A DNA stretch of 64,000 nt. Source: Pseudomonas sp. 31-12. Lineage in GTDB: Bacteria; Pseudomonadota; Gammaproteobacteria; Pseudomonadales; Pseudomonadaceae. The position numbers and the translations under genes were made by a program. This document shows positions 1 to 64,000 of this stretch, in pieces; the first letter of the stretch is position 1; each line of letters begins with the position of its first letter. The notes below the pieces were generated by a model. It did no database searches and was not told where the DNA came from. It worked only from the letters and a program-made list of their open reading frames with translations. The stretch is taken from positions 4,154,001 to 4,218,000 of the forward strand of contig NZ_CP029482.1 of the NCBI RefSeq assembly GCF_003151075.1. Direction: 5' to 3'.

Positions 1-206
1 AATAATCCCGAAGCCGAGTTACCCGCATTGTTCAGCGTCCCGTCAAAGAACACCCCAATGCGCAGCGCAACCCTGACTTTTTCTTTCGCAGGCGCCGGTG
101 CCTTGCCGTGTTTCTCGTATTCCGCCCAGCGTTGGGCATGGATGTCGACGGGTTTGGCTTCGTCGTATCGATAGTTTTTCGGGGGGTTGGGGACGTATCC
201 ACTCAT
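1..206 (-). CDS. T6SS phospholipase-type effector (DUF2235/Tle1-like), N-terminus only
   Basis: Partial gene running off the left edge; only the first 68 codons are present. The N-terminus begins MSGYVPNPPKNYRYDEA and reaches IGVFFDGTLNN, the start of the DUF2235 (Tle1-like alpha/beta hydrolase) domain found in type VI secretion lipase effectors. The ATG at 206 is chosen because the family commonly begins at this YVPNPPKNY segment. The same frame stays open upstream to about 347, so an ATG at 317 (giving 37 more residues) is possible. The catalytic residues and any partner immunity gene lie outside the window. Identity of the domain is fairly secure; the effector role is inferred from the family. 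Confidence 0.75.
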   Translation of the reverse strand, partial: MSGYVPNPPKNYRYDEAKPVDIHAQRWAEYEKHGKAPAPAKEKVRVALRIGVFFDGTLNNAGNSASGL

Positions 207-424
207 TCCTTGATCACCTGGCTCCTTGGTACAGCGGGCGCTGAGGGTGCCACTGTGGATCCAGTCAAGCAATGCGTAGCCAGAGGCCATCACCCACTGG
301 AACTGAGTGTTGTCCATACATTGCCGTCGTCGATAGTCACCATCAATTCAATGAAGTTCTCATAAAAAATCCGCGGCGTAAGATCGCCTCCATACCAAAC
401 AACTACACCCCGGAGCACACCATC

Positions 425-748
425 ATGAAACGCCAAATCCTTCTCAGCATCGCTTTCTCGGTTTTCGCAGTTAACGCTTTCGCCGCTTCTTCTGCTCACC
501 CGGTTGTCGCTGAAGGCGGCTCGGATCGTCTGATTGAAAGTCGTGTGGCTGAAGGTGGTTCGGATCGTTTGATCGAAAACCGCGTCGCTGAAGGTGGTTC
601 TGACCGCCTGATCGAAAACCGTGTGGCCGAAGGTGGTTCCGACCGTCTGATCGAAAACCGCGTTGCCGAAGGTGGTTCTGATCGACTGATCGAAAACCGC
701 GTCGCTGAAGGTGGTTCTGACCGACTGATTGAAAGCCGCGCCGCATAA
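425..748 (+). CDS. Secreted tandem-repeat protein, 6 x 13 residues (paralogue A)
   Basis: 107 aa. A clean Sec signal peptide (MKRQILLSIAFSVFAVNAFA, cleavage predicted after AFA) is followed by a short SSAHPV segment and six consecutive 13-residue units VAEGGSDRLIENR, with S replacing N in the first and last unit, then AA. Nothing else is encoded, so the mature product is essentially only repeat. It has its own terminator at 777-806 and no operon partner. The protein at 3151 is a paralogue with seven units and the same flanks. Some annotations of similar Pseudomonas proteins use 'phage infection protein', but I cannot support that label from sequence; function is unknown. The start is the ATG opening the signal peptide; the frame's longer upstream extension has no ribosome site or homology. 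Confidence 0.85.
   Translation: MKRQILLSIAFSVFAVNAFAASSAHPVVAEGGSDRLIESRVAEGGSDRLIENRVAEGGSDRLIENRVAEGGSDRLIENRVAEGGSDRLIENRVAEGGSDRLIESRAA
506..739 (+). repeat. Six tandem 39-bp coding repeats
   Basis: Each unit encodes VAEGGSDRLI(E)(N/S)R. Units differ at many third codon positions (Val GTC/GTG/GTT, Ser TCG/TCT/TCC, Asp GAT/GAC, Arg CGT/CGC/CGA) while the residues stay almost constant. Confidence 0.95.
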
Positions 749-776
749 ATGATTGGTTTCACCGCAGTACTCAACG

Positions 777-806
777 AAAAGCCCGGCCTAATCAGCCGGG
801 CTTTTT
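777..806 (+). terminator. Intrinsic terminator of repeat-protein gene A
   Basis: Stem AGCCCGGC / GCCGGGCT with loop CTAATCA followed by a T run, 29 bases after the stop codon. The flank from 757 is nearly identical to the flanks at 3521 and 45170. Confidence 0.9.
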
Positions 807-945
807 CGCGCACCACGCTATTTCAACTATCCACGCACATGGATAGTCATGACAGCTTTAGCGGCTATTGATCCTCTTTTCAGTCTATTAGCATCAACAG
901 CGGGTAGAAGCCTCTACCTGCCATGAACTTGAACAGAGGATCAAA

Positions 946-1347
946 ATGAACAAGCCCGAGTTTTTTGTTACGCCCGGCTACGGGGAAACCCTGCTCAATG
1001 CATTGCATTACTCTCAAGCGCTAAAAATCGGCAATCGAGTTGAGACTTCCGGCCAGGGCGGTTGGGATGACGATCTGCAGATCCCCGAATCGATCGAGGA
1101 CGAGATTGTTCAGGCGTTTCAAAACCTGGAGCGAACCCTGGCGACGGCAGGTGCCGGTTGGGAGCATGTGGTCCACGTCAATTCTTACCATGTCGCAGGT
1201 TTCCCTCCGATAGTTAACGAGACGATGGCCAGGCTATATCGGCATTACATGCCCAACCACGCTCCCATCTGGACGCAACTCGGAGTCGCGTCACTTGGAC
1301 TGCCAACGATGCGCATTGAAATCCGCGTTACCGCCATTGTTCCTTGA
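946..1347 (+). CDS. RidA/YjgF-family protein
   Basis: 133 aa, the usual length of the Rid family. The Rid fold is recognisable from VETSGQGGWD near residue 35 (position of the usual SGQ motif), a GAGWEHVVHVN stretch near residue 67 and an IEIRVTAIVP C-terminus. Rid proteins are cytosolic trimers; RidA proper hydrolyses enamine/imine intermediates made by PLP enzymes, and this one lacks the canonical C-terminal CIA segment, so it belongs to another Rid subgroup whose substrate is not evident. It starts with an ATG preceded by GAGGATCAAA. The gene converges on the LysR gene with 3 bases between the stops. Confidence 0.85.
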   Translation: MNKPEFFVTPGYGETLLNALHYSQALKIGNRVETSGQGGWDDDLQIPESIEDEIVQAFQNLERTLATAGAGWEHVVHVNSYHVAGFPPIVNETMARLYRHYMPNHAPIWTQLGVASLGLPTMRIEIRVTAIVP

Positions 1348-1350
1348 GTT

Positions 1351-2256
1351 TCAATGAGCGGGCGACGCCTCTCGGAATGTCTGAATCACCCAATCGATAA
1401 AAACCTTCAGCCGGGCATTTTGATGTCGATTGGGTGGATAGAGGACATGAAACGGCATGGCGGGTCGAGACCAGTCTTCCAAAACGGCCACTAACTCGCC
1501 GGCGTCCAGACAAGGCTGAACGATGCGCCTGAAGTGCTGCCCGATACCGAGTCCCGCGAGCATCATTTCTTTAAGGCCATTACCGTCATTCGTCGAAAAT
1601 TCGCAGTCACCGACTTCATATCGATGAGTGCCGTTCTCGAAAATCAAGGGTTCCGGTTTCCCCGTCGTGGCAAAGAAGTAGCCTGCCTGAACATGGTTAG
1701 TCTGGAGATCATTCGGGGTAGAAGGCATCCCCATGCGTTCGAGGTAAGCGGGGGCCGCGCAGGTGACGTAGTGAAGGTCGACAAGCTTGCGACCGATCAT
1801 TGTCATGTCATCCAGTTCACCCGCACGAATCACGCAATCCACGCCCTCGCCGACGATATTCACTGGTCGGTCGCTGATGCCTAAAGCGACGGTGATATCG
1901 GGATACTCGCGATGAAAATCAGGCAACGCGGGTATCAGCAGGCAATTGGCGAATGAGGCTGGCGCATCAATCCTCAGATGCCCGCCAGGCTTGAGTTTTT
2001 TACCACGGACGGCGGTGTCCACGGAATCTAGTTCTGCAATCAGGCGCATTGCATGACTGTAGTATTCCAGCCCGTCCGATGTGGCGGCGACTGCGCGGGT
2101 AGTTCGGTGCATCAGCTTGATGCCAAGGTGCTTTTCGAGGTCGGTGATCAACTTGCTGACCTTCGAACGTGGAAGCGCCAGTTGGTCGGCAGCCCGGCTG
2201 AAAGATCCTGTTTCCACAACACGTACAAAAGCACGCATTGCTAAAAGTTGATTCAC
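1351..2256 (-). CDS. LysR-family transcriptional regulator
   Basis: 301 aa, standard LTTR length. The N-terminal winged HTH (about residues 1-60) contains SFSRAADQLALPRSKVSKLI and HLGIKLMHRTTRAV; the rest is a periplasmic-binding-type effector domain (LRIDAPASFANCLLIP begins it). The start is GTG at 2256, giving MNQLLAMRAFVRVVETGSFS, which aligns with the usual LTTR start. It belongs to the AaeR/DsdC-like short-effector group with the GDCEFSTNDGNG region. It faces away from the chorismate mutase gene at 2448, so it may regulate that gene or itself; no effector can be named. Confidence 0.9.
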   Translation of the reverse strand: MNQLLAMRAFVRVVETGSFSRAADQLALPRSKVSKLITDLEKHLGIKLMHRTTRAVAATSDGLEYYSHAMRLIAELDSVDTAVRGKKLKPGGHLRIDAPASFANCLLIPALPDFHREYPDITVALGISDRPVNIVGEGVDCVIRAGELDDMTMIGRKLVDLHYVTCAAPAYLERMGMPSTPNDLQTNHVQAGYFFATTGKPEPLIFENGTHRYEVGDCEFSTNDGNGLKEMMLAGLGIGQHFRRIVQPCLDAGELVAVLEDWSRPAMPFHVLYPPNRHQNARLKVFIDWVIQTFREASPAH

Positions 2257-2447
2257 TGTGGTCTACCCGCTTGATGATGAACATCCAGCCTTACTGTCCA
2301 TGAATCTGCACATTGATGACTGAAATCAGTAGGTTTGTTCTGCGTTTGAGTCTAACTCAGCAGGGGCTCCAAGCGTTGTATGCTTGGCGTCCGCTTGTGA
2401 TACACATCACCTGATTGAAAATAACGAGCTCTAATGAGGTTTTGCTT

Positions 2448-3020
2448 ATGCCCTGCTCCCCACGCATCCCGCAGCTGCTGACTTGCGCCCTGATCGGTTT
2501 ACTCGCTGGCGGCGCACAGGCGAGCACGCCCTCCCCGGCACCCGCCAGTTTGCAACCGCTGCTGGTGACGATGAACGAGCGTCTGAACATTGCTGATCTG
2601 GTGGCGCTGACCAAGTGGGACAGCGGCAAGGCGATTCAGGACAGTGTCCGCGAAGCACAAGTCATCTCCAATGCCAGGAAGTTGGCCGTTAAACGAAAAC
2701 TGGACCCGGAACAGGTCGCCGAGTTGATCGCTGCACAGATTGAAGCCAACAAGCTTGTGCAATACGGGCTGCTCGCGAACTGGCGAGCAGCCGGCAAGGC
2801 GCCTGACACACCGCGGCCGGACCTCACCAAGCAGATCAGGCCACAGCTGGATGAGCTGCAAAGTCGCCTGCTGCAGCAATACGCCGAGTTTGAGCCCTAT
2901 CGCAAAGATCCGAACTGCCCGGACTGGCTGGGCGAGGCGCGAGCCGGTTTGATCAAAGATCAACTGCATGGTCAGGCTCTTATACGCGCTACCGGGGAGC
3001 TGTGTGTCGCGGATCAATGA
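2448..3020 (+). CDS. aroQ: Periplasmic (secreted) chorismate mutase, AroQ-gamma type
   Basis: 190 aa. A signal peptide (about residues 1-25, ending GGAQA) precedes an all-helical AroQ domain: MNERLNIADLVALTKW, the QISNARK-like helix VREAQVISNARKLAVKRKLD and QIEANKLVQYGLLANW, matching the catalytic Arg/Lys/Glu/Gln helices of exported gamma-type chorismate mutases. It converts chorismate to prephenate (EC 5.4.99.5) outside the cytoplasm; the physiological purpose in pseudomonads is not settled. Start: the ATG at 2448 has GAGG eight bases upstream, while the in-frame TTG at 2415 has none and would add residues ahead of the signal peptide. It lies between the two repeat-protein genes as an apparently monocistronic unit. 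Confidence 0.9.
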   Translation: MPCSPRIPQLLTCALIGLLAGGAQASTPSPAPASLQPLLVTMNERLNIADLVALTKWDSGKAIQDSVREAQVISNARKLAVKRKLDPEQVAELIAAQIEANKLVQYGLLANWRAAGKAPDTPRPDLTKQIRPQLDELQSRLLQQYAEFEPYRKDPNCPDWLGEARAGLIKDQLHGQALIRATGELCVADQ

Positions 3021-3150
3021 CAGGGAATCGCCGTTTTGTGCAGCCATTGACTGCATCAATAGTCACCATTAACTCAATGAAGTTCTCTTAAAAACTCCGG
3101 GGCGTAACATCAGCGCCATACCACACAACTACACCCCGGAGCACAAAATC

Positions 3151-3513
3151 ATGAAACGCCAATTCCTTCTCAGCATCGCTTTCTCGGTTTTTGCAGTTAA
3201 CGCTTTTGCCGCTACTTCTGCGCACCCGGTTGTCGCTGAAGGCGGCTCCGACCGTCTGATCGAAAACCGCGTTGCTGAAGGTGGTTCCGACCGCTTGATC
3301 GAGAACCGCGTCGCTGAAGGTGGTTCGGATCGTCTGATCGAAAACCGTGTTGCCGAAGGTGGCTCCGACCGTCTGATCGAAAATCGCGTTGCCGAAGGTG
3401 GCTCCGACCGTTTGATCGAAAACCGCGTCGCTGAAGGTGGCTCTGACCGTTTGATCGAAAACCGCGTCGCTGAAGGTGGTTCTGACCGTCTGCTCGAAAA
3501 CCGCGTCGCCTGA
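3151..3513 (+). CDS. Secreted tandem-repeat protein, 7 x 13 residues (paralogue B)
   Basis: 120 aa. The signal peptide differs from paralogue A at only two or three residues (MKRQFLLSIAFSVFAVNAFA), then TSAHPV and seven 13-residue units VAEGGSDRLIENR, the last with RLLENR, closing with VA. The 5' flank from about 3058 (AATAGTCACCATTAACTCAA onward, including ACTACACCCCGGAGCACA before the ATG) is a near copy of the flank at 336-425, so gene, promoter region and terminator duplicated together. The GGAG in CCCCGGAGCACAAAATCATG is the ribosome site. Function unknown; release of short peptides by cleavage between R and V is a speculation. Confidence 0.85.
   Translation: MKRQFLLSIAFSVFAVNAFAATSAHPVVAEGGSDRLIENRVAEGGSDRLIENRVAEGGSDRLIENRVAEGGSDRLIENRVAEGGSDRLIENRVAEGGSDRLIENRVAEGGSDRLLENRVA
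3232..3504 (+). repeat. Seven tandem 39-bp coding repeats
   Basis: Same unit as at 506-739, seven copies, again with many synonymous differences between units and almost invariant residues (one I to L change in the last unit, one AAT/AAC silent change). Confidence 0.95.
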
Positions 3514-3540
3514 ATGAATGGCTTTACAGCGGTACCCAAC

Positions 3541-3571
3541 AAAAAGCCCGGCCTAACCAGCCGGGCTTTTT
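3541..3571 (+). terminator. Intrinsic terminator of repeat-protein gene B
   Basis: Stem AGCCCGGC / GCCGGGCT, loop CTAACCA, T run; the same terminator as at 777-806 with one loop change. Confidence 0.9.
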
Positions 3572-3711
3572 CGTGAGCTACTTTTAGTACATTCGCATAG
3601 CCTCCAGTCGATCTTCGCGGCACTATTCAAGTCTTGCGGCAAGCCATCAGGCGACACTGCATGTGCCACACCGGAGCGTTTTACAGAACAACAAAAATAC
3701 AGGAGTTGAAA

Positions 3712-4140
3712 ATGTCTGAACTGAACCTGCATCCCAACGCCGCAAAATCCCTGAGCCAATGGCACGACATGATCCTCAAGGGCGACTTGAGCGCCCTGCC
3801 CGAATTGTTGGACCCACAAGCGATATTCCGCTCGCCCATGGCTCACAAGCCTTACCCGGGAGCGCCCGTGGTTTCGATGATTCTTAACACGGTCGTCAAG
3901 GTGTTTGAGGATTTCACCTACCACCGCGAACTGTCGACCGCCGACGGCCTGAGCGTCGTTCTGGAATTCAGCGCCAAAGTCAGCGGCAAAGAGCTGAAGG
4001 GCATCGACATGATCCGGTTCAATGAACAGGGGAAAATCGTCGAGTTCGAGGTAATGGTCCGCCCATTCAGTGCCTTGCAAGCGTTGGGAGAGCAAATGGG
4101 ACAACGCCTTGGCGCTTATCTGGCGGCCAGTAAAGCCTGA
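3712..4140 (+). CDS. NTF2-like / SnoaL-like protein
   Basis: 142 aa. Single small alpha+beta domain of the SnoaL/NTF2 type: an N-terminal helix followed by WHDMILKGDLSALPELLDP, then strands ending GIDMIRFNEQGKIVEFEVMV, the typical 'DxxxFxxGKIxxxxxxxRP' end of the fold. Such proteins are ketosteroid-isomerase-like pocket proteins of varied or unknown activity; no catalytic pair can be assigned. ATG at 3712 is preceded by AGGAG with seven bases between; the longer upstream extension is rejected for that reason. It stands alone between the repeat gene and the alcohol dehydrogenase. Confidence 0.8.
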   Translation: MSELNLHPNAAKSLSQWHDMILKGDLSALPELLDPQAIFRSPMAHKPYPGAPVVSMILNTVVKVFEDFTYHRELSTADGLSVVLEFSAKVSGKELKGIDMIRFNEQGKIVEFEVMVRPFSALQALGEQMGQRLGAYLAASKA

Positions 4141-4354
4141 TTGCGTTGCATCGTTCGCAGGGAGGTGCTGCGGCCTGGCACCTCGCTTGCGGGTACCGAT
4201 CGCGATCAAGGCGCGGCAACCCGGAAGAACTGATTGTCGGGCCGCGCCCTTGGTTCCAGATCCCGGACTATCCTTTCATGCGGTCGCCGCACTTCCCTTG
4301 CTCCGCGGCGACGTCTGAGCAGTCCCCTTGTGTCTCCTGATCTGGAGGTCTCCC

Positions 4355-5386
4355 ATGAGCGATAGCACCGAAGTCACGTCCTTCACCGGCTGGGCCGCAA
4401 TGGTCGCCGGCGCGCCACTGGAGCGTTACAGCTACGACCCCGGTCAATTGGGGGATGAGGAGGTGGAAGTTGCGGTGGAATATTGCGGCGTCTGCCACTC
4501 CGACCAGTCGCTGATCGATAACGAATGGGGCGTCAGCAGCTACCCTTTTATCCCTGGCCACGAGGTGGTCGGCAGCATTGTGCGAGTGGGTGCGCAGGTC
4601 CGCGGTCTCCAGGTGGGGCAACGGGTGGGCATCGGCTGGTACAAGGGCAGTTGCATGCATTGCTCATCATGCATCGGCGGCGCCCACCATCTGTGCGGCA
4701 CCGCCAAACCCACCATCATCGGCAGCAACGGCGGTTTTGCCGATCGCCTGCGTTCGCACTGGGCCTGGGCGCTGGCAATACCGGGCGAACTCGACCCGTC
4801 GATGGCCGGTCCGCTGTTTTGCGCCGGCTCCACGGTGTTCAATCCGCTGGTGGAATTCGGCGTCAAACCCACTGATCGGGTCGGCGTGGTGGGCATCGGC
4901 GGCCTCGGTCATCTGGCGCTTCGCTTTCTCAACGCCTGGGGCTGCGAGGTCACCGCATTTACCTCGTCGTTGAACAAGACCGACGAAGCCCGGCGCCTGG
5001 GCGCGCACAACGTCGTCGCCTCGACCGACAGCGACTCGCTGAAAGCCATTGCCGGCACCCTGGATTTCCTGCTGGTGACGGCCAACGCCAACCTCGACTG
5101 GACGGCCATGCTCGCCACCCTGCGCGGCAAGGGGCGCCTGCACTTTGTCGGCATCGTGCCCGACGCTATTCCCGTGCATGTGTTCAACCTGATCCCCCAA
5201 CAAAAGACCCTGTCCGCCTCGCCGGTCGGCTCGCCGAGTACCACGGCGACCATGCTGGAATTCTGCGCACGTCATCAGATCCTGCCGCAGGTCGAGCTTT
5301 TTCCCATGAGCCGGGTCAACGAAGCGATCGATCACCTGCGCAGCGGCAAGGCGCGTTACCGCGTGGTGCTGGATGCGAGCAAATGA
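4355..5386 (+). CDS. Zinc-dependent alcohol dehydrogenase (YahK/cinnamyl-type MDR)
   Basis: 343 aa medium-chain dehydrogenase. Catalytic zinc ligands: Cys in CGVCHSD (about residue 48) and the GHEVVG histidine-glutamate; structural zinc cysteines cluster in GSCMHCSSCIGGAHHLC (about 98-114). Rossmann motif VGVVGIGGLGHLALRF near residue 175 binds NADP(H) as in YahK and cinnamyl alcohol dehydrogenases. It probably reduces aldehydes to alcohols in the cytoplasm; the substrate is not visible. GGAGG lies seven bases before the chosen ATG. Confidence 0.88.
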   Translation: MSDSTEVTSFTGWAAMVAGAPLERYSYDPGQLGDEEVEVAVEYCGVCHSDQSLIDNEWGVSSYPFIPGHEVVGSIVRVGAQVRGLQVGQRVGIGWYKGSCMHCSSCIGGAHHLCGTAKPTIIGSNGGFADRLRSHWAWALAIPGELDPSMAGPLFCAGSTVFNPLVEFGVKPTDRVGVVGIGGLGHLALRFLNAWGCEVTAFTSSLNKTDEARRLGAHNVVASTDSDSLKAIAGTLDFLLVTANANLDWTAMLATLRGKGRLHFVGIVPDAIPVHVFNLIPQQKTLSASPVGSPSTTATMLEFCARHQILPQVELFPMSRVNEAIDHLRSGKARYRVVLDASK

Positions 5387-5497
5387 AGGACCAACGCTGA
5401 TATGGATAACCAGGCACCCGAGCCTCAATCCGTCGATAGCCTCATCCCCAGCAGCACCCGCTAATCACCCCTTGCAGTTCTTACGCAGGAGTTGGCA

Positions 5498-5950
5498 ATG
5501 ATCCCCAGACATTCGCTTGCAACCCTGATGATCAGCGCAAGCCTGTGCGGCTGCACCATTTCAACCGACCATGGCGTGTCTGTCCCGCTGGTTGCCACCC
5601 GACAGAACACCGGGCAGATCGGCAATGTAACGCTGACAAGCTGGGACAAACAAACCGGGCTCAGCTTCTTCATCAGTGGTGCTCCAAGCGGAGCGACCCT
5701 GCCCTTGCGTCTCTACAGCTTCATTCATAAAGGCAGCTGCCAGCAACCCGGGCCAGTGGCCTTTGCAATGAACGACAAGGTCAATACCAAGCGCGAAGCG
5801 GTACGCGGCTGGTCGTTCTCAAGAAGCGCACCGATCGCCCTGCCGGATCTGCTTGCCAACGAGCATTACATCGTCGTGCGAACGGCTCCGGCGAATGGCA
5901 ACGTCGATATTTTTTGCGGCGATATCAGGCCGGCTGGCGCAGTGAAGTAG
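5498..5950 (+). CDS. Putative lipoprotein of unknown function
   Basis: 150 aa. Hydrophobic N-terminus with a possible lipobox SLCGC (cysteine about residue 19), so probably a lipoprotein. The remainder is a single beta-rich domain with a pair of cysteines (KGSCQQPG and IFCGDIRP) that could form a disulfide; it looks like a small Ig/transthyretin-like fold (LPLRLYSFIHKGSCQQPG, HYIVVRTAPANGNVDIFCG) seen in periplasmic proteins of unknown role. ATG at 5498 follows AGGAG by six bases; the TTG at 5492 overlaps the ribosome site and is rejected. Confidence 0.65.
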   Translation: MIPRHSLATLMISASLCGCTISTDHGVSVPLVATRQNTGQIGNVTLTSWDKQTGLSFFISGAPSGATLPLRLYSFIHKGSCQQPGPVAFAMNDKVNTKREAVRGWSFSRSAPIALPDLLANEHYIVVRTAPANGNVDIFCGDIRPAGAVK

Positions 5951-6032
5951 CCACTGGAGAGAATGCGATAACGGGGCAAATTCATTGTTTTGAGTCAGTC
6001 GGGGACGCCTCGTCCCCTGCATTCGAAACGGC

Positions 6033-6491
6033 TTATTCCCTGTCTTTCGTAGTACGGATCAGGTTGTCCCGCAATTTCACAATGGCTTGCTGCATTTGCA
6101 CGAATTCGTCGGGATCAAGACCGGTTTGCGGGAAGCCTTCTTCCGTAAGGCCTTCACGCAGTTTTCGTCCCTCGTTTGTGAGGCTGATGCGTACCTGGCG
6201 CTCGTCTTCCGGGTCGCGCTGGCGTAGCAAGTAACCCATCGCTTCCAGTTTCTTCAGGATTGGCGTGAGGGTGTTGGATTCGAGGAACAGCTTTTCGCCG
6301 AGGCTCCCTACAGTCTGGTTGTCTTCTTCCCACAGCACAACGAGGGTGATGTATTGCGTGTAGGTGAGCCCGAGCCGTTCGAGCATTGGCTTGTAAGCCT
6401 TGCCAAAAGCGAGGTTGGAGGAATAGACCGCAAAACACAGGAAGTCGGAAAGCTTCAAGTCGAGGGCAGCTGTCTTTTTGGTGGGTTTCAT
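6033..6491 (-). CDS. ohrR: OhrR-like MarR-family regulator
   Basis: 152 aa winged-helix repressor. The segment LKLSDFLCFAVYSSNLAF carries a cysteine at the place of the peroxide-sensing Cys of OhrR, followed by YTQYITLVVLWEEDNQTVG and the recognition helix/wing LESNTLTPILKKLEAMGYLLR...DERQVRISLT. OhrR represses an organic hydroperoxide resistance gene until its Cys is oxidised, but no ohr gene is in this window. A near-perfect palindrome lies upstream at 6537-6557 and again at 8407-8427, suggesting autoregulation plus control of the divergent locus. Start at 6491 (MKPTKK) follows GAGA; 6497 and 6542 are alternatives. Confidence 0.8.
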   Translation of the reverse strand: MKPTKKTAALDLKLSDFLCFAVYSSNLAFGKAYKPMLERLGLTYTQYITLVVLWEEDNQTVGSLGEKLFLESNTLTPILKKLEAMGYLLRQRDPEDERQVRISLTNEGRKLREGLTEEGFPQTGLDPDEFVQMQQAIVKLRDNLIRTTKDRE

Positions 6492-6536
6492 GAGCATTCT
6501 CTGTGGCCAAAGACGGATAGACTGCAAGATTCGACT

Positions 6537-6557
6537 ATACATCGCATGCGATGGTAT
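6537..6557. promoter_or_regulatory. Palindromic operator, likely for the MarR/OhrR-like regulator
   Basis: TACATCGCATGCGATGGTA with core CATCGCATGCGATG (6540-6553), just upstream of the MarR-family gene. The core ATCGNATGCGAT recurs at 8412-8423. Confidence 0.6.
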
Positions 6558-6717
6558 CGGAAGTGCTCGCTGCGTCGTCCGTCCTAAACACTGTGATGGC
6601 CGACGACTGGTTCACCGATGCCCCTGGGTTGCTCGGTTCGGATCACTTTCACGTGATCCGAACCGAGCCATTCTGATCATTGCAAGATCAGTTCTTCGAT
6701 GCCTGTGGGTTTGGCAC

Positions 6718-8040
6718 TTACCTCAGCGATTTAAATCCGGCCCGGACTTCCTGCGAGAACAGCGCCGGCTGCTCCCACGCAGCAAAGTGCCCGCCTTTGG
6801 GAAGTTCGTTGTAATGCACGAGTTTGGGATACGCCTTCTGCGACCAACTTTTCGGCGCCGTATACAGTTCATCAGGAAACACACTCACCGCGACCGGGAT
6901 GTTGACGCCCTTGACGGCAAAGAATGTTGACTTGTTTTCCCAATAGAGCCGCCCCGAGGAAACGGCCGTCTGGGTCAGCCAGAACAACGTGATGTTGTCG
7001 AGGACGTCATCCGGTGTGAGGCCTTCCGGTTGCCCGTCAATGGATCGCGCAATCATCTCGTAGCTTTTAGGATCATGATCAAGCATGAAGGCCGCCAACC
7101 CAACCGGTGAATCATTGAGGCCTGTCAGCGACTGCGGCCGATCCCCCATCATGATGGCGTAACCGATGTGCTTGTACGTATTGGCGAGTTGATCGGCCGC
7201 GCGCTTCTCTTCTTCAGAAAGACCATTGGGTACAGGCTCGCCGCGAAATAACGCAGCATCCAGTTCAGGCGGGATGACGCCGGGCATGTTCGAATGAATA
7301 CCGATCAAGCCAGGTGGCGCCTTTACAGCCATCAGGTCGACAACGATAGAACCCCAGTCGCCACCTTGCGCGCCATACGTTGTGTAGCCGAGACGCTTCA
7401 TCAACTCGATGTAGGCATCGGCGATACGATCGGGATTCCAACCGGGCCCGGTCGGTTTCTCCGAGAAGCCGTAACCCGGCATCGATGGAATCACCAGGCT
7501 GAACGCATCGGAGGCACTGGCGCCATGCGCGGCGGGATCGGTGAGTGGCCCAATGACTTTCATCAACTCGATCACCGACCCGGGCCAGCCGTGCGCCATC
7601 AATAGGGGTAGCGCATTCTCGTGTTTCGAGCGGACATGAATGAAGTGGATATCCAGGCCATCAATATGGGTGATGAAGTTTGGAACGGCGTTTATTTTCG
7701 ATTCGATTACCCGCCAGTCATATTGGGTCGCCCAGTGCCTTGCCAGTTTCTGGATCGTCGCCAGTTGTACACCTTGGGAGGAATCATTGACTGTTTCCTT
7801 GTCCGGCCATCTTGTTGCTTCTATCCGTCTACGCAACTCTGCAAGTTCAGACTCTTTGGCGCTGAAATGAAAGGGCCGTATTTCAGCGGAAACACTATCG
7901 GCTTTTGTTGGAGTATTGGTCATAGCGTCAGTCCTGGTTGATAAACCGAGTAACCCTAGCGGTGCAGCGGCACAGGCCACTGCAGCAGCGCCGCAGAAGT
8001 TACGTCTGGTCAGGGAAAGTAGTTTTAGAGTTTTTGGCAT
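6718..8040 (-). CDS. Tat-exported epoxide hydrolase (EHN-domain alpha/beta hydrolase)
   Basis: 440 aa. A twin-arginine signal (LTRRNFCGAAAVACAAAPLG, residues about 10-30) indicates folded export. Residues 50-160 form the epoxide hydrolase N-terminal (EHN) domain (IRPFHFSAKESELAELRRRI). The catalytic core shows the oxyanion motif HGWPGS (about 149), the nucleophile Asp in GGDWGS (about 224), and the base His in LPKGGHFAAWE (about 416). It should hydrolyse epoxides to diols in the periplasm. Substrate unknown; homologues act on juvenile-hormone-like and terpene epoxides. No promoter assigned; a 19-codon ORF with a strong ribosome site lies 110 bases upstream (8151-8210). Confidence 0.88.
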   Translation of the reverse strand: MPKTLKLLSLTRRNFCGAAAVACAAAPLGLLGLSTRTDAMTNTPTKADSVSAEIRPFHFSAKESELAELRRRIEATRWPDKETVNDSSQGVQLATIQKLARHWATQYDWRVIESKINAVPNFITHIDGLDIHFIHVRSKHENALPLLMAHGWPGSVIELMKVIGPLTDPAAHGASASDAFSLVIPSMPGYGFSEKPTGPGWNPDRIADAYIELMKRLGYTTYGAQGGDWGSIVVDLMAVKAPPGLIGIHSNMPGVIPPELDAALFRGEPVPNGLSEEEKRAADQLANTYKHIGYAIMMGDRPQSLTGLNDSPVGLAAFMLDHDPKSYEMIARSIDGQPEGLTPDDVLDNITLFWLTQTAVSSGRLYWENKSTFFAVKGVNIPVAVSVFPDELYTAPKSWSQKAYPKLVHYNELPKGGHFAAWEQPALFSQEVRAGFKSLR

Positions 8041-8150
8041 ACAGGCTTCTACGTCGCGAAGTCACACGCGGGCCGTATTTTTCAAACACGGGACAATAAC
8101 GACAAATAGGTATCTATCGCGGGAGCTGTAACAAACCTGAGCGGTGTTTT

Positions 8151-8210
8151 TTATAGCCTGGGTAACAAAGCAGGAAGTTTAATTACGCCGACTTTTTCAA
8201 TGTTGCTCAT
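8151..8210 (-). CDS. Candidate 19-residue leader peptide
   Basis: Short ORF MSNIEKVGVIKLPALLPRL with a consensus ribosome site (AAGGAG, seven bases before the ATG). It precedes the epoxide hydrolase gene on the same strand by about 110 bases and lies downstream of the palindrome at 8407. It could be a leader peptide or the start of a lost gene; no homology is recognised. Confidence 0.35.
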   Translation of the reverse strand: MSNIEKVGVIKLPALLPRL

Positions 8211-8406
8211 CGATGACTCCTTGAGATTTTTATTGAGATTCAAATAGCAGAAAATCACGTAACTATTTGACAGGACTGATTTTATAGGCGCGATCAAGCG
8301 GTCGAGAAGAACGGAAAAAGCGATCACCTTCGGTTTTTCCGCCCACACCGCTCGTCGCCAAGGCGCAACGTCCGCTTTGACATCACCAGGTCTTTGGGAG
8401 AATATT

Positions 8407-8427
8407 TATACATCGTATGCGATCTAA
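8407..8427. promoter_or_regulatory. Second palindromic site matching the MarR operator
   Basis: TACATCGTATGCGATCTAA (core ATCGTATGCGAT, 8412-8423) differs by one base from the core upstream of the MarR gene. It sits between the leftward epoxide hydrolase unit and the rightward LysR unit, so it could control either. Confidence 0.5.
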
Positions 8428-8476
8428 TCGATTACGATAACAAGCCATCACAACACTGCCGTTTGGAGATCCAGCC

Positions 8477-8566
8477 ATGAACACCGGAAGCAGCCGCACC
8501 CTGTTGAGCAACACCCATCACGCTTCCCGTGGCCACAACGGCAACAACTGGATCACGGCTTCATGA
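8477..8566 (+). CDS. Candidate 29-residue peptide coupled to LysR gene
   Basis: ATG with GGAG eight bases upstream, 29 codons rich in Ser, His, Asn and Arg (MNTGSSRTLLSNTHHASRG...). Its TGA overlaps the LysR ATG in an ATGA arrangement, which suggests translational coupling. No homology recognised; it may be a leader ORF or the eroded N-terminus of another gene. Confidence 0.4.
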   Translation: MNTGSSRTLLSNTHHASRGHNGNNWITAS

Positions 8567-9480
8567 AGCTGATCCAGCTACGAGCGTTCTGCTCAGTGGT
8601 CGACAGGGGCAGCTTTCGTTCCGCGGCGCGAGAACTGGACGTTGCCCAAAGCACGCTGACAGAGTCGGTTCAAAGTCTGGAAAGAGAGCTCGGGGTCACC
8701 TTGTTGATGCGCTCCAATCAAGGCATCAGCCTGACCCTGGCCGGCAAGGTTTTCCTGACCCGGGCACGCTCGATCATTCTCGATTGCGATCGCGCGGTAC
8801 AAGACGTCCGCCAGTGGAATGGAACGCCTGAGGGCCAGATCGCCTTGGGTGTCACAGCGGAACCCATGGCTGCGTGCTTGATGCCGGTCTTCAGCAGTTT
8901 TACCCACCGTTTTCCTAACGTGCAGCTGCACGTCGCCAGCGGAAAGACCCGTATGCTGATCGAGATGATTCGCGCTGGCCGGCTCGACTTTGTGATGGGT
9001 CCACTGAGTCCCGACGTCTGCGATATAGACCTGAACATCGAGCGGCTCTACAGCTCGAAAACCAGCGTCATTGCGCGTAAGGGCCATCCCTTGGCGAGTG
9101 CTCGATCAGTGCGCGATTTGGCCGATTGCCAGTGGATCAGCGTCCGGCCGGCGGGAGTCGTCGGCAGCGCGGAGAACCATCTGATCGAGCGGTTCAAAGC
9201 CCACGGCTTACCGCCACCGAAGATCGCGATCACGACCGAATCGCTGCTGGAACTCCTGCACATCATTTCCGAGACGGATTACCTGACCCTGGAGCCCGGC
9301 ATGCTTCCCGGCATGAAGCTGTTTTCCTCATCGCTTATAAGCATTTCGATTCCGGAGCTGTTGGCGTCGTGTGAGGTGTGTCTGATCAGCCGCCGGGTGT
9401 CACCCTTCACCCAAGTCACGCAGGAACTGACCAGCATGCTGATTTCGTACTCGCGCTTGCGTCACCGAGCCAAAGGGTGA
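8563..9480 (+). CDS. LysR-family transcriptional regulator
   Basis: 305 aa. HTH at residues 1-60 (SFRSAARELDVAQSTLTESVQSLERELGV); effector domain from about 90 (GQIALGVTAEPMAACLMPVF), resembling CynR/GbpR-type LTTRs that bind small aromatic or carboxylate ligands. The start overlaps the stop of a 29-codon ORF, so translation may depend on it; there is no separate ribosome site directly before this ATG. The cupin gene converges on it from the right. Confidence 0.88.
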   Translation: MKLIQLRAFCSVVDRGSFRSAARELDVAQSTLTESVQSLERELGVTLLMRSNQGISLTLAGKVFLTRARSIILDCDRAVQDVRQWNGTPEGQIALGVTAEPMAACLMPVFSSFTHRFPNVQLHVASGKTRMLIEMIRAGRLDFVMGPLSPDVCDIDLNIERLYSSKTSVIARKGHPLASARSVRDLADCQWISVRPAGVVGSAENHLIERFKAHGLPPPKIAITTESLLELLHIISETDYLTLEPGMLPGMKLFSSSLISISIPELLASCEVCLISRRVSPFTQVTQELTSMLISYSRLRHRAKG

Positions 9481-9494
9481 GCCGCTTTTCTTAT

Positions 9495-9989
9495 TTACTT
9501 TGACGCATGACGAGGATCGTCACGGCTATCAATGTACTCAAGCCCCAAGGGACCTGTTCCATAAACCTGAGAGATGTACTCCCCCGACCTGGCCCAATGA
9601 AAATGCGGAGTATTGGCCGGGAGCACCACTACACTGCCCGGGCCATAAGCGACCAGTTTGTCCGGATCAAACACAGAACCGAAGCCGATATAAAACACAC
9701 CGGACACTACGGTGTAGATACGGTCTTCAGGATGGGTATGGGGCATTAATTTCGTGCCGTTCGGCACTTTGACTCGCACAACGTAGGGGCCTGGCTTGGC
9801 AGGATCACCGACCAGGACAGCCAGTTTTACTTCTTTCGGAAACGCCGCAAAACTACGCCACTCCACGTCTTCGTTATACAAAGCGCCGGTTTTACCCAGC
9901 GGTAAGGGTTGTGCTTGGACAACCGATATTGCTGCACCCACGACAAGAAGCGTTGTCAGGCAAGCAGTTTTCATCATGCTCTGAATCAT
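9495..9989 (-). CDS. Secreted cupin-domain protein
   Basis: 164 aa. Signal peptide (MIQSMMKTACLTTLLVVGAAI..., cleavage near VVQA|QP) then one cupin barrel. Metal-ligand motif 1 is MPHTHPEDRIYTVVSG (His, His, Glu/Asp) and motif 2 is LPANTPHFHWA (His), so a metal site is likely. Cupins of this exported type are common in pseudomonads; activity cannot be assigned. ATG 9989 is preferred because AGGGTG sits eight bases upstream; GTG 9998 and the ATGs at 9977/9974 are alternatives. Confidence 0.82.
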   Translation of the reverse strand: MIQSMMKTACLTTLLVVGAAISVVQAQPLPLGKTGALYNEDVEWRSFAAFPKEVKLAVLVGDPAKPGPYVVRVKVPNGTKLMPHTHPEDRIYTVVSGVFYIGFGSVFDPDKLVAYGPGSVVVLPANTPHFHWARSGEYISQVYGTGPLGLEYIDSRDDPRHASK

Positions 9990-10211
9990 GAGAGGCACCC
10001 TGAGAAAAAATGTCCTGTCTAATGTAGTTGTCGCCCCCTGTTGTGATAATGCCGCCGATGCGCATTTCAGTTGATACGCTATGTAATCAGTTCAATAACC
10101 GGGTCGAGCCATGGCCCCGGTCGCAAGAATTTGAAATGCACGGCATTGCTCGACAGAATGGCGCCCCGATTCGGCCAACGTGCCGAACGCTCGTGGTGAA
10201 AGGGGTTGCGG

Positions 10212-10907
10212 TTGAACGAACAGACATTGTCCATGCGTTTGGAACGCGTGGCGGCGCATGTACCCGCCGGTGCACGCCTGGCCGATATCGGCTCGGATCA
10301 CGGCTACCTGCCGGTGGCGTTGATTCGCCGGGGCGCCATCGCGTCGGCCGTGGCCGGCGAAGTGGCGTTGACGCCGTTCCACTCGGCCGAACGCACCGTG
10401 CGCGAAAGCGGCCTGGACCCGCACATCACCGTGCGCCTGGCCAATGGCCTTGCGGCCATCGGGCCGGAAGACCGGATCACCGCGATCAGCATCTGCGGCA
10501 TGGGCGGCGAGACGATCCGCGACATCCTCGACAGCGGCAAGGCGCATCTGAACGGCCAGGAACGCCTGATCCTGCAGCCCAACGGCGGCGAGCAGCCCCT
10601 GCGCCAATGGCTGATGGCCAACGGCTACCGCATCCTCTGCGAGGAACTGCTGCGGGAAAACCGCTTCTTCTATGAAATCATTGTCGCCGAGTGCGCCGGA
10701 CCGGTGATATACACCGCCGAGGAACTGTACTTCGGCCCGCTGCAGATGCAGGCACGCAGCCCGGCGTTCCTGGTCAAGTGGCAGCGCATACTGCGCCACA
10801 AGCAGCAAACCCTGACCCACTTCGCCCGAGCGCGGCAGGCTGTGCCCGAGGAAAAGGTGCAGGACGTCGCCCGGCAGGCCCGATGGATCACCGAACTGCT
10901 GGCGTGA
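10212..10907 (+). CDS. trmK: tRNA (adenine(22)-N1)-methyltransferase TrmK family
   Basis: 231 aa. SAM-binding motif I LADIGSDHGYLPVALIRRG (about residues 23-41), motif ISICGMGGETIRDIL (about 96-110) and LILQPNGGEQPLRQWL (about 118-133) are characteristic of the TrmK/DUF633 family, which in Bacillus methylates A22 of tRNA at N1 using SAM. A C-terminal helical tail (QRILRHKQQTLTHFARARQ) is also typical. The TTG at 10212 (MNEQTLSMRL) is chosen: AAAGGGG lies six bases upstream, and the TTG at 10206 would be too close. Whether the pseudomonad enzyme has the same tRNA position is inference. Confidence 0.82.
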   Translation: MNEQTLSMRLERVAAHVPAGARLADIGSDHGYLPVALIRRGAIASAVAGEVALTPFHSAERTVRESGLDPHITVRLANGLAAIGPEDRITAISICGMGGETIRDILDSGKAHLNGQERLILQPNGGEQPLRQWLMANGYRILCEELLRENRFFYEIIVAECAGPVIYTAEELYFGPLQMQARSPAFLVKWQRILRHKQQTLTHFARARQAVPEEKVQDVARQARWITELLA

Positions 10908-10991
10908 AAACGGGTTTAGGGATTGTACGAACAGTCGCCGAGCGTCGATCAGGCAAGGCATTATTCAAGAATTTCAAGCTGAGCGAAAAAC

Positions 10992-11153
10992 ATGAATCGT
11001 CAGAAAAAAATAAAGCAGTTGTTAAAGGCCCACGCCAAAAAGGCCAGTGCCAAATTGGCACCGCAAAGCAAGTCTAAATACATCAGTAAAGCCGACCGAT
11101 TGAAACTGGCGGCTGAATCCAGTGACGGCTCAATCGTTGTCGCTGAGAGCTGA
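10992..11153 (+). CDS. DUF2986 small basic protein
   Basis: 53 aa, very Lys-rich: MNRQKKIKQLLKAHAKKASAK, then KYISKADRLKLAAE, the pattern of the DUF2986 family of short basic gammaproteobacterial proteins. Function unknown; its charge suggests nucleic-acid or ribosome contact, which is inference. It follows trmK by 84 bases on the same strand and may be co-transcribed. Confidence 0.75.
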   Translation: MNRQKKIKQLLKAHAKKASAKLAPQSKSKYISKADRLKLAAESSDGSIVVAES

Positions 11154-11244
11154 TTGATGTGTCGTAAGTACCACCGGGCCGTCCCCGATCATTACAAATC
11201 TGTCGAGAACAAGACTGCAAATTTCCGACGACGGCCCAGTCGCG

Positions 11245-11610
11245 TTAAAGCCACAAACTTTTAGTACCGGTATTACTCATGCCAACGGCACTGTCAGGGT
11301 CATCATGTTCGCCTGTAGCAAAAGCTGCCCCCTCAATGTGATAGACCGTCGGTTCTTCCGAAAAATATTCCTGTAAGCCCATCATGAACACCCGATGGTC
11401 TTCACTCTCTTCGAAGCCTGGCGTGTGATCCTCGAGTGAAGCCCAGCGCACGATCAGGTTGAATAGCTGCGGGGTTTCGATGCCTTGCGCGAGCAAGTGG
11501 CCGCCGTAACCCTTTGCGCGGGTGAGCAAAGGAGCGACCTCGGCAAATGCACACCTGAACTGTTCAATGCGTTCTTTGTGGACGGGGAGCAAAGCGATCT
11601 CATAAATCAT
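11245..11610 (-). CDS. Antibiotic-biosynthesis-monooxygenase (ABM) domain protein
   Basis: 121 aa with one ferredoxin-like ABM domain: IYEIALLPVHKERIEQFRCAF, the central NLIVRWASLEDHTPGF and a helix HRVFMMGLQEYF. ABM proteins are small dimeric monooxygenases or quinone-related enzymes. It lies 41 bases downstream of the quinone-reductase-like gene on the same strand, so the pair is probably one transcript under the ArsR-type regulator. Confidence 0.75.
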   Translation of the reverse strand: MIYEIALLPVHKERIEQFRCAFAEVAPLLTRAKGYGGHLLAQGIETPQLFNLIVRWASLEDHTPGFEESEDHRVFMMGLQEYFSEEPTVYHIEGAAFATGEHDDPDSAVGMSNTGTKSLWL

Positions 11611-11651
11611 GGCGTTCCTCTAATATGACTTAAGCGGTTAAAAGTACGCAC

Positions 11652-12626
<975 letters not shown>

Positions 12627-12652
12627 TTTTGATCCTCGTTTCGATAAAAAGG

Positions 12653-12674
12653 GATATCGGGATTTCTCGATATC
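12653..12674. promoter_or_regulatory. ArsR-type operator 1
   Basis: Inverted repeat GATATCG-N8-CGATATC immediately upstream of the quinone-reductase-like gene. The same arms recur at 12795-12816 and 13141-13162. Confidence 0.65.
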
Positions 12675-12794
12675 TTATGGTAAAAAAATAACAGTTCTTT
12701 CTCTACGGCGAGAATCCTCACCGATGCTGCGGGTACTCGGACGTGACTCGCCCCGTGTGCTATGTCATTGCAAATCCTCATTTCGTTAAAAAGG

Positions 12795-12816
12795 GATATC
12801 GGGATTTTTCGATATC
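12795..12816. promoter_or_regulatory. ArsR-type operator 2 (in cassette scar)
   Basis: GATATCG-N8-CGATATC, 13 bases beyond the arsR stop codon. It is followed on the minus strand by a ribosome site and ATG-ACA-TAG, the stub of a lost gene. Confidence 0.6.
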
Positions 12817-12829
12817 ACGTGGCAAAAAA

Positions 12830-13132
12830 TTACAGCTCTTTCCCTATGATCTCCGCTAGAACACGGATGGTTGCTTCATTTCGCTTGTAATAGGTCCACT
12901 GACCGATGCGCGTGACGTCGACCAAGCCCACCCGTTGCAGAGTTGCAAGATAATCAGAAACCGTTGACTGCGACAGCCCGACGCCTTCTTGAATACTGCT
13001 GACGCAGACTCCCACCGTATGAACGTCCCCTTCATCCTGCGGAGGGAAGTTCTTGGCTGGGTCCTTCAAACCTTTCAGGATTTCAAGGCGCGTACGGTTC
13101 GAGAGAGCTTTGAATATTTCGAGTAATTCCAT
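12830..13132 (-). CDS. ArsR/SmtB-family repressor
   Basis: 100 aa winged helix: LLEIFKALSNRTRLEILKGL, recognition region GLSQSTVSDYLATLQRVGLV and wing TRIGQWTYYKRNEATI. One cysteine (GVCVSS) lies before the recognition helix, so a metal site is not obvious; a redox or electrophile sensor (like the YgaV/BigR or quinone-sensing kind) is plausible. An inverted repeat at 13141-13162 adjoins its start codon (autoregulation). Confidence 0.85.
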   Translation of the reverse strand: MELLEIFKALSNRTRLEILKGLKDPAKNFPPQDEGDVHTVGVCVSSIQEGVGLSQSTVSDYLATLQRVGLVDVTRIGQWTYYKRNEATIRVLAEIIGKEL

Positions 13133-13140
13133 GCCGCGAT

Positions 13141-13162
13141 GATATCGGCATTTCCCGATATG
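13141..13162. promoter_or_regulatory. ArsR-type operator 3
   Basis: GATATCGG-N6-CCGATATG, nine bases upstream of the arsR ATG. Same half-sites as operators 1 and 2. Confidence 0.6.
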
Positions 13163-13269
13163 TCAATGTGCGAATGCAGTCTGGATGACAGACGGTTGGC
13201 CGCGTTGGGTTGATGGCCGCGCCTGAAGGCCGTCAGCGTCCAGACGTTGAAAGCGAGCGCCTGCATGTT

Positions 13270-13620
13270 TAACGCCGTTGTTTAACGACACTCCGCGTTA
13301 CCTCCCAAAGGCTACAAATCCTTGCGCCGTTGCCTACGGTTACGCCAGAATCCGCCGGCTTGTGCGTCTATGGACCGGGCTTTATCGTTTCCCTGTCGCT
13401 GAAAAACAGCGATCGGGTTTGGTAGCCCGTTGTCCGCATGACGCATAGCTTCACTTTATGCAAATGCCTTTTTGGCATTCGTTTTATGGTGGCCATGCGC
13501 AGGGCGCCCTCGGGCGCGCCGGATTTTCCATGTGGGCCGGTCTACCAACCTTCGTATGGCCGCCACCCTTCGTTTGGTAGCGAGGGTGATGGCTCCAATA
13601 ATCCATATGGAGTTTCATCA
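13270..13620 (+). promoter_or_regulatory. Conserved ~315-350-base leader of DUF6124 gene (copy 1)
   Basis: Gene-free leader that is nearly the same as the leader at 60890-61243. Shared blocks in order: GCTACAAATCCTTGCGCCGT, CGCCAGAATCCGCCGGCTTG, a perfect hairpin TCGCTG-AAAAA-CAGCGA (13395-13411) followed by GGTTTGGTAGCCC, a GC hairpin near 13501-13520, and CTACCAAC...GTTTGGTAGC near 13540-13580 which can pair. An ATG at 13486 opens a frame encoding a partly conserved PVYQPxxGRHPSFGSE segment. Whether RNA structure or a leader peptide is conserved is open. Confidence 0.65.
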
Positions 13621-13980
13621 ATGTTCAAGATCACACCCAACCCACCGGACACCGATCCGGCCTCCCCCTACGAAACCCTCGACTCAAGAAAACTGCACGA
13701 AGCCGCCGAACGCGCGCTCGATTTCTACCTCAATCCGGCGGCGCTCATGAACACTCCACGCAAACCCAGCACCATTTTCATGATTGCACCGGATGTCGAC
13801 GACGAAACCTTGCTGGTTCAAGCATGTGAGTCGATGGCGTCGGCCAGTGTCATGGCCAGCGATATCGCGGGGTTGGTGGAGGGCTCCCACCGCAACACCT
13901 TGCTGGCGCTTCAGCAGGTCATCATGCTCGGGGAATTGGCGGTGAATCGGATGCTGGATAACCTCGTTCCACCGACGTAA
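13621..13980 (+). CDS. DUF6124 family protein (copy 1)
   Basis: 119 aa, MFKITPNPPDTDP N-terminus, then LHEAAERALDFYL, an acidic middle (APDVDDETLLVQACESMAS) and a helical C-terminus (LLALQQVIMLGELAVNRMLD). This is a Pseudomonas-restricted family of unknown function, usually in several copies per genome; the second copy in the window is at 61244. Mostly helical, no signal peptide, probably cytosolic. The start is the ATG of MFK, not the in-frame upstream ATG that lies in the leader. Confidence 0.8.
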   Translation: MFKITPNPPDTDPASPYETLDSRKLHEAAERALDFYLNPAALMNTPRKPSTIFMIAPDVDDETLLVQACESMASASVMASDIAGLVEGSHRNTLLALQQVIMLGELAVNRMLDNLVPPT

Positions 13981-13989
13981 TCACTGAAC

Positions 13990-14026
13990 CCGGCACAGTG
14001 AAGGCATTGCACCTTCACTATGCCGG
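13990..14026. repeat. 37-base hairpin element downstream of DUF6124 gene
   Basis: CCGGCACAGTGAAGG / CCTTCACTATGCCGG with loop CATTGCA. An equal-length element is at 21830-21866, where GCGAAGG/CCTTCGC replaces GTGAAGG/CCTTCAC (paired changes). Flanks CACTGAAC and GCTGAACGCTG are shared. No T run follows. Confidence 0.7.
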
Positions 14027-14075
14027 TGCTGAACGCTGTGCCGACAACCATTCACTTTCTCTCAGAGGCAGGTTC

Positions 14076-14345
14076 ATGACTTCCAACCTGGCAGTCTCGA
14101 AACTATCAGGTCCGTGGTGTGGCGATGCTCCCACAGGACTAACGCAGCGTTGCAGGGAGGCATGGGATACACCTCTCGCAAAATTGAATGATCTTATGGT
14201 CGCCACTTTTTTGAATCAGGGCATCGCTGTGACACCCATGCTTGCCGAGGCAAAGCGACGCCTGGAAGCACAGAAACGAGATGACACCGAGTATTTCGAC
14301 GGCCAGCTTCTCGAAGCTATACAACGCGTGGAATCTGGCCAGTGA
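14076..14345 (+). CDS. CdiI-like (contact-dependent inhibition) immunity-family protein, orphan
   Basis: 89 aa. The C-terminal two thirds, PLAKLNDLMVATFLNQGIAV...AKRRLEAQ...DDTEYFDGQLLEAIQRV, follow the pattern of the CdiI_2 immunity family (PLxxLxxxDLxxLIxQxIxL...AxxxLxxxxxxxxxxYxGxLLxAxxxV). Members bind and neutralise toxin domains delivered by CdiA or related systems. There is no toxin gene beside it, so this would be an orphan immunity gene. ATG at 14076 has GAGG seven bases upstream; the upstream extension covers the hairpin repeat and is rejected. Family match is by eye only. Confidence 0.5.
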   Translation: MTSNLAVSKLSGPWCGDAPTGLTQRCREAWDTPLAKLNDLMVATFLNQGIAVTPMLAEAKRRLEAQKRDDTEYFDGQLLEAIQRVESGQ

Positions 14346-14625
14346 TTCATACCTGCGGGTTATAGCGGTTGGCATGCAGGGTTGCTTCGGGTCGATAGCG
14401 GCACTTCATGACAGGCAGTTCTCGGCCAGAAGCAGCCGGTCGCGAAGGGCTGGCCCAAAGCCAAGCAGCAAACTGGACAGGTACATTTGCCCTGATCGCC
14501 AGCTTACGTAAAGCAAGGTAGTGGAGATTATCCATTGATTTTCGCGTTAATTAGCCGCTCCCTTTACCGCCTTGCTGCCGGAAGTAAGCTCCAACCAAAC
14601 ATGCAGTCAGAAACAGGAGAAACTC

Positions 14626-15573
14626 TTAACTGGACGACATTGTAGATGAACATACCCGCGCCCTGCCCGCGTTCTTCGCTTCGTAGAGTTGCTTGTCCGC
14701 AGCTTCTATCAAAGCCTCGAATCCTAGTTCGCCAGTGGGCGTCAATGTTGCGACGCCTAGAGAGATTGTCAGCACGCGATCGACATCAGAAGCAGAATGT
14801 TCGATGCCCAATATCCGAACACGTTCCTGCATTCTTTCTGCAATCTCGACCGCACCAGAAAGAACTGTATTGGGCAGAACGCAGGCGAACTCTTCGCCAC
14901 CATACCGAGCGACCAGGTCATAGGGCCGTCTAACCGTTTCAGATAACGTTTGGGCAACGGATTTCAAACAGTCATCTCCAGCCTGGTGTCCGTACCGGTC
15001 GTTGTAGCGTTTGAAATAGTCGACATCCACCAAAATGAGCGATAGCGGCTTTTGCTCTCGAAAGCACTGACGCCAATCCGCCAATATGTCCTCATTAAAT
15101 TTGCGTCGATTGGCCACCCCGGTAAGACCATCTATCAACGCCATGGAACGCAGCAGATCGCTCTGTAGTTTCAGGGTTAGATGTGTTCGCACACGTGCTC
15201 TGACAATGGTGGTATTGATGGGTTTGGTGATGAAGTCCACCGCGCCAAGCTCCAGACCCAGCACCTCATCTGACTCCTGCTGCTGTGCGGTAATGAAGAT
15301 GATGGGGATGCCTTGGGTCATAGGGTCAACCTTGAGTCGACGGCATACTTCATGCCCATCCATACCATTCATGACCACGTCCAGCAGAATCAAATCGGGC
15401 AGTTGGGCCTGGCATACGCTGATTGCCTGCTCACCGCTGGTGGCCATGAACACATCACAGTCCTCACGAAATAGCTCATGAAGTACCCGGATATTAGTCG
15501 GTTGGTCGTCGACAATAAGGAGTTTGGGACGGTTAAAGGAATGTGATAACCACGTTTCCATCGATTGTTCCAT
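14626..15573 (-). CDS. Response regulator with GGDEF domain (diguanylate cyclase)
   Basis: 315 aa. REC domain residues about 17-135 (LLIVDDQPTN, phospho-acceptor Asp in LILLDVVMNG, Lys in FITKP); GGDEF domain about 150-310 with active-site ARYGGEEFACVLP and an inhibitory I-site RPYD five residues before it. Phosphorylation should stimulate dimerisation and synthesis of c-di-GMP, as in PleD/WspR. Its ATG overlaps the stop of the hybrid kinase gene (TGATG), so the two are translated together and the kinase is the likely phosphodonor. Confidence 0.92.
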   Translation of the reverse strand: MEQSMETWLSHSFNRPKLLIVDDQPTNIRVLHELFREDCDVFMATSGEQAISVCQAQLPDLILLDVVMNGMDGHEVCRRLKVDPMTQGIPIIFITAQQQESDEVLGLELGAVDFITKPINTTIVRARVRTHLTLKLQSDLLRSMALIDGLTGVANRRKFNEDILADWRQCFREQKPLSLILVDVDYFKRYNDRYGHQAGDDCLKSVAQTLSETVRRPYDLVARYGGEEFACVLPNTVLSGAVEIAERMQERVRILGIEHSASDVDRVLTISLGVATLTPTGELGFEALIEAADKQLYEAKNAGRARVCSSTMSSS

Positions 15574-18500
15574 CAGGCAGATCTCAACAGGTCACGACCA
15601 ATCGGCATCGCAGCGGAAAAGTCTAGCGACTGCACCTTGGCAACAAGTTCGTCGAACTGTGGGCGCAGGGATTGCGGCGTTTTTGACGCCAATGCGTCTG
15701 CCAGCTCTATGGCTTGAAGGTTCCCCGCTTCCAACAACAGCAAAACCTCCTCCAGGGACTCTCTCCATTGCGCCGGTGCCATGGAATCTTCGTCAGTACT
15801 GCTTTTTGCACGCGGGCCCTGACCAAAATCGACATTCATTTGCTCCAGGCTTTGTTGCAGCAACTTGCTTAATTCGTCAAACCATGTTGGGTCTACAAAG
15901 ATGCTAGCTACAGACGCTGCATCTCCGTGTCTTAGTGTGTGTTCCAGGTTGCCGGCCAGGAGCGACACCGCCTTGGCACCCATAGTGCCGCTGCTACCTT
16001 TAATGGTATGGAGTACAAACGCGGCCCCTGATGCATCTTGCCGCTGGATCTGATCGCGCAACTGGACAAGCTGTTTTTCCATCTCTGGGCCAAAGGTGCG
16101 TAGCACCTTGCGGATCAAATCGAGGTCACCCCCAAAGCGGTCAATAGTTGATGCACGAGACTCTATAACGCCTTCTCCTGTATTGACTTGCCCCAAGGTT
16201 AAAGATGCCTGGCTATCTTCACGGCCTGATTGAAAGAGCAGCGTTACGACGAGTTGTTCCAGGTCTATGGGTTTGCCAACATGATCATTCATCCCCGCAG
16301 CAAGACAGGCTTCACGGTCGGTATTGGAGACATTTGCGGTCATCGCCACAATCGGCAGTGTTGCAAAGCGTGGGTTCGATCTAATGCAACGAGTCGCCTC
16401 CAAGCCATCAATATCTGGCATCTGGATATCCATTAGTACGACGTCGAAGGACACACGCTCATTCATCACCTTGCTCACACCTTCCAGCCCGCCTTCAGCC
16501 AGTGTCACCTTCGCACCTTCCCTTGTCAGTAACTCATCGGCTACCTGGCGATTGAGCATGTTGTCTTCCACCACCAATAGCCGTAGCCCGGCCAGACGCT
16601 GCGGCCTGTCAAACGTTGATCGAGGTACGAGGGACTGCGGCAAGTTTTTGCCCTCGAGCGCTCGCTGAACAGCGTCGGCTAGCTGCTTGGGAGTGACCGG
16701 TTTGGTGAGAAAACCCACGAAGGGGGCGTCTCCCGCCTGGTGGGCGTCGGCCAATACTTCGCGGCCGTAAGCAGTGATCATAATGACCATCGGAGGTGGC
16801 ACACCGTTACCCTGCTGATGGATCAACTGCGCAGCGCTCAGCCCATCCATATCGGACATCCGCCAGTCCATCAGTACCACGTCGTAGGCTTCGCCTCTCG
16901 CCTTGGCGTTTTTCACCCATTCCACTGCTTGCGTGCCACCGCTCACGAGGTCGGCCTGCCACCCTAATGCATGAACGGTTCGCGACAGCAATTCACCCGA
17001 CATGGCGTTGTCGTCAACGATCAGAATCCGTAAGGACACATCGACTCCAGTACAGGCAGATCTCAGCAGTGACGTCGGCGCTACATCCAGAGTTATATCG
17101 AACCAGAAACGACTCCCGACACCTTGCTTGCTCTCCACTTGAAGTTCACCACCCATCAAGGTGACCAACCTTTTGCAGATCACCAGGCCCAGACCTGTAC
17201 CACCAAAACGCCGGGAAGTTGAAGCCTCGGCCTGAGTGAAACCTTCAAAAATGCGCTGAAGTTGTTCCGGGCTGATACCGATGCCAGTGTCAGAAACGGC
17301 GATGCGCAAGCTCACAGCATTTTCCGTGCGCCTCAGTTGTTCAACGCTGACCACGACTTGGCCTTCCAAGGTGAACTTGAGGGCATTACCCGCCAGGTTG
17401 ATCAGTACCTGTTGCAGTCGCAGGCTATCGCCGATCAGGTCGTTGGGTAAATTGGAGTCCAGGTCGAACATGACCTCAACCTCCTTATCGCCCTGGTTAC
17501 CTGTCAGCACAACGGCGAGGTCACGCATGAGCGGTTCAAGCTCGAACGGGTGCACATCGAGTTGCAGCTTGCCCGCCTCAATCTTGGAATAATCGAGAAT
17601 GTCATTGAGCAAGCCCAGCAGTGATTTCGCAGCGGTCTGCGCTTTGGTCACATAATCGAGTTGGCGACCATTCAGGTCAGTGTTCTGCACCAACTGCAAC
17701 ATACCCAACACGGCGTTCATCGGTGTGCGTATTTCATGACTCATGTTGGCCAGGAAGGCAGACTTGGCCGCACTCCCTGCATCGGCCTGTTCCTTGGCGT
17801 GAAGCAGATGTGACTCTAGCTCGCGTTGGACAGTGATGTCCCGATTGATCCCGGTCACACGCAATGCCGCACCGTTCGGGCTGCGTTCAATCTGCGCGCC
17901 GGCCTGTATAAAGCGAATCTGACCGTCCGGGCGAACGACACGAAAAATCGTGTCATACACATCAGTCCCCTCGACGGCGGCATTCAGTTTTGCAGCCGCT
18001 GCAACGACATCCTCAGGGTGAACACGTGAGTACCAGTGCATATAGCTCAGACCCGTATTGCGCAACGTCAGTGGCTGCCCGTAGAACTCGAACATACGGT
18101 CATTCCACTGCAAGTTATTGTCCGCCAACGTCCAAGACCAGACGCCCAATTCGGCCACTTCAGCAGCCATCACCAGTTGATCGTGCACCGCCATCAGTTC
18201 GCTGCGTTGTTCCAGTGTCGTCTTCAGGCTCGCAGCCAGTTCCTTTTCAGCTGCTTTACGTTCGGTAATGTCTACCGCAATACCCAGGTAACCGCTCAAT
18301 ACCCCATCGGTATCGCGCATGGAGGTGACCACTAGCGTGACAGGAAACCGCGAGCCATCCTTGTGTGCGTAAGTCCACTCTCGGATTTCTGCGCCTTCAA
18401 GCTCAGGTTTATGGGTAAGCACACGGAAACCGTCGATAGTCTGAGCGTACTCCTCGCTCAGCTCAACGCCACGTGCAGCGACTTCCTCTGGGACATGGAA

Positions 18501-20123
18501 GAGCGCCGGGGTGTCTTTGCCTACTAACTCTTCGGCGTCATAACCCAACAAGTGCTCGGCACCTTTGTTGAACACACGGATAACGCCATCGAGATCCGTC
18601 GCAATGATCGAAACCTCAGTAGCCGAGCGTAGCACCGTGTCCAACAACAGATTGAGATGCCGCAACTCGGATGTTCGTTGCGCAACCTGCTCTTCCAGGC
18701 TGGAGTTGAGTTCAAGAATTCGAGCCTCTGCCACTTTTTTCGCCGAGATATCCCTTAACGTCTTGGACGCCCCAATGACGCGACCACCCTCGCCATAAAT
18801 GGGGGAGATGCTGACGGAGACATCGATCAGTCGCCTGTCTTTGTGATGGCGTTGCGTATCAAAGCTGCCGATACGCTCACCCGCCCTGATGCGCGCAAGG
18901 ATACGAGCTTCCTCTGTGACAAGCTCCAGAGGAACAATCAAATTGGCCAGTGTCTGGCCCACGGCCTCCTCGGCGGTAAAACCAAAAAGGTGCTCGGCGC
19001 CTTTGTTCCAGTTGGTGACGACGCCATCGAGGTTTTTTCCAATAATGCCATCGCCCGAGCTTTCAACGATGGAAGCCAGCCTTGCCTGCTCGACAAATAT
19101 CTGCCGCCGACGTTGACGGCTGACACTCACGACACTCGCCAAGGTAGCTAGAAGAAGCGTGAGAAAACCACCGAAAAACAGCACAACTTTTGGTGAAACC
19201 TGATGCAGGCGCTGGATGAACAGCGAATTTGCGTCGAGTTCGATTTGCCACCGCCTTCCGTATACCTCGCGCTCCAGCTGATGGGTCATCAGCGTTTCAC
19301 GGCGAGCCGAGTCGTCGGTGCTTTCATAAAACAGCTTCTCTTGTCCTGGGACGGTGATATCCCTTAATCGCAAATGTACCGTCTCATTTTCTATGCGCAG
19401 GCCTTTAAGTACCTCCTCGGTCTGCAACACAACATAGCTCCAGCCAAAAGCAGCTGCCTCTCGTTCAGCAGCGGTCACCGGAGTGACTTCACCGCGAAAG
19501 ATGGGCATCAATACCAGGAAAGACTGCTGCGGTTTTCCCATGGCCTGTACTAACGTGATGGGCCCAGTGATCCGTGCCGCACCGCTTTGTATCGAGGATT
19601 GTGCCGCCTCTCGCCGCGATGTTTCTGACGCTATGTCCAAGCCAATGGCAGCCCGGTTACCTTCAGCCGGTTCGACATACTGAATAACGTAGCGCTCGCC
19701 TGAGTGCGCTGAGAATTGATGGATGGAGAAGTCAGCAGCGCCGTCGGCTCGAGCGTGCTTGAGAAACTCGCTTTCATCGCGCTCCGGTACACGCCTGATA
19801 AAACCAAAAGCACTGGCGCCGGGGAACTCGAAAGCGAGGTCACGGGTTCTGTGATATCGGAGAAACACTTCACTGCTAATGCCATACTCGCCCGCTGTGA
19901 GCACAGCGCCACGAGCGCCTCGCAAACCGTATTGGTAAAGATTGAGGCGCGTTAAAACCAACTCTGCGGCGTCTTCGGTTGCCGCTGCAATCGCTTCTTG
20001 CGCCTGCTCTTCGTTGTTACGTTCAAGGATCCAGCCACCCAGAAAGCTTGCCCCTAATCCCACGGCCAGAGTGATAGCTACTCCCCAGTTCAATGCAAAA
20101 AACCTATGCTTTCTCACCCGCAT
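15573..20123 (-). CDS. CHASE-PAS hybrid sensor histidine kinase with two receivers and Hpt
   Basis: 1516 aa inner-membrane kinase. TM1 about 12-31, periplasmic CHASE domain about 45-290 (FGFIRRVPERDESEF typical), TM2 about 312-334, three PAS domains (about 346-465, 495-625, 650-770), HisKA with MSHEIRTPMNAVLG (His about 794), HATPase with DTGIGISPEQL and GGTGLGLVICKRL, REC1 (acceptor Asp about 1085 in VVLMDWRMSD), REC2 (about 1230 in VVLMDIQMPD) and Hpt (His about 1373 in LHTIKGSSGTMG). All phosphorelay residues are present. It is flanked by two response regulators on the same strand, forming a phosphorelay module that ends in c-di-GMP synthesis. The CHASE ligand is unknown. Confidence 0.93.
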   Translation of the reverse strand: MRVRKHRFFALNWGVAITLAVGLGASFLGGWILERNNEEQAQEAIAAATEDAAELVLTRLNLYQYGLRGARGAVLTAGEYGISSEVFLRYHRTRDLAFEFPGASAFGFIRRVPERDESEFLKHARADGAADFSIHQFSAHSGERYVIQYVEPAEGNRAAIGLDIASETSRREAAQSSIQSGAARITGPITLVQAMGKPQQSFLVLMPIFRGEVTPVTAAEREAAAFGWSYVVLQTEEVLKGLRIENETVHLRLRDITVPGQEKLFYESTDDSARRETLMTHQLEREVYGRRWQIELDANSLFIQRLHQVSPKVVLFFGGFLTLLLATLASVVSVSRQRRRQIFVEQARLASIVESSGDGIIGKNLDGVVTNWNKGAEHLFGFTAEEAVGQTLANLIVPLELVTEEARILARIRAGERIGSFDTQRHHKDRRLIDVSVSISPIYGEGGRVIGASKTLRDISAKKVAEARILELNSSLEEQVAQRTSELRHLNLLLDTVLRSATEVSIIATDLDGVIRVFNKGAEHLLGYDAEELVGKDTPALFHVPEEVAARGVELSEEYAQTIDGFRVLTHKPELEGAEIREWTYAHKDGSRFPVTLVVTSMRDTDGVLSGYLGIAVDITERKAAEKELAASLKTTLEQRSELMAVHDQLVMAAEVAELGVWSWTLADNNLQWNDRMFEFYGQPLTLRNTGLSYMHWYSRVHPEDVVAAAAKLNAAVEGTDVYDTIFRVVRPDGQIRFIQAGAQIERSPNGAALRVTGINRDITVQRELESHLLHAKEQADAGSAAKSAFLANMSHEIRTPMNAVLGMLQLVQNTDLNGRQLDYVTKAQTAAKSLLGLLNDILDYSKIEAGKLQLDVHPFELEPLMRDLAVVLTGNQGDKEVEVMFDLDSNLPNDLIGDSLRLQQVLINLAGNALKFTLEGQVVVSVEQLRRTENAVSLRIAVSDTGIGISPEQLQRIFEGFTQAEASTSRRFGGTGLGLVICKRLVTLMGGELQVESKQGVGSRFWFDITLDVAPTSLLRSACTGVDVSLRILIVDDNAMSGELLSRTVHALGWQADLVSGGTQAVEWVKNAKARGEAYDVVLMDWRMSDMDGLSAAQLIHQQGNGVPPPMVIMITAYGREVLADAHQAGDAPFVGFLTKPVTPKQLADAVQRALEGKNLPQSLVPRSTFDRPQRLAGLRLLVVEDNMLNRQVADELLTREGAKVTLAEGGLEGVSKVMNERVSFDVVLMDIQMPDIDGLEATRCIRSNPRFATLPIVAMTANVSNTDREACLAAGMNDHVGKPIDLEQLVVTLLFQSGREDSQASLTLGQVNTGEGVIESRASTIDRFGGDLDLIRKVLRTFGPEMEKQLVQLRDQIQRQDASGAAFVLHTIKGSSGTMGAKAVSLLAGNLEHTLRHGDAASVASIFVDPTWFDELSKLLQQSLEQMNVDFGQGPRAKSSTDEDSMAPAQWRESLEEVLLLLEAGNLQAIELADALASKTPQSLRPQFDELVAKVQSLDFSAAMPIGRDLLRSA

Positions 20124-20215
20124 TGTCCCATCGCAGAAGGCCTTAAAGCCTTCAAGATTAAAGTTCGAACCCAGTTGGGGAACGCGAGATATCCAACCTG
20201 CAAGACCCCAATAAG

Positions 20216-21340
20216 CTAGTTCAGGCCGGCCAATCGTTTAAGCCTTTCAATGTCTGCTTCGGGTTCGCCGTTGTTCACGGCGGCGGCAAGGCGCATCACC
20301 ACTTGTTCGCGGCGGACTTGCATGGGCGGCAAGGCATAGATAGCACCTACCAGTTCACGTAGAACCATTGGTAGCCTCCAGCTTGCTTTCAAGCGAACGG
20401 CAAAAGGCGCTGCAAAATCACGAACAGCGTGCGCGAGCGTTTCTTCGGCCACGCTGTTGCCCCGGTTCTCCCATTTCTGAGTTTGGTACAGCACACAGAG
20501 TTCGCCCATGCGGTGCAGAAGGGCGGCACTTTGCAGCGGAGCGGGATCCAGACCACATTGTTGAGCCAGAAGAACAGCCCTTTCAGCTAAACGCTCGGCA
20601 TCATCCAGATGAGCCTGGATGAAAGTCTTCAGCATGCCGTCAGGTTGAGTATTGGTCTGTCGCAGGGCCTGGCTAATCGCCAGATTCACGCTGGTAAGTC
20701 CTCCCAGCCGCGCCAGGGCACCGTTCAAATTCGTGCATGGCTGCCCGAGCCCGAGATATGCGGCACCGTTGGAGGCGGCGATCAAGTGGGCACATAGCGC
20801 CGGGTCATACTGCCAATCATTGGCGAGTTCTCTTAAATCCATTGGCGCCCCGCCATAGCCGAGCCGAAGTTTGTCTTTGACCGAGGCCAGTAAAGGTAAG
20901 TCCAACTCACCCGCAGACAAACCACTCAGATAGCTGATCAGGTCTTCAGTGTTGATAGTGGTGGCTCGTGGGGGCTCATCAAGCGGAAGGAGCGTATCCA
21001 GGCATTGTACGACGCGCGAAACCTGAAATGGCTTGGTGAAAAAAGCGCTGATTCTCAGCGATTTTACCGCCAGCACACTGTCTCGATCAGCGCGGCCGGT
21101 GATCATGATCAGCGGCGTGTCTTGATCTTTTTCGCGAATTTTCTGCAACAGGTTGACGCCGGGGGCATCCGGTAGATTCCAGTCGGCCATCACCAACTGA
21201 TAGGTGCCTGGCTGCCAAGCGTCTAAAGCACTAGCGACATCGATAAAGCAATCGACCTGAGCAACCGGACGGATGCTCAACACGAGCTGTTTTAAAAGAT
21301 CGGATATCCAGGGGTCATCATCCAGAATCATCACTCGCAT
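20216..21340 (-). CDS. Response regulator with HDOD output domain
   Basis: 374 aa. REC domain about 1-120 (MILDDDPW acidic pocket, acceptor Asp in LVMADWNLPD, Lys in FFTKPF) and a C-terminal HDOD-type helical domain about 145-350 (LPLLASVKDKL, LCAHLIAASNGAAYLG, LNGALARLGG), which lacks phosphodiesterase metal ligands. HDOD proteins act as scaffolds in signalling. It is the first gene of the module, 92 bases before the hybrid kinase, and probably receives phosphate from it. Confidence 0.88.
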   Translation of the reverse strand: MRVMILDDDPWISDLLKQLVLSIRPVAQVDCFIDVASALDAWQPGTYQLVMADWNLPDAPGVNLLQKIREKDQDTPLIMITGRADRDSVLAVKSLRISAFFTKPFQVSRVVQCLDTLLPLDEPPRATTINTEDLISYLSGLSAGELDLPLLASVKDKLRLGYGGAPMDLRELANDWQYDPALCAHLIAASNGAAYLGLGQPCTNLNGALARLGGLTSVNLAISQALRQTNTQPDGMLKTFIQAHLDDAERLAERAVLLAQQCGLDPAPLQSAALLHRMGELCVLYQTQKWENRGNSVAEETLAHAVRDFAAPFAVRLKASWRLPMVLRELVGAIYALPPMQVRREQVVMRLAAAVNNGEPEADIERLKRLAGLN

Positions 21341-21885
21341 TCGATAATCCTCACTGGATTGACACGTAACTTAGCAACGCCTTGGTGACTGACTGTCAGC
21401 CAACAGCAAACATAGACGTCGTTGAGATCAAGGGGTGAGGTTGTAACCGAGCGATTTTGGGTAAATCACGGCAATTTCCCTTTGGCGGATGGTTAGATGG
21501 CATCCTTGAACGGTTGAATCTATTCCTGACCCGCGAACTATACAAGCAAGCAAACAGCTCTCAGGTAGTCAGGATAGCGGGGGTTAGTGCATGAAACGCC
21601 GCCATAGCGGAATTGCTTGAGTGATTCCGTCCTGCTGCTCGCTGCCCTAGGCACCCAAAAATGCGCTAACCCCTCTGACTCACGGATCCAAGCAGTCTTG
21701 GCTAACGGCTCGAGCGTTTCGGCTGGTTTTACGCCAACATTTATGGACTGTCCTGGCATCTTCCAAGGGAAACACGTCCCGAATGGCTGCAACGGGTCGA
21801 TATAGGCCCACCACCGACATAACCACTGAACCCGGCGTAGCGAAGGCATTGCACCTTCGCCACGCCGGCGCTGAACGCTGCGATG
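21341..21885. other. Gene-poor spacer with decayed coding sequence
   Basis: No intact gene. On the plus strand a frame from about 21709 to 21822 reads RLERFGWFYAN...RVDIGPPPT and stops right before a hairpin repeat, the same arrangement as the PPT end of DUF6124 followed by its hairpin at 13990. It looks like the tail of a lost gene; the parent is not recognised. Confidence 0.35.
21830..21866. repeat. 37-base hairpin element (copy 2)
   Basis: CCGGCGTAGCGAAGG / CCTTCGCCACGCCGG, loop CATTGCA; same element as 13990-14026 with compensatory stem changes. It lies 20 bases beyond the stop of the leftward sorbitol dehydrogenase gene. Confidence 0.7.
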
Positions 21886-22659
21886 TCAGCTCATCCAGTT
21901 CCCACCGTCGACATTGTAGGTCTGAGCCACCACATATTCGCTCTCGGGCGATGCGAGGAAAATCGCCATGCCCGTCAGGTCGTCAGCGGTGCCCATCCGC
22001 CCAAAGGGCACTTCCTGACCCACGAGTTTTTTCTTCTCACCCAATGGCCGATTTTCATAGCGGGCGAACATTGCATCGACACCGTCCCAATGTTCGCCAT
22101 CGACGACGCCGGGCGCAATGGCGTTTACGTTGATCCCATGCTTGATAAGGTCCAGGCCTGCGGATTGGGTAAGGCTGATCACGGCCGCTTTGGTCGCGCA
22201 ATACACACCCACGAGGGCCTCCCCTCTTCGTCCCGCCTGGCTGGCCATGTTGATGATCTTGCCGCCGTGGCCCTGACCGATCATCTGACGCGCCGCTGCC
22301 TGCAGGGTAAAAAGCGTTCCTGCGACATTGATCGAGAACAGACGCTCGAAGCTGTCGCGGGTGATCTCGACGATGGGCGCAAGGTCGAACAGTGCGGCGT
22401 TGTTGATCAAAATATCGAGTTTGCCTGTCTGCGCGATGACAGCGGCAATGGCCGCATCGATGGACGTCTGGCGGGTAACGTCCATCTCGACAGCGTATGC
22501 GTTAGGCCCCAGCTCGGTGGCCGTGGCGTGGGCGCGTTCCAGGTTGATGTCCGCGATAGCGACCGTCGCCCCCTCACGAATGTAAGCCTGAGCAAAAGAC
22601 CGCCCGATGCCTCGGGCCGATCCGGTGATGAGCGCGCTTTTACCTTCTAGTCGTTTCAT
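21886..22659 (-). CDS. smoS: Polyol (sorbitol-type) dehydrogenase, short-chain family
   Basis: 257 aa classical SDR. TGSARGIGR (NAD-binding, about 13-21), DINLE acidic residue choosing NAD, NNAA (about 88), YCATKAA with Tyr/Lys catalytic pair (about 153-157) and a VDGGNWMS C-terminus. Similar to SmoS of Rhodobacter, which oxidises sorbitol to fructose. It is the last gene of the transporter operon, in the place where many pseudomonads carry mannitol 2-dehydrogenase (mtlD). ATG 22659 gives the normal start MKRLEGKSALITG; upstream frame extension into the spacer is rejected. Confidence 0.85.
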   Translation of the reverse strand: MKRLEGKSALITGSARGIGRSFAQAYIREGATVAIADINLERAHATATELGPNAYAVEMDVTRQTSIDAAIAAVIAQTGKLDILINNAALFDLAPIVEITRDSFERLFSINVAGTLFTLQAAARQMIGQGHGGKIINMASQAGRRGEALVGVYCATKAAVISLTQSAGLDLIKHGINVNAIAPGVVDGEHWDGVDAMFARYENRPLGEKKKLVGQEVPFGRMGTADDLTGMAIFLASPESEYVVAQTYNVDGGNWMS

Positions 22660-22721
22660 TGAGGGTTCATCCGTTTTCTGAAATTCGGTTCGCCCAATCA
22701 TGGGCATGGTTGGCGTAGCGG

Positions 22722-23819
22722 TCAGGCAGCGCGACGTATCAGGGGAGCCAATGCTTTGCCGTGCTCGTCGAACAAGTGGCAATGCAGCACGTCCAGCGCC
22801 ACCCGGCGCGACTCGCCATAAGCGACCTCGCAGTCGCCATTCACCCGGACTGTGAGCGCTTCACCAGACGTCGCGACGACGTGGCAGAACGTGTCGCTGC
22901 CCAGGCGTTCGGTGACGTCGGTGGTGATCGGCAATTGCCCTTGTTCATCCAGACGCAGGTGTTCGGGACGGATACCGACGGTGACTGCGCTGCCCACCAT
23001 CAAGGTGCTTGCGTCACGGGGGATGAGCAGACGTCGACCGGAGGCCAGCTCGACCTCGACACCCTGATGACTACTGGAAGTCACGGTGGCATTGAGAAAA
23101 CCCATTTTCGGCGTGCCCAAAAATCCTGCGACGAACAGGTTGGCCGGTTGGTGATACAGGTCCAGTGGCGAGCCGATCTGCTCGATCCGGCCACCGTTCA
23201 GCACCACCACTTTGGTGGCGAGTGTCATGGCTTCAACCTGATCGTGAGTCACGTAGATCATCGTCGCTTGCAGCTCTTTGTGCAGGCGCGACAGCTCCAG
23301 GCGCATCTGCACCCGCAGGGCGGCGTCGAGGTTGGACAGCGGTTCGTCGAACAGGAAGATTTTCGGGTTGCGCACGATGGCGCGTCCGATGGCTACGCGC
23401 TGACGCTGGCCGCCGGACAACTGTTTCGGTTTACGTTCGAGCATCGGTCCCAGCTCAAGGATGCGTGCCGCTTCGCCGACTTTTTTCTCGACTTCGGCTT
23501 TCGGCACACCGGCCAGGTCGAGGGCGAACGACATGTTTTTGCGCACGCTCATGTGCGGGTACAAGGCGTAAGTCTGGAACACCATCGCCAGGTCACGCTT
23601 GGCCGGGCTGACTTCGGTGATGTCGCGGCCATCGAGTTCGATGGTGCCGCCGCTGACTTCTTCCAGCCCGGCGATCAGGCGCAGCAAGGTGGATTTGCCG
23701 CAGCCCGACGGGCCGACGAAGACCACGAATTCCTTGTCGTTCACTTCCAGGTCGATGCCCTTGATGATGGAAAAGCCTTCGAAGCCTTTTTGCAGATTCT
23801 TGATTTTCAGGTTGGCCAT
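22722..23819 (-). CDS. mtlK: Polyol ABC transporter ATP-binding subunit
   Basis: 365 aa MalK/UgpC-type ATPase: Walker A GPSGCGKSTLL, Q-loop MVFQTYALYPH, signature LSGGQRQRVAIGRA, Walker B IFLFDEPLSNLD, H-loop THDQ, and a C-terminal TOBE/OB domain from about 240 (TVGIRPEHL). It energises uptake through MtlFG. Third-last gene of the operon with 32 bases to mtlG and 62 to the dehydrogenase gene. Confidence 0.92.
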   Translation of the reverse strand: MANLKIKNLQKGFEGFSIIKGIDLEVNDKEFVVFVGPSGCGKSTLLRLIAGLEEVSGGTIELDGRDITEVSPAKRDLAMVFQTYALYPHMSVRKNMSFALDLAGVPKAEVEKKVGEAARILELGPMLERKPKQLSGGQRQRVAIGRAIVRNPKIFLFDEPLSNLDAALRVQMRLELSRLHKELQATMIYVTHDQVEAMTLATKVVVLNGGRIEQIGSPLDLYHQPANLFVAGFLGTPKMGFLNATVTSSSHQGVEVELASGRRLLIPRDASTLMVGSAVTVGIRPEHLRLDEQGQLPITTDVTERLGSDTFCHVVATSGEALTVRVNGDCEVAYGESRRVALDVLHCHLFDEHGKALAPLIRRAA

Positions 23820-23851
23820 GGTGGCGCTCCTTTGTGCTTATTCTTTGAGGG

Positions 23852-24682
23852 CTATTTCACGGCGCCAAACGACAGGCCGCGGACCAGTTGTTTCTGGCTG
23901 ATCCAGCCGAAGATCAGGATCGGTGCGCAGGCCAGCGTCGAGACCGCCGACAACTTGGCCCAGAACAACCCTTCGGGGCTGGAATACGAGGCGATCAGCG
24001 CGGTCAGCGGCGCGGCTTTCGACGAGGTCAGGTTCAGCGACCAGAACGCCTCGTTCCAGCACAGGATCAGTGACAGCAGCACCGTGGACGCCAGTCCGCC
24101 CTTGGCGATCGGCAGCAGCACCCGGACCATTTCCTGCCACAGGGTCGCGCCGTCCAGGCGTGCGGCTTCGAGGATGTCTTTGGGGATGTCCTTGAAGTAG
24201 GTGTAAATCATCCAGACCACGATCGGCAGGTTGATCAGCGTGTAGATCACGATCAGCGCAATCCGTGTGTCCAACAGACCGAAACTCTTGGCCAGCAGGT
24301 AGATCGGCATCAATACGCCCACCGGCGGCAGCATCTTGGTCGAGAGCATCCACAGCAGCGTGCCTTTGGTGCGCTGGGTTTCGTAGAAAGCCATCGAGTA
24401 CGCCGCCGGCACCGCGATCAGCAGGCTCAGGGCCGTGGCGTTGAAGGAAATCACCACCGAGTTCCAGGCGAAGCTGAAGTAATCGCTGCGCTCGTTGATG
24501 TGCAGGTAGTTCTCCAAAGTCGGCGTGAAGATGAACTGCGGCGGCGTGGCGAAGGCGTCGATTTCGGTCTTGAAACTGGTCAGCACCATCCAGAAGATCG
24601 GGAAGAAGATCAGGATCGCGATGGCCCAGGCCAGGGTGCCGAGCAGCAGGCTTTGCAGGCGGCGGGATTGTTGAAGGGTCAT
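23852..24682 (-). CDS. mtlG: Polyol ABC transporter permease (MtlG-like)
   Basis: 276 aa, six predicted membrane helices (first ILIFFPIFWMVLTSF) and the EAA coupling loop EAARLDGATLWQEMVRVLLP near residue 178. Carbohydrate CUT1-type second permease. The gene lies 10 bases after mtlF, so the two are translated together. Confidence 0.9.
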   Translation of the reverse strand: MTLQQSRRLQSLLLGTLAWAIAILIFFPIFWMVLTSFKTEIDAFATPPQFIFTPTLENYLHINERSDYFSFAWNSVVISFNATALSLLIAVPAAYSMAFYETQRTKGTLLWMLSTKMLPPVGVLMPIYLLAKSFGLLDTRIALIVIYTLINLPIVVWMIYTYFKDIPKDILEAARLDGATLWQEMVRVLLPIAKGGLASTVLLSLILCWNEAFWSLNLTSSKAAPLTALIASYSSPEGLFWAKLSAVSTLACAPILIFGWISQKQLVRGLSFGAVK

Positions 24683-24692
24683 GGCGCAGGCC

Positions 24693-25619
24693 TCAGGTCT
24701 TGTCGGTCAGGTTTTTGCCGATCATGCGCACCAGCACGATGGCCGCGATGTTGGCGATCACCACCGCGATCAAGCCGCCGGCGGACGCCATGCCGACGTC
24801 GAACTGCACCAGCGCCTGGTTGTAGATCAGGTACGCGAGGTTGGTCGAGGCATAGCCGGGGCCGCCGTTGGTGGTGGTGAAGATTTCGGCGAACACCGAG
24901 AGCAGGAAGATGGTTTCGATCATCACCACCACCGCAATCGGCCGGGCCAGGTGCGGCAGGGTCAGGTGCCAGAAAATCGCGATCGGCCCGGCGCCGTCGA
25001 GGCGTGCGGCTTCCTTCTGTTCCTGGTCGAGAGACTGCATGGCGGTCATCAGGATCAGGATCGCGAACGGCAGCCATTGCCAGGACACGATGATGATGAT
25101 CGACAGCAGCGGGTAATGCGCCAGCCAGTCCACCGGCTGCGCGCCGAACAGTTTCCAGACGTAGGCCAGAATCCCCGACACCGGGTGGAAAATCAGGTTC
25201 TTCCAGATCAGCGCCCCGACCGTGGGCATGATGAAAAACGGCGAGATCAGCATCACCCGCACGATACCGCGGCCGAGGAATTCACTGGCTTCCAGCAGTG
25301 CACTGATCAGCACACCCAGGACCACGCTGATCAGCAACACGCTGCCGACCAGCAACAGGGTGTTGGTGGCGCCCGGCATGAACCCCGAGTCGGTCAGGAA
25401 ATAGGTGAAGTTCTCCAGCCCGACGAACTCGTTTTCACCGGGGTAGAGCAGGTTGTAGCGGATCATCGAAAAGTAAACGGTCATGCCCAGCGGCACGATC
25501 ATCCACAGCAGCAACAACGCCACCGAGGGGCTGACCAGAAACCAGCCGGGATTGGCCAACCGGCTTTTACGCACCGGTTGGGGGATGTCCATGTGAGCTT
25601 TGGCAGTTGAAATATTCAT
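24693..25619 (-). CDS. mtlF: Polyol ABC transporter permease (MtlF-like)
   Basis: 308 aa, six membrane helices with first segment PSVALLLLWMIVPLGMTVYF and EAA loop EAARLDGAGPIAIFWHLTLP near residue 205. CUT1-type first permease, partner of MtlG. The stop is followed by mtlG after 10 bases; upstream a REP sequence separates it from mtlE. Confidence 0.9.
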   Translation of the reverse strand: MNISTAKAHMDIPQPVRKSRLANPGWFLVSPSVALLLLWMIVPLGMTVYFSMIRYNLLYPGENEFVGLENFTYFLTDSGFMPGATNTLLLVGSVLLISVVLGVLISALLEASEFLGRGIVRVMLISPFFIMPTVGALIWKNLIFHPVSGILAYVWKLFGAQPVDWLAHYPLLSIIIIVSWQWLPFAILILMTAMQSLDQEQKEAARLDGAGPIAIFWHLTLPHLARPIAVVVMIETIFLLSVFAEIFTTTNGGPGYASTNLAYLIYNQALVQFDVGMASAGGLIAVVIANIAAIVLVRMIGKNLTDKT

Positions 25620-25658
25620 GGCATTTAACCGATTAGGACAGACAGACGAAGATCAAAA

Positions 25659-25686
25659 TGTGGGAGCGGGCTTTTGTGGCGAGGGG
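25659..25686. repeat. REP-type sequence between mtlE and mtlF
   Basis: TGTGGGAGCGGGCTTTTGTGGCGAGGGG-type element, sharing the GTGGCGAGGGG end with the REPIN at 55349. Pseudomonas REP sequences often sit in intergenic parts of operons. Confidence 0.6.
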
Positions 25687-26994
25687 TTATTTGGGATAGC
25701 CGGCGCGCTTCATCTCGCGTTCGGTGGAGGTCTGTGCGGCAGCGAGTGCTTGATCGACCGACATCTGCCCGGTCAGCGCAGCGGAAAACAGTTTGCCCAC
25801 GGAAGTGCCTATCGCCTGGAACTCGGGAATGGTGACGTACTGGATGCCGACGTATGGAACCGGCTTGATCGAGGGGTGTGCAGGGTCGGCGTGCTGCATC
25901 ATCTGCAAGGTCACCTGCGCAAAAGGCGCCGCTTGTAGATAAGCCTCGTTGTACGTGGATTGACGCGTGCCTGGCGGAACATTGGCAATGCCGTCTTTTT
26001 CAGCGACCAGTTGAATGTATTCTTTCGACGTGGCCCACGTGATGAACGCCTTGGCAGTCTCTTTATGCTTGGAGGTGGCCGGTATCGCCAACGACCACGC
26101 GTACAGCCACGACGAACCCTTGTCGGTCACCTCCGTCGGTGCCGGGGCAAAGCCCACGCTGTCGACGACTTTGCTCTGCTCCTTGTCCGTCGTGAAAGAT
26201 CCCGCGACGCTGGCATCCACCCAGATCGCGCACTTGCCGCTGTTGAACAATGCGAGGGTCTCGTTGAAGCCATTGCTCGACACACCGGGCGGCCCATACT
26301 TTTTCAGGGTATCGACGTAAAAGTGCGCCGCTGCCGTCCACTCCGGGCTGGCAAGTTCAGGCTGCCACTTTTCATCGAACCAGCGAGCACCGAAGGCATT
26401 AGCCATGGTGCTCAACAACGCGATGTTCTCGCCCCACCCTGCTTTCCCCCGCAGGCACATGCCGTACTGACCTTTATCAGGTTCGTGCAGCCTGGAGGCA
26501 AACTCGCCGAGCTGCGTCCAGGTCGGATGCTCCGGCATGGTCAACCCGGCACCCTTGAACAGGTCGGTGCGGTAATAAGTGATCGTGCTTTCACCGTAGA
26601 AAGGCAAGGCGTAGAGCGTGTTGTCGACCGACAAGCCCTGGCGTACCGAGGGAAAGATGTCTTCCAGGTCGTACGCCGGCGGCAGTGCCGTGATCGGCTC
26701 AAGCCAATGCTTGGCGCCCCACAGCGGCGTTTCATAGGTACCAATCGTCAGCACGTCGAATTGCCCACCCTGAGTCGCAATATCGGTGGTCAGGCGCTGA
26801 CGCAGGACATTTTCTTCCAGCACCACCCAATTGAGTTTCACATCAGGGTGCTGCTGTTCAAAAATCTTGGAGAGCCGCTGCATCCGGATCATGTCGCCAT
26901 TGTTCACAGTGGCGATGGTGACCGTTTCGGCAGCATGACTGACAAGGGCAAAGGACAGGCCGGCGGAAAGGAAAAGCGCTTTCGGGATGTTCAT
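25687..26994 (-). CDS. mtlE: Polyol ABC transporter substrate-binding protein
   Basis: 435 aa periplasmic protein. Signal peptide MNIPKALFLSAGLSFALVSHA, then a family 1 solute-binding fold (FEQQHPDVKLNWVVLEENVLRQRLTTDIATQGGQFDV). It should bind mannitol/sorbitol/arabitol-type polyols and hand them to MtlFG. ATG 26994 follows GGAGAG by seven bases; the frame's upstream extension is rejected. First gene of the leftward operon, facing the AraC-family activator across a 294-base promoter region. Confidence 0.9.
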   Translation of the reverse strand: MNIPKALFLSAGLSFALVSHAAETVTIATVNNGDMIRMQRLSKIFEQQHPDVKLNWVVLEENVLRQRLTTDIATQGGQFDVLTIGTYETPLWGAKHWLEPITALPPAYDLEDIFPSVRQGLSVDNTLYALPFYGESTITYYRTDLFKGAGLTMPEHPTWTQLGEFASRLHEPDKGQYGMCLRGKAGWGENIALLSTMANAFGARWFDEKWQPELASPEWTAAAHFYVDTLKKYGPPGVSSNGFNETLALFNSGKCAIWVDASVAGSFTTDKEQSKVVDSVGFAPAPTEVTDKGSSWLYAWSLAIPATSKHKETAKAFITWATSKEYIQLVAEKDGIANVPPGTRQSTYNEAYLQAAPFAQVTLQMMQHADPAHPSIKPVPYVGIQYVTIPEFQAIGTSVGKLFSAALTGQMSVDQALAAAQTSTEREMKRAGYPK

Positions 26995-27145
26995 CGTAGT
27001 GCTCTCCGCTCCGCGCCTTGGACGACGGGAGCTATTATTTTTGTTGTTAACCATCGCTGGGCAAATACAACTGCGCAGCCAGGGTGGACGGCTTGATTAC
27101 AACAGCTTGGAAAACCCCGGACAAACGCACAGAGGACGGCAAACC

Positions 27146-27196
27146 GATACTTTTTTAACCCCGCTTGAAAAACAGCCCAACGATCAAAAAAGTATC
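27146..27196. promoter_or_regulatory. 11-bp inverted repeat in the mtlE-mtlR promoter region
   Basis: GATACTTTTTT (27146-27156) and AAAAAAGTATC (27186-27196) are perfect inverted copies 29 bases apart, midway between the divergent transporter operon and the AraC gene. A likely activator-binding region, but it could also form an RNA hairpin. Confidence 0.45.
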
Positions 27197-27288
27197 AGTG
27201 CCAGGCAATCCCTGAGCTAGCAAGCGCCGGGCATGAAGGCGTATGTTGCTCGCATACGAACAACAAATAACAAAGAAAGAGACCTGCC

Positions 27289-28239
27289 ATGCCTGATAGC
27301 CGAGCAGCGCTGTTTGAACAGCGACCCGCCGAACTGGAGGTCATCCTTCCCGAGCCCGATCATTGTTTTCGCTGGTATGAACACGACTACCCCTACTCCC
27401 TGGCTCGCTGGAACCACCACCCGGAATTCGAGATCCACCTGATCCGCCAAGGCAGCGGCAAGCTGGTGGCGGGCGATTACATCGGCGCATTCGGCGCCGG
27501 TCATGTGGCGCTGATCGGCCCTGACCTGCCCCATGACTGGATAGGCGACCTGGCGCCCGGTGAGTTCCTGGCGGGACGCGATGTCGTGCTGCAATTCGAC
27601 GGCGCGGCGATACTGGCCTTGCGTGGGACGATGCCCGAACTCGGCGAGCTTCAACACCTGTTTGAACGAGCACGCCGTGGCTTGGAGTTCACCGGCGCAA
27701 CAGCTATGCAGGCGGCGCAGCTGCTGGAAGACATTGGCCCTGCTCAAGGGCTCGAACGCCTGATTCTGTTTCTTCAATTGATCAATGCACTGATGAAAGC
27801 GCCCACACAGGACGTCCATTTGCTCGCCAGCGCCTGCTACGCGCCAACCCTGGACGCCCGCGCCTCCGAGCGCATCCACAAGGCCTTTGACTACCTGTTG
27901 ACTGAGCTCACAGGCGACATTCGCCTTTCGGTGATTGCCCAGCGCCTGGCCATGAGCGAGCCCGGTTTTTCGCGCTTCTTCAAGCGAGTCACCGGCCACG
28001 GTTTCATCGACCTGATGCGCAAGCTCAGGGTTCAACGTGCCTGCCGGCTGCTGTTGCAAACCGAGATGTCAGTGGCGGACATCTGTTTTGAAGTGGGCTA
28101 TGAAAACCTGTCCAACTTCAACCGGCACTTCCGTATCGAAATGGACCAGACCCCGAGTGAATACCGTCGGGGTACGGCGATGACCCTGTTCAATCGCAAC
28201 GGTCCCCACCCTTCCCTGCCGTTCACCAACGCTCATTGA
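27289..28239 (+). CDS. mtlR: AraC-family activator of the polyol operon (MtlR-like)
   Basis: 316 aa. N-terminal cupin-like sensing domain (WNHHPEFEIHLIRQGSGKLVAGDYIG, about residues 40-65) and C-terminal double HTH (LSVIAQRLAMSEPGFSRFFKRV; then VADICFEVGYENLSNFNRHF). Resembles MtlR, the mannitol/sorbitol/arabitol-responsive activator of P. fluorescens. A hairpin CGTATG...CATACG (27240-27258) lies in its leader. Transcribed away from mtlE and followed by the kinase gene. Confidence 0.88.
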   Translation: MPDSRAALFEQRPAELEVILPEPDHCFRWYEHDYPYSLARWNHHPEFEIHLIRQGSGKLVAGDYIGAFGAGHVALIGPDLPHDWIGDLAPGEFLAGRDVVLQFDGAAILALRGTMPELGELQHLFERARRGLEFTGATAMQAAQLLEDIGPAQGLERLILFLQLINALMKAPTQDVHLLASACYAPTLDARASERIHKAFDYLLTELTGDIRLSVIAQRLAMSEPGFSRFFKRVTGHGFIDLMRKLRVQRACRLLLQTEMSVADICFEVGYENLSNFNRHFRIEMDQTPSEYRRGTAMTLFNRNGPHPSLPFTNAH

Positions 28240-28269
28240 GTCAGCAATAACAAATAAGAGGAAATGACG

Positions 28270-29172
28270 ATGGTATTGCCTCGCGCAGTCGTATTTGGCG
28301 AAGCCCTGACCGACCTTGTCCAGGGCCTTCCCGGGCAGTGGACAGGTTATCCGGGCGGTGCGCCGTGGAACGTCGCCCGAGCGCTGAGTCGCCTGGGCAT
28401 CAGCACCGCGTTCGCAGGCTCGGTGAGCACGGATTCACTGGGCGATGAAATCGTCCGGCAATCGGCTGCGGCAGGTCTGGATATGCGGTTCCTGCAACGG
28501 GCAGACCGCGATCCGCTGGTGGCCATCGTCCCGTCGAGCCGCCCACCACGGTACTTTTTTGCCGGCGACGCCGATCTGTTCTTCGATGCACAGCAGTTGC
28601 CGGACAGCTGGATGGTCCACGCTGAAATCTGCCATTTCAGCTGCATCAGCCTGGCCCGCCAACCGCTGGCAGACCAGTTAGTCAACTTGGCCACGCGAGC
28701 GAAAGAGGCAGGAAAACGGATCAGCTTCGATCCGAACTGGCGCAACTTGATGGACAGCCACTACCGCGCGCAGACCTTCCCGACGATGACCGCCCTCGCC
28801 GACCTGATCAAGCTGTCGGACGAAGACCTTCGGCACCTCTATCCAGGGCTCACCGAAAGCCAGGCCATGGATGAGCTGCGCGCGCTTAACCCGCACGCGC
28901 AAATCCTGTTCACCCGCGGTGAACACGGCATGGTGTTGCACACCCCGGACACTGTTTACGAGCAACCCGCGATTGCGGTGGACGTCGCGGATACGGTGGG
29001 GGCAGGCGACGCTTGCATGGCCGGTTGGCTGGCAGCGGACTTGCTGGGCATGGCCGATCCGAGGGAGCGCCTGCAGTTTTCAGCCGCCTGCGCGTCGATA
29101 TCCTGCCGCCATGCCGGTGCCTATGCGCCTGCGCTGGACGAGGTGAAGCGTTTACTCAACACCTCAGTTTGA
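28270..29172 (+). CDS. mtlZ: PfkB-family sugar kinase (fructokinase-like)
   Basis: 300 aa ribokinase-family kinase. Begins VVFGEALTDLVQG, with GGAPWNVARALSRLG (about 30) and the anion-hole/catalytic motif DTVGAGDACMAGWL near residue 240. With the polyol dehydrogenase making fructose, this would phosphorylate it to fructose-6-phosphate. ATG 28270 is chosen because GAGG lies eight bases upstream; the ATG at 28264 is only two bases from it. It is transcribed with the AraC gene (30 bases between). Confidence 0.85.
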   Translation: MVLPRAVVFGEALTDLVQGLPGQWTGYPGGAPWNVARALSRLGISTAFAGSVSTDSLGDEIVRQSAAAGLDMRFLQRADRDPLVAIVPSSRPPRYFFAGDADLFFDAQQLPDSWMVHAEICHFSCISLARQPLADQLVNLATRAKEAGKRISFDPNWRNLMDSHYRAQTFPTMTALADLIKLSDEDLRHLYPGLTESQAMDELRALNPHAQILFTRGEHGMVLHTPDTVYEQPAIAVDVADTVGAGDACMAGWLAADLLGMADPRERLQFSAACASISCRHAGAYAPALDEVKRLLNTSV

Positions 29173-29284
29173 CGCTCTGACAGAGTTGGCGGAGGCATTG
29201 CGCTTTCGCTTCCACCCCGATCAAGTCGCCGGTTGATGACTGGTCCCCGACGCGTCGGCATGTGTGGATCCCTGTCTATAAAAC

Positions 29285-29449
29285 TCATTTTGCAGTGGCC
29301 GTCTTGAACTTGGTCCAGGTGCGCATCCGCGCGCGCATGTCGGATTGGGGAATGTCCTTGCCTGGAATCAACCGCGCATAAGTCGCTTCATCGAGGTAGA
29401 TGTCCGGGTTGTTGCGCATCGTCGCATCGACGTCCTGGCGAGCGATATT
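29285..29449 (-). pseudogene. C-terminal remnant of polyamine-binding ABC transporter protein
   Basis: About 54 residues, NIARQDVDATMRNNPDIYL...IPQSDMRARMRTWTKFKTATAK and stop, matching the end of PotF/SpuD-type putrescine-binding proteins (about 365 aa complete). It has no start codon or signal peptide and is joined out of frame to the aguB remnant at about 29449. A typical neighbour of aguA/aguB in pseudomonads, here reduced to its tail. Confidence 0.75.
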
Positions 29450-29639
29450 CTTCGGCCAACGCCAAATGCTTATGGCTTTGTTCGATGCAGAAATACGGCG
29501 TGGCAAACAGCTCCTGCAACAGGATGACCTGGGCGCCTTTTGCCGCCGCCTCACGGACCAACTGCTCGGCCTGATCGAGGTTCTTCGGCAAGTCCCAGGT
29601 GCACGGCATCTGGGTGGTGGCAATCGTCAGTAAAGTCAT
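29388..29639 (-). pseudogene. aguB: Truncated N-carbamoylputrescine amidase
   Basis: Starts normally four bases after the aguA stop (MTLLTIATTQMPCTWDLPKN) and shows the nitrilase-fold N-terminus to LALAEEY, including LLQELFATPYF with the catalytic Glu. About residue 62 the AguB sequence ends and the frame continues through the out-of-frame polyamine-binding remnant to a stop at 29388, giving 83 codons against about 290 for a complete enzyme. The catalytic Cys and Lys are missing, so the product cannot be active. Confidence 0.8.
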
Positions 29640-29643
29640 GGCA

Positions 29644-30696
29644 TCACCCCTGCACTGGCCAGGCGGGCTGCTGCTGGGTGATGCAATGCACCCCGCCGCC
29701 GCCATTGGCCAGGTGGTTGATCCGCACCAGCACTACCTCGCGTCCCGGGAACGCTTGAGCCAATACTTCAGCCGCCGCGTTGTCGGCGTCGATTCCATAG
29801 GCCGGCATGATGATTGCGCCGTTAGCGATGTAGAAATTGGTGTAGGAAGCGCAGAACACTTCGGCCTCGGTGTCCACCGCATCAGTGGCTTCATAGAGCT
29901 CGATCAGCTCGAACTTGCGACCTTGGGCATCGGTGGCCAGTTCCAGCGCGCGGCGGTTCTCGCGGGCCACTTCGGCATACACCGAGTGCTTGTCGTGGGT
30001 GGCATCCACCAGCAACACGCCGGGGCGTGCAAATGCGCAGACGCCATCGACATGGCCATCCGTCATGTCGCCGGTCACGTAATCCGGATCGCCCGGCAGC
30101 CAGATGGTTTTCTTCACGCCCAGCAGACGCGTGAAGATCTCCTCCATTTCGGCCTTGTTCATCCCCGGATTGCGGTTGGGATTGAGCAACACCGACTCGG
30201 TGGTGATCAGCGTGCCCTCGCCGTCCACATGAATCGCGCCGCCTTCGTTGCTCAGGGGTGTGCCAAAGCACGGCAAGCCAAGGTGATTGAGTGCGCGGCG
30301 TGCCAGGCCTTCATCCAGATCGTGGGCCGACTTGCCGCCCCACGCGTTGAAGCGCCAGCTCACCCCGGCCAGGCCTTGTTGCGGGTGGCAGACGAAGCTT
30401 GGGCCGGAGTCACGGCACCAACTGTCGTTCACCGCCAATTCGATCAGCTCGATGTTGGGTCCGCACAGCGCTTGGGCGCTCGCCACGGCCGACGGATCGA
30501 CCACCATGGTCACCGGTTCGAAACGGGCGATGGCGTTGGCCACCCCGGCAAAATCCTTCTGCACTTGCGCCAGGGTAACGCGCCAACCCGACTCCCAGAG
30601 TGCCTGGTTGTGCGGCCAGACCATCCAGGTCGCGGCGTGTTTCACCCATTCTGCCGGCATCCACCAGCCACTGTTTTGAAGTTCGTTCTGCTGCAT
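29644..30696 (-). CDS. aguA: Agmatine deiminase
   Basis: 350 aa, a full-length agmatine iminohydrolase (EC 3.5.3.12), pentein fold. Catalytic set visible: SWCRDSGP (Asp), the NEGGAIHVDGEG region (Glu), TDGHVDGVCAF (His) and the nucleophile Cys in GGGGVHCITQQQP near residue 338. It converts agmatine to N-carbamoylputrescine, whose next enzyme (AguB) is broken just downstream. ATG 30696 has AAGGGTG six bases upstream; 30705 is an alternative. Confidence 0.93.
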   Translation of the reverse strand: MQQNELQNSGWWMPAEWVKHAATWMVWPHNQALWESGWRVTLAQVQKDFAGVANAIARFEPVTMVVDPSAVASAQALCGPNIELIELAVNDSWCRDSGPSFVCHPQQGLAGVSWRFNAWGGKSAHDLDEGLARRALNHLGLPCFGTPLSNEGGAIHVDGEGTLITTESVLLNPNRNPGMNKAEMEEIFTRLLGVKKTIWLPGDPDYVTGDMTDGHVDGVCAFARPGVLLVDATHDKHSVYAEVARENRRALELATDAQGRKFELIELYEATDAVDTEAEVFCASYTNFYIANGAIIMPAYGIDADNAAAEVLAQAFPGREVVLVRINHLANGGGGVHCITQQQPAWPVQG

Positions 30697-30830
30697 GACA
30701 AGCACCCTTGAGTTAAGTCATTGTGTTCAATGAAAACTGCCTTCGCGGTCTTGGCATGCATGCTACGGCCGTAAAACAAGGCCAACAAACGATGGATTTT
30801 GTAGAAAAGTGATTAGAGGAACTTATCAAT

Positions 30831-31718
30831 ATGCTCAAGCACTGGCCCCCGCTCAGCACCCTTCGCGGCTTTGAAGCCGCTGCCCGCCTCGGCAGTTTTC
30901 ACAAGGCTGCCGACGAGTTGCACCTGACCCAATCGGCGATCAGCCAGCAGATCCGCACGCTTGAGGCGTACCTTGAGCAGCCGTTGTTTTTTCGCAGCGG
31001 ACGCAGTGTCAGCCTGACCGATGCCGGTCACGATTTGCTCAGCACCACCCAGGCGTTATTGCAGCAACTGGCGGTCGGCATTCGTCGCCTCGGGCAATAT
31101 CAGAAACCCAATCAACTGGTGCTCAACACCACGCCGACGTTCGCTCGTCATTGGTTGTTGCCACGCCTGGGGGATTTTCGCCGGCAGCATCCGGAGGTCG
31201 ATCTGTGGATTTTCAGCACCGATGAAGTCCCGGATATGACCACCCAGACCATCGACCTCGCGGTGCGCGACGACATCAGCTCCCAGGCCGAGTGCAGCTT
31301 CAAGGTGCTGCACGCCGACCGCCTCTACCCGGCTTGTCACCCGAACCTGTTGGCGGTGCCTGTCGAGCAGCGCACCACCCTTCACGGCGAGCGGGAAATG
31401 GACTGGAGTCACTGGGCCGTGGAGGCTGGCATTGATGTCGGACAGAAAGATCAGGGGCTGAATTTCTCCGACCCCGGCCTGCTGCTGGACGCGGCGTGCG
31501 CGGGGCTTGGTATTGCGCTGGTCAGCCAACTATTGAGTCGGCCAGCGCGCGATAGCGGACTGTTGCAACCGTTGGTGGAAGACACCATTCGCGGTCCGAA
31601 CTGGGCCCTGCTGACTCACCGTGACAGCGAGAACAATCCGTTGGCACGAAGTTTCGTCGAATGGCTGCTGAGTAACCTGGAGGCAGCGAACCAGACGGCG
31701 TCCGCACTTGCGACATAA
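30831..31718 (+). CDS. LysR-family regulator (GcvA-like)
   Basis: 295 aa. HTH SFHKAADELHLTQSAISQQIRTLEAYLEQ within residues 1-60; MLKHWPPLSTLRGFEAAARLGS and FFRSGRSVSLTDAG are GcvA/AmpR-group marks. Divergent from aguA with 134 bases between, so a role in agmatine or polyamine control is possible (inference). Confidence 0.88.
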   Translation: MLKHWPPLSTLRGFEAAARLGSFHKAADELHLTQSAISQQIRTLEAYLEQPLFFRSGRSVSLTDAGHDLLSTTQALLQQLAVGIRRLGQYQKPNQLVLNTTPTFARHWLLPRLGDFRRQHPEVDLWIFSTDEVPDMTTQTIDLAVRDDISSQAECSFKVLHADRLYPACHPNLLAVPVEQRTTLHGEREMDWSHWAVEAGIDVGQKDQGLNFSDPGLLLDAACAGLGIALVSQLLSRPARDSGLLQPLVEDTIRGPNWALLTHRDSENNPLARSFVEWLLSNLEAANQTASALAT

Positions 31719-32272
31719 ATGGGTGCGCGTCAGTTAGCCAGCCATAAACGTTGGCGAAGTTCCCATTTCACAACAGAACACTCTGCCCACTACTCTTGCG
31801 CGACAGCACTTTTACAAGAAACTTTATTAGTTCAAAAAGAATATCCAGTGTATCGTGACATTATTCAGGCGCCATATAAGTGACTGACACCTCAGAAAAC
31901 AACACTGCGAATATGGTCAATCGCGACTGCTATAACCATACAATAATTCACACGCACCGACGAACGGCGACAAAATAACAAAACACCTACAAATCAACGA
32001 CTTAAAATGCGAACAACAACAAAAAACAAAACTTCTCAAAAAACACAAAACCAAAAAAAGACAGACCATCATTACAAAAGTTTCAAACTTATTGATTAAA
32101 TAAAAAACCTCATATAACTCTTTAAAACATTCCCCTTCGATGCTAATAATCCGCCGCTTCCGGGTTTACAGGCGATACAACCTCTCACATGAAGTGATCA
32201 TCAGCGCCCACGCTGATCTCCCGGTATTAATCAAAATTCAGATAACACCGCTTGCTCAAGTCTCCATAAAAC
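31719..32272. other. AT-rich leader upstream of polysaccharide operon
   Basis: No convincing gene apart from a short frame from 32140. From about 31790 to 32130 the composition is far more AT-rich than anything else in the window, with A/C-rich runs (AAAAACAAAACTTC..., AACAACAACAAAAAAC) and little T until 32090. Such DNA is a usual target of MvaT/H-NS-type silencing or a long unstructured leader. Confidence 0.5.
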
Positions 32273-32346
32273 TTGGGCCTGCATTGTGCTGCGCACTCAA
32301 ACTGCGCAAGGAAGGCAATCATCGCTCGCCATCATTCAAGGATTAA
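32140..32346 (+). CDS. Candidate upstream ORF (68 aa) overlapping wecB start
   Basis: ATG at 32140; basic, no recognised homology (MLIIRRFRVYRRYNLSHEVI...HRSPSFKD). Its TAA (32344-32346) overlaps the first codon of the conserved WecB sequence (ATT at 32342) by one base. No clear ribosome site. May be a leader ORF coupling translation of wecB, or accidental. Confidence 0.25.
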   Translation: MLIIRRFRVYRRYNLSHEVIISAHADLPVLIKIQITPLAQVSIKLGPALCCALKLRKEGNHRSPSFKD

Positions 32347-33559
32347 AATCCTTTCGATCTTCGGTACCCGTCCGGAAGCCATCAAGATGGCGCCGTTAGT
32401 CAAAGCCCTCGCTGCGGAACCCGGCATTCATTCGCAGATATGTATCACCGGCCAACATCAAAGCATGTTGAAACAGGTGCTCGATCTGTTCGACCTCAAG
32501 GCCGATTACACCCTCGATGTCATGACGCCACAGCAAACGCTCAACTCGTTGACGGCGGCGCTTTACGGGGCGATCGATCCGGTGCTGGAAATGGCCTGCC
32601 CGGACCGGGTGCTGGTGCACGGCGACACCACCTCGGCCATGGTCGCCGCGATGGCGGCGTTCCATCGACGCATTCCGGTCGGCCATGTGGAAGCCGGGCT
32701 GCGAACCGGTGATATCTACAGCCCGTGGCCGGAAGAAATGAACCGTCGCTGCATCGACCTGGGGGCGGACATGCTGTTTGCGCCGACCCACGAATCGCGC
32801 CAGAACCTGCTCGACGAACGCCTGCAGGGTCGCACCTTCGTCACCGGCAACACGGTGATCGATGCGTTGCAGATGACCGCACGGCGCATTGAGCAGGACG
32901 CCGACCTGCGTGCCAGCCTGGACCGGCAGTTCTCGTTCCTGCAGGCCGGCCGCAAGGTCCTGCTGGTCACCGGACACCGTCGGGAAAATTTCGGCGAAGG
33001 CTTCCTCGATATCTGCAAGGCCCTGAGCCATCTGGCCCGGCGCACGGACATCCAGATCGTTTATCCGGTGCACTTGAACCCGAATGTCATGGGCCCGGTC
33101 ACCGAGCATCTGGGCGACCTGCCCAACGTGCACCTGATCCAGCCGCTGGACTACCTGGCCTTCGTGCGCCTGATGCAACGAGCCCATGTGATCCTCACCG
33201 ATTCCGGTGGCGTGCAGGAAGAAGCGCCGTCCCTGGGCAAACCGGTGCTGGTCATGCGTGACGTGACCGAACGCCCTGAAGCTGTCGCGGCGGGCACCGT
33301 GCGTCTGGTCGGCACCTCGCCGGACTCGATCATCGCCGGCGTCAACGCGCTGTTCGATGACGACCTGCTGTGGCGTCGTTGCTCCCAGGCGGCCAACCCT
33401 TACGGCGACGGCAAGGCCAGTGCGCGCATCGTCGATGCCCTGATGGGCCGCCCGGTGGACGATTTCATCGTGGCCAGCCAGTCCTTGCCCAAGTTCCTGC
33501 ACTACCCGTCAACACAGTCTGTGCCCGAGAAGCATTACCCGGCTTTCACCTCTCGATAA
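32273..33559 (+). CDS. wecB: UDP-N-acetylglucosamine 2-epimerase (non-hydrolysing)
   Basis: 428 aa from TTG 32273. Family sequence begins KILSIFGTRPEAIKMAPLVK (codon 32345 on) and shows VHGDTTSAM, GHVEAGLRTGD, GNTVIDAL, VTGHRRENFG, YPVHLNPNV, LTDSGGVQEEAPSLGKPVL and RDVTERPEA, all hallmarks of WecB. It interconverts UDP-GlcNAc and UDP-ManNAc in the cytoplasm, supplying ManNAc for the polymer made by the next genes. The start is uncertain: no ATG/GTG lies near the expected N-terminus, and TTG 32273 would add about 24 unusual basic residues with no ribosome site; AAGGAAGG at 32308-32315 sits before ATC codons 32318/32321. First gene of the operon, 41 bases before the BcsB-like gene. Confidence 0.85.
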   Translation: MGLHCAAHSNCARKAIIARHHSRIKILSIFGTRPEAIKMAPLVKALAAEPGIHSQICITGQHQSMLKQVLDLFDLKADYTLDVMTPQQTLNSLTAALYGAIDPVLEMACPDRVLVHGDTTSAMVAAMAAFHRRIPVGHVEAGLRTGDIYSPWPEEMNRRCIDLGADMLFAPTHESRQNLLDERLQGRTFVTGNTVIDALQMTARRIEQDADLRASLDRQFSFLQAGRKVLLVTGHRRENFGEGFLDICKALSHLARRTDIQIVYPVHLNPNVMGPVTEHLGDLPNVHLIQPLDYLAFVRLMQRAHVILTDSGGVQEEAPSLGKPVLVMRDVTERPEAVAAGTVRLVGTSPDSIIAGVNALFDDDLLWRRCSQAANPYGDGKASARIVDALMGRPVDDFIVASQSLPKFLHYPSTQSVPEKHYPAFTSR

Positions 33560-33600
33560 ACCAAACCGCTCCTCCCCTTATCAGCTCGAGATCTACCTGA

Positions 33601-35814
33601 ATGAAGTCTTCCGTTGCCATCCATACGGGTGCACTCAGCACCCTTGCCTGTGGTGTGAGCCTGCTCGCGCTCATGCCGACCTTTGCCTTGGCCGCGGGCA
33701 GTCCGCTCACCCAGGCGATCAACCGGCTCAACGCCGACACCCGACAAGAGCGTGAGGTGCGCTTGAGCGATCTGGGGATCGACGCACCGATCATCCTCGG
33801 CTCCACCGATGCCCGCCGCGAACTGTATCTGCCGGTGCCGGCAGGTGTTCCGCTGACGGATGCGACGTTGAATTTCGACGCCAGCTACCTCAATGGCGAA
33901 GGTGGCCGCAATACGCTGCTGCTGTCGCTGGACGGTTATCCGGTGCGCGCCGAAGGCCTCAGCGAACCTCAGGGTGACGCCAGCGCCACGCTGGGCGTGG
34001 ACAAAAAAGCACGGGACAGCGGCTCGGTGCGCCTGGGCATTGCCTGGTCGTCGATCGTGTCCCGTGTGCTGTGCGAAGACGAACGCGCCATCGGCAACGT
34101 CTTGCGCATCGAACCGGACACCCGCCTGACTTACAGCTACGACGCCAGCCAGTTGCGCGACGTCGGCGCAGCGTGGACGGCCTTGCCTGGCAAGCCGGGG
34201 ATCATGGTCGCGCCCGGCACCTTATCCGCTGAAAGCTACGATTCGGCATGGCGTCTGGGCGTGGCACTGGAGCGGATTGGCAAGCGCAGTCAAATCCTGC
34301 CCTTCCCTGCCGTACAAGACAGCGTCGACCTTAGCGGTCTACGCATTCCGGCCGAACTGCAAGGTATTCCAGCGTTCGCCAGCCTCAACGGCAAGGGTTC
34401 GCACACGTTGGCGAACCCGGCGGAGATTGGCGCATTGCTGGTATTGGGCCAGACGCCGAACGTCCAGGCGGATCTGGCGGTCAACGACCCGCAACTGCTC
34501 CAAGCGGTCAATGAATCCCTCGACGCGCTGCAGAGCCAGATCCAGGGCCTCGATGCCACGGCGGCCAACGCGTTCACGCAATGGCGTAAGACGCATATCA
34601 ACGCAGGCCTTGCCGCCGAGGGCTCTGACAATGTGCGCCTGGCCCTGGTGGGCACGCGTCCGGTCCTGATGATCGCGCCGCCGGCCACCGGCAAGGCGCT
34701 GGCCTTGTTCAGTACCGCCTGGAACAAACTGGCGCGCAGTCGCCAATTGACCATCAGCGAAGCACAGCTGCCCTTGAGCACCGACGGCCGTGTCGCCCTG
34801 TCGCGCCTGGGCGGCAATTCCGGCGTTATCGACGTGCTGGCCAAGTCTGACTGGAGCACGTCATTCCCTCTGGGCAGCGTGGCTTACGACGGGCGCTTGC
34901 CGGTGAAGGCTGTGGTCGACGTGTCTGCCGCGCCCGGCGCTTCGGACACCGCGCCGGTGGCCTCGCTGTTTCTCAATGATTACCTGATTGGCGCGCAGCA
35001 GCTGGTGGCCAACGGTGAAAAGCAACGCATCGAAGCGCGGATCCCGCGTTACGCCGTGGGCGCGACCAACGTGCTACGCGTGTCGTTCCAGCGTCAGCCA
35101 GTGAGTGATCGCTGCCTGGAAACGCCACAAGCCTTCCCGGTGTCGGTGCTGCCGACCAGCCACATCGTGCTGGAAAAAACCGCCTTGGGTAATGACTTCT
35201 CCGGCATGGCCGCGCGCTTTGCCGAGGACACGCAAATCCTGGTGCCGCGGGCCTACCTCGAGCATCCAGCGAGCAGCTTGCCGCAGGTGATTTCGGTCGC
35301 CGACGCCGCCGGTGTCTCGCCGCTGCGGGCGCAATTAAGGGTCGTCACTGACCCGAACGCCTCGGTCACGCAGGACAAGGCCTTCCTCGCCTTCGAGCTG
35401 CCGATCAAGGACAGCAAGGAGTCGGTACAGGTCGATGAGCAGGGACGCCTGCGTATCAATCACAAGGATCAGGTGTTGCTTGACGTGCATCCCCTCAACC
35501 ACCTGGCCTCGCTGCAAGTGGTGGATGCCGGCGGTCAGCACGGCATGGTCTATCGCGCGCTGGGCACCGACACACCACGCTTCGCCAAACAGATTCTGCT
35601 GACCCGCGGTGATGTGGCGATCCTGGGCGACAACGGCGCACTGACCACCTTCGACACTCAAGATCCAAGCGGCAGCCAATTGATCGACAACGAAGAACCC
35701 AAAGGCCTCGACGCCTGGCGGACACCGTCGCTGTTGTGGCTGATTCCGGGTGGCATCCTGTTGGTTCTCATCCTGTTGCTGGCTGGCCGCAACGCCCGTC
35801 GCAATCGCCAGTAA
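33601..35814 (+). CDS. BcsB-like periplasmic polysaccharide synthase subunit
   Basis: 737 aa. Signal peptide (MKSSVAIHTGALSTLACGVS..., cleavage near TFALA|AG), large periplasmic region with the BcsB cellulose-synthase-regulator layout: LPVPAGVPLTDATLNFDASY (carbohydrate-binding-like), an LFLNDYLIG module and a single C-terminal membrane helix (LWLIPGGILLVLILLLAG, about 710-730). In cellulose synthesis BcsB anchors to the membrane next to BcsA and guides the glucan through the periplasm. Here it accompanies an NfrB-type synthase instead of BcsA, 12 bases before that gene. The assignment to the BcsB family is moderately secure, its role with NfrB is inference. Confidence 0.78.
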   Translation: MKSSVAIHTGALSTLACGVSLLALMPTFALAAGSPLTQAINRLNADTRQEREVRLSDLGIDAPIILGSTDARRELYLPVPAGVPLTDATLNFDASYLNGEGGRNTLLLSLDGYPVRAEGLSEPQGDASATLGVDKKARDSGSVRLGIAWSSIVSRVLCEDERAIGNVLRIEPDTRLTYSYDASQLRDVGAAWTALPGKPGIMVAPGTLSAESYDSAWRLGVALERIGKRSQILPFPAVQDSVDLSGLRIPAELQGIPAFASLNGKGSHTLANPAEIGALLVLGQTPNVQADLAVNDPQLLQAVNESLDALQSQIQGLDATAANAFTQWRKTHINAGLAAEGSDNVRLALVGTRPVLMIAPPATGKALALFSTAWNKLARSRQLTISEAQLPLSTDGRVALSRLGGNSGVIDVLAKSDWSTSFPLGSVAYDGRLPVKAVVDVSAAPGASDTAPVASLFLNDYLIGAQQLVANGEKQRIEARIPRYAVGATNVLRVSFQRQPVSDRCLETPQAFPVSVLPTSHIVLEKTALGNDFSGMAARFAEDTQILVPRAYLEHPASSLPQVISVADAAGVSPLRAQLRVVTDPNASVTQDKAFLAFELPIKDSKESVQVDEQGRLRINHKDQVLLDVHPLNHLASLQVVDAGGQHGMVYRALGTDTPRFAKQILLTRGDVAILGDNGALTTFDTQDPSGSQLIDNEEPKGLDAWRTPSLLWLIPGGILLVLILLLAGRNARRNRQ

Positions 35815-35826
35815 CGGAACCCTTCG

Positions 35827-37941
35827 ATGACGTCGCTTTATTGGCCCTATTGGCTGGCCCACTACTACAGCTTCCTGGAGTTCTCGACCATCGCGGTCGC
35901 GGTGCTGATCCTGATCTCCAGCCTGGACGATCTGTTCATTGACCTGTGGTACTGGTCTCGCCGCCTGTTTCGCAAGTTCACCGCGGACCGAAAATACCGG
36001 CCGCTGACCGCCGAGCAGTTAATGGCCCGGGATGAACAGCCGCTGGCAATCATGGTCCCGGCCTGGCTGGAATATGACGTCATCGCGCCGATGATCGAAA
36101 ACATGGTGTCGACCCTCGATTACCAAAACTATGTGGTTTTCGTCGGCACCTACATCAACGACCAGCGCACCATCGATGAAGTCGAACGCATGCGGCGGCG
36201 CTACAAGCAGTTGCACCGCGTGGAAGTCCCGCATGCCGGGCCGACCTGCAAGGCCGACTGTCTGAACTGGGTGATCCAGGCGATTTTCCTGCACGAGAAA
36301 ACCCACGGCATGACCTTCGCCGGGGTGGTGCTGCACGACAGTGAAGACGTGCTGCACCCGATGGAATTGCGTCTGTTCAACTACTTGCTGCCGCGCAAGG
36401 ACATGATCCAGTTGCCCGTGGTGTCGCTGGAACGCAACTGGTACGAATGGGTGGCCGGCACCTACATGGACGAGTTCGCCGAATGGCACGGCAAGGACCT
36501 GGTGGTGCGTGAAAGCATGACCGACACGGTGCCGTCTGCCGGCGTTGGCACCTGTTTTTCACACCGCGCGTTGCGTGTGCTGGCCGGGGAAACCCAGAAC
36601 CAGCCGTTCAACACCGACAGCCTCACCGAGGACTACGACGTTGGCGCACGCCTGGCCAAGGTCGGCATGAACGCGATCTTCGTGCGCTTCCCGGTGCAGT
36701 TTCGCGTGCTGCGCAAATCCTGGTTTCGCAAGCCTTACGAATCGACGCTGAAGATGCCCTTGTGCGTGCGCGAGTTCTTTCCCGACACCTTCCGCACCGC
36801 GTTCCGCCAGAAAGCCCGCTGGACACTGGGCATCGGCCTGCAAGGCTGGGAGCAAATGGGCTGGAACGGTTCGCTGGCCAACCGGTATCTGCTGTTTCGT
36901 GACCGCAAAGGCGTGGTGACGGCGTTCGTCAGCATCATCGCCTACGTGATTCTGGTACAGCTGCTGGGCCTGATCATCCTGCGCCAGAGCGGCCTGTGGG
37001 ACGTGAGTTTCCCCACGCCATTCGAAACCAACGGTTTCATCAAATACTTGCTGCTGGCCAACGGTGTCGCGCTGGCCTGGCGCATCGCCCACCGCTGCTA
37101 TTTCACCACCGTGCTGTACGGTTGGCAGCACGGTTTGCTGTCGATCCCGCGCATGGTCGTGGGCAACTTCGTCAACTTCATGGCTGCGTCACGGGCCTGG
37201 CGGATGTTCCTGGTCGGCAAGGTCATGAACCGCAAACTGGTGTGGGACAAGACCATGCACGACTTCCCCTCCACCGACCTGGTCGCTGCCGCACCGCGCA
37301 AGCTGGGCAGCGTGTTGCTGTCCTGGCAGGCGATCAACGAAACCGACCTGCAAAACGCCCTCGCCGAACAGAAAACCCGTCACATGCCATTGGGGCGGAT
37401 CTTGCTCAGCAATGGCTGGCTGGACGACGAGACGCTGGCCGAAGCCATCGCTTTCCAGAATGACCTGCCGCGGGTGTTCGATGTGGCCCATAAGGCGCAG
37501 ACGTCGACTCTTACCCTGGACGATGAATTCGCCCTGCGCTGGCGTGTGGTGCCGGTAGGTTTGAATGCCGACGGCCGAGCACAACTGGCCGTGGCCAGTC
37601 CGTTGCCGGCCGAAGGTCTGCAACAAGTCAGTGAGGTGCTGGGCAGCGAGCCGGTGCAACTGATCGCCCGTGAAAGCGAAATTGTCGCGCAGTTGCGCCT
37701 GATGAACGTGCGCGAAGGCCAATCCGTACCGGATGCCCGCGCGCCACTGCTGGGTGATCTGTTGATCGAAATGGGCCTGCTGGATCGCGACGTGTTCAAC
37801 CGCACCATGCTGCAGTACCGCCCGCAGCGTCACGGACGCATCGGCGACTATCTGGTCGACAGCGGCGTGCTGCCCCGCGCCACCATCGAAAAGGCCGTGG
37901 CACGTCAGCACAGCCACTACCCTGCGGAGCTACCGGCATGA
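35827..37941 (+). CDS. nfrB: NfrB-like family 2 glycosyltransferase with MshEN-type c-di-GMP domain
   Basis: 704 aa. TM helix about 13-32, then a GT2 domain with VPAWLEYDVI, the DxD-region HDSED (about 170), SLTEDYDVG (TED) and RQKARW (about 325; Q/RxxRW), followed by several helices (FVSIIAYVILVQLLGLIIL, LLLANGVALAW). C-terminal third (about 490-704) contains four MshEN-style repeats: KLGSVLLSWQAINETDLQNA, PLGRILLSNGWLDDETLAEA, LLGDLLIEMGLLDRDVFN and RIGDYLVDSGVLPRATIEKA. NfrB of E. coli makes the N4 phage receptor glycan under c-di-GMP control through such a domain. Synthase activity is inferred; substrate is probably UDP-ManNAc from WecB. Confidence 0.88.
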   Translation: MTSLYWPYWLAHYYSFLEFSTIAVAVLILISSLDDLFIDLWYWSRRLFRKFTADRKYRPLTAEQLMARDEQPLAIMVPAWLEYDVIAPMIENMVSTLDYQNYVVFVGTYINDQRTIDEVERMRRRYKQLHRVEVPHAGPTCKADCLNWVIQAIFLHEKTHGMTFAGVVLHDSEDVLHPMELRLFNYLLPRKDMIQLPVVSLERNWYEWVAGTYMDEFAEWHGKDLVVRESMTDTVPSAGVGTCFSHRALRVLAGETQNQPFNTDSLTEDYDVGARLAKVGMNAIFVRFPVQFRVLRKSWFRKPYESTLKMPLCVREFFPDTFRTAFRQKARWTLGIGLQGWEQMGWNGSLANRYLLFRDRKGVVTAFVSIIAYVILVQLLGLIILRQSGLWDVSFPTPFETNGFIKYLLLANGVALAWRIAHRCYFTTVLYGWQHGLLSIPRMVVGNFVNFMAASRAWRMFLVGKVMNRKLVWDKTMHDFPSTDLVAAAPRKLGSVLLSWQAINETDLQNALAEQKTRHMPLGRILLSNGWLDDETLAEAIAFQNDLPRVFDVAHKAQTSTLTLDDEFALRWRVVPVGLNADGRAQLAVASPLPAEGLQQVSEVLGSEPVQLIARESEIVAQLRLMNVREGQSVPDARAPLLGDLLIEMGLLDRDVFNRTMLQYRPQRHGRIGDYLVDSGVLPRATIEKAVARQHSHYPAELPA

Positions 37942-40481
37942 ATCGCCCCTTGCTGACCCTCATGGCTACGGGGCTGAGCCTGATACCTGCGCTGGTTCAT
38001 GCCCAAACGCTGCCATTGCCGTTGACCGGCCCGGCCTATGTCACCGCCAACGAGGCCTACAGCGCCTACGAGCGCAAAGACTACGACCTGGCCATCGCCA
38101 AGGCCCGCGAAGCGTTGCGTCAGCGCGCCGACATCACCCGTTTGAACACGCTGATCGTGCTGGCGCAACGGGACAAGGATCTGCGTGATCATCCCAAACG
38201 CTACTCACCGTCACGTCAGGCGCCGGGTTTCGGCGCCGCGGCCCAGGCCTTCAAAGCCTATGATCGCGATGATTTCGGCGCTGCGGCACAGGCGTCGCGC
38301 AAAGCCATCGCTCAAGCACCCAAGCGCATGGATTATCGACTGCTGCTGATCGAGTCGTTGCAGCGTCAACAACATCTTCAAGAAGCGGATCAGGCCACCA
38401 CTCAGGCACTGGCCGTGTTCCCGGACGACGATACGTTGCTGATGCGCCGCGAAGCGATTCGCCGACAATTGGCGGCGCCGCTGGCCGTCCAAGGTTATCG
38501 CGCCCTGGAGCAAGGCCAAGTGCCGTTGGCCGTGGATCAGGCCCGGAAAGCCGTCGCCTGGGCACCGGAAATCGGCGCCAATCAGCAACTGCTGATCAGC
38601 GCCCTGCTCGCGGCCAAGGATTACCGAGGGGCCGAGCTGGCCGCCTCCGGCGCACTGGCTCAGGACGATGGCGAAATCGCACCGTGGATTCTGCGCAGCT
38701 ACGCCCTTGATCGTCAGGGCAAAACAGCGGCGGCCCAGGCTGACCTGAACCAGGCTCTGGCTATCGAGGGTCTGCTGGAAACGGAAACCCGTGACATTCG
38801 TTTCTTCGCCGCCGACGCCGCGCTGGCCCATGGCGAGCCTCAGCGGGCGCTCGATCAGTTGCAACCGTTGGCCGACGACGAAGGCGGCGAAGTGGCCCTT
38901 CGACGCACGGCCGCCAGAATGGCGCTGCGACAGAAGAACAACGGCTTGAACGCTGTTGCCCAGTTCCCGGCCCCGGCCTTGAACTGTCAGGAAACGGCAT
39001 TTGGCCTGGTCTGCGATATCTGGCCGGGCAACCAGCGCGACGGCGGAACCGACAAGGCCGGCCAGGCCTACGCCGCACTCGCCAGCAAGGACCCCGCCTC
39101 AGCCGTCGTCCTGGCGAATGAAGCCATTGCCCGTGCGCCGCAGAATCCGGCGTATCGGCGGTTGCTCGTCAGCGCCCTGAGTGACCAGAAACGAGTGCTC
39201 GAAGCCATTGCGGCAGCCAGTGAGGGCCTCAAGTTCACAGGCGATGACGCGCGGCTGCTGGCCCAACGCGGTCGTCTGCGCCAGCAATCGGGTGACGACG
39301 CCGGGGCTCGCGAGGACTTTACCCAGGCCTTGGCGCTGGGCAGCCTGCCTGCTTATGAAGAAGCCAGTTTGTACAGCGCCATCGGCCAGCGTCGAACTGC
39401 ACGCGAACGGCTGCAACAAGCGCGGGACACGGGCGAACTGGAATCGATGAGCGACCTGCAAATCGCTTACTTGTCGGTCCAGGCTGGCGACGATGACGGC
39501 GCCAACGTGTCGTTCCGCAAGGCCGACGCCGACACCCGACTCACGCCGACCGCCACTCAGGATGCGGCCTACAACGCGATGCGGGTCAGCGAGGACGAGC
39601 AAGCCGTCAGCTACTTCAAGCGCGTCATCGACGCCAATAATGCCGGTGAACTGGACCTGTCCCCGCAGCAGCTGTTCGACACCCGTCGCGCCGTGGCCGA
39701 TGTCTCGCGCACCTGGGGTTTGACCAACACCACCAGTTATCGCGGCAACAGCACCAGCAGCGGCCTGAGCTCAGCGCCGAGCGGCGGCAATAGCAGCAAT
39801 GACAGCCTGCAAAACAGCACCGAACTGTCCTGGCGTCCGTTGGGTTATCGCAACGCACGGTTTGTCGAACTCTACGGACGCGTCACCGACACGCTGTGGA
39901 GCAAGAACAGTGATTCGGACACCGGTTTCGATGCACTGCAAGGTGCCGTGGGTGTACGGGTCAAACCCTTTACGTCGCTGAACGTGATGGCCGCCGTCGA
40001 GCGCACATTCCCCTTGGGATCGTCGGACGTCGACGGTGACTGGCTGCTGCGTCTGGGCTATGGCGCAAGCGTCGGGACCGATCTGCGGGTCGATGCCTCC
40101 AGCTGGTGGACTTCGCAGTTGTTCGCTGAAGCCGGACATTACGTCAACGATTCGCGTGACTATTTCAACAGCGAATGGCAGGTCGGCCGCAGCTATGCCA
40201 TCGGTGGCGCAGGCTCGCGCTGGGTGACGTTCCCCCATGTGGTGGCCGCGTTCGATTACGACTCGAAGATGAACAGCGGCACCGACGCCGACGGCAAGTC
40301 GGACTCATCGTCCGGCAAAGCCGGCGGCATCGGTGTCGGCAACAACGTGCGCTACTGGTTCCGCGAAGACGCGTACAACGCGCCCCGCTCCTATGTCGAC
40401 TTCTCCCTGCAGTACCGCGTCAAGGTGCTGGGCGATGATCGCGCTCAAGGTGTCTTCGGTCGCCTGACTTATTCCTATTGA
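37938..40481 (+). CDS. nfrA: NfrA-like outer-membrane TPR/beta-barrel protein (phage N4 adsorption protein A family)
   Basis: 847 aa. Signal peptide MNRPLLTLMATGLSLIPALV, many TPR helices about 35-570 (AYSAYERKDYDLAIAKAREA, YRALEQGQVPLAVDQARKAV, ALASKDPASAVVLANEAI), a Ser/Gly-rich linker, and the N4-adsorption-protein-A C-terminal domain from about 620 (LSWRPLGYRNARFVELYGRV, LRLGYGASVG, VGNNVRYWFREDAYNAPRSY, GRLTYSY end with aromatic terminal residue typical of outer-membrane barrels). Probably the exit pore and scaffold for the polymer. Starts within the stop of nfrB (ATGA). Confidence 0.88.
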   Translation: MNRPLLTLMATGLSLIPALVHAQTLPLPLTGPAYVTANEAYSAYERKDYDLAIAKAREALRQRADITRLNTLIVLAQRDKDLRDHPKRYSPSRQAPGFGAAAQAFKAYDRDDFGAAAQASRKAIAQAPKRMDYRLLLIESLQRQQHLQEADQATTQALAVFPDDDTLLMRREAIRRQLAAPLAVQGYRALEQGQVPLAVDQARKAVAWAPEIGANQQLLISALLAAKDYRGAELAASGALAQDDGEIAPWILRSYALDRQGKTAAAQADLNQALAIEGLLETETRDIRFFAADAALAHGEPQRALDQLQPLADDEGGEVALRRTAARMALRQKNNGLNAVAQFPAPALNCQETAFGLVCDIWPGNQRDGGTDKAGQAYAALASKDPASAVVLANEAIARAPQNPAYRRLLVSALSDQKRVLEAIAAASEGLKFTGDDARLLAQRGRLRQQSGDDAGAREDFTQALALGSLPAYEEASLYSAIGQRRTARERLQQARDTGELESMSDLQIAYLSVQAGDDDGANVSFRKADADTRLTPTATQDAAYNAMRVSEDEQAVSYFKRVIDANNAGELDLSPQQLFDTRRAVADVSRTWGLTNTTSYRGNSTSSGLSSAPSGGNSSNDSLQNSTELSWRPLGYRNARFVELYGRVTDTLWSKNSDSDTGFDALQGAVGVRVKPFTSLNVMAAVERTFPLGSSDVDGDWLLRLGYGASVGTDLRVDASSWWTSQLFAEAGHYVNDSRDYFNSEWQVGRSYAIGGAGSRWVTFPHVVAAFDYDSKMNSGTDADGKSDSSSGKAGGIGVGNNVRYWFREDAYNAPRSYVDFSLQYRVKVLGDDRAQGVFGRLTYSY

Positions 40482-40489
40482 GGACTTGC

Positions 40490-41143
40490 ATGAACATTCG
40501 ATTCTGTTTGTGGTTGGGACTTGGCCTGATCCCGATGGGGGCAAACGCCGCCCCTGAAATTGCCCAGTTGTACGCGCCAAAACTGCCCGAGGGTTCCGCG
40601 TGGGTTCGGGTGGTCAATCCCTCCGACACCGCCATGCAGGTCCAGGTGGGCCAGGGCGCGAGTTTCGCCCTTTCGACCCAGTCGACGGTCGCCAGTCCTT
40701 TTCAGGTCGTGGACTCGCGACAGCCGCTGCAAGTGACCGTCAACGGTCGCGAAATAAAAGGCCTGAGCGCACCGAAAAGTGCGTGGGTCACGCTTATTCT
40801 CGACAGTGACCCGGCACAGGCACCTCGCCTGGTCATCGACCCACCGCTGCGCGGCAAAGACCTGCGCGCCGAACTCAACCTGTACAACCTGGCCAACGGT
40901 TGCGAAAAGGCCGGGGTGAAACTGGCCAACCATGCCCCTGTGTTCAATCAGGTGCCGTTCAACGGCCAGGCCCAGCGCACGATCAACCCGGTGCAAGCGA
41001 CACTGGTTGCCAGTTGCGAGCAGAACAGCAGCCTGCCGTTCAAGCTGGCGCCCTTCAAGGCCGGCGATCGTTACAGCCTGTTCCTGGTCGGCTCCCGGCA
41101 GGCTCCACGCCTGATCGGCCTTGTCGACCAGACCGCGCCATGA
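40490..41143 (+). CDS. AlgF-like periplasmic protein
   Basis: 217 aa. Signal peptide MNIRFCLWLGLGLIPMGANA, then LYAPKLPEGSAWVRVVNPS, the typical opening of AlgF (LYxPxxPxGSAFVRVxN), and a beta-sandwich rest (SLFLVGSRQAPRLIGLVD). AlgF assists O-acetylation of alginate in the periplasm, linking the inner-membrane acetyl donor to the acetyltransferase. ATG 40490 is chosen over TTG 40478 because the signal peptide begins there and GAGGAC lies seven bases upstream. Overlaps the next gene by ATGA. Confidence 0.6.
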   Translation: MNIRFCLWLGLGLIPMGANAAPEIAQLYAPKLPEGSAWVRVVNPSDTAMQVQVGQGASFALSTQSTVASPFQVVDSRQPLQVTVNGREIKGLSAPKSAWVTLILDSDPAQAPRLVIDPPLRGKDLRAELNLYNLANGCEKAGVKLANHAPVFNQVPFNGQAQRTINPVQATLVASCEQNSSLPFKLAPFKAGDRYSLFLVGSRQAPRLIGLVDQTAP

Positions 41144-42114
41144 CCTTTCAATTGAAATCTCGCTTGCCGGTTCCCGCCATTATTGCCAGTTTGTTATTGA
41201 GCCTGTCGGGCTCCGGTGTTGAAGCGGCCTCGGCGGTCATTACCGGGGAAGGTGGCTGGCTGTTCCCGGCCTGGGAAAGCCTGAACAAGGTCGACAACCC
41301 CGGCACGGCCCGCAACATTGCGCTGGTGAAACAACTCCAGCAGAACCTTGCCCGGGAACACATCAGTCTGGTCGTATTGGTGGTGCCGATGAAAGCGCCG
41401 TTTTATGCCGCGCGTCTGCCCGCCAATCAGCCCTTGAGCCCGACCGTGATGCAGCGCTACGAGCACTTGCAGAGCGACCTGAGCCAGGCAGGCCTGACCA
41501 CGCTGAACATCAAGCCTGTCCTGCAACGCACCGAACACGGCAAACAGACCGCGTTTTACCGCGCCGACTACCACTGGACAGCCTGGAGTGCGGAAAACAC
41601 CGCTGACGCCACGGCGCAACTGATTACCGAGCGTTACCGCCTGCAAGGCGAACCCGGCGGTGGCGCTGCGCTGGGCGAGTGGTTTGACCGTCGCGCGTTC
41701 GGTGATCTGGCGAGCAATTTCCTGCCGGCGATCAAGCGCAAATCGATTGGTCGCGACATTTACACCGTTCGCCATCAGGCCCAGAACGACTTGCTGATCG
41801 ATGACGCACCGGCACCGGTCCAGGTGATCGGCAACAGCTTCGTCCAGCCTTACCTGGGCTTTACGCAAAAGCTTTCCAATGCCCTGGACCGTCCCGTCGC
41901 GCTGACCTGGAACCCTGGCGATGTCGGCCCATGGGCTACGCTGCTGCAATACCTGGAGTCTGCGGATTTCGCCCAACACAAACCGCAAGTGATCGTCTGG
42001 CAATTCAACGAGGGCCAATTCCACCTCGGCCCCGATGCCGCAGCTAACTGGAACGCCAAAGGCGTCACCTCGCTGAGCCAATGGCATCAGCGCATCAATA
42101 AGGCTCTTCCGTGA
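41140..42114 (+). CDS. AlgJ/AlgX-like SGNH O-acetyltransferase
   Basis: 324 aa. N-terminal signal/anchor (IIASLLLSLSGSGVEAASA), then GEGGWLFPAWES and the SGNH-like core: Asp-His catalytic motif DYHWTAWSA (about 143, as in AlgJ/AlgX DTHWT) and nucleophile segment VIGNSFVQPY (about 230, AlgX LIGDSF-like), plus VIVWQFNEGQF near 290. Such enzymes add acetyl groups to secreted polysaccharides. No MBOAT (AlgI-type) acetyl donor is in this operon. Start overlaps the stop of the AlgF-like gene. Confidence 0.65.
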   Translation: MTFQLKSRLPVPAIIASLLLSLSGSGVEAASAVITGEGGWLFPAWESLNKVDNPGTARNIALVKQLQQNLAREHISLVVLVVPMKAPFYAARLPANQPLSPTVMQRYEHLQSDLSQAGLTTLNIKPVLQRTEHGKQTAFYRADYHWTAWSAENTADATAQLITERYRLQGEPGGGAALGEWFDRRAFGDLASNFLPAIKRKSIGRDIYTVRHQAQNDLLIDDAPAPVQVIGNSFVQPYLGFTQKLSNALDRPVALTWNPGDVGPWATLLQYLESADFAQHKPQVIVWQFNEGQFHLGPDAAANWNAKGVTSLSQWHQRINKALP

Positions 42115-42974
42115 ACATTCTTGGTTACACCGCCAGTCGCGCGACCGTTGCGGGTCTGTTGTTTGCCGCCATTCTCGGCACCGGGACTGGCGTGCTCTAC
42201 GTGACGGACAAAAAGGCCCAGACTCCAGGAATCGTCGGCATCGTCTGGCAGCCGGACAACAAGACCGTCGGCATCAACGGCCATTGGGAAAAACTGGGGG
42301 CCCGTGAGCTGCTGGTGCAGTGGACCGTCGTCGACGATCAGGCATTCGTTGCCGGGACCGGCCTGCCCAGCGTACCGGTTCTGCCCGATTGGGCACGCAT
42401 TGCCAAGGCCCCTTGGGCGCAAGACGTCATCCTCGGACTGGCCGGCTATTTCAGCGAAAACCGCTCACGGGACAACATCGAGCAACTGGCGGCAGTCTCG
42501 GAACGCATCGCCAAATTGCCGACGCCCTTGCACGTCACCGGCTGGTATTTCCCCGCCGAAGTCGACCCCAGCTGGACCCGCGCCAAAGAGCTGCCCGCCC
42601 TGCTGGCCAAGTTACCGCGACCGTTGTGGATCAGCGTGTATGACGGCGCCAACATCGGCCCTGTCGCCACGGCCGAATGGCTCAAGCAGTGGCTGCCGAA
42701 TGACATTGGCGTGTTCTTCCAGGACGGCGTCGGTGTCTACGCCCGCACCGCGCCGGTCGCCAGGACCTACGCCGACGCCTTGCGCCAGCGTCTGGGCAAA
42801 GACCGGGTGCGCATCATCGTCGAAGCCTTCCGGCCCAACTTCGGTGGTGGATTCCGCTCCGCCACCGCCGCCGAGCTCAAGCCGCAATTGGCGGCCTATG
42901 ACGGTTATCCGCTGTACCTGTTCGACGGACCGCACTACGTGACGCCTGAACTGGTGGAGCAACTGGCGCGATAA
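42111..42974 (+). CDS. DUF4434-like barrel protein, probable polysaccharide-processing glycosidase
   Basis: 287 aa. Membrane anchor or signal (TVAGLLFAAILGTGTGVLYV), then a (beta/alpha)-barrel-like domain: GIVWQPDNKTVGINGHWEKL, LHVTGWYFPAEVDPSW, PLWISVYDGANIGPVATAEW, GVFFQDGVGVY, IIVEAFRP and YPLYLFDGPHYV. DUF4434-type proteins occur with extracellular polysaccharide operons and resemble glycoside hydrolases; the acidic residues E in FPAEVDP and D in VFFQDGVG could be catalytic. Last gene of the operon, starting inside the previous stop. Role is inference. Confidence 0.5.
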   Translation: MNILGYTASRATVAGLLFAAILGTGTGVLYVTDKKAQTPGIVGIVWQPDNKTVGINGHWEKLGARELLVQWTVVDDQAFVAGTGLPSVPVLPDWARIAKAPWAQDVILGLAGYFSENRSRDNIEQLAAVSERIAKLPTPLHVTGWYFPAEVDPSWTRAKELPALLAKLPRPLWISVYDGANIGPVATAEWLKQWLPNDIGVFFQDGVGVYARTAPVARTYADALRQRLGKDRVRIIVEAFRPNFGGGFRSATAAELKPQLAAYDGYPLYLFDGPHYVTPELVEQLAR

Positions 42975-42986
42975 CGTCAGGCCGGG

Positions 42987-43466
42987 TTAACCCCTGACAG
43001 CCGCTTCAATCGCCGCGACGTCGATTTTCCCCATCTGCATCATGGCGTTGAACGCGCGCTTGGCCGCCGCTGGATCAGGATGGTTGATGGCATCCGTCAG
43101 GACACGAGGCGTGATCTGCCACGACAATCCCCATTTGTCCTGGCACCAGCCACAGACGTTTTCCTGGCCGCCGTTTCCGACAATCGCGTTCCACAAGCGG
43201 TCCGTTTCGGCCTGGTCATCGGTCGCCACCTGGAACGAGAACGCCTCGTTATGCTTGACCCCCGAGCCTCCGTTCAAGCCGAGACAAGGAATGCCCATCA
43301 CCGTGAACTCGACCGTCAACACATCGCCCTGCTTGCCCGCCGGATAGTCGTCAGGCGCGCGAAGAATGGTGTCCACCGCGCTGTCGGGAAACGTCTTGGC
43401 GTAGAACGTCGCGGCCTCCAGCGCAGCGCCGTCGTACCAGAGACAAATCGTGTTTTTGCTGACCAT
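42987..43466 (-). CDS. PhnB/VOC-family protein (3-demethylubiquinone methyltransferase-like)
   Basis: 159 aa, two beta-alpha-beta-beta-beta modules: TICLWYDGAALEAATFYAKT and a later WQITPRVL strand; GIPCLGLNGGSGVKHNEAFSF. Annotated widely as PhnB-like or '3-demethylubiquinone-9 3-methyltransferase', though the fold is glyoxalase-like and no activity is proven. Converges on the polysaccharide operon with 12 bases between stops. Confidence 0.82.
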   Translation of the reverse strand: MVSKNTICLWYDGAALEAATFYAKTFPDSAVDTILRAPDDYPAGKQGDVLTVEFTVMGIPCLGLNGGSGVKHNEAFSFQVATDDQAETDRLWNAIVGNGGQENVCGWCQDKWGLSWQITPRVLTDAINHPDPAAAKRAFNAMMQMGKIDVAAIEAAVRG

Positions 43467-43501
43467 TCTGGTTCTCCAGTATTGGGGAGTGAATGATCAT
43501 T

Positions 43502-44722
43502 CTAGCGGGCTGATGACTGGAAGCCCGGCTCGGCGCAAACCGCTGACGTGGCGCGAAGTGCAGGTAGCCCCAGAAGCACGACCACCACCATGAAGATCCC
43601 CGCGACAATGGCGACACCGAAACCTGCCCGCGCGCCGTAGACATCGATGATAAGACCCGCGGCCACGCCACCGAGCGCTACGCCGATGCTGATGCCCGTC
43701 GACATCCACGTCAGACCTTCGGTGATCCGGGACGGTGGAACAATGATCGTACCGAGGTTCATGACCACGACCATCGTTGGCGCAAATGACATGCCGGCCA
43801 CAAATAGCATCCCCGAGAGGATGTAGACGTTCGGTGAGAAAATCGGCAGTACGCCGGTGACGGCCGTGACCAGTACTCCAACGAAGAACTGTTTTTCAAC
43901 CGGCAAGGAAAACCTTAACGCGCCGAACGTCAGGCCAGCTATCAGGGAGCCGAGCGCATAGGCGGCCAGAATGAAGCTGGCAGACGCTGGCCAGTCTTGC
44001 GCGTTGGCGAAGGCAACCACCGCCACATCGATTGATCCACCAATCGCACCCATCGCCAGCAGCGCCAGGACAATCGTGCGAAGGCCGGGGATCAGCAAAG
44101 CCGAGCCTGCGTTCTCCTTGCGGCCCACGACCACCTTCGGTTCTGTCTGCCGTTGCAGCAGAAAAGCTGTCACACCGATGACCAGCAGCAAGACGGCAAC
44201 CAGCGGCCCGGCTTCGGCGAAGAAACGGGTGCTCAAACCAATGGCCAGGGGTGGGCCGATAATAAAGGCCATCTCAGTGATAACCGTGTCCAGGGAAAAG
44301 GCCGTGTGCAATTGCGGCTTGCCACGGAACAGTTGTGACCAGCGCGCTCTTATCATGGCGGGCATACTTGGCATCGTGCCCGCCAGTGCAGCAAGGATAA
44401 AAAGCAGGACAGGCGGAGCCTTCATATACACCGCAAGTATCAGCGCCAACAACATGCCAACACTGAAAGCAGTCATAAGCGGCAGAACCCGACTTTGACC
44501 TCGCCGATCAACGAGTTTCGATACTTGCGGGCCGAACAGCGCATTCGCTAATGTAAAAGTGCCCGCGACTGAACCGGCCAGCCAATAAAGACCCGTCTGC
44601 TGCACCAACATGATAATGATGCCGATACCGATCATTGCCTGGGGCAAACGGGCAATGGAGCTCGCGACCACCAACCCCATTACGCCGGGGATTGCGAGCA
44701 GTTCGCGGTAGTGATTTGCCAT
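43502..44722 (-). CDS. MFS transporter
   Basis: 406 aa, 12 predicted helices, MFS loop VSKLVDRRGQSRVLPLMTAF between helices 2 and 3. Similar to drug-efflux/sugar-type MFS of the YbjJ or Bcr-like groups; substrate not assignable. Preceded upstream by a short ORF at 44815-44979. Confidence 0.85.
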   Translation of the reverse strand: MANHYRELLAIPGVMGLVVASSIARLPQAMIGIGIIIMLVQQTGLYWLAGSVAGTFTLANALFGPQVSKLVDRRGQSRVLPLMTAFSVGMLLALILAVYMKAPPVLLFILAALAGTMPSMPAMIRARWSQLFRGKPQLHTAFSLDTVITEMAFIIGPPLAIGLSTRFFAEAGPLVAVLLLVIGVTAFLLQRQTEPKVVVGRKENAGSALLIPGLRTIVLALLAMGAIGGSIDVAVVAFANAQDWPASASFILAAYALGSLIAGLTFGALRFSLPVEKQFFVGVLVTAVTGVLPIFSPNVYILSGMLFVAGMSFAPTMVVVMNLGTIIVPPSRITEGLTWMSTGISIGVALGGVAAGLIIDVYGARAGFGVAIVAGIFMVVVVLLGLPALRATSAVCAEPGFQSSAR

Positions 44723-44814
44723 GATGACTCCGTTTTATTATTCAACGTTTATACGTATCCCGCTGCGCGCGATGCAAACCCTGAGAGCAGGTTATAGAAA
44801 ACTGAACGTGCACT

Positions 44815-44979
44815 TCACCAAGCAGGCAAGCGGCCAGTTACATAACTTTCAACAGAACCCACACGCATGTAGTTGAGCGACGAAGGCAACGTTATTGCGA
44901 AATCACGCGAGTGATGCCGCTCGCACAGATGCCGAATAAAACAACGAATTGAAGATAGAGAAATAACTTTTTCCTGCAT
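44815..44979 (-). CDS. Candidate 54-residue small protein with strong ribosome site
   Basis: ATG 44979 follows GGGAGG by five bases; 54 codons (begins MQEKVISLSSIRCFIRHLCE). No recognised family. It lies 92 bases upstream of the MFS gene on the same strand, in an otherwise gene-free 510-base stretch, and could be a leader ORF. Coding status rests on the ribosome site alone. Confidence 0.35.
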   Translation of the reverse strand: MQEKVISLSSIRCFIRHLCERHHSRDFAITLPSSLNYMRVGSVESYVTGRLPAW

Positions 44980-45169
44980 CCTTGCCTCCCAGAAGTGATC
45001 AACATCACTTCCATTGATTGATTGCCCCTACATCATGTAAGTGCAAACCCATGAACAACTATAAAATCAAACAATAACTGGGGTTTATATTCAGAAAGAA
45101 CATTCAAGCTACAGCTCTGAAAATCATCGAAACCAAGGGTCTACTCCTGACACATCGAAGTCAACATCG

Positions 45170-45217
45170 CTTCACCGCGGTACTCAATGAAAGCCCGACC
45201 CATCCCGCCGGGCTTTT
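45170..45217 (+). terminator. Terminator block homologous to repeat-protein 3' flanks
   Basis: CTTCACCGCGGTACTCAATG followed by AAAGCCCG...CGGGCTTTT. The block is nearly identical to the 3' flank of the repeat genes at 757-806 and 3521-3571, but no repeat gene precedes it. It also ends near the stop of the leftward GNAT gene at 45234. Confidence 0.7.
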
Positions 45218-45233
45218 CATGCGCAAAAATAAA

Positions 45234-45761
45234 TCAGTCCCCGATCAAGGACCGACTGACTTTGTAAACAAGACTCGGCGCCTGCCCCGGTACGTCATCC
45301 AGCACGTCGACACGTTGCATGCCGATCTTTTCCAGCACGCCTATCGAGGCGGTGTGGGCAGGCCTGACCAGCGCAAAAACCTCCGGCACCTTCAGCTCAT
45401 CGAATCCATATTCAAGCGCCGCCCTGCTCAATTCGGTCGCATAGCCTTGCCCCCACGCAGTCACGGCCAATCGATAACCGAGGTTCAGCAGCTCGACTTC
45501 ACCAAATTTGCGCAGACCCATCCCGCCGAAACCGATAACGCAATCCGGGGAAGCACGGGTGGTAATGGTCCACAGCCCGTAACCGTGTAGGGTCCAGTGG
45601 CGAATCCAGTCTTCCAGCAGCGTTTCAGCCTGGTCAATCACAGTCAAAGGCCCGGCCGGGTTGTACTGGTTCGTGGCAGGGTCGCCGTAGATAGCAAACA
45701 GGCTGGCCAGGTCTTCGGATCGAGGCGGCCTTAACAGCAATCGCGAGGTGGTTCGTTGCAT
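45234..45761 (-). CDS. GNAT-family acetyltransferase (RimJ/RimL type)
   Basis: 175 aa. RLLLRPPRSEDLASLFAIYG start and acetyl-CoA site region GYRLAVTAWGQGYATELSRAALEYGFDELK (Q/RxxGxG/A loop), typical of RimJ/RimL-like N-acetyltransferases. Likely acetylates a protein N-terminus or small amine; substrate unknown. Ends 17 bases from the terminator block. Confidence 0.85.
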   Translation of the reverse strand: MQRTTSRLLLRPPRSEDLASLFAIYGDPATNQYNPAGPLTVIDQAETLLEDWIRHWTLHGYGLWTITTRASPDCVIGFGGMGLRKFGEVELLNLGYRLAVTAWGQGYATELSRAALEYGFDELKVPEVFALVRPAHTASIGVLEKIGMQRVDVLDDVPGQAPSLVYKVSRSLIGD

Positions 45762-45795
45762 CGATATTTTTATCCTTGGCGAACGTCGGGACGTC

Positions 45796-46185
45796 CTACT
45801 GCGGCTGAAAGGTCTGAAGATACGCCAACAGGTTTTCGATCTTTTCCGGATCGCTGAGCCCCCAGAAAATCATGCGGGTGCCGGGCACCACTTCCTTTGG
45901 ATTTTCAAGGTACGCGGTCAGGGTTTCGCGGGTCCAGACGATGCCGGCCGATTTCATGGCGTCGGAATATTGATAATCTGTGCTGCTGCCAGACGGGCGT
46001 CCAAAAATGCCATTGAGTTGCGGCCCGAACGAACCACGCGCCGACTCCCCGACCTGATGGCAGCCGCCGCATATTCGCTTGAACAGTGTCGCCCCCGCCT
46101 CAGCATCGCCGGCTGCCCGGGCTTGCGCACCGGACAACCCCGCAGTGAGAGCCAGGGCCAGGGTGAGGGCTGCGGCGTTCTTCAT
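45796..46185 (-). CDS. Periplasmic class I cytochrome c
   Basis: 129 aa. Signal peptide MKNAAALTLALALTAGLSGA, heme motif CGGCH (about residue 38) and axial Met in PGTRMIFWGLSD near residue 100, as in cytochrome c2/c-552 (QSPYSDAMKSAGIVWTRETL-type sequence). Small electron carrier. ATG 46185 has GGAG six bases upstream; a much longer upstream frame is spurious. Confidence 0.88.
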   Translation of the reverse strand: MKNAAALTLALALTAGLSGAQARAAGDAEAGATLFKRICGGCHQVGESARGSFGPQLNGIFGRPSGSSTDYQYSDAMKSAGIVWTRETLTAYLENPKEVVPGTRMIFWGLSDPEKIENLLAYLQTFQPQ

Positions 46186-46344
46186 GTCCTGCTCCAAATC
46201 ATCTGTGACCAACCGCTCGGGCATCAGCTCGCACCCGGCTGAAACGTCTTCCTGCAAGCCGGTGGAATATCGAACCGCTACCCGCTGACAGCGGCAAGCG
46301 CAGACTCTATCCTGTGCAACCCCGCGATTCCACCGGAGTACCCT

Positions 46345-46650
46345 GTGCCCCCCCTGACCAACCGCGAGGTTTACCAGCAATTGCGCGACGCCGCGCTGGA
46401 AGTTCGGCGTCTGATACTCCTTGCCGAACAGCCTGAGTCCGGCCAGGTGCACGTCGATATCGAAGGCTGGCGCCTGAGCCTCGGTGTCGACGGCAATCGC
46501 CTGTTGCATTGCCAACGTTGCCAAAGCCCGGACGGCCGCGAAGGTGAACTCGGCCACTGGCAACGTTACGGCACCGACCCTGTCAGTTTGCTCAGCACTT
46601 GGGAACTGGCGCAGATCGAACGCTTGCTGTGCCTTCGGCACCAGCCTTAA
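46345..46650 (+). CDS. Small protein resembling DUF7693
   Basis: 101 aa starting at GTG 46345 (GGAG six bases upstream). NREVYQQLRDAALEVRRL, VDIEGWRLSLGVDGNRLLHC and CQSPDGREGE resemble a Pseudomonas family of unknown function (DUF7693-like, by memory, unverified). Two cysteines CQRC could bind metal or form a disulfide. Its stop overlaps the convergent saccharopine-dehydrogenase-like gene by four bases. Confidence 0.6.
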   Translation: MPPLTNREVYQQLRDAALEVRRLILLAEQPESGQVHVDIEGWRLSLGVDGNRLLHCQRCQSPDGREGELGHWQRYGTDPVSLLSTWELAQIERLLCLRHQP

Positions 46651-47615
46651 AGATCAACAATCACCGTACCGGCAATGCTCTCGGCAAATTCGACACCGAA
46701 CAGACGACCCGGCGTTTCGAAGCCGGAACGCCGCTCCCCGGCCAACACGCGTCGCGCGGCTTCCACGGCGGCCAACGGTGTGTAGGAGTAGCCGTTTAGG
46801 GTCTCGATCCTCGACCGCGCCACCTGCCCATCGGCCCCTGTCACCTCCGCAACCGCACGCGCCCGGTGAGACAAGCGCTCTTGCTCGCTGGGGCCATCGG
46901 GAAGCTGTGACAAGTCACCCTCGGGGAAAGCTTCTCCGCTGATGTGAACGAACATGGCGATGTTCGCGATGCCCGTCGAGCGCCCACCCGTGACCAGATC
47001 ACCAAACGACAGCGGCGCACAGAGCACAGGCCCGGCGCCGAAATCGAAGTGACGCGGTTGCGCATCCGGCGCAGGAACGAGTACGCCGTCAACCCGCGCC
47101 ATCAATCCTGCACCGATGATCTCGCCGACACTGTTGGCCGATCCGCGCGACATGGAGCCTGCAACCTGCAGCGCGATCCGCAGCGACTGCGGATGGTCGA
47201 CGCGGCGGACAACGTGCATGGCAAGACAGTCCGTGGGGACAACGTCCCAGCCGACGCCGGGCAACAGCATCACGCCGGCTTCCTCACCCAACCGTTCAGC
47301 CAGTCGATAAACGTTGATCTCGGCGGTGATGTCGAGATAGTCGACTCCGGCCTCGATACAGGCCCGCATCAAAGGCTCTGCCGTGCGCACAAAAGGGCCG
47401 GCGCAGTTCAACAGGACGGTGACGCCGCTCAGTGCTTGCGCCGTTTGAGCGTCTGGCGCGAAGGTGCGATAAGGCACGCTCAGCTGCCGCGCGAGTGCCG
47501 CCACCCTTGTCTCGTCGCGACCGGCGATTTCGAAGTCCAGCCCCTCAGCTTTCGCCTGTGCCGCCACCATCCGGCCGGTGTACCCGGTTGCGCCGTAAAT
47601 CAGCAGCGTGCTCAT
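46647..47615 (-). CDS. Saccharopine dehydrogenase-like NAD(P)-binding protein
   Basis: 322 aa. N-terminal Rossmann motif LLIYGATGYTGRMVAAQAKA, then LLNCAGPFVRTAEPLMRACI and YLDITAEINVYR, typical of the saccharopine-dehydrogenase/trans-acting enoyl reductase family. Substrate unknown. Overlaps the VOC gene by four bases (operon 48775-46647 with SDR and VOC genes). Confidence 0.82.
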   Translation of the reverse strand: MSTLLIYGATGYTGRMVAAQAKAEGLDFEIAGRDETRVAALARQLSVPYRTFAPDAQTAQALSGVTVLLNCAGPFVRTAEPLMRACIEAGVDYLDITAEINVYRLAERLGEEAGVMLLPGVGWDVVPTDCLAMHVVRRVDHPQSLRIALQVAGSMSRGSANSVGEIIGAGLMARVDGVLVPAPDAQPRHFDFGAGPVLCAPLSFGDLVTGGRSTGIANIAMFVHISGEAFPEGDLSQLPDGPSEQERLSHRARAVAEVTGADGQVARSRIETLNGYSYTPLAAVEAARRVLAGERRSGFETPGRLFGVEFAESIAGTVIVDL

Positions 47616-48013
47616 TGTGGGTGCTGCCAGTTTTTATAGACGAACTCGATGCTGTACCCGTCCGGGTCCAGTACGTTGGCCGCGTAATAGTTCGGGTCGT
47701 AATGCAACCGTGCGCCAGGAGCACCGTGATCCGTTGCGCCCGCTTCCATCGCAGCGGCATAGGCTGCATCGACCTCATCCCGGCTGTTCGCAACGAACCC
47801 GACATGAGCAGCCCGTCCCTCCACCGCACCTTCACGCAGCCAGAAAAATACGCGGCCCTGTGCGCCGAAACCCTTGAGGTCCGGGTGACCGGGCGGGCCG
47901 TCCTTGCCGTCGTAATCCAGCCGGAGAGAGATCCCCAGCGGTGCGAGCGCCGCGGTGTAGAAATTGACGGAGCGCCGGGTGTCGCTCACGGAGATAAAAA
48001 CATGATCAAGCAT
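47612..48013 (-). CDS. VOC/glyoxalase-fold protein
   Basis: 133 aa: MLDHVFISVSDTRRSVNFYT opening, YYAANVLDPDGYSIEFVYKN end, as in small glyoxalase/bleomycin-resistance (VOC) proteins, with the potential metal ligands His4 and Glu near the C-terminus. Middle gene of the three-gene operon. Confidence 0.85.
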   Translation of the reverse strand: MLDHVFISVSDTRRSVNFYTAALAPLGISLRLDYDGKDGPPGHPDLKGFGAQGRVFFWLREGAVEGRAAHVGFVANSRDEVDAAYAAAMEAGATDHGAPGARLHYDPNYYAANVLDPDGYSIEFVYKNWQHPQ

Positions 48014-48031
48014 GGAATGTGCCTCGCTGAT

Positions 48032-48775
48032 TCAAATGACGTAACCGCCGGAAACTTCAATGGACTGCGCGTTGATCCAGCCACTTTCTTCGGACATCAG
48101 CGTGGCGATCACACGACCGACATCGTCCGGTTCACCAATGCGACCGAGCGCCGTCTGCGAGGCCAGCAGCGTCTCGAATTCTTCGCTCAAGCCACCCCCC
48201 AGTTCGGTGCGAATGGCACCGGGCGAGACGGCGTTGGCACGGATGCGCCTCTCGCCAAACTCCTTGGCCATGTAACGTGTAAGGATTTCCAGCCCACCCT
48301 TGAACGCGGCATAGGGCGCCACGCCCGGGGTGACCACGCGTGTCGTCGCGCTGGTCAGGTTGACGATGCTCGCGCCCTCCTCCATCAGCGGCAACAAGGC
48401 CTGGGTCAGGAAAAACGGGCCCTTGAGGTGAACATTCATGAGGTCGTCGAACTGCGTCTCGGTGACCGTCTCAATCGGATTGAACAGACCGTGGCCGGCA
48501 TTGTTGACCAGACCGCCCAGGGTCGTGGCTTGCCAGTTCGATTGCAGCGCCTGCCGTACCGCAGCGACGAACACGCCGAACGTTCCGGCATCGCTGACAT
48601 CGAGTTCGAGGGCAACAGCTTTGCCACCCTCGGACTGGATGCGTTGAACAACCGAATCGGCCGCTTTCTGGTTGTTCTTGTAGGTCAGGATGACGCCCAT
48701 TCCGCGCCGGGCACATTGCATTGCGGTGCTGGCGCCGATGCCTCGGCTGCCGCCGGTGATGACGATGACGCTCAT
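48032..48775 (-). CDS. Short-chain dehydrogenase/reductase
   Basis: 247 aa: VIVITGGSRGIGASTAMQCA (NAD(P) site), NNAGHG, YAAFKGG (Tyr/Lys pair) and SGGYVI end. Substrate unknown. ATG 48775 follows GGAG by six bases; the GTG at 48787 is upstream of that site. First gene of the operon, opposite the AraC gene. Confidence 0.85.
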   Translation of the reverse strand: MSVIVITGGSRGIGASTAMQCARRGMGVILTYKNNQKAADSVVQRIQSEGGKAVALELDVSDAGTFGVFVAAVRQALQSNWQATTLGGLVNNAGHGLFNPIETVTETQFDDLMNVHLKGPFFLTQALLPLMEEGASIVNLTSATTRVVTPGVAPYAAFKGGLEILTRYMAKEFGERRIRANAVSPGAIRTELGGGLSEEFETLLASQTALGRIGEPDDVGRVIATLMSEESGWINAQSIEVSGGYVI

Positions 48776-48913
48776 GGCTTGCTCCACTGTTAATCAGGTG
48801 AGCCACCACGGTAACCACAGAACAACTGGCGGGCGCAGCCGTTACTACTGCAATCCTGCCTGTTTCTGCTTTTTGCTTGCGTCGTGCGTCCCCCTGCTGT
48901 CAGATGTCTCCCC

Positions 48914-49807
48914 ATGGAAAATCAACTGAATGAACTCAGGGCTCTTGCCGCAAGGGCCGAAAACAGGCGTACAGAGACTGGAATTCCGCGCGTGGCCATG
49001 GTCCAGGGTGCGATCCCCGAACATCAGCTGGCGGCGGTCTATGAACCGATGATCAACCTGATCCTGCAGGGCAGTAAGTCCATGACCGTCGGCGATCGTA
49101 CGTTGCGGTATGACCCGGCAACCTATTTCGTGATGTCGATCGAACTGCCGGCGGTCGGCAGTGTGCATCCGGCCACAACCGGCGAACCGTATCTCGCCGT
49201 CGCCTTGACGCTGGACCCTGTCGTTCTGGCGACGTTGCTGACGGACCTGCCAAAACCTGCCGCACCGCCTGAACAGGAGGCCGGTTTTTCCGTGGCTGCG
49301 GTCACGCCCGTGCTGATGGATGCCTGGGTGCGCATGCTGCGATTGATGGACCGGCCGGCGGACATCGCGGCGCTGAGTCCGGTGTACGAGCGGGAGATTC
49401 TCTATCGGGTTTTGCATGGGCCCCACGGCTGGATGCTGCGCGAAATTGCTGCGCCCGATACGGCCATGGCTCGCGTGAGCCTGGCCATCCAGTGGATCCG
49501 CCGCGCCTTCGCCGAGCCGCTGCGGGTCGATGAAATGGCCCGGAAAGCGTCGATGAGCGTGTCTGCGTTTCATCGCCATTTCAAAGCCGTCACCACGCTC
49601 AGCCCCTTGCAGTATCAAAAACGCGTGAGGCTGCTTCAGGCAAGGACACTGTTGTTGGCGAACGCTAAAAGCGTCACCAGCGCCGCTTTCGACGTCGGCT
49701 ATGAAAGCGCCACTCAGTTCAGCCGCGACTACGCTCGCGTCTTTGGCTTGCCTCCCGCACGGGATGCCGCGCGGATTCTCGCCGAGATGCGCGGTCGTGC
49801 CGACTGA
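48914..49807 (+). CDS. AraC-family transcriptional regulator
   Basis: 297 aa. N-terminal AraC_N domain (PRVAMVQGAIPEHQLAAVYE; FVMSIELPAVG) and C-terminal HTH pair (LRVDEMARKASMSVSAFHRHFKAV; SAAFDVGYESATQFSRDYAR). Divergent from the SDR/VOC/reductase operon (139 bases between) and likely its regulator, as is common for this family beside oxidoreductases. Confidence 0.88.
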   Translation: MENQLNELRALAARAENRRTETGIPRVAMVQGAIPEHQLAAVYEPMINLILQGSKSMTVGDRTLRYDPATYFVMSIELPAVGSVHPATTGEPYLAVALTLDPVVLATLLTDLPKPAAPPEQEAGFSVAAVTPVLMDAWVRMLRLMDRPADIAALSPVYEREILYRVLHGPHGWMLREIAAPDTAMARVSLAIQWIRRAFAEPLRVDEMARKASMSVSAFHRHFKAVTTLSPLQYQKRVRLLQARTLLLANAKSVTSAAFDVGYESATQFSRDYARVFGLPPARDAARILAEMRGRAD

Positions 49808-49845
49808 AGTTTTTTCAGTCTCCCGAGGCGGCACTGTGCATCAGA

Positions 49846-51120
49846 TCAAAAACGCGGTTTGACCGCCTTCCAGCCGGGCTTGTAACGCTGCATCTGTTTC
49901 ACGTCATCGCGCTGGCGAATGCCGCAGGTCAGGTATTGGTCATGCAGCTTGCCGAGCTGATCGTGATCCAGTTCCAGACCCAACCCCGGCGCACGGGTGA
50001 TTTTCACGCAGCCATCGACAATCGGGATCTTGCCGCCCTTGATCACCTCTTCATCCGGCTCCTGCCACGGGTAATGCGTGTCGCAGGCGTAATCCAGATT
50101 CGGCACCGCGGCGGCCACATGCGCCATCGCCATCAGGCTGATGCCCAGGTGCGAGTTGGAATGCATCGACACACCAAGGCCAAAGGTGTCGCACATTTTT
50201 GCCAGCGCCTGGGTATCGCGCAGGCCGCCCCAGTAATGGTGGTCGGCGAGGACGATCTGCACGCTGTTCAGCGCCACACTGCGGCGGAACTCATCGAAAT
50301 CGGTGACCACCATGTTGGTCGCCAGCGGCAGGCCCGTGCGTTTGTGCAGCTCAGACATACCATCGAGGCCCGGCGTCGGGTCTTCGTAATATTGCAGGTC
50401 ATCTCCGAGCAATTCGGCCATGCGAATCGAGGTTTCCAGCGACCAGTTACCGTTCGGATCGATGCGCAACGGGTAGCCGGGGAAGGCTTTTTTCAGCGCC
50501 TTGATACACGACACTTCGTGCTCCGGCGCCAGCGTGCCGGCCTTGAGCTTGATGCTCTTGAAACCGTAGGTCTCGATCATCCGTCGCGCCTGGGCGACGA
50601 TCTGCTCTTCGTTCAGGGCTTCGCCCCAATTGTCCGGTTTGTAGGGTGAATCGACATGTTGCGCGTACTTGAAAAACAGGTAGGCGCTGAACGGAATCTC
50701 GTCGCGGATCGCTCCGCCCAGCAGGTCCACCAACGGCACGTTCAGCGAGTGCGCCTGCAAATCCAGGAACGCCACTTCGAACGCCGAATAGGCGTTGCTG
50801 ACCGCTTTGCTCGCGTGGGAACCGGGCGCCAGTTCCGCACCGGCAATGCTCGCCGGTTTGTTCGCCGCCACCGTGGCCTGGACGATGCGGCGCAGCTGAT
50901 TGAGGTTGAACGGGTCGAGACCGATCAGTTGCTGTTGCAGTTGCTGCTGGATCAACAGCGCCGGGGCATCGCCATAGCTTTCACCCAAACCTATATAGCC
51001 GTTGTCACTTTCGATCTCGATGATCGAGCGCAGTGCGAAGGGCTCATGAATCCCGCTGGCATTGAGCAGCGGCGGATCACGAAAGGCGATGGGGGTGACG
51101 GTGACTCGAGTGATTTTCAA
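49846..51120 (-). CDS. gudD: Glucarate dehydratase-type enolase superfamily enzyme
   Basis: 424 aa. Enolase barrel with KxK motif FKSIKLKAG (about 191), RIDPNGNWS (Asp metal ligand), YYEDPTPG (Glu), DHHYWGG and base His in SMHSNSHLG (about 320). Matches D-glucarate dehydratase (EC 4.2.1.40), or the related GudX-type paralogue lacking activity; the catalytic set looks complete. It overlaps the MFS gene by four bases (transporter and enzyme coupled). Confidence 0.83.
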   Translation of the reverse strand: MKITRVTVTPIAFRDPPLLNASGIHEPFALRSIIEIESDNGYIGLGESYGDAPALLIQQQLQQQLIGLDPFNLNQLRRIVQATVAANKPASIAGAELAPGSHASKAVSNAYSAFEVAFLDLQAHSLNVPLVDLLGGAIRDEIPFSAYLFFKYAQHVDSPYKPDNWGEALNEEQIVAQARRMIETYGFKSIKLKAGTLAPEHEVSCIKALKKAFPGYPLRIDPNGNWSLETSIRMAELLGDDLQYYEDPTPGLDGMSELHKRTGLPLATNMVVTDFDEFRRSVALNSVQIVLADHHYWGGLRDTQALAKMCDTFGLGVSMHSNSHLGISLMAMAHVAAAVPNLDYACDTHYPWQEPDEEVIKGGKIPIVDGCVKITRAPGLGLELDHDQLGKLHDQYLTCGIRQRDDVKQMQRYKPGWKAVKPRF

Positions 51121-52514
51121 GAAGCTGCTCCCTTTGGATCAGGTTTCAATGCGGGGTGACTTGGAGATTGTTGTGGGGTGGCGGTCAGCACACTGCGTGC
51201 ATCGCCACGAGGTGCCGTGCGAGCAAAGAAGATCACCACCGCCGCGACCAGTGAAGTGGCCGCCAACCCATAGAGGCCGCCTTCGATGGAGCCGGTTTTT
51301 TGCTCCAGGAGACCGAACGCCGTCGGCGCGACAAAACCGCCGAGGTTGCCAATGGAGTTGATCAAGGCGATCACGGCAGCAGCGATGCGCGCATCCAGAT
51401 AGCCTTGTGGAATCGGCCAGAACAACGCCGAGGCAGCCTTGAAACCAATCGCGGCAAAGCAAATGGCGACGAAGGCGAAGATCGGCCCGCCGGTGGTGGA
51501 CATGAACATGCCGAACGCGGCGATCACCAGCGTCAGCGCAACCCAGGCCTGCTGGTGTTTCCATTTGCTGGCCATGGCAGCGAAGCCATACATCGCGATG
51601 ATCGAAATGATCCAGGGAATCGAGTTGAACAGGCCGACCTGGAAGTCGCCGAGATTGCCCATCTTCTTGATCATGCTCGGCAGCCAGAACGTGGCGCCGT
51701 AGATGGTCAGGGCGATGGAGAAATAGATGAAGCAGAACAGCGCGATCTGCTTGTCGGCGAGCAATTTGAACATCGACGGCCTGACCGTCTGCGTGGCTTC
51801 GCGGGCCTGCTGTTCCAGGGCGATGGCGCCTACCAGAGCATCCTTCTCCTCGGCACTCAACCAGTTCGCCTGACGCGGATGGGACTTCAACCAGAACCAG
51901 ACAAATCCACAGAGCACGATCGAGGCAAAGCCTTCAATCAGGAACATCCACTGCCAGCCATGCAGGCTGAACCCGCTGACGTTCAGCAGCGCGCCGGACA
52001 CCGGACCGGAGATCACCGAGGCAATGGCCGAACCGCTGAGAAAGATCGCCATGGCCTTGCCCCGTTCGGTCGACGGCAGCCATTGGGTGAAGTAGTAAAT
52101 GATGCCGGGAAAGAAACCTGCTTCGGCCGCCCCGAGAATAAAACGCAGCACGTAGAAACTGGTTTCGCCGCGCACGAACGCCATGGCCATCGCCGCCGCG
52201 CCCCAGGTGAACATGATCCGCGTCAGCCAGGCACGAGCGCCGTAGCGTTGCAGCAGCAGGTTGGAGGGCACTTCGAAGATGGCGTAACCGATGAAGAACA
52301 GCCCGGCGCCCAGGCCGTAGGCGGCTGCGCCGATACCGAGGTCGGTCTCCAAGTGGCTGCGCACGAAGCCGATGTTGACCCGGTCGATGTAGTTGACGAT
52401 GAACATCACCACGAACAGCGGCAGCACGTGGCGCTTCACCTTGGCCGCAGCGCGGGCGAGCACAGTCGGGTCCGGCGGACTCTGGAGGGTATTCAAGGGG
52501 TAACTCCCGATCAT
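51117..52514 (-). CDS. MFS transporter, glucarate/galactarate type (ACS family)
   Basis: 465 aa, 12 helices, opening VLPLFVVMFIVNYIDRVNIG with the ACS-family signature and FIGYAIFEVPSNLLLQRYGAR. Transports hexuronate/aldarate-type organic anions in relatives (GudP). First gene of a two-gene operon with gudD. Confidence 0.88.
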   Translation of the reverse strand: MIGSYPLNTLQSPPDPTVLARAAAKVKRHVLPLFVVMFIVNYIDRVNIGFVRSHLETDLGIGAAAYGLGAGLFFIGYAIFEVPSNLLLQRYGARAWLTRIMFTWGAAAMAMAFVRGETSFYVLRFILGAAEAGFFPGIIYYFTQWLPSTERGKAMAIFLSGSAIASVISGPVSGALLNVSGFSLHGWQWMFLIEGFASIVLCGFVWFWLKSHPRQANWLSAEEKDALVGAIALEQQAREATQTVRPSMFKLLADKQIALFCFIYFSIALTIYGATFWLPSMIKKMGNLGDFQVGLFNSIPWIISIIAMYGFAAMASKWKHQQAWVALTLVIAAFGMFMSTTGGPIFAFVAICFAAIGFKAASALFWPIPQGYLDARIAAAVIALINSIGNLGGFVAPTAFGLLEQKTGSIEGGLYGLAATSLVAAVVIFFARTAPRGDARSVLTATPQQSPSHPALKPDPKGAAS

Positions 52515-52560
52515 TGTTTTTTTAGGGACAGGCCGATCATGGACGCCGGTATTGATCCCG

Positions 52561-52599
52561 TCTAATCTAACTTTGCATTCGATTGATACCTGGATTAGA
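52561..52599. promoter_or_regulatory. Inverted repeat in gudD/LysR divergent promoter
   Basis: TCTAATC (52561-52567) and GATTAGA (52593-52599) with 25 bases between, in the 88-base gap between the divergent MFS and LysR genes. LysR binding-site geometry is plausible but not a close consensus. Confidence 0.4.
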
Positions 52600-52602
52600 T
52601 CA

Positions 52603-53505
52603 ATGTTCGAACTGACTCAATTGCGCTGCTTCACCACGGTGGCGACCGAACTCAACTTCCGTCGCGCCGCCGAACGGCTGAACATGACCCAGCCCCCCCT
52701 CAGTCGGCAGATTCAACTGCTGGAGCATCATCTGGGTGTCGAGCTGTTTACCCGCACCACTCGCAGCGTTGCGCTGACCGCCGCCGGCCGGGCGTTTTTC
52801 ATCGAGGCGCAGAACCTGCTCGAGCGTGCCCAGCAAGCCGCGGTGACGGCGCGGCGCTTTGCCGAAGGGGACATCGGCTCGGTCAACATCAGTTTCGTTG
52901 GCAGCGCGGTGTACGAGTTTCTGCCCAAGGTCATCGCCGAGGCGCGACTCAAACAGCCCCATGTGAAAATCGATCTGTCGGAGATGAACACCTACCAGCA
53001 ACACGAAGCGTTGCGTGCGCGGCGTATCGACTTGGGCATCGTCCGCGCGCCGCTGCTGGAGCCGGGCTACGCCACCGAGTGCCTGGTGCGTGAACCCTTT
53101 GTGCTGGCCGTGCCCAGTCACCATCGGCTCGCCAGCACACAAACCGTGTCGGTCAACGACCTTGATGCGCAACCGTTCCTAATGTACTCCCACGCCGCCT
53201 ACCCGCCGTTCAACGAACTGCTGACCGGTATGCTCCGTTCTGCCCGCGTGGCGCCGGAATACGTGCAATGGCTCGGCTCGTCGCTGACCATCCTGGCCTT
53301 GGTCAACGCCGGCATGGGCCTGGCCCTGGTGCCTCGCTGCGCCACCAGCGTGGTGTTCAAAAACGTGGTGTTTCGCGACATCGATCTGGGCGAAGGGGTG
53401 CAGAGCGAGTTGCATTTGATCTGGCGCGAGAACAACGACAACCCGGCGTTTGCGATGTTGCTGGAGGCGATTCGACGGGCTGTGCGGGAAGGATGGGGTG
53501 TTTGA
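52603..53505 (+). CDS. LysR-family regulator of the glucarate operon
   Basis: 300 aa: HTH LNFRRAAERLNMTQPPLSRQ and CatR/BenM-like LFTRTTRSVALTAAG; effector domain with FVGSAVYEFLPKVIAE. Divergent from the MFS/gudD operon and so its likely regulator. ATG 52603 (MFELTQLRCF) matches the family start. Confidence 0.88.
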   Translation: MFELTQLRCFTTVATELNFRRAAERLNMTQPPLSRQIQLLEHHLGVELFTRTTRSVALTAAGRAFFIEAQNLLERAQQAAVTARRFAEGDIGSVNISFVGSAVYEFLPKVIAEARLKQPHVKIDLSEMNTYQQHEALRARRIDLGIVRAPLLEPGYATECLVREPFVLAVPSHHRLASTQTVSVNDLDAQPFLMYSHAAYPPFNELLTGMLRSARVAPEYVQWLGSSLTILALVNAGMGLALVPRCATSVVFKNVVFRDIDLGEGVQSELHLIWRENNDNPAFAMLLEAIRRAVREGWGV

Positions 53506-53643
53506 AACACTCCGGAAGAAAGGTCGCTCAACACACTTCCCTACCCTCGATCCTCCCGAGCCATGAAAGCGCCGCCACTGGCAGCGACCCCTCCATTGCG
53601 CATACCATGCCGCGATTCCAAAAAAAACTTCAGTCAGGCCCCC

Positions 53644-55329
53644 ATGATCAAAGCCAGTCTGCGTAGTCACCTGACACTCTGGTTTGCCGGCTTGTCGCTG
53701 CTCACGCTGGTCAGCGTGGGTTTTTATGTCGGCCACATCGCCACCGAGCAGATGAAGCAGGCGAGCGGCAATGCGTTGTTGAGCACGGCAAGGTCTGCGG
53801 CCGAGTTGTTGGGCGCGCAACTGCATGAACGTCAGCTCGAAGTGTCTTTGCTCAGTCGAGCCCCGCTGTTCAAAAATGGCGACCTCAACGATCCGGACAT
53901 CTTGTCGTCGATGGAGCTGCGTTCGCAGTCCCGCGCCGAGTACGCCTGGATGGGCGTGGCAGACGCCGACGGGCGTGTGCGGCAAGCCGTGAATGGCCTT
54001 CTGGTGAATCAATCGGTCAAGGAGCGTCCGTGGTTCCAGGCCGGGATGCGCGGTGCTTACACCGGTGATCCGCACGAAGCGGTGTTGCTGGCCAAACTGC
54101 TGCCGGGAACTGCCACTGGCGAGCCGTTGCGCTTCATCGATTTCGCCGCACCGATCCGCAATGCCAATGGCCAGGTGATCGGTGTGCTGGGCGCGCATGC
54201 CCATTGGAGCTGGGCGACGCGAATTGTCGACTCGGCCGTGCTGCGCAAAGACATGACGCCTGAAGTGGAGGCGCTGATCGTCGACCACGACGGCAAAGTG
54301 CTCTATCCGGAAGCGCTCATGGGGCAACACGTGCCGAACATGCCGCAGGCCCGGGAAAACCATTCCGACACCGCTGGCTGGTCAGTAGGCAATGGTTACC
54401 TGACCAGCGTTGTCGCGGTGCCGACGCCTTCGAGTACGGACCTTGCCTGGTACATCGCGGTCCGGCAACCGCTGGATATCGCGCTTCAGCCCGCACGCAT
54501 CCTGTTCTATAAGTTGCTGCTGTTGGGCGTGATTGCCGCGATCGTGTTCGCCTTGGTCGCTTATTACCTGGCGCTGTACCTCAGTCGCCCGATCGAATTG
54601 TTGGCCAAATCGGCCAAACGGGTACAGAACCAACAGCCAGGTGCAACGTTCCCCCAAGACCATCCGGTGCGGGAAATTGCCCAGTTGGGTCAATCGCTCC
54701 AGGGCATGACGCAGTCCTTGCTCGGCAAGGAACGCGAGTTGCAGGAAGCCAATGCGTCGCTGGAAGCCACCGTCGCGCAACGCACCGCCGCCCTCACCCG
54801 GGCCAATGCCGATCTGTTGAAACTGGCCACCCACGATGCGCTGACCGGCGTGTACAACCGGCGGCGATTTGACGAAAAACTGGACGAGTGCAACCTGCTG
54901 TTCCAACGCACTGGACGGCCGTTTGCGTTGCTGTTCATCGACGCCGACCACTTCAAGCAAATCAACGACACCCACGGCCATGCGATTGGCGATGAGGTGC
55001 TGCACCAGCTCGCCCGGCTGATTCAGGACAACACCCGCGCCACTGATTTCGTGGCCCGTTACGGCGGTGAGGAGTTTGCGGTGCTGTTGCCGGAAATCGA
55101 GGAGCCGGAGAGCCCCGAGGTCGTTGCCGAGAAGATCCGCGCCGCGATTGCCGCGGCTAGCTTTGCCACGGTCGGGCACGTCACGGTGAGTATCGGCATC
55201 GGGCTGGCCGAGTCATCGGACAGCAATACCACCTCACTGATCAAACGTGCTGATCAGCAGCTCTATCAGGCGAAGTGGTCGGGAAGGAACCGGGTGGCTG
55301 CGCAGTCCCGCGTGACGGAACGCCACTGA
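53644..55329 (+). CDS. Membrane diguanylate cyclase (dCACHE-HAMP-GGDEF)
   Basis: 561 aa. TM about 10-30 (LWFAGLSLLTLVSVGFYVG), periplasmic dCACHE domain about 40-300 with WFQAGMRG, TM about 298-320, HAMP-like region (LYLSRPIELLAKSAKRV), coiled coil, then GGDEF domain from about 410 with GGEEF (about 473) and I-site RATD five residues before it. Should synthesise c-di-GMP with product inhibition. Start ATG 53644 (MIKASLRSHLTLWF) is more likely than ATG 53563. Confidence 0.9.
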   Translation: MIKASLRSHLTLWFAGLSLLTLVSVGFYVGHIATEQMKQASGNALLSTARSAAELLGAQLHERQLEVSLLSRAPLFKNGDLNDPDILSSMELRSQSRAEYAWMGVADADGRVRQAVNGLLVNQSVKERPWFQAGMRGAYTGDPHEAVLLAKLLPGTATGEPLRFIDFAAPIRNANGQVIGVLGAHAHWSWATRIVDSAVLRKDMTPEVEALIVDHDGKVLYPEALMGQHVPNMPQARENHSDTAGWSVGNGYLTSVVAVPTPSSTDLAWYIAVRQPLDIALQPARILFYKLLLLGVIAAIVFALVAYYLALYLSRPIELLAKSAKRVQNQQPGATFPQDHPVREIAQLGQSLQGMTQSLLGKERELQEANASLEATVAQRTAALTRANADLLKLATHDALTGVYNRRRFDEKLDECNLLFQRTGRPFALLFIDADHFKQINDTHGHAIGDEVLHQLARLIQDNTRATDFVARYGGEEFAVLLPEIEEPESPEVVAEKIRAAIAAASFATVGHVTVSIGIGLAESSDSNTTSLIKRADQQLYQAKWSGRNRVAAQSRVTERH

Positions 55330-55348
55330 CCAAGCAACTCGCTCACCC

Positions 55349-55461
55349 TGTGGCGAGGGGGTTTAACCCCCGTTGGGTTGCGAAGCAGCCCCAAGATCTC
55401 GGCACTGTCGAAGATGTTGGGAGCGCTTCGCACTCCAACGGGGATAAATCCCCTCGCCACA
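55349..55461. repeat. REPIN-type inverted repeat
   Basis: Ends TGTGGCGAGGGG and CCCCTCGCCACA are inverted copies, with inner AACCCCCGTTGGG / CTCCAACGGGG arms and a 113-base span. Typical pair of Pseudomonas REP sequences. No gene inside. Confidence 0.8.
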
Positions 55462-55495
55462 ATTGCGCATCCGCAATCAAGATCGGGTATTGGGC

Positions 55496-55831
55496 TTACT
55501 GAACGTTTTTCAGCTTGACCACATCACCGGAGATTTTGGTGGTGTAACCGGTCAGGACCCAGGCCCAGAACCAGTTTTCCTGCACTTGGGTGTTGATCAT
55601 TGCGTCGCCGCCCTTGGCTTTGATCGCCGCGTTCTGAGCGCGAACAAAACGGTTGTTCTGCTGGATCGGGATCACGCCGAACAGCAACAGGCCAGTGGCG
55701 CTCGCTTCACTGTGACCCAGGACGGTGTATTGGCTGCTTTCATAATGCTGGGTGTTCATCGGTGTGCCGGTGCAACCCGCCAGAACCAGACCGAACAAGG
55801 CTACCGCGGCAACTTTACTGAGGTACTTCAC
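55496..55831 (-). CDS. Small lipoprotein
   Basis: 111 aa. Lipobox LAGC at about residue 18 after KYLSKVAAVALFGLV. Rest: YTVLGHSEASATGLLLFGVI and RFVRAQNAAIKAKGGDAMIN, a pattern seen in small bacterial lipoproteins of unknown function. GTG 55831 has GGAG seven bases upstream. Confidence 0.75.
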   Translation of the reverse strand: MKYLSKVAAVALFGLVLAGCTGTPMNTQHYESSQYTVLGHSEASATGLLLFGVIPIQQNNRFVRAQNAAIKAKGGDAMINTQVQENWFWAWVLTGYTTKISGDVVKLKNVQ

Positions 55832-55983
55832 TGAAAAACTCCATGAGATGTTGCCCGGGATCCATCTCTCGGGCGGCGCACACTCTAATGGATTAGATGG
55901 CCAATTGGTATCAGCTAAAACAGACGATAGCCGCCACATGGGAGACGGCGGCTATCGGTCAGGGAGGATCAAACCGTTTCGGC

Positions 55984-57264
55984 TCAGCCCTGAGTCACCG
56001 CAGCTTGTGGATGCGAAGATGAAACGGGCTCGGGTGCAGGTTCGTCATCCAGCGTGATAAACATCGCCAACACCGGCCCCATCAGCACCACGGCGATGGA
56101 AGCACCGAACGCCACCGCCCAGTTGTTCCCCGTGATGTCCAGCAACCAACCGATCACTACCGGCGACACGGCACCGGCCAGGGCCATGCCGGTGAACGTG
56201 CACGCGCTGGAAGTTGCGGAATGTTCGTGGGATACCTCGGTGCCGATGACCCAGAGCGGCGAGTCCGCCAATTCCGAGCAAAAGAACGAGAAGCTCAGGC
56301 CGCAGGCGCAGATCATCAGGTCGTGGGTGAACAACAGCGGAATCAGGCCAATGATCGAGGCCAGGAAGCCGAAGATGATCAAGTCGCGACGCGAGCGCAG
56401 ACGGTTGCCGGTGACCTTGAAGCGCCAGTCCGAGAGCATGCCGCCGACTGCGGTGCCGACGGTGCCGCCCAGCAGCACAAAGGTCGAAAACAACGCGGTG
56501 TGGGTCAGGTCCATGCCGTAGCGCTGGGTGAAGAACGATGGAATCCAGTTCAGGAAGAACCACAGCACCCAACCGTGACAGAAACAGGTGGCCGCGGCCG
56601 GCCACACTTTGCGCAGCATCTGCGGCCAATTCACCGGTTTGGCCGCCACGGGTGGTAGCGGCACGGCGGCGGTTTCGAGCAGTTTCTTCGATTCGCTCAG
56701 GCTGAAATACATGACGAACATGTAGATCAGCGTCACCACGCCGAGAATGACGAAGGTCAGTCGCCACGAAAACTGAATGATCATGAACGTCACGATCAAA
56801 GGCGCCAGTGCATTGGCCAGGCGTCCGGACGCATGCATCATGCCTTGGGCCGTGCCGCGTTGGGTGATGGGAATGGCGCGGGCGATCATGCGCGCGGCTG
56901 TCGGGTAGATCGGCGCTTCGCCGATCCCGACCACGAAGCGTGCAATCACCAGCACCACCAGACCACTGACCAGCCCCGTGGCAATGGTCGCCGCCGACCA
57001 GATAATGCCGTACAGCAACATCGCCTTGCGTGAGCCGATACGGTCACTGAACCAGCCGCCGGGAATCATGAAACAGCTGTAAGCGATGGCGAAGGCGGAA
57101 AACATCATGCCCAGGTTGGTGTTGCTGAAACCCAGCTCCTTGCTGATCGTCGGGGCGGCGACGGCCAGGTTGGTGCGGTCCACGTACATGATGAAAGCCA
57201 TGATGCACAGCAACACGAACGTCAGCGTTGCCCTGCGTTTTTGCGCAAGCGTAGTCGGAATCAT
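55984..57264 (-). CDS. MFS transporter, anion:cation symporter family
   Basis: 426 aa, ACS-type start (LLCIMAFIMYVDRTNLAVAA; YSCFMIPGGWFSDRIGSRKA). Third gene of an operon with a dehalogenase-like and a PdxA2-type enzyme (62-base gap), so it probably imports the substrate, an organic acid. Confidence 0.88.
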   Translation of the reverse strand: MIPTTLAQKRRATLTFVLLCIMAFIMYVDRTNLAVAAPTISKELGFSNTNLGMMFSAFAIAYSCFMIPGGWFSDRIGSRKAMLLYGIIWSAATIATGLVSGLVVLVIARFVVGIGEAPIYPTAARMIARAIPITQRGTAQGMMHASGRLANALAPLIVTFMIIQFSWRLTFVILGVVTLIYMFVMYFSLSESKKLLETAAVPLPPVAAKPVNWPQMLRKVWPAAATCFCHGWVLWFFLNWIPSFFTQRYGMDLTHTALFSTFVLLGGTVGTAVGGMLSDWRFKVTGNRLRSRRDLIIFGFLASIIGLIPLLFTHDLMICACGLSFSFFCSELADSPLWVIGTEVSHEHSATSSACTFTGMALAGAVSPVVIGWLLDITGNNWAVAFGASIAVVLMGPVLAMFITLDDEPAPEPVSSSHPQAAVTQG

Positions 57265-57326
57265 TTTTCCACCTTTTTTTATAGTTCTAGTGGGCAGGCG
57301 GTCATCCCGGACCGCCTGTCATTGCG

Positions 57327-58205
57327 TTACTTGAAGAAGCCGTGCAACACCTCGTAGGTCTCGTCCGGGCATTCTTCCTGCAGGTAATGGCCCGAGGGCA
57401 CAGTGGCGGTTTGCACGATATTGGTGGCGTAGCGGCTCCAGATTTCTGCGGCGTTATGGTTGCGGCCAACGCCGCCCTTTTCGCCCCAGAGAATCAGCGC
57501 CGGGTTGTCAATCCGGCGGCCCGCCTCGAAGTCGGCGGTGTCCATGTCCAGGTCGATGCCGAAGGTCGCGCGGTAGTCTTCGCACATGGCGTGGGTGGTG
57601 GCAGGGTTCTTGATGCAGCGGATGTAGTCGGCCAGCGCTTCGGGCCCGAAGAAACTGGTGCCTTGGTCAGTCTTCGACAGCTTGCGGCGGATGAAGAACT
57701 CCGGATCGGCGTCCATCATTCGCTCTGGCGTCGGGGCGTCCTGGGTCATGAAGAACCAGTGCCAGGAAAATTTGCCCCACTGGCGCGTGACGTTGTTCAG
57801 CAAATAATGCTGCGGCAGCATGTCGACGAAACCGGCCTTGAGCACCTTGTCACCGTGGTCCAGGCACATGCGATGCAGCACCCGCGCGCCCCGGTCGTGA
57901 CCGGCGGCATAAAACTGCTCGAAACCCAACGACTGCATCACTTCAACCTGATCCTGGGCCATGGCGCGGAAGGAATAATCCGAGTGATCGCCACCGCCCT
58001 GCGGTTTAGAGCTGTCGCCGTAACCGCGTAAGTCGGTGCAGACCACGGTGAAATCCTTGGCCAGGCGCGGAGCAATCTTGTGCCAGGACAGGTGATTGAA
58101 CGGGTTGCCGTGCATCAACAGCAACGGCGGACCTTCGCCACCGACGACAGTGACAATCTCGGCACCGCTGGTTTTGGTGACGGTCTTGGTGAAATTCTCG
58201 AACAT
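57327..58205 (-). CDS. Haloacetate (fluoroacetate) dehalogenase-like alpha/beta hydrolase
   Basis: 292 aa. Oxyanion HGNPFNHLSW, nucleophile Asp in AAGHDRGARVLHRM (about 103), FAcD-like HWFF and FFIRRKLS, DYRATFGIDLDMD and base His in VPSGHYLQEECP (about 268). These are signature residues of fluoroacetate dehalogenases (EC 3.8.1.3). Operon context suggests that a hydroxy-acid release may be its actual role. ATG 58205 has GAGG eight bases upstream. Confidence 0.8.
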   Translation of the reverse strand: MFENFTKTVTKTSGAEIVTVVGGEGPPLLLMHGNPFNHLSWHKIAPRLAKDFTVVCTDLRGYGDSSKPQGGGDHSDYSFRAMAQDQVEVMQSLGFEQFYAAGHDRGARVLHRMCLDHGDKVLKAGFVDMLPQHYLLNNVTRQWGKFSWHWFFMTQDAPTPERMMDADPEFFIRRKLSKTDQGTSFFGPEALADYIRCIKNPATTHAMCEDYRATFGIDLDMDTADFEAGRRIDNPALILWGEKGGVGRNHNAAEIWSRYATNIVQTATVPSGHYLQEECPDETYEVLHGFFK

Positions 58206-58246
58206 GGTGTCAGCCTCGATTCTTTTCTCGATCACTTGGCAGGTGT

Positions 58247-59251
58247 TTAGCGTTTGGCTTTGCGCGCGGCAGCGTTGTCGGCGGCGACACGGAATGCAGC
58301 CGCCATGGCGCCAACGTCAGCGATGCCTTTGCCGACGATGTCGTACGCCACGCCGTGTGCCGGGGTTGCGTAAACGGTCTTCAGGCCACCGGTCAGGGTC
58401 ACGCCGGATGAGAAGCCCAGCAGCTTGGTCGCGATCTGGCCCTGGTCGTGATACATGATCACCACCGCATCGAAATCGCCGTTGCGCGCCTTGATAAACA
58501 CCGTGTCCGACGGGAACGGCCCTTCGCAGGCCAGGCCTTTGAGGCGCAGGGCTTCGAGCGTCGGGCGGATGATCGTGATCTCTTCGTCGCCGAACAGACC
58601 GTTCTCGCCGCCATGGGGATTGAGTGCCGCGACGCCGATGCGCGGTGCGTTGTTGCCCAGTGCACGCAACGTGTCGTGGGCCAGTTGCAACGCCCCTTCG
58701 ATGCGGTCCGGTTGCACCATGTCGACAGCTTTGCGCAGCGCCACATGGGAGGTCACGCGAAAGGTCGAGAACTGCGGGATGATGTTCACTTCGCCGAAGT
58801 AACCGACATGTTCGGTCCAGGCCGCAAACATCTGGTGTTCGTCGTGGTACTTCCACCCACCGCGATGCAGCCCGGCCTTGTTGAGCGGCGCGAAGCAGAT
58901 GCCATCGAGCTCTCCGGCCAGGGCCATGTCGGTCATGATCTTCAGGGTTTCGCCGGTCAGACGACCCGACTCCGCGTTGACCAGGCCTCGCTCATACAGC
59001 GCAGGATCCACGTTGTGTAAATCGATCAAGGGCACGGCCGCCTGGGAATGGTCGGCCTCGCGCAGGTGCACAATCTTCTGGTAGGGAATGCGCTGACCGG
59101 CGTCACGCATGCCGAGCTCGAGCACACGCTCGTCACCAATGATCACCACATCCGCCCGCTCACGTGCCTCAGGCGTCGACAACAGCTTGACGACCAACTC
59201 GGGGCCAATGCCGGTGACATCGCCCAGCATAAGTCCAATCAGGGGTTTCAT
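58247..59251 (-). CDS. pdxA2: PdxA2-type 4-phosphothreonate dehydrogenase
   Basis: 334 aa, PdxA fold: IGLMLGDVTGIGPELVVKLL, AALNPHGGENGLFGDEE with metal His, VIMYHDQGQIATKLLGFSSG, and TLTGGLKTVYATPAHGVAYD. Paralogues of PdxA in catabolic operons (PdxA2) oxidise 4-phospho-D-threonate or -erythronate. First gene of the operon. No sugar-acid kinase (DUF1537) is beside it, which is unusual for PdxA2. Confidence 0.82.
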   Translation of the reverse strand: MKPLIGLMLGDVTGIGPELVVKLLSTPEARERADVVIIGDERVLELGMRDAGQRIPYQKIVHLREADHSQAAVPLIDLHNVDPALYERGLVNAESGRLTGETLKIMTDMALAGELDGICFAPLNKAGLHRGGWKYHDEHQMFAAWTEHVGYFGEVNIIPQFSTFRVTSHVALRKAVDMVQPDRIEGALQLAHDTLRALGNNAPRIGVAALNPHGGENGLFGDEEITIIRPTLEALRLKGLACEGPFPSDTVFIKARNGDFDAVVIMYHDQGQIATKLLGFSSGVTLTGGLKTVYATPAHGVAYDIVGKGIADVGAMAAAFRVAADNAAARKAKR

Positions 59252-59543
59252 CAGTTTTTCTCCAGTCCAGGCAAGGTGTGTCTTTTATTGTTATGGGCAG
59301 CGCCGATGGCGGAACGCAGGCCAACAGTCCGGTGCAACCACTGAGGCCCATCCTAGGCCGACGGGCTGGGGCTTCAAGGTGCGAAACGTGGGGTGGGGGT
59401 TCACAGATTGTGGTTTGAGCGGGGGGTGGCCGGAGGTGGCGAAGCAAGATCTTCGGATAGCACCTACGGATGCCGAGGAAGTGTCCCACAAGCGCCTGAC
59501 ACCAAAACGAGAAATATCCTACTTTTGACAGCTTTACAGAGAC

Positions 59544-59583
59544 AAAAAAAAGCCCGTTTCAGCCGAAACTGAAACGGGCTTTT
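59544..59583. terminator. Strong bidirectional terminator
   Basis: AGCCCGTTTCAG / CTGAAACGGGCT with loop CCGAAA, A run before and T run after. It serves the small gene on the left-running strand at 59601 and possibly rightward transcripts. Confidence 0.85.
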
Positions 59584-59600
59584 CCCCACATCAACGGCCG

Positions 59601-59699
59601 TTACTTCAGGTCGTCAAAGTGGTCTCGCAGGAACTCGTAAAAGCGAAACGCTTTAAACAATCTCCATACGAGGCTCAGCGTACGCAGCAATAGCTTCAT
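59601..59699 (-). CDS. 32-residue amphipathic small protein
   Basis: ATG 59699 with GGAGG nine bases upstream and a strong terminator directly after the stop. The peptide (begins MKLLLRTLSLVWRLFKAFRF, ends FLRDHFDDLK) has a hydrophobic/basic helix and acidic tail, like other small membrane-associated proteins. Similar short pseudomonad proteins exist as far as I recall, unverified. Confidence 0.5.
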   Translation of the reverse strand: MKLLLRTLSLVWRLFKAFRFYEFLRDHFDDLK

Positions 59700-59769
59700 A
59701 CGTTTTGGCCTCCAGGTTGGGGGCCAAACCTCCAGCGCACTTACCGGATCACGCGTGCCTTCGGATATA

Positions 59770-59790
59770 CACGCTAATGTTGTCCGTGAG
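59770..59790. repeat. 21-bp direct repeat, copy 1
   Basis: CGCTAATGTTGTCCGTGAG and two preceding bases; copy 2 at 60115-60135 has one mismatch. 345 bases apart, in a 620-base region without a recognised gene. Confidence 0.6.
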
Positions 59791-60114
59791 GCGGCCGGTT
59801 GAGTTCCCCCCGAACCATCATTCCGGCACGGGTGCAAAACCGTGTCAGAGGGCGTGAAACCGTTATGTAACTGGCCAAACCTCACAGCCGCATTAGCATG
59901 TGAGCGCCGGCATATTAACCTAGAATCTTCAGCGCAGCGGCTGGTCTTTGACGTTCCAAGGCAAAGTGATGACGTGTTTTTGTAAAACGTTATTTCTGTC
60001 AGGTTATTTCTATCGCTTAGAACACCGAAATTCTCTAGTGATGCCTGCATATGACGTAAATCAATCAATGCAAAATAACGTTGCAAGGATAAGCAAAGCT
60101 TAATACCATGCCCC

Positions 60115-60135
60115 CACGCTAGTGTTGTCCGTGAG
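60115..60135. repeat. 21-bp direct repeat, copy 2
   Basis: CGCTAGTGTTGTCCGTGAG plus two preceding bases, one mismatch from copy 1. It directly precedes the two hairpins at 60143-60201. Confidence 0.6.
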
Positions 60136-60142
60136 ATGCACC

Positions 60143-60201
60143 AAGCCTCAGCCGCAAACTGGGGCTTACAAAAGAACCGCCCCGCAAAGGCGGTTTTTTT
60201 T
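60143..60201 (+). ncRNA. Candidate small RNA 3' end: hairpin plus intrinsic terminator
   Basis: Hairpin AAGCCTCAG / CTGGGGCTT (60143-60167) followed by terminator AACCGCC-N7-GGCGGTT and a run of eight T (60175-60201). No gene ends upstream on the plus strand, so the terminator needs an independent transcript. Its 5' end is not determined; the terminator itself is firm, an RNA gene is inference. Confidence 0.4.
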
Positions 60202-60319
60202 CGCCTGTCGTTTTTGGACCTTGGCCATGCTGGCTGCGATTCGACCCGCCATATCGCGCGCAGTGGGATCACGATGAATAACCCCACCTCCTTTGCTCTC
60301 ATTTCACCGTTTTGGCACG

Positions 60320-60724
60320 CTAGGTCGTTCGCGAAGTGTTGAAGGTGACGGCGGCGTTAATCAGCACCTTCAACGCCTCTTCATCAATCTCATCGCCTTC
60401 ATGCACATCAATCGCACGTCGGGTATTACCTTCAAGACTGGCATTGAACAACCTTGAAGGATCCTCCAGCGAAGCCCCCTTGGCGAAGGTCATCTTCACG
60501 GCGTTCTTGTACGTCTCCCCGGTGCAGATGATGCCCGCGTGCGACCACACCGGAACCCGCCACTTCCATTCTTCGACCACGTCAGGGTCGGCCTGCCGGA
60601 TGAGTGCCCGGACCTTGGCTAGCGTTTCGCCCCGCCAATCGCTCAACTCCTTGATTCTCGCGTCTATCAGCGAAGAGGCCTCTTCAATCTCTCCGTCCTT
60701 TGCGCCGATCGCTTCCTTCTTCAT
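60320..60724 (-). CDS. DUF1801 domain protein
   Basis: 134 aa: IKELSDWRGETLAKVRALIR, DVVEEWKWRVPVWSHAGIIC and MTFAKGASLEDPSRLF, as in DUF1801 (YdhG-like) proteins of unknown activity. Confidence 0.82.
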   Translation of the reverse strand: MKKEAIGAKDGEIEEASSLIDARIKELSDWRGETLAKVRALIRQADPDVVEEWKWRVPVWSHAGIICTGETYKNAVKMTFAKGASLEDPSRLFNASLEGNTRRAIDVHEGDEIDEEALKVLINAAVTFNTSRTT

Positions 60725-60889
60725 CGAGTTGCCGCTCCTTCAGGATGGTTTTCGCCCGCTTCAAGATAGTTGCCGTTTGCCCGCCGTCCAGTGTCGCTGA
60801 CTGACGGTTTGCGTCCAGGCAATCACCGCCATGCAGAAGAAAAGGGGACGTCTCTATTTTCCGTCCGATCCTGAAGGCGAAGTCCAATT

Positions 60890-61243
60890 AAACATCGGTG
60901 TTTAATCGACATCTCCAGACACTCTCTCAGGCTACACATCCTTGCGCCGTTACCTACGACTGCGCCAGAATCCGCCGGCTTGTGCGCCTTGGACTTGGGA
61001 CTTATCGTTTCCCCGTCGCTGAAAAACAGCGATGGGGGTTTGGTAGCCCCGGGGTATACGTAAGGTGCTAAGCATCATGATTCGCAGCGTTTGTTCGACT
61101 CTGCTTTATGGTGGTCATGCACAGGGCGCTTTCGAGCGCGCCGGTTTCTTACGTCCCGGTCTACCAACCTGAGCATGGCCGCCACCCCTCGTTTGGTAGC
61201 GAGAGTGATGGCCTTCATTTAAACGACGTAAGAGGTTTCATCC
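60890..61243 (+). promoter_or_regulatory. Conserved leader of DUF6124 gene (copy 2)
   Basis: Same blocks, order and spacing as the leader at 13270-13620, including hairpin TCGCTG-AAAAA-CAGCGA (61015-61031) 229 bases before the ATG (226 in copy 1). The upstream ATG at 61108 opens a frame related to the one at 13486 but out of frame with the main gene here. Confidence 0.65.
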
Positions 61244-61606
61244 ATGTTCAAACCTACGCCAAATCCACCCGAAACGGACGACGTTTCCCCCTACGAATCC
61301 ACCGATTCCAAAAAACTCAACGAGGCCGCCGAACGCGCTCTCGACTTTCACTTCCCGTCAAACGCCGACATCAAAGCCACCCCGAGAACGCGCAGCACCC
61401 TGTTTTCCGTAGACCCCGAGGCCACGGCCGAAACACTGAGTGTCTACCTGGTCGAGACCCTGGCCTCGGTCGACGTGATGGTGCACCAGTTGGTGGATCA
61501 CCTGGAGGGCGAGTCGCGCTACGCCCTGCTGGGCATTTCCAACAGCATCATGATGGCGGAGATCACCGCAAACCGGGTGCTGGATAAAATTGATCTACCC
61601 AAGTAA
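61244..61606 (+). CDS. DUF6124 family protein (copy 2)
   Basis: 120 aa, MFKPTPNPPETDD, LNEAAERALDFHFPSN, VDPEATAETLSVYLVETLAS, LLGISNSIMMAEITANRVLD. Same family as at 13621, with about half of positions identical. Unknown function. Confidence 0.8.
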   Translation: MFKPTPNPPETDDVSPYESTDSKKLNEAAERALDFHFPSNADIKATPRTRSTLFSVDPEATAETLSVYLVETLASVDVMVHQLVDHLEGESRYALLGISNSIMMAEITANRVLDKIDLPK

Positions 61607-61639
61607 GTGCCACTCGCTGTGGTGAATGCGTAACTGACG

Positions 61640-61684
61640 GTGAGCTGTGCAGCGGTCCCTTTCGGGGTCGCTCACAGCTCCGAG
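61640..61684. terminator. Long hairpin without T run
   Basis: GAGCTGTG...CACAGCTC with inner AGCG / CGCT and CCC / GGG pairs, between the DUF6124 gene and the ppx-like gene's end. It could end both convergent transcripts. Confidence 0.5.
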
Positions 61685-61718
61685 GGATCAACGATGTCGA
61701 AACCTTTGCCCCAAGCAG

Positions 61719-62654
61719 TCAGTGCCTGGCCATCAATCCATGAAGCACCCCGAGCCTCAAACCCGCCTCGGACGGTGTCATCTGGGAGATACCAAAGACC
61801 TTGAACGCAGCCAGCATGACCACCAGCCCACCCGGCAAACTGCTCAGGCGATGGGGTTGCAAGCCCGCCAACCCGAGCTGATTGACATGCCCCGCTTCAA
61901 GCAGGCGTAACGACAAGCGCAGCAGGCCGCCGTAAGTGATTCCGCCTTGGCCTTCGTCATTCAAGCCGTTGGCCTTGAGGACTTTGGCGAGCATCCGCGC
62001 GGTGCCTGAAGAACCGATGGACTGCTGCCAACCCAGCGCCCGGTAACGACGTGCGACTTTTTCAAACTGCACAGTGGCGACACGCTCGGCTTCCAGCAGG
62101 GCTTGGGCCGTGATGCACCCTCCCTGAAAGTACCGCGCGCCAAAGGTGCCGCTGCCAATGGCAATGCTTTCGGTCAACAGCGGCTGAGTGCCCTGCCCCA
62201 GAATCAACTCGGTGGAGCCACCGCCAATGTCCACGACAAGTCGCATACTCGCGGCACTCGGTATCGTGTGGGCAACCCCGGCGTACACCAGCCGCGCTTC
62301 TTCATGCCCGGAGATCACGTCGATCCGGAAACCCAGGTGGCGCTCGGCACTGGTCAAAAACAGTTGGGCATTGTCGGCTTCGCGCACCGCGCTGGTCGCG
62401 ACGGCTCGCACGCGTCCGGCCTCAAAGCCGCGCAGTTTTTTGCCAAATCGCGCGAGCGCCTGCCATCCCCGATCCAACGCCAGCTCATCCAGCGCGCCGC
62501 CCTGGAAGCCTTCTGACAAACGGACGGGCTCGCGCAGGGTTTTGACTTCATGGATCACGATCTGCTGGTTGCGTCTGACCGACTGGCCAATCATCAGGCG
62601 AAACGCATTGGAGCCCAGGTCAATGGCCGCAAACAGAGGGGCATCTCCTTTCAT
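61719..62654 (-). CDS. Ppx/GppA-family phosphatase (short form)
   Basis: 311 aa. ASKHA fold: FAAIDLGSNAFRLMIGQ, RAVATSAVREADN, DVISGHEEARLVYAG, LVVDIGGGSTELILG and SIAIGSGTF. Lacks the C-terminal HD-like domain of the 500-aa Ppx, so it is the short kind (Ppx2-like), which cleaves polyphosphate or (p)ppGpp. Divergent from ppk2 with two PhoB-box-like sites between. Confidence 0.82.
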   Translation of the reverse strand: MKGDAPLFAAIDLGSNAFRLMIGQSVRRNQQIVIHEVKTLREPVRLSEGFQGGALDELALDRGWQALARFGKKLRGFEAGRVRAVATSAVREADNAQLFLTSAERHLGFRIDVISGHEEARLVYAGVAHTIPSAASMRLVVDIGGGSTELILGQGTQPLLTESIAIGSGTFGARYFQGGCITAQALLEAERVATVQFEKVARRYRALGWQQSIGSSGTARMLAKVLKANGLNDEGQGGITYGGLLRLSLRLLEAGHVNQLGLAGLQPHRLSSLPGGLVVMLAAFKVFGISQMTPSEAGLRLGVLHGLMARH

Positions 62655-62732
62655 GGTGGCGATTCCTGGCAAATTCATCAGCCCTTGGGCGGGGTATTCA
62701 AGATGGTTTGTGATGATCCTGCCATGCCTTGG

Positions 62733-62750
62733 GTGACACGAAGATGACAG
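62733..62750 (-). promoter_or_regulatory. PhoB-box-like site upstream of ppx-like gene
   Basis: On the minus strand CTGTCATCTTCGTGTCAC, close to the consensus CTGTCAT-N4-CTGTCAT with 11-bp repeat spacing. Confidence 0.55.
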
Positions 62751-62776
62751 CGCGCTTTATTGACCCCGCCCCTTCA

Positions 62777-62794
62777 TCGTCACTTCTTCGTCAT
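62777..62794 (+). promoter_or_regulatory. PhoB-box-like site upstream of ppk2
   Basis: TCGTCACTTCTTCGTCAT on the plus strand, two GTCA half-sites 11 bp apart, about 50 bases before the ppk2 start. Confidence 0.5.
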
Positions 62795-62843
62795 ATCCCC
62801 CGGCCTAGCATGACCACTTCCACCATCGTCCGGAGTCCTCGCC

Positions 62844-63761
62844 ATGCTTTTAACCAATGACACCCTGGTGCAACGCATCCATCGCGAGCTGCTCGATCAC
62901 AGTGACGAAGAGCTGGAACTGGAATTACTCGAGGACGGGCACGACCTCAATTCGCTGTTCGAAGAACACGTCGGCGACAACAGCGAAAAGGAAGAAAGAC
63001 GCCGCTACTTCAGTGAACTGTTTCGCCTGCAAGGCGAACTGGTGAAGCTGCAGAGTTGGGTGGTCAAGACCGGGCACAAAGTGGTGATCCTGTTCGAAGG
63101 ACGCGACGCGGCGGGGAAAGGTGGGGTGATCAAGCGCATCACCCAGCGGCTCAATCCCCGGGTCTGCCGGGTCGCCGCCCTGCCCGCGCCCAATGATCGC
63201 GAGCGCACGCAATGGTATTTCCAGCGCTACGTTTCACACCTGCCGGCCGCGGGTGAAATCGTCCTGTTCGACCGCAGCTGGTACAACCGCGCGGGTGTCG
63301 AGCAGGTCATGGGGTTTTGCAATGCCGATCAATATGAAGAGTTCTTCCGCACCGTGCCGGAGTTCGAACGGATGCTCGCCCGCTCCGGCATTCAGTTGAT
63401 CAAATACTGGTTCTCCATCTCCGATCAGGAACAGCACCTGCGCTTTCTCAGCCGTATTCACGACCCGCTCAAACAATGGAAACTCAGCCCCATGGACCTC
63501 GAGTCCCGTCGGCGCTGGGAAGCCTACACCAAGGCCAAGGAAATCATGCTCGAACGCACCCACATCGCCGAAGCGCCGTGGTGGGTGGTGCAGGCCGACG
63601 ACAAGAAAAAGGCCCGGCTCAACTGCATCAATCACCTGCTCAAGCAGATGCCTTATGAAGAGGTGGAACAGGCGGTGATCCAGTTGCCGGAACGCGAACG
63701 TCAAGAAGACTATTCGCGCAATCCGACGCCACCGGAAATCATCGTGCCTCAGGTTTATTGA
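62844..63761 (+). CDS. ppk2: Polyphosphate kinase 2
   Basis: 305 aa PPK2 family, single P-loop domain: Walker A FEGRDAAGKGG (about 86), lid/walker B FDRSWYNRAGVE (about 139), RRRWEAYTKAKEIMLERT helix. Uses polyphosphate to phosphorylate nucleoside di- or monophosphates. Adjacent polyphosphate phosphatase gene and Pho-box-like sites fit phosphate-regulated polyphosphate turnover. Confidence 0.92.
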   Translation: MLLTNDTLVQRIHRELLDHSDEELELELLEDGHDLNSLFEEHVGDNSEKEERRRYFSELFRLQGELVKLQSWVVKTGHKVVILFEGRDAAGKGGVIKRITQRLNPRVCRVAALPAPNDRERTQWYFQRYVSHLPAAGEIVLFDRSWYNRAGVEQVMGFCNADQYEEFFRTVPEFERMLARSGIQLIKYWFSISDQEQHLRFLSRIHDPLKQWKLSPMDLESRRRWEAYTKAKEIMLERTHIAEAPWWVVQADDKKKARLNCINHLLKQMPYEEVEQAVIQLPERERQEDYSRNPTPPEIIVPQVY

Positions 63762-63885
63762 AACCGGTCAGGCTGCACTGCAGACCCATCGTGCAGCGAC
63801 AGTCTCTATAGAGGCTGCCGCTTGCGTAAAGACTTTCGCCCTGGCACGCGGGTATGATCCGGGATACCTCCCATGGACCTTCTCT

Positions 63886-64000
63886 ATGCCAGCGTCCACC
63901 ATTCGCCCCTCCCCCGCGCCCTTGCTCCAGCCAGGCGAGACCGTGGTCTTGTTCGACGGCGTGTGCAAGTTGTGCAACGGCTGGGCAAGGTTCCTGATCC
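63886..64000 (+). CDS. DUF393 / DCC-family thiol-disulfide oxidoreductase, N-terminus
   Basis: Partial (38 codons, then window end). VVLFDGVCKLCNGWARFLI carries the CxxC motif of the DCC family (DUF393), thioredoxin-like redox proteins. Start ATG 63886 is the first in frame. Confidence 0.75.
   Translation, partial: MPASTIRPSPAPLLQPGETVVLFDGVCKLCNGWARFLI

Follow-up and report, generated by a model that had tools for sequence, protein, structure and literature searches.

Within a 64-kb window (the whole 64,000-nucleotide stretch of DNA that was analysed), the soil strain Pseudomonas sp. 31-12 carries a single tight operon of wecB, a bcsB-like gene, nfrB, nfrA, an algF-like gene, a gene for an SGNH O-acetyltransferase-like protein and ybcH/DUF4434 (Table 1). 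These seven genes probably make, decorate and export a polysaccharide of the cell surface, with c-di-GMP as the controlling signal. The gene list had been put forward in a sequence-only reading of this DNA and is borne out by profile matches for the operon's genes. The gene order that it described was looked for in other genomes: the core order is kept in all 72 class-A Pseudomonas loci, whereas algF and the SGNH gene are missing from 38 of these, about half of the related loci. A contig end falls inside the cluster in at least four loci (L050, L130, L138 and L141), so acylation genes may be unseen there.

Table 1. Features of the operon and of the region upstream of it (positions in the window).
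Feature	Position	Strand	Length (aa)	Evidence or remark
Inverted repeat TGCGCA-7 nt-TGCGCA	32290..32308	+		Abuts the wecB Shine-Dalgarno on its 5' side; candidate RNA hairpin or operator
wecB, UDP-GlcNAc 2-epimerase	32321..33559	+	412	TIGR00236, 464 bits; probable AUC start codon
BcsB-like co-synthase subunit of the periplasm, membrane helix at its C-terminus	33601..35814	+	737	PF03170, 26.1 bits
NfrB-like GT2 polysaccharide synthase of the inner membrane, MshEN c-di-GMP modules at its C-terminus	35827..37941	+	704	NF012033/PRK15489, 1180 bits
Best MshE-type c-di-GMP motif pair, NfrB residues 492-544	37300..37458	+		NF053729, 2 stretches in NfrB
NfrA-like periplasmic TPR superhelix and outer-membrane barrel	37938..40481	+	847	PF13283, 198 bits
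NfrA residues 204-394, TPR block with beta-hairpin 347-362	38547..39119	+		Putative docking region for acetylation proteins
AlgF-like periplasmic adaptor	40490..41143	+	217	PF11182, 52.8 bits; PDB AlgF 6czt, 35.3 bits
SGNH O-acetyltransferase-like protein	41140..42114	+	324	PF16822, 214 bits; signal-peptide-like N-terminus
YbcH/DUF4434-like membrane-anchored periplasmic protein	42111..42974	+	287	PF14488, 27.4 bits; PRK09936, 46.5 bits

The product of the first gene, WecB, is predicted from its profile match to supply UDP-ManNAc. Its translation seems to start at an AUC codon: the aligned start reads ATC in 36, ATG in 25 and ATT in one of 62 sequences, and indels of 1-2 nt disrupt the frame upstream of this position, the frame downstream being intact. 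The mechanical ORF call starts at TTG 32273. At the inverted-repeat site, 60 of the 62 distinct class-A sequences reach a stem score of at least 12, a level attained by 8.5% of shuffled sequences and by 8.0% of the 609 starts of other ORFs. Covariation counts for the repeat are mixed, and its folding energy was not better than that of shuffles in five of five comparisons. Alignment A3 holds 50 of 51 references, L128 being omitted. An Rfam scan of positions 31600-32700 returned a single chance-level match below the gathering score (E 0.3), and the best candidate for a FleQ box upstream, a palindromic match at 31871 with 4 mismatches to the consensus, was discarded.

The similarity to BcsB holds in HMM searches, with PF03170 above its cut-off of 21 and a BcsB domain architecture. 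The predicted model of this protein (pLDDT 78.9, pTM 0.77, C-terminal helix at residues 703-736) has BcsB proteins as its best 22 Foldseek matches; a sequence search of the PDB gave no match at E<=1. NfrB has the composition of a processive GT2 synthase with MshEN modules, with the motifs SED, TED and QxxRW and the domains PF13632 and MshEN (PF05157), and a second pair of LG/IG motifs lies further on, from about residue 642. For NfrA, the profile match, the conserved gene order and the predicted model (pLDDT 84.8, pTM 0.57; helices over residues ~32-589, 12 strands at 593-846) agree on a TPR and barrel protein, and its Foldseek matches include E. coli BcsC at ranks 19 and 50; the VIA comparison gave generic TPR proteins only. 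The last protein is below both of its cut-offs (30 bits for PF14488, 344 for PRK09936), and its membership of the YbcH/DUF4434 family is likely from its position and from a PRK09936 E-value of 3.1e-12; residues E150, D152, D205 and E238 are invariant in 22 of 22 aligned rows.

The kinship with E. coli WecB, NfrA and NfrB, drawn already in the sequence-only reading, stands, now with the MshEN c-di-GMP module located in NfrB. In E. coli, nfrB-nfrA-ybcH and wecB constitute the NGR/Nfr system, the phage N4 receptor, which has the same type of GT2 and MshEN synthase and likewise a TPR-barrel pore, a YbcH-like third gene and a WecB step (PMC8669469, PMC8669472). In contrast to E. coli, the 31-12 operon contains wecB itself, together with the extra BcsB-like, algF and SGNH genes, and its NfrB belongs to PRK15489, scoring 664.6 bits against the E. 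coli model PRK11234 (cut-off 1170); NfrA reaches 53.1 bits of the 1223 of PRK09782. With NfrB, NfrA and the YbcH-like protein all scoring below their E. coli models, the operon is, judged by sequence, a relative of E. coli NGR/Nfr and not its equivalog. Nor does a diguanylate cyclase gene follow ybcH as it does in E. coli. A dedicated cyclase beside the operon was considered and rejected, as no GGDEF gene adjoins it in the 64-kb window; the two GGDEF-like ORFs of the window, at 53563-55329 (+) and 14626-15573 (-), are both far away. Elsewhere, 6 of the 72 class-A loci have a GGDEF ORF that adjoins ybcH and runs opposite to it, and a GGDEF ORF follows ybcH in 17 of the 20 class-C Pseudomonas loci (L051-L070, scanned with the seven operon proteins only).

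Further likenesses extend to other polymers. With the acetylated cellulose operon (Bcs/Wss) the 31-12 operon shares the BcsB-like fold and a BcsC-related TPR-barrel exporter, but its synthase is NfrB-like with MshEN modules and WecB points to ManNAc rather than glucose; Wss also has an AlgI-like MBOAT of its own, WssH (PMC10641220), and the 31-12 operon has none. The Dlt system (DltA-DltB-DltC-DltD) has only the SGNH protein in common with it. DltA-like ligases (341 bits, cut-off 560) and DltB-like MBOATs (166 bits, cut-off 375) occur in nfr clusters of class-B Pseudomonas and some Burkholderiales, which also carry carrier-protein-like ORFs and SGNH proteins. A pyrrole-type acyl group made by a ligase and a dehydrogenase was set aside for class B: the best match of the ligase is DltA, and there is no proline ligase among the 25 matches listed.

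The assignments to AlgF and to AlgJ/X-like SGNH proteins are upheld by PF11182 and 6czt for the former and by PF16822 and AlgJ 4o8v (75.9 bits) for the latter, the families also found in the alginate AlgI-AlgJ-AlgF-AlgX system of Pseudomonas. AlgF thus fits the adaptor of an alginate-type acetylation complex, and the SGNH protein has the Asp/His/Ser triad of a transferase in 49 of 49 aligned rows. By sequence it is closer to AlgJ than to AlgX (35.9 bits), which on its own gives no support for an AlgX-like terminal role; that role is suggested by gene order and by the N-terminus. A search for a carbohydrate-binding domain in the operon SGNH protein found none, so that it differs from AlgX in having no second domain, and the 31-12 operon differs from alginate further in the absence of AlgI and AlgJ and in the joining of TPR and pore in one protein.

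The acetylation set proposed in the sequence-only reading is incomplete: neither an AlgI-type MBOAT nor an AlgJ-type membrane partner (SGNH2) gave a match in any of the 72 class-A loci. A local MBOAT is present in all 16 other clusters with acylation genes among the 48 non-class-A loci scanned, and in the fetched Burkholderiales nfr loci with acylation genes; several loci of Burkholderiales family f14 have no acylation genes. The order in L143 and L151, nfrA-algF-MBOAT-SGNH2-SGNH1-ybcH, is that of 31-12 plus exactly the MBOAT-SGNH2 pair. SGNH1 of the MBOAT-bearing clusters is the orthologue of the operon SGNH (332-370 bits; SGNH2 scores 31-40 bits), and the N-terminal hydrophobic anchor is stronger in SGNH2 and AlgJ than in the operon SGNH. 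The local MBOAT was probably lost in a single event.

In the 31-12 genome (G000), a PF03062 search finds AlgI of the alginate operon as the sole MBOAT, and with none in the operon the alginate pathway is the probable source from which the acetyl is borrowed. Among 8 genomes with algF-SGNH, 6 have no MBOAT other than AlgI and all 8 have alginate algI-algJ-algF, and a second set of such genomes has an AlgI-like match in 26 of 26 (86-99% identity); the acyl-shuttle motif FLYFQF is the same in alginate AlgI and in all 16 cluster MBOATs. As AlgI is near-universal in the genus, its presence alongside the operon is weak evidence. A co-occurrence test was abandoned as powerless, since 142 of 149 Pseudomonas genomes have an MBOAT; the class-A operon is in none of the 7 MBOAT-less genomes, as expected by chance with 16 positives in 149. 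At least 8 of the 32 genomes of the AlgI-match comparison have a second AlgI-like MBOAT, presumably the cellulose WssH, which is a possible alternative donor in those genomes. Acylation could thus be self-contained or supplied otherwise than by AlgI-AlgJ, through an acyltransferase-3, a cellulose-type MBOAT where present or a small activated donor, the more so as SGNH enzymes such as AlgX accept surrogate donors in vitro (PMC4148444). We consider this unlikely, if deserving of some weight, given the sole AlgI of 31-12, the MBOAT retained in every other cluster with acylation genes, and the retention of AlgF, whose sole known role, described in P. aeruginosa, is to bridge AlgJ and AlgX without catalysis (PMC10641220).

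Alternatively, the SGNH protein could be an acyl-removing esterase or a relic, and the operon would not acetylate its polymer. The triad also serves hydrolysis, AlgJ itself is described as having acetylesterase activity (PMC4148444), no acyl carrier is encoded in the operon, both genes are dispensed with in those 38 loci, and algF has the highest median dN/dS of the seven genes (0.194, 10 pairs). An esterase, however, would have no need of AlgF, the orthologues elsewhere adjoin an MBOAT, and the fully conserved triad and a dN/dS of 0.112 for the SGNH gene argue against a relic; we regard this explanation as quite improbable.

NfrA comes in a long and a short type, and its type goes with the presence of algF/SGNH, an association absent from the sequence-only reading. 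Long NfrA is found in all 34 loci with algF-SGNH, and three loci have it without these genes (L036, L083 and L096); L127, with a truncated NfrA, was removed from the length tests. Residues 204-394 are absent from the short NfrA of L043, L120, L125, L104, L133 and L144. Separate deletions have removed 289-337 and 366-497 in L039 and 231-344 and 366-497 in L041, so that 289-337 and 366-394 are gone from all three shortened forms. The TPR region is trimmed twice in one lineage, subsequent to the loss of algF-SGNH.

The trees of NfrB and of the NfrA barrel are in conflict, whence nfrA-algF-SGNH seems mobile as a cassette; in exchanges between strains, the genes for decoration apparently travel together with the export pore, as a single unit. 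This coupled exchange and the TPR loss make the TPR block, and within it residues 289-337 and 366-394, a candidate docking surface for AlgF/SGNH, a proposal modelled by analogy on alginate, where AlgJ-AlgF-AlgX-AlgK(TPR) form the relay and the export complex. A plasmid search with the SGNH protein gave 6 records, each below 60% identity, and no sign of plasmid carriage. Shared ancestry with lineage sorting might also yield the association, with no functional unit or exchange: independent changes on the NfrB tree are few (6 of algF-SGNH and 5 of NfrA length; sign test p 0.25, starred branches), the barrel tree has long-branch rows (L104, L046), and the type labels were assigned after identities were seen. 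Against this, AU tests (36 of the 72 loci, as for the barrel tree) reject the NfrB-expected barrel placements (p 5.9e-8 and 9.3e-6) and the grouping of the long type in one clade of the NfrB tree (p 7e-78), L124 and L128 pair WecB, BcsB and NfrB like those of their backbone kin with a whole NfrA of the long type, and the opposite case, short NfrA with SGNH, is found in 0 of 34. Lineage sorting is, in our judgement, distinctly unlikely.

We thus favour, with moderate confidence, a model in which the operon makes, modifies and exports an NGR-class ManNAc-type exopolysaccharide, with acetyl from AlgI-AlgJ and an nfrA-algF-SGNH cassette. WecB would provide UDP-ManNAc, and c-di-GMP bound at MshEN would switch on NfrB, which would polymerise it and move the chain across the inner membrane. 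The BcsB-like protein would take over the chain in the periplasm and NfrA would thread it through the TPR superhelix and then the barrel, while YbcH would remain at the inner membrane, perhaps trimming or guiding the chain. The operon SGNH, held by AlgF at the NfrA TPR block, would esterify the polymer, most likely with acetyl. Having apparently lost the inner-membrane acetyl-carrying pair (MBOAT and membrane-anchored SGNH), the operon is probably supplied by alginate AlgI-AlgJ, the relay running from AlgI to AlgJ, the operon AlgF, the operon SGNH and the polymer. With nfrA-algF-SGNH inherited and exchanged as a cassette, strains would alternate between decorated and undecorated polymer with a matching pore. 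Only tentatively do we propose the full combination, in which an NGR-type glycan receives acetyl from alginate AlgI-AlgJ by way of an AlgF-SGNH adaptor that is specific to the operon and docks on the TPR block of NfrA, and adaptor and matched pore form a mobile cassette that switches the chemistry of a phage-exposed polymer.

As to novelty, the kind of layout is already known: a 2021 publication on Achromobacter xylosoxidans describes nfrA, nfrB and wecB in a cluster with homologues of BcsB and periplasmic O-acetyltransferases (PMC8669472), the same gene kinds as in 31-12, and partly so for Simplicispira suum, whose nfr operon bears an alginate-type acetylation cluster; nfr operons are also reported from pseudomonads (PMC8669469). 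The earlier statement that no Pseudomonas example has been characterised stands insofar as we found no experimental study of one in a literature with thin coverage of subscription journals. New here are the absent local acetyl carrier, the apparent nfrA-algF-SGNH cassette, the probable AUC start of wecB and, in the P. syringae phage inbricus, a full-length homologue (54.0% identity) of the N4 sheath protein gp65.

By analogy with N4, the NGR-type polymer of the operon is a plausible receptor for N4-type phages, and in pseudomonads of plants and soil an acetylation switch on it would have consequences for the host range of phages. If the model is right, the two exopolysaccharide pathways of one cell have a common acetyl relay, and alginate expression would set, through AlgI, the acetylation level of a second polymer. 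Such a shared relay predicts pleiotropy of algI and algJ mutants, a link that single-operon views of the biofilm matrix would overlook.

The wecB-bcsB-nfrB-nfrA-algF-SGNH-ybcH operon is a variant of a system type that is already known, because two papers describe such clusters. In E. coli, NfrB, NfrA, YbcH and WecB constitute a c-di-GMP system and N4 receptor (PMC8669472, PMC8669469). In A. xylosoxidans, homologues of BcsB and of periplasmic O-acetyltransferases cluster with nfrA, nfrB and wecB (PMC8669472), so that the sequence-only reading overstated the novelty of this layout. Additionally, the Simplicispira suum nfr operon contains an alginate-type acetylation cluster, and cyclase genes adjoin nfr in most pseudomonads (PMC8669469). 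The literature searched, outside which most subscription journals lie, yielded no experimental work on a Pseudomonas system of this type.

Among 149 evenly drawn Pseudomonas genomes (one per species), 46 gave NfrB matches; seven of these were MshEN-only (26-34 bits) and the remaining 39 genomes encode an NfrB-like synthase. NfrB identity separates the loci into class A (80% or more; 16 genomes), class B (56-70%; 4 genomes, the G075 copy being split in two pieces) and class C (37-45%; 20 loci in 20 genomes, one also holding class B). The class C layout is E. coli-like, with wecB immediately 5' in 16/20 loci and a GGDEF ORF (motif match only) downstream of ybcH in 17/20. In a second sample, the best 80 of 368 relatives, 56 were class-A Pseudomonas; the other 24 came almost entirely from the Burkholderiales. 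Six loci of Burkholderiales family f14 (L157-L161, L164) have wecB-bcsB-nfrB-nfrA with a long NfrA of ~940 aa, no acylation genes and no nearby ybcH match. The two samples together hold 72 class-A loci, in which 63 different NfrB sequences occur; certain genomes are counted twice. The operon first recognized from sequence proved real and conserved, the core order wecB-bcsB-nfrB-nfrA-ybcH being kept in all 72; the proposed seven-gene order stood as this five-gene core, with algF-SGNH absent from 38. In six class-A loci (L033, L034, L076, L077, L078, L079) a gene for an 869-aa GGDEF protein is convergent to ybcH. Purifying selection acts on all seven operon genes (median dN/dS 0.065-0.194, AlgF highest; 11 pairs, 10 for AlgF). 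Four acidic residues of the YbcH-like protein, invariant in 22/22 rows with E. coli-type relatives included, form a pattern that would fit a glycoside-hydrolase-like enzyme. It is very likely that this is a c-di-GMP-controlled synthesis and export operon of the NGR class (E. coli N4-receptor polysaccharide), and we lean towards the overall explanation of the operon.

NfrA measures 847-860 aa in all 34 class-A loci having the SGNH gene. In the 38 loci without it, NfrA is 601-671 aa in 34, truncated (425 aa) in one and long (846-848 aa) in three (L036, L083, L096). On the NfrB tree, algF-SGNH changes six times and NfrA length five times; independent pairs on starred branches changed in the same direction in 2.7 and in opposite directions in 0.0 of 4 on average, and the sign test falls short of significance (p 0.25) because the events are too few. 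Conflict between the NfrB and NfrA-barrel trees (36 loci) is stronger than this test, and on its account we read nfrA-algF-SGNH as a cassette apparently exchanged between operon backbones. Locus L124 is sister to L046 in WecB, BcsB and NfrB (85/82/88%), whereas its barrel shares 79-82% identity with the long type but 62% with L046; L128 shows a similar conflict. With groups named only after identities were known, AU tests for the barrel rejected both L046+L124 (p 5.9e-8) and the placing of L128 beside its relatives in NfrB (p 9.3e-6); for NfrB they rejected one long-type clade (p 7e-78). We set the long-type label ourselves (algF-SGNH carriers plus six relatives), and its changing just once in the barrel tree is partly a product of that choice; L104 and L046 are on long branches there, and the short NfrA of L104 falls on the long-type side.

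Short-type NfrA lacks residues 204-394 (numbered as in the NfrA of the window). In the L096 lineage, NfrA was shortened twice, by different deletions, after algF-SGNH loss: residues 289-337 and 366-497 are gone in L039, and 231-344 and 366-497 in L041. Between nfrA and ybcH, L036 has a 28-nt gap resembling an algF start, L083 a 4-nt overlap and L096 87 nt. Residues 289-337 and 366-394 are missing from all three shortened forms, and by analogy with AlgK we propose this stretch as a candidate AlgF-SGNH docking site.

In the alginate relay, as PMC10641220 describes it, acetyl passes from AlgI (MBOAT) to AlgJ, AlgF bridges AlgJ and AlgX, and AlgX, bound to the TPR protein AlgK, acetylates alginate. 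Unlike this AlgI-AlgJ-AlgF-AlgX set, the operon has AlgF and a single SGNH only, and no MBOAT match was found at the 72 class-A loci. Acylation genes occur in 16 of 48 non-class-A loci scanned, all 16 with a local MBOAT. The Herbaspirillum order (L143, L151), nfrA-algF-MBOAT-SGNH2-SGNH1-ybcH, is identical to ours except that MBOAT-SGNH2 is missing in the window. Judged by similarity, SGNH1 of L132, L143, L151 and L153 is the orthologue of the window SGNH (332-370 bits, versus 31-40 for SGNH2). The window SGNH is closer to AlgJ (75.9 bits) than to AlgX (35.9 bits); by hydropathy only, its N-terminus resembles a cleaved signal peptide, and those of SGNH2 and AlgJ are more strongly hydrophobic anchors. 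The SGNH triad is conserved in 49/49 aligned rows (46 loci, alginate AlgJ and AlgX, one SGNH2). The polymer is probably O-acylated.

Alginate AlgI-AlgJ would feed acetyl to the operon AlgF-SGNH, a source to which we give an even chance at best. The single PF03062 match in the genome lies within the alginate operon (G000:C1:1310580). Eight algF-SGNH genomes of a first set all have alginate algI-algJ-algF, six with one MBOAT only; all 32 genomes of a second set (26 with algF-SGNH) have an AlgI match at 86-99% identity, several with an additional AlgI-like match at 36-45%. The C-terminal MBOAT acyl-shuttle hexapeptide (motif from PMC12148441) is FLYFQF in alginate AlgI and 16/16 cluster MBOATs. 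Co-occurrence of AlgI and operon proves little, since AlgI is near-universal in the genus (MBOAT in 142/149 genomes), and local MBOAT loss was probably a single event; together these two form the weak point of the borrowed-acetyl argument. Class-A genomes G093, G055 and G065 carry an AlgI-like MBOAT ~30-35 kb from nfrB. An MBOAT with a DltA-like adenylating ligase occurs in nfr clusters of class-B Pseudomonas (L047, L048, L049) and in L134, L136, L139, L140, L147, L162, L163 and L165, several with carrier-protein-like ORFs and some with acyl-CoA dehydrogenase; an NGR-type polymer may be decorated there with aminoacyl or other acyl groups.

The window has no ATG near the conserved start of the wecB frame. 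At this position, 62 distinct class-A sequences have ATC (36), ATG (25) or ATT (1), with ATG in L038 versus ATC in L039; indels of 1-2 nt shift the frame between species 5' of the start codon, whereas 3' of it they do not. wecB seems to start with AUC, a rare start kept across many species; the GTC of sigR is reportedly a precedent for a non-canonical start controlled by IF3 (PMC5472188). The upstream inverted repeat may be an RNA hairpin or an operator. Its stem score is at least 12 in 60/62 sequences, a level that shuffles reach in 8.5% of cases and 609 mechanical ORF starts in 8.0%. Double-change cells number 9 versus 4.0 expected (reached in 0/500 shuffles), pairs with a double change 3 versus 2.3 (217/500), and the covariation score was reached in 37/500; folding energies were no better than shuffles in 5/5.

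Positions in the window of the wecB start region and of the invariant YbcH residues
Feature	Position	Strand	Remark
Inverted repeat	32290-32308	+	abuts wecB Shine-Dalgarno on upstream side
wecB ATC codon	32321-32323	+	preceded by GGAAGG
YbcH-like E150, D152, D205, E238	42249-42831	+	

N4 gp65 is the sheath protein that binds NfrA. A gp65 search matched 118 phage records; in 36 of them the match spans 80% or more of the protein. Inbricus (L188; Schitoviridae, Rothmandenesvirinae), a phage of P. syringae pv. avii, matches over 100% at 54.0% identity; the P. syringae phage Arace01 (L186) matches over 83% at 44.2%, and its gp64 match has 60.7% identity over 98%. Another P. syringae phage, uligo (L187), has one domain only of a gp64/gp65-like receptor-binding protein. 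Searching NfrB at 1e-40 gave one match per genome in 6/6 genomes, and class A was the sole match in the four P. syringae-group genomes checked. Given these gp64/gp65-like proteins and class A in the P. syringae group, an NGR-type receptor in Pseudomonas, in any version and not the acetylated one specifically, would be more likely.
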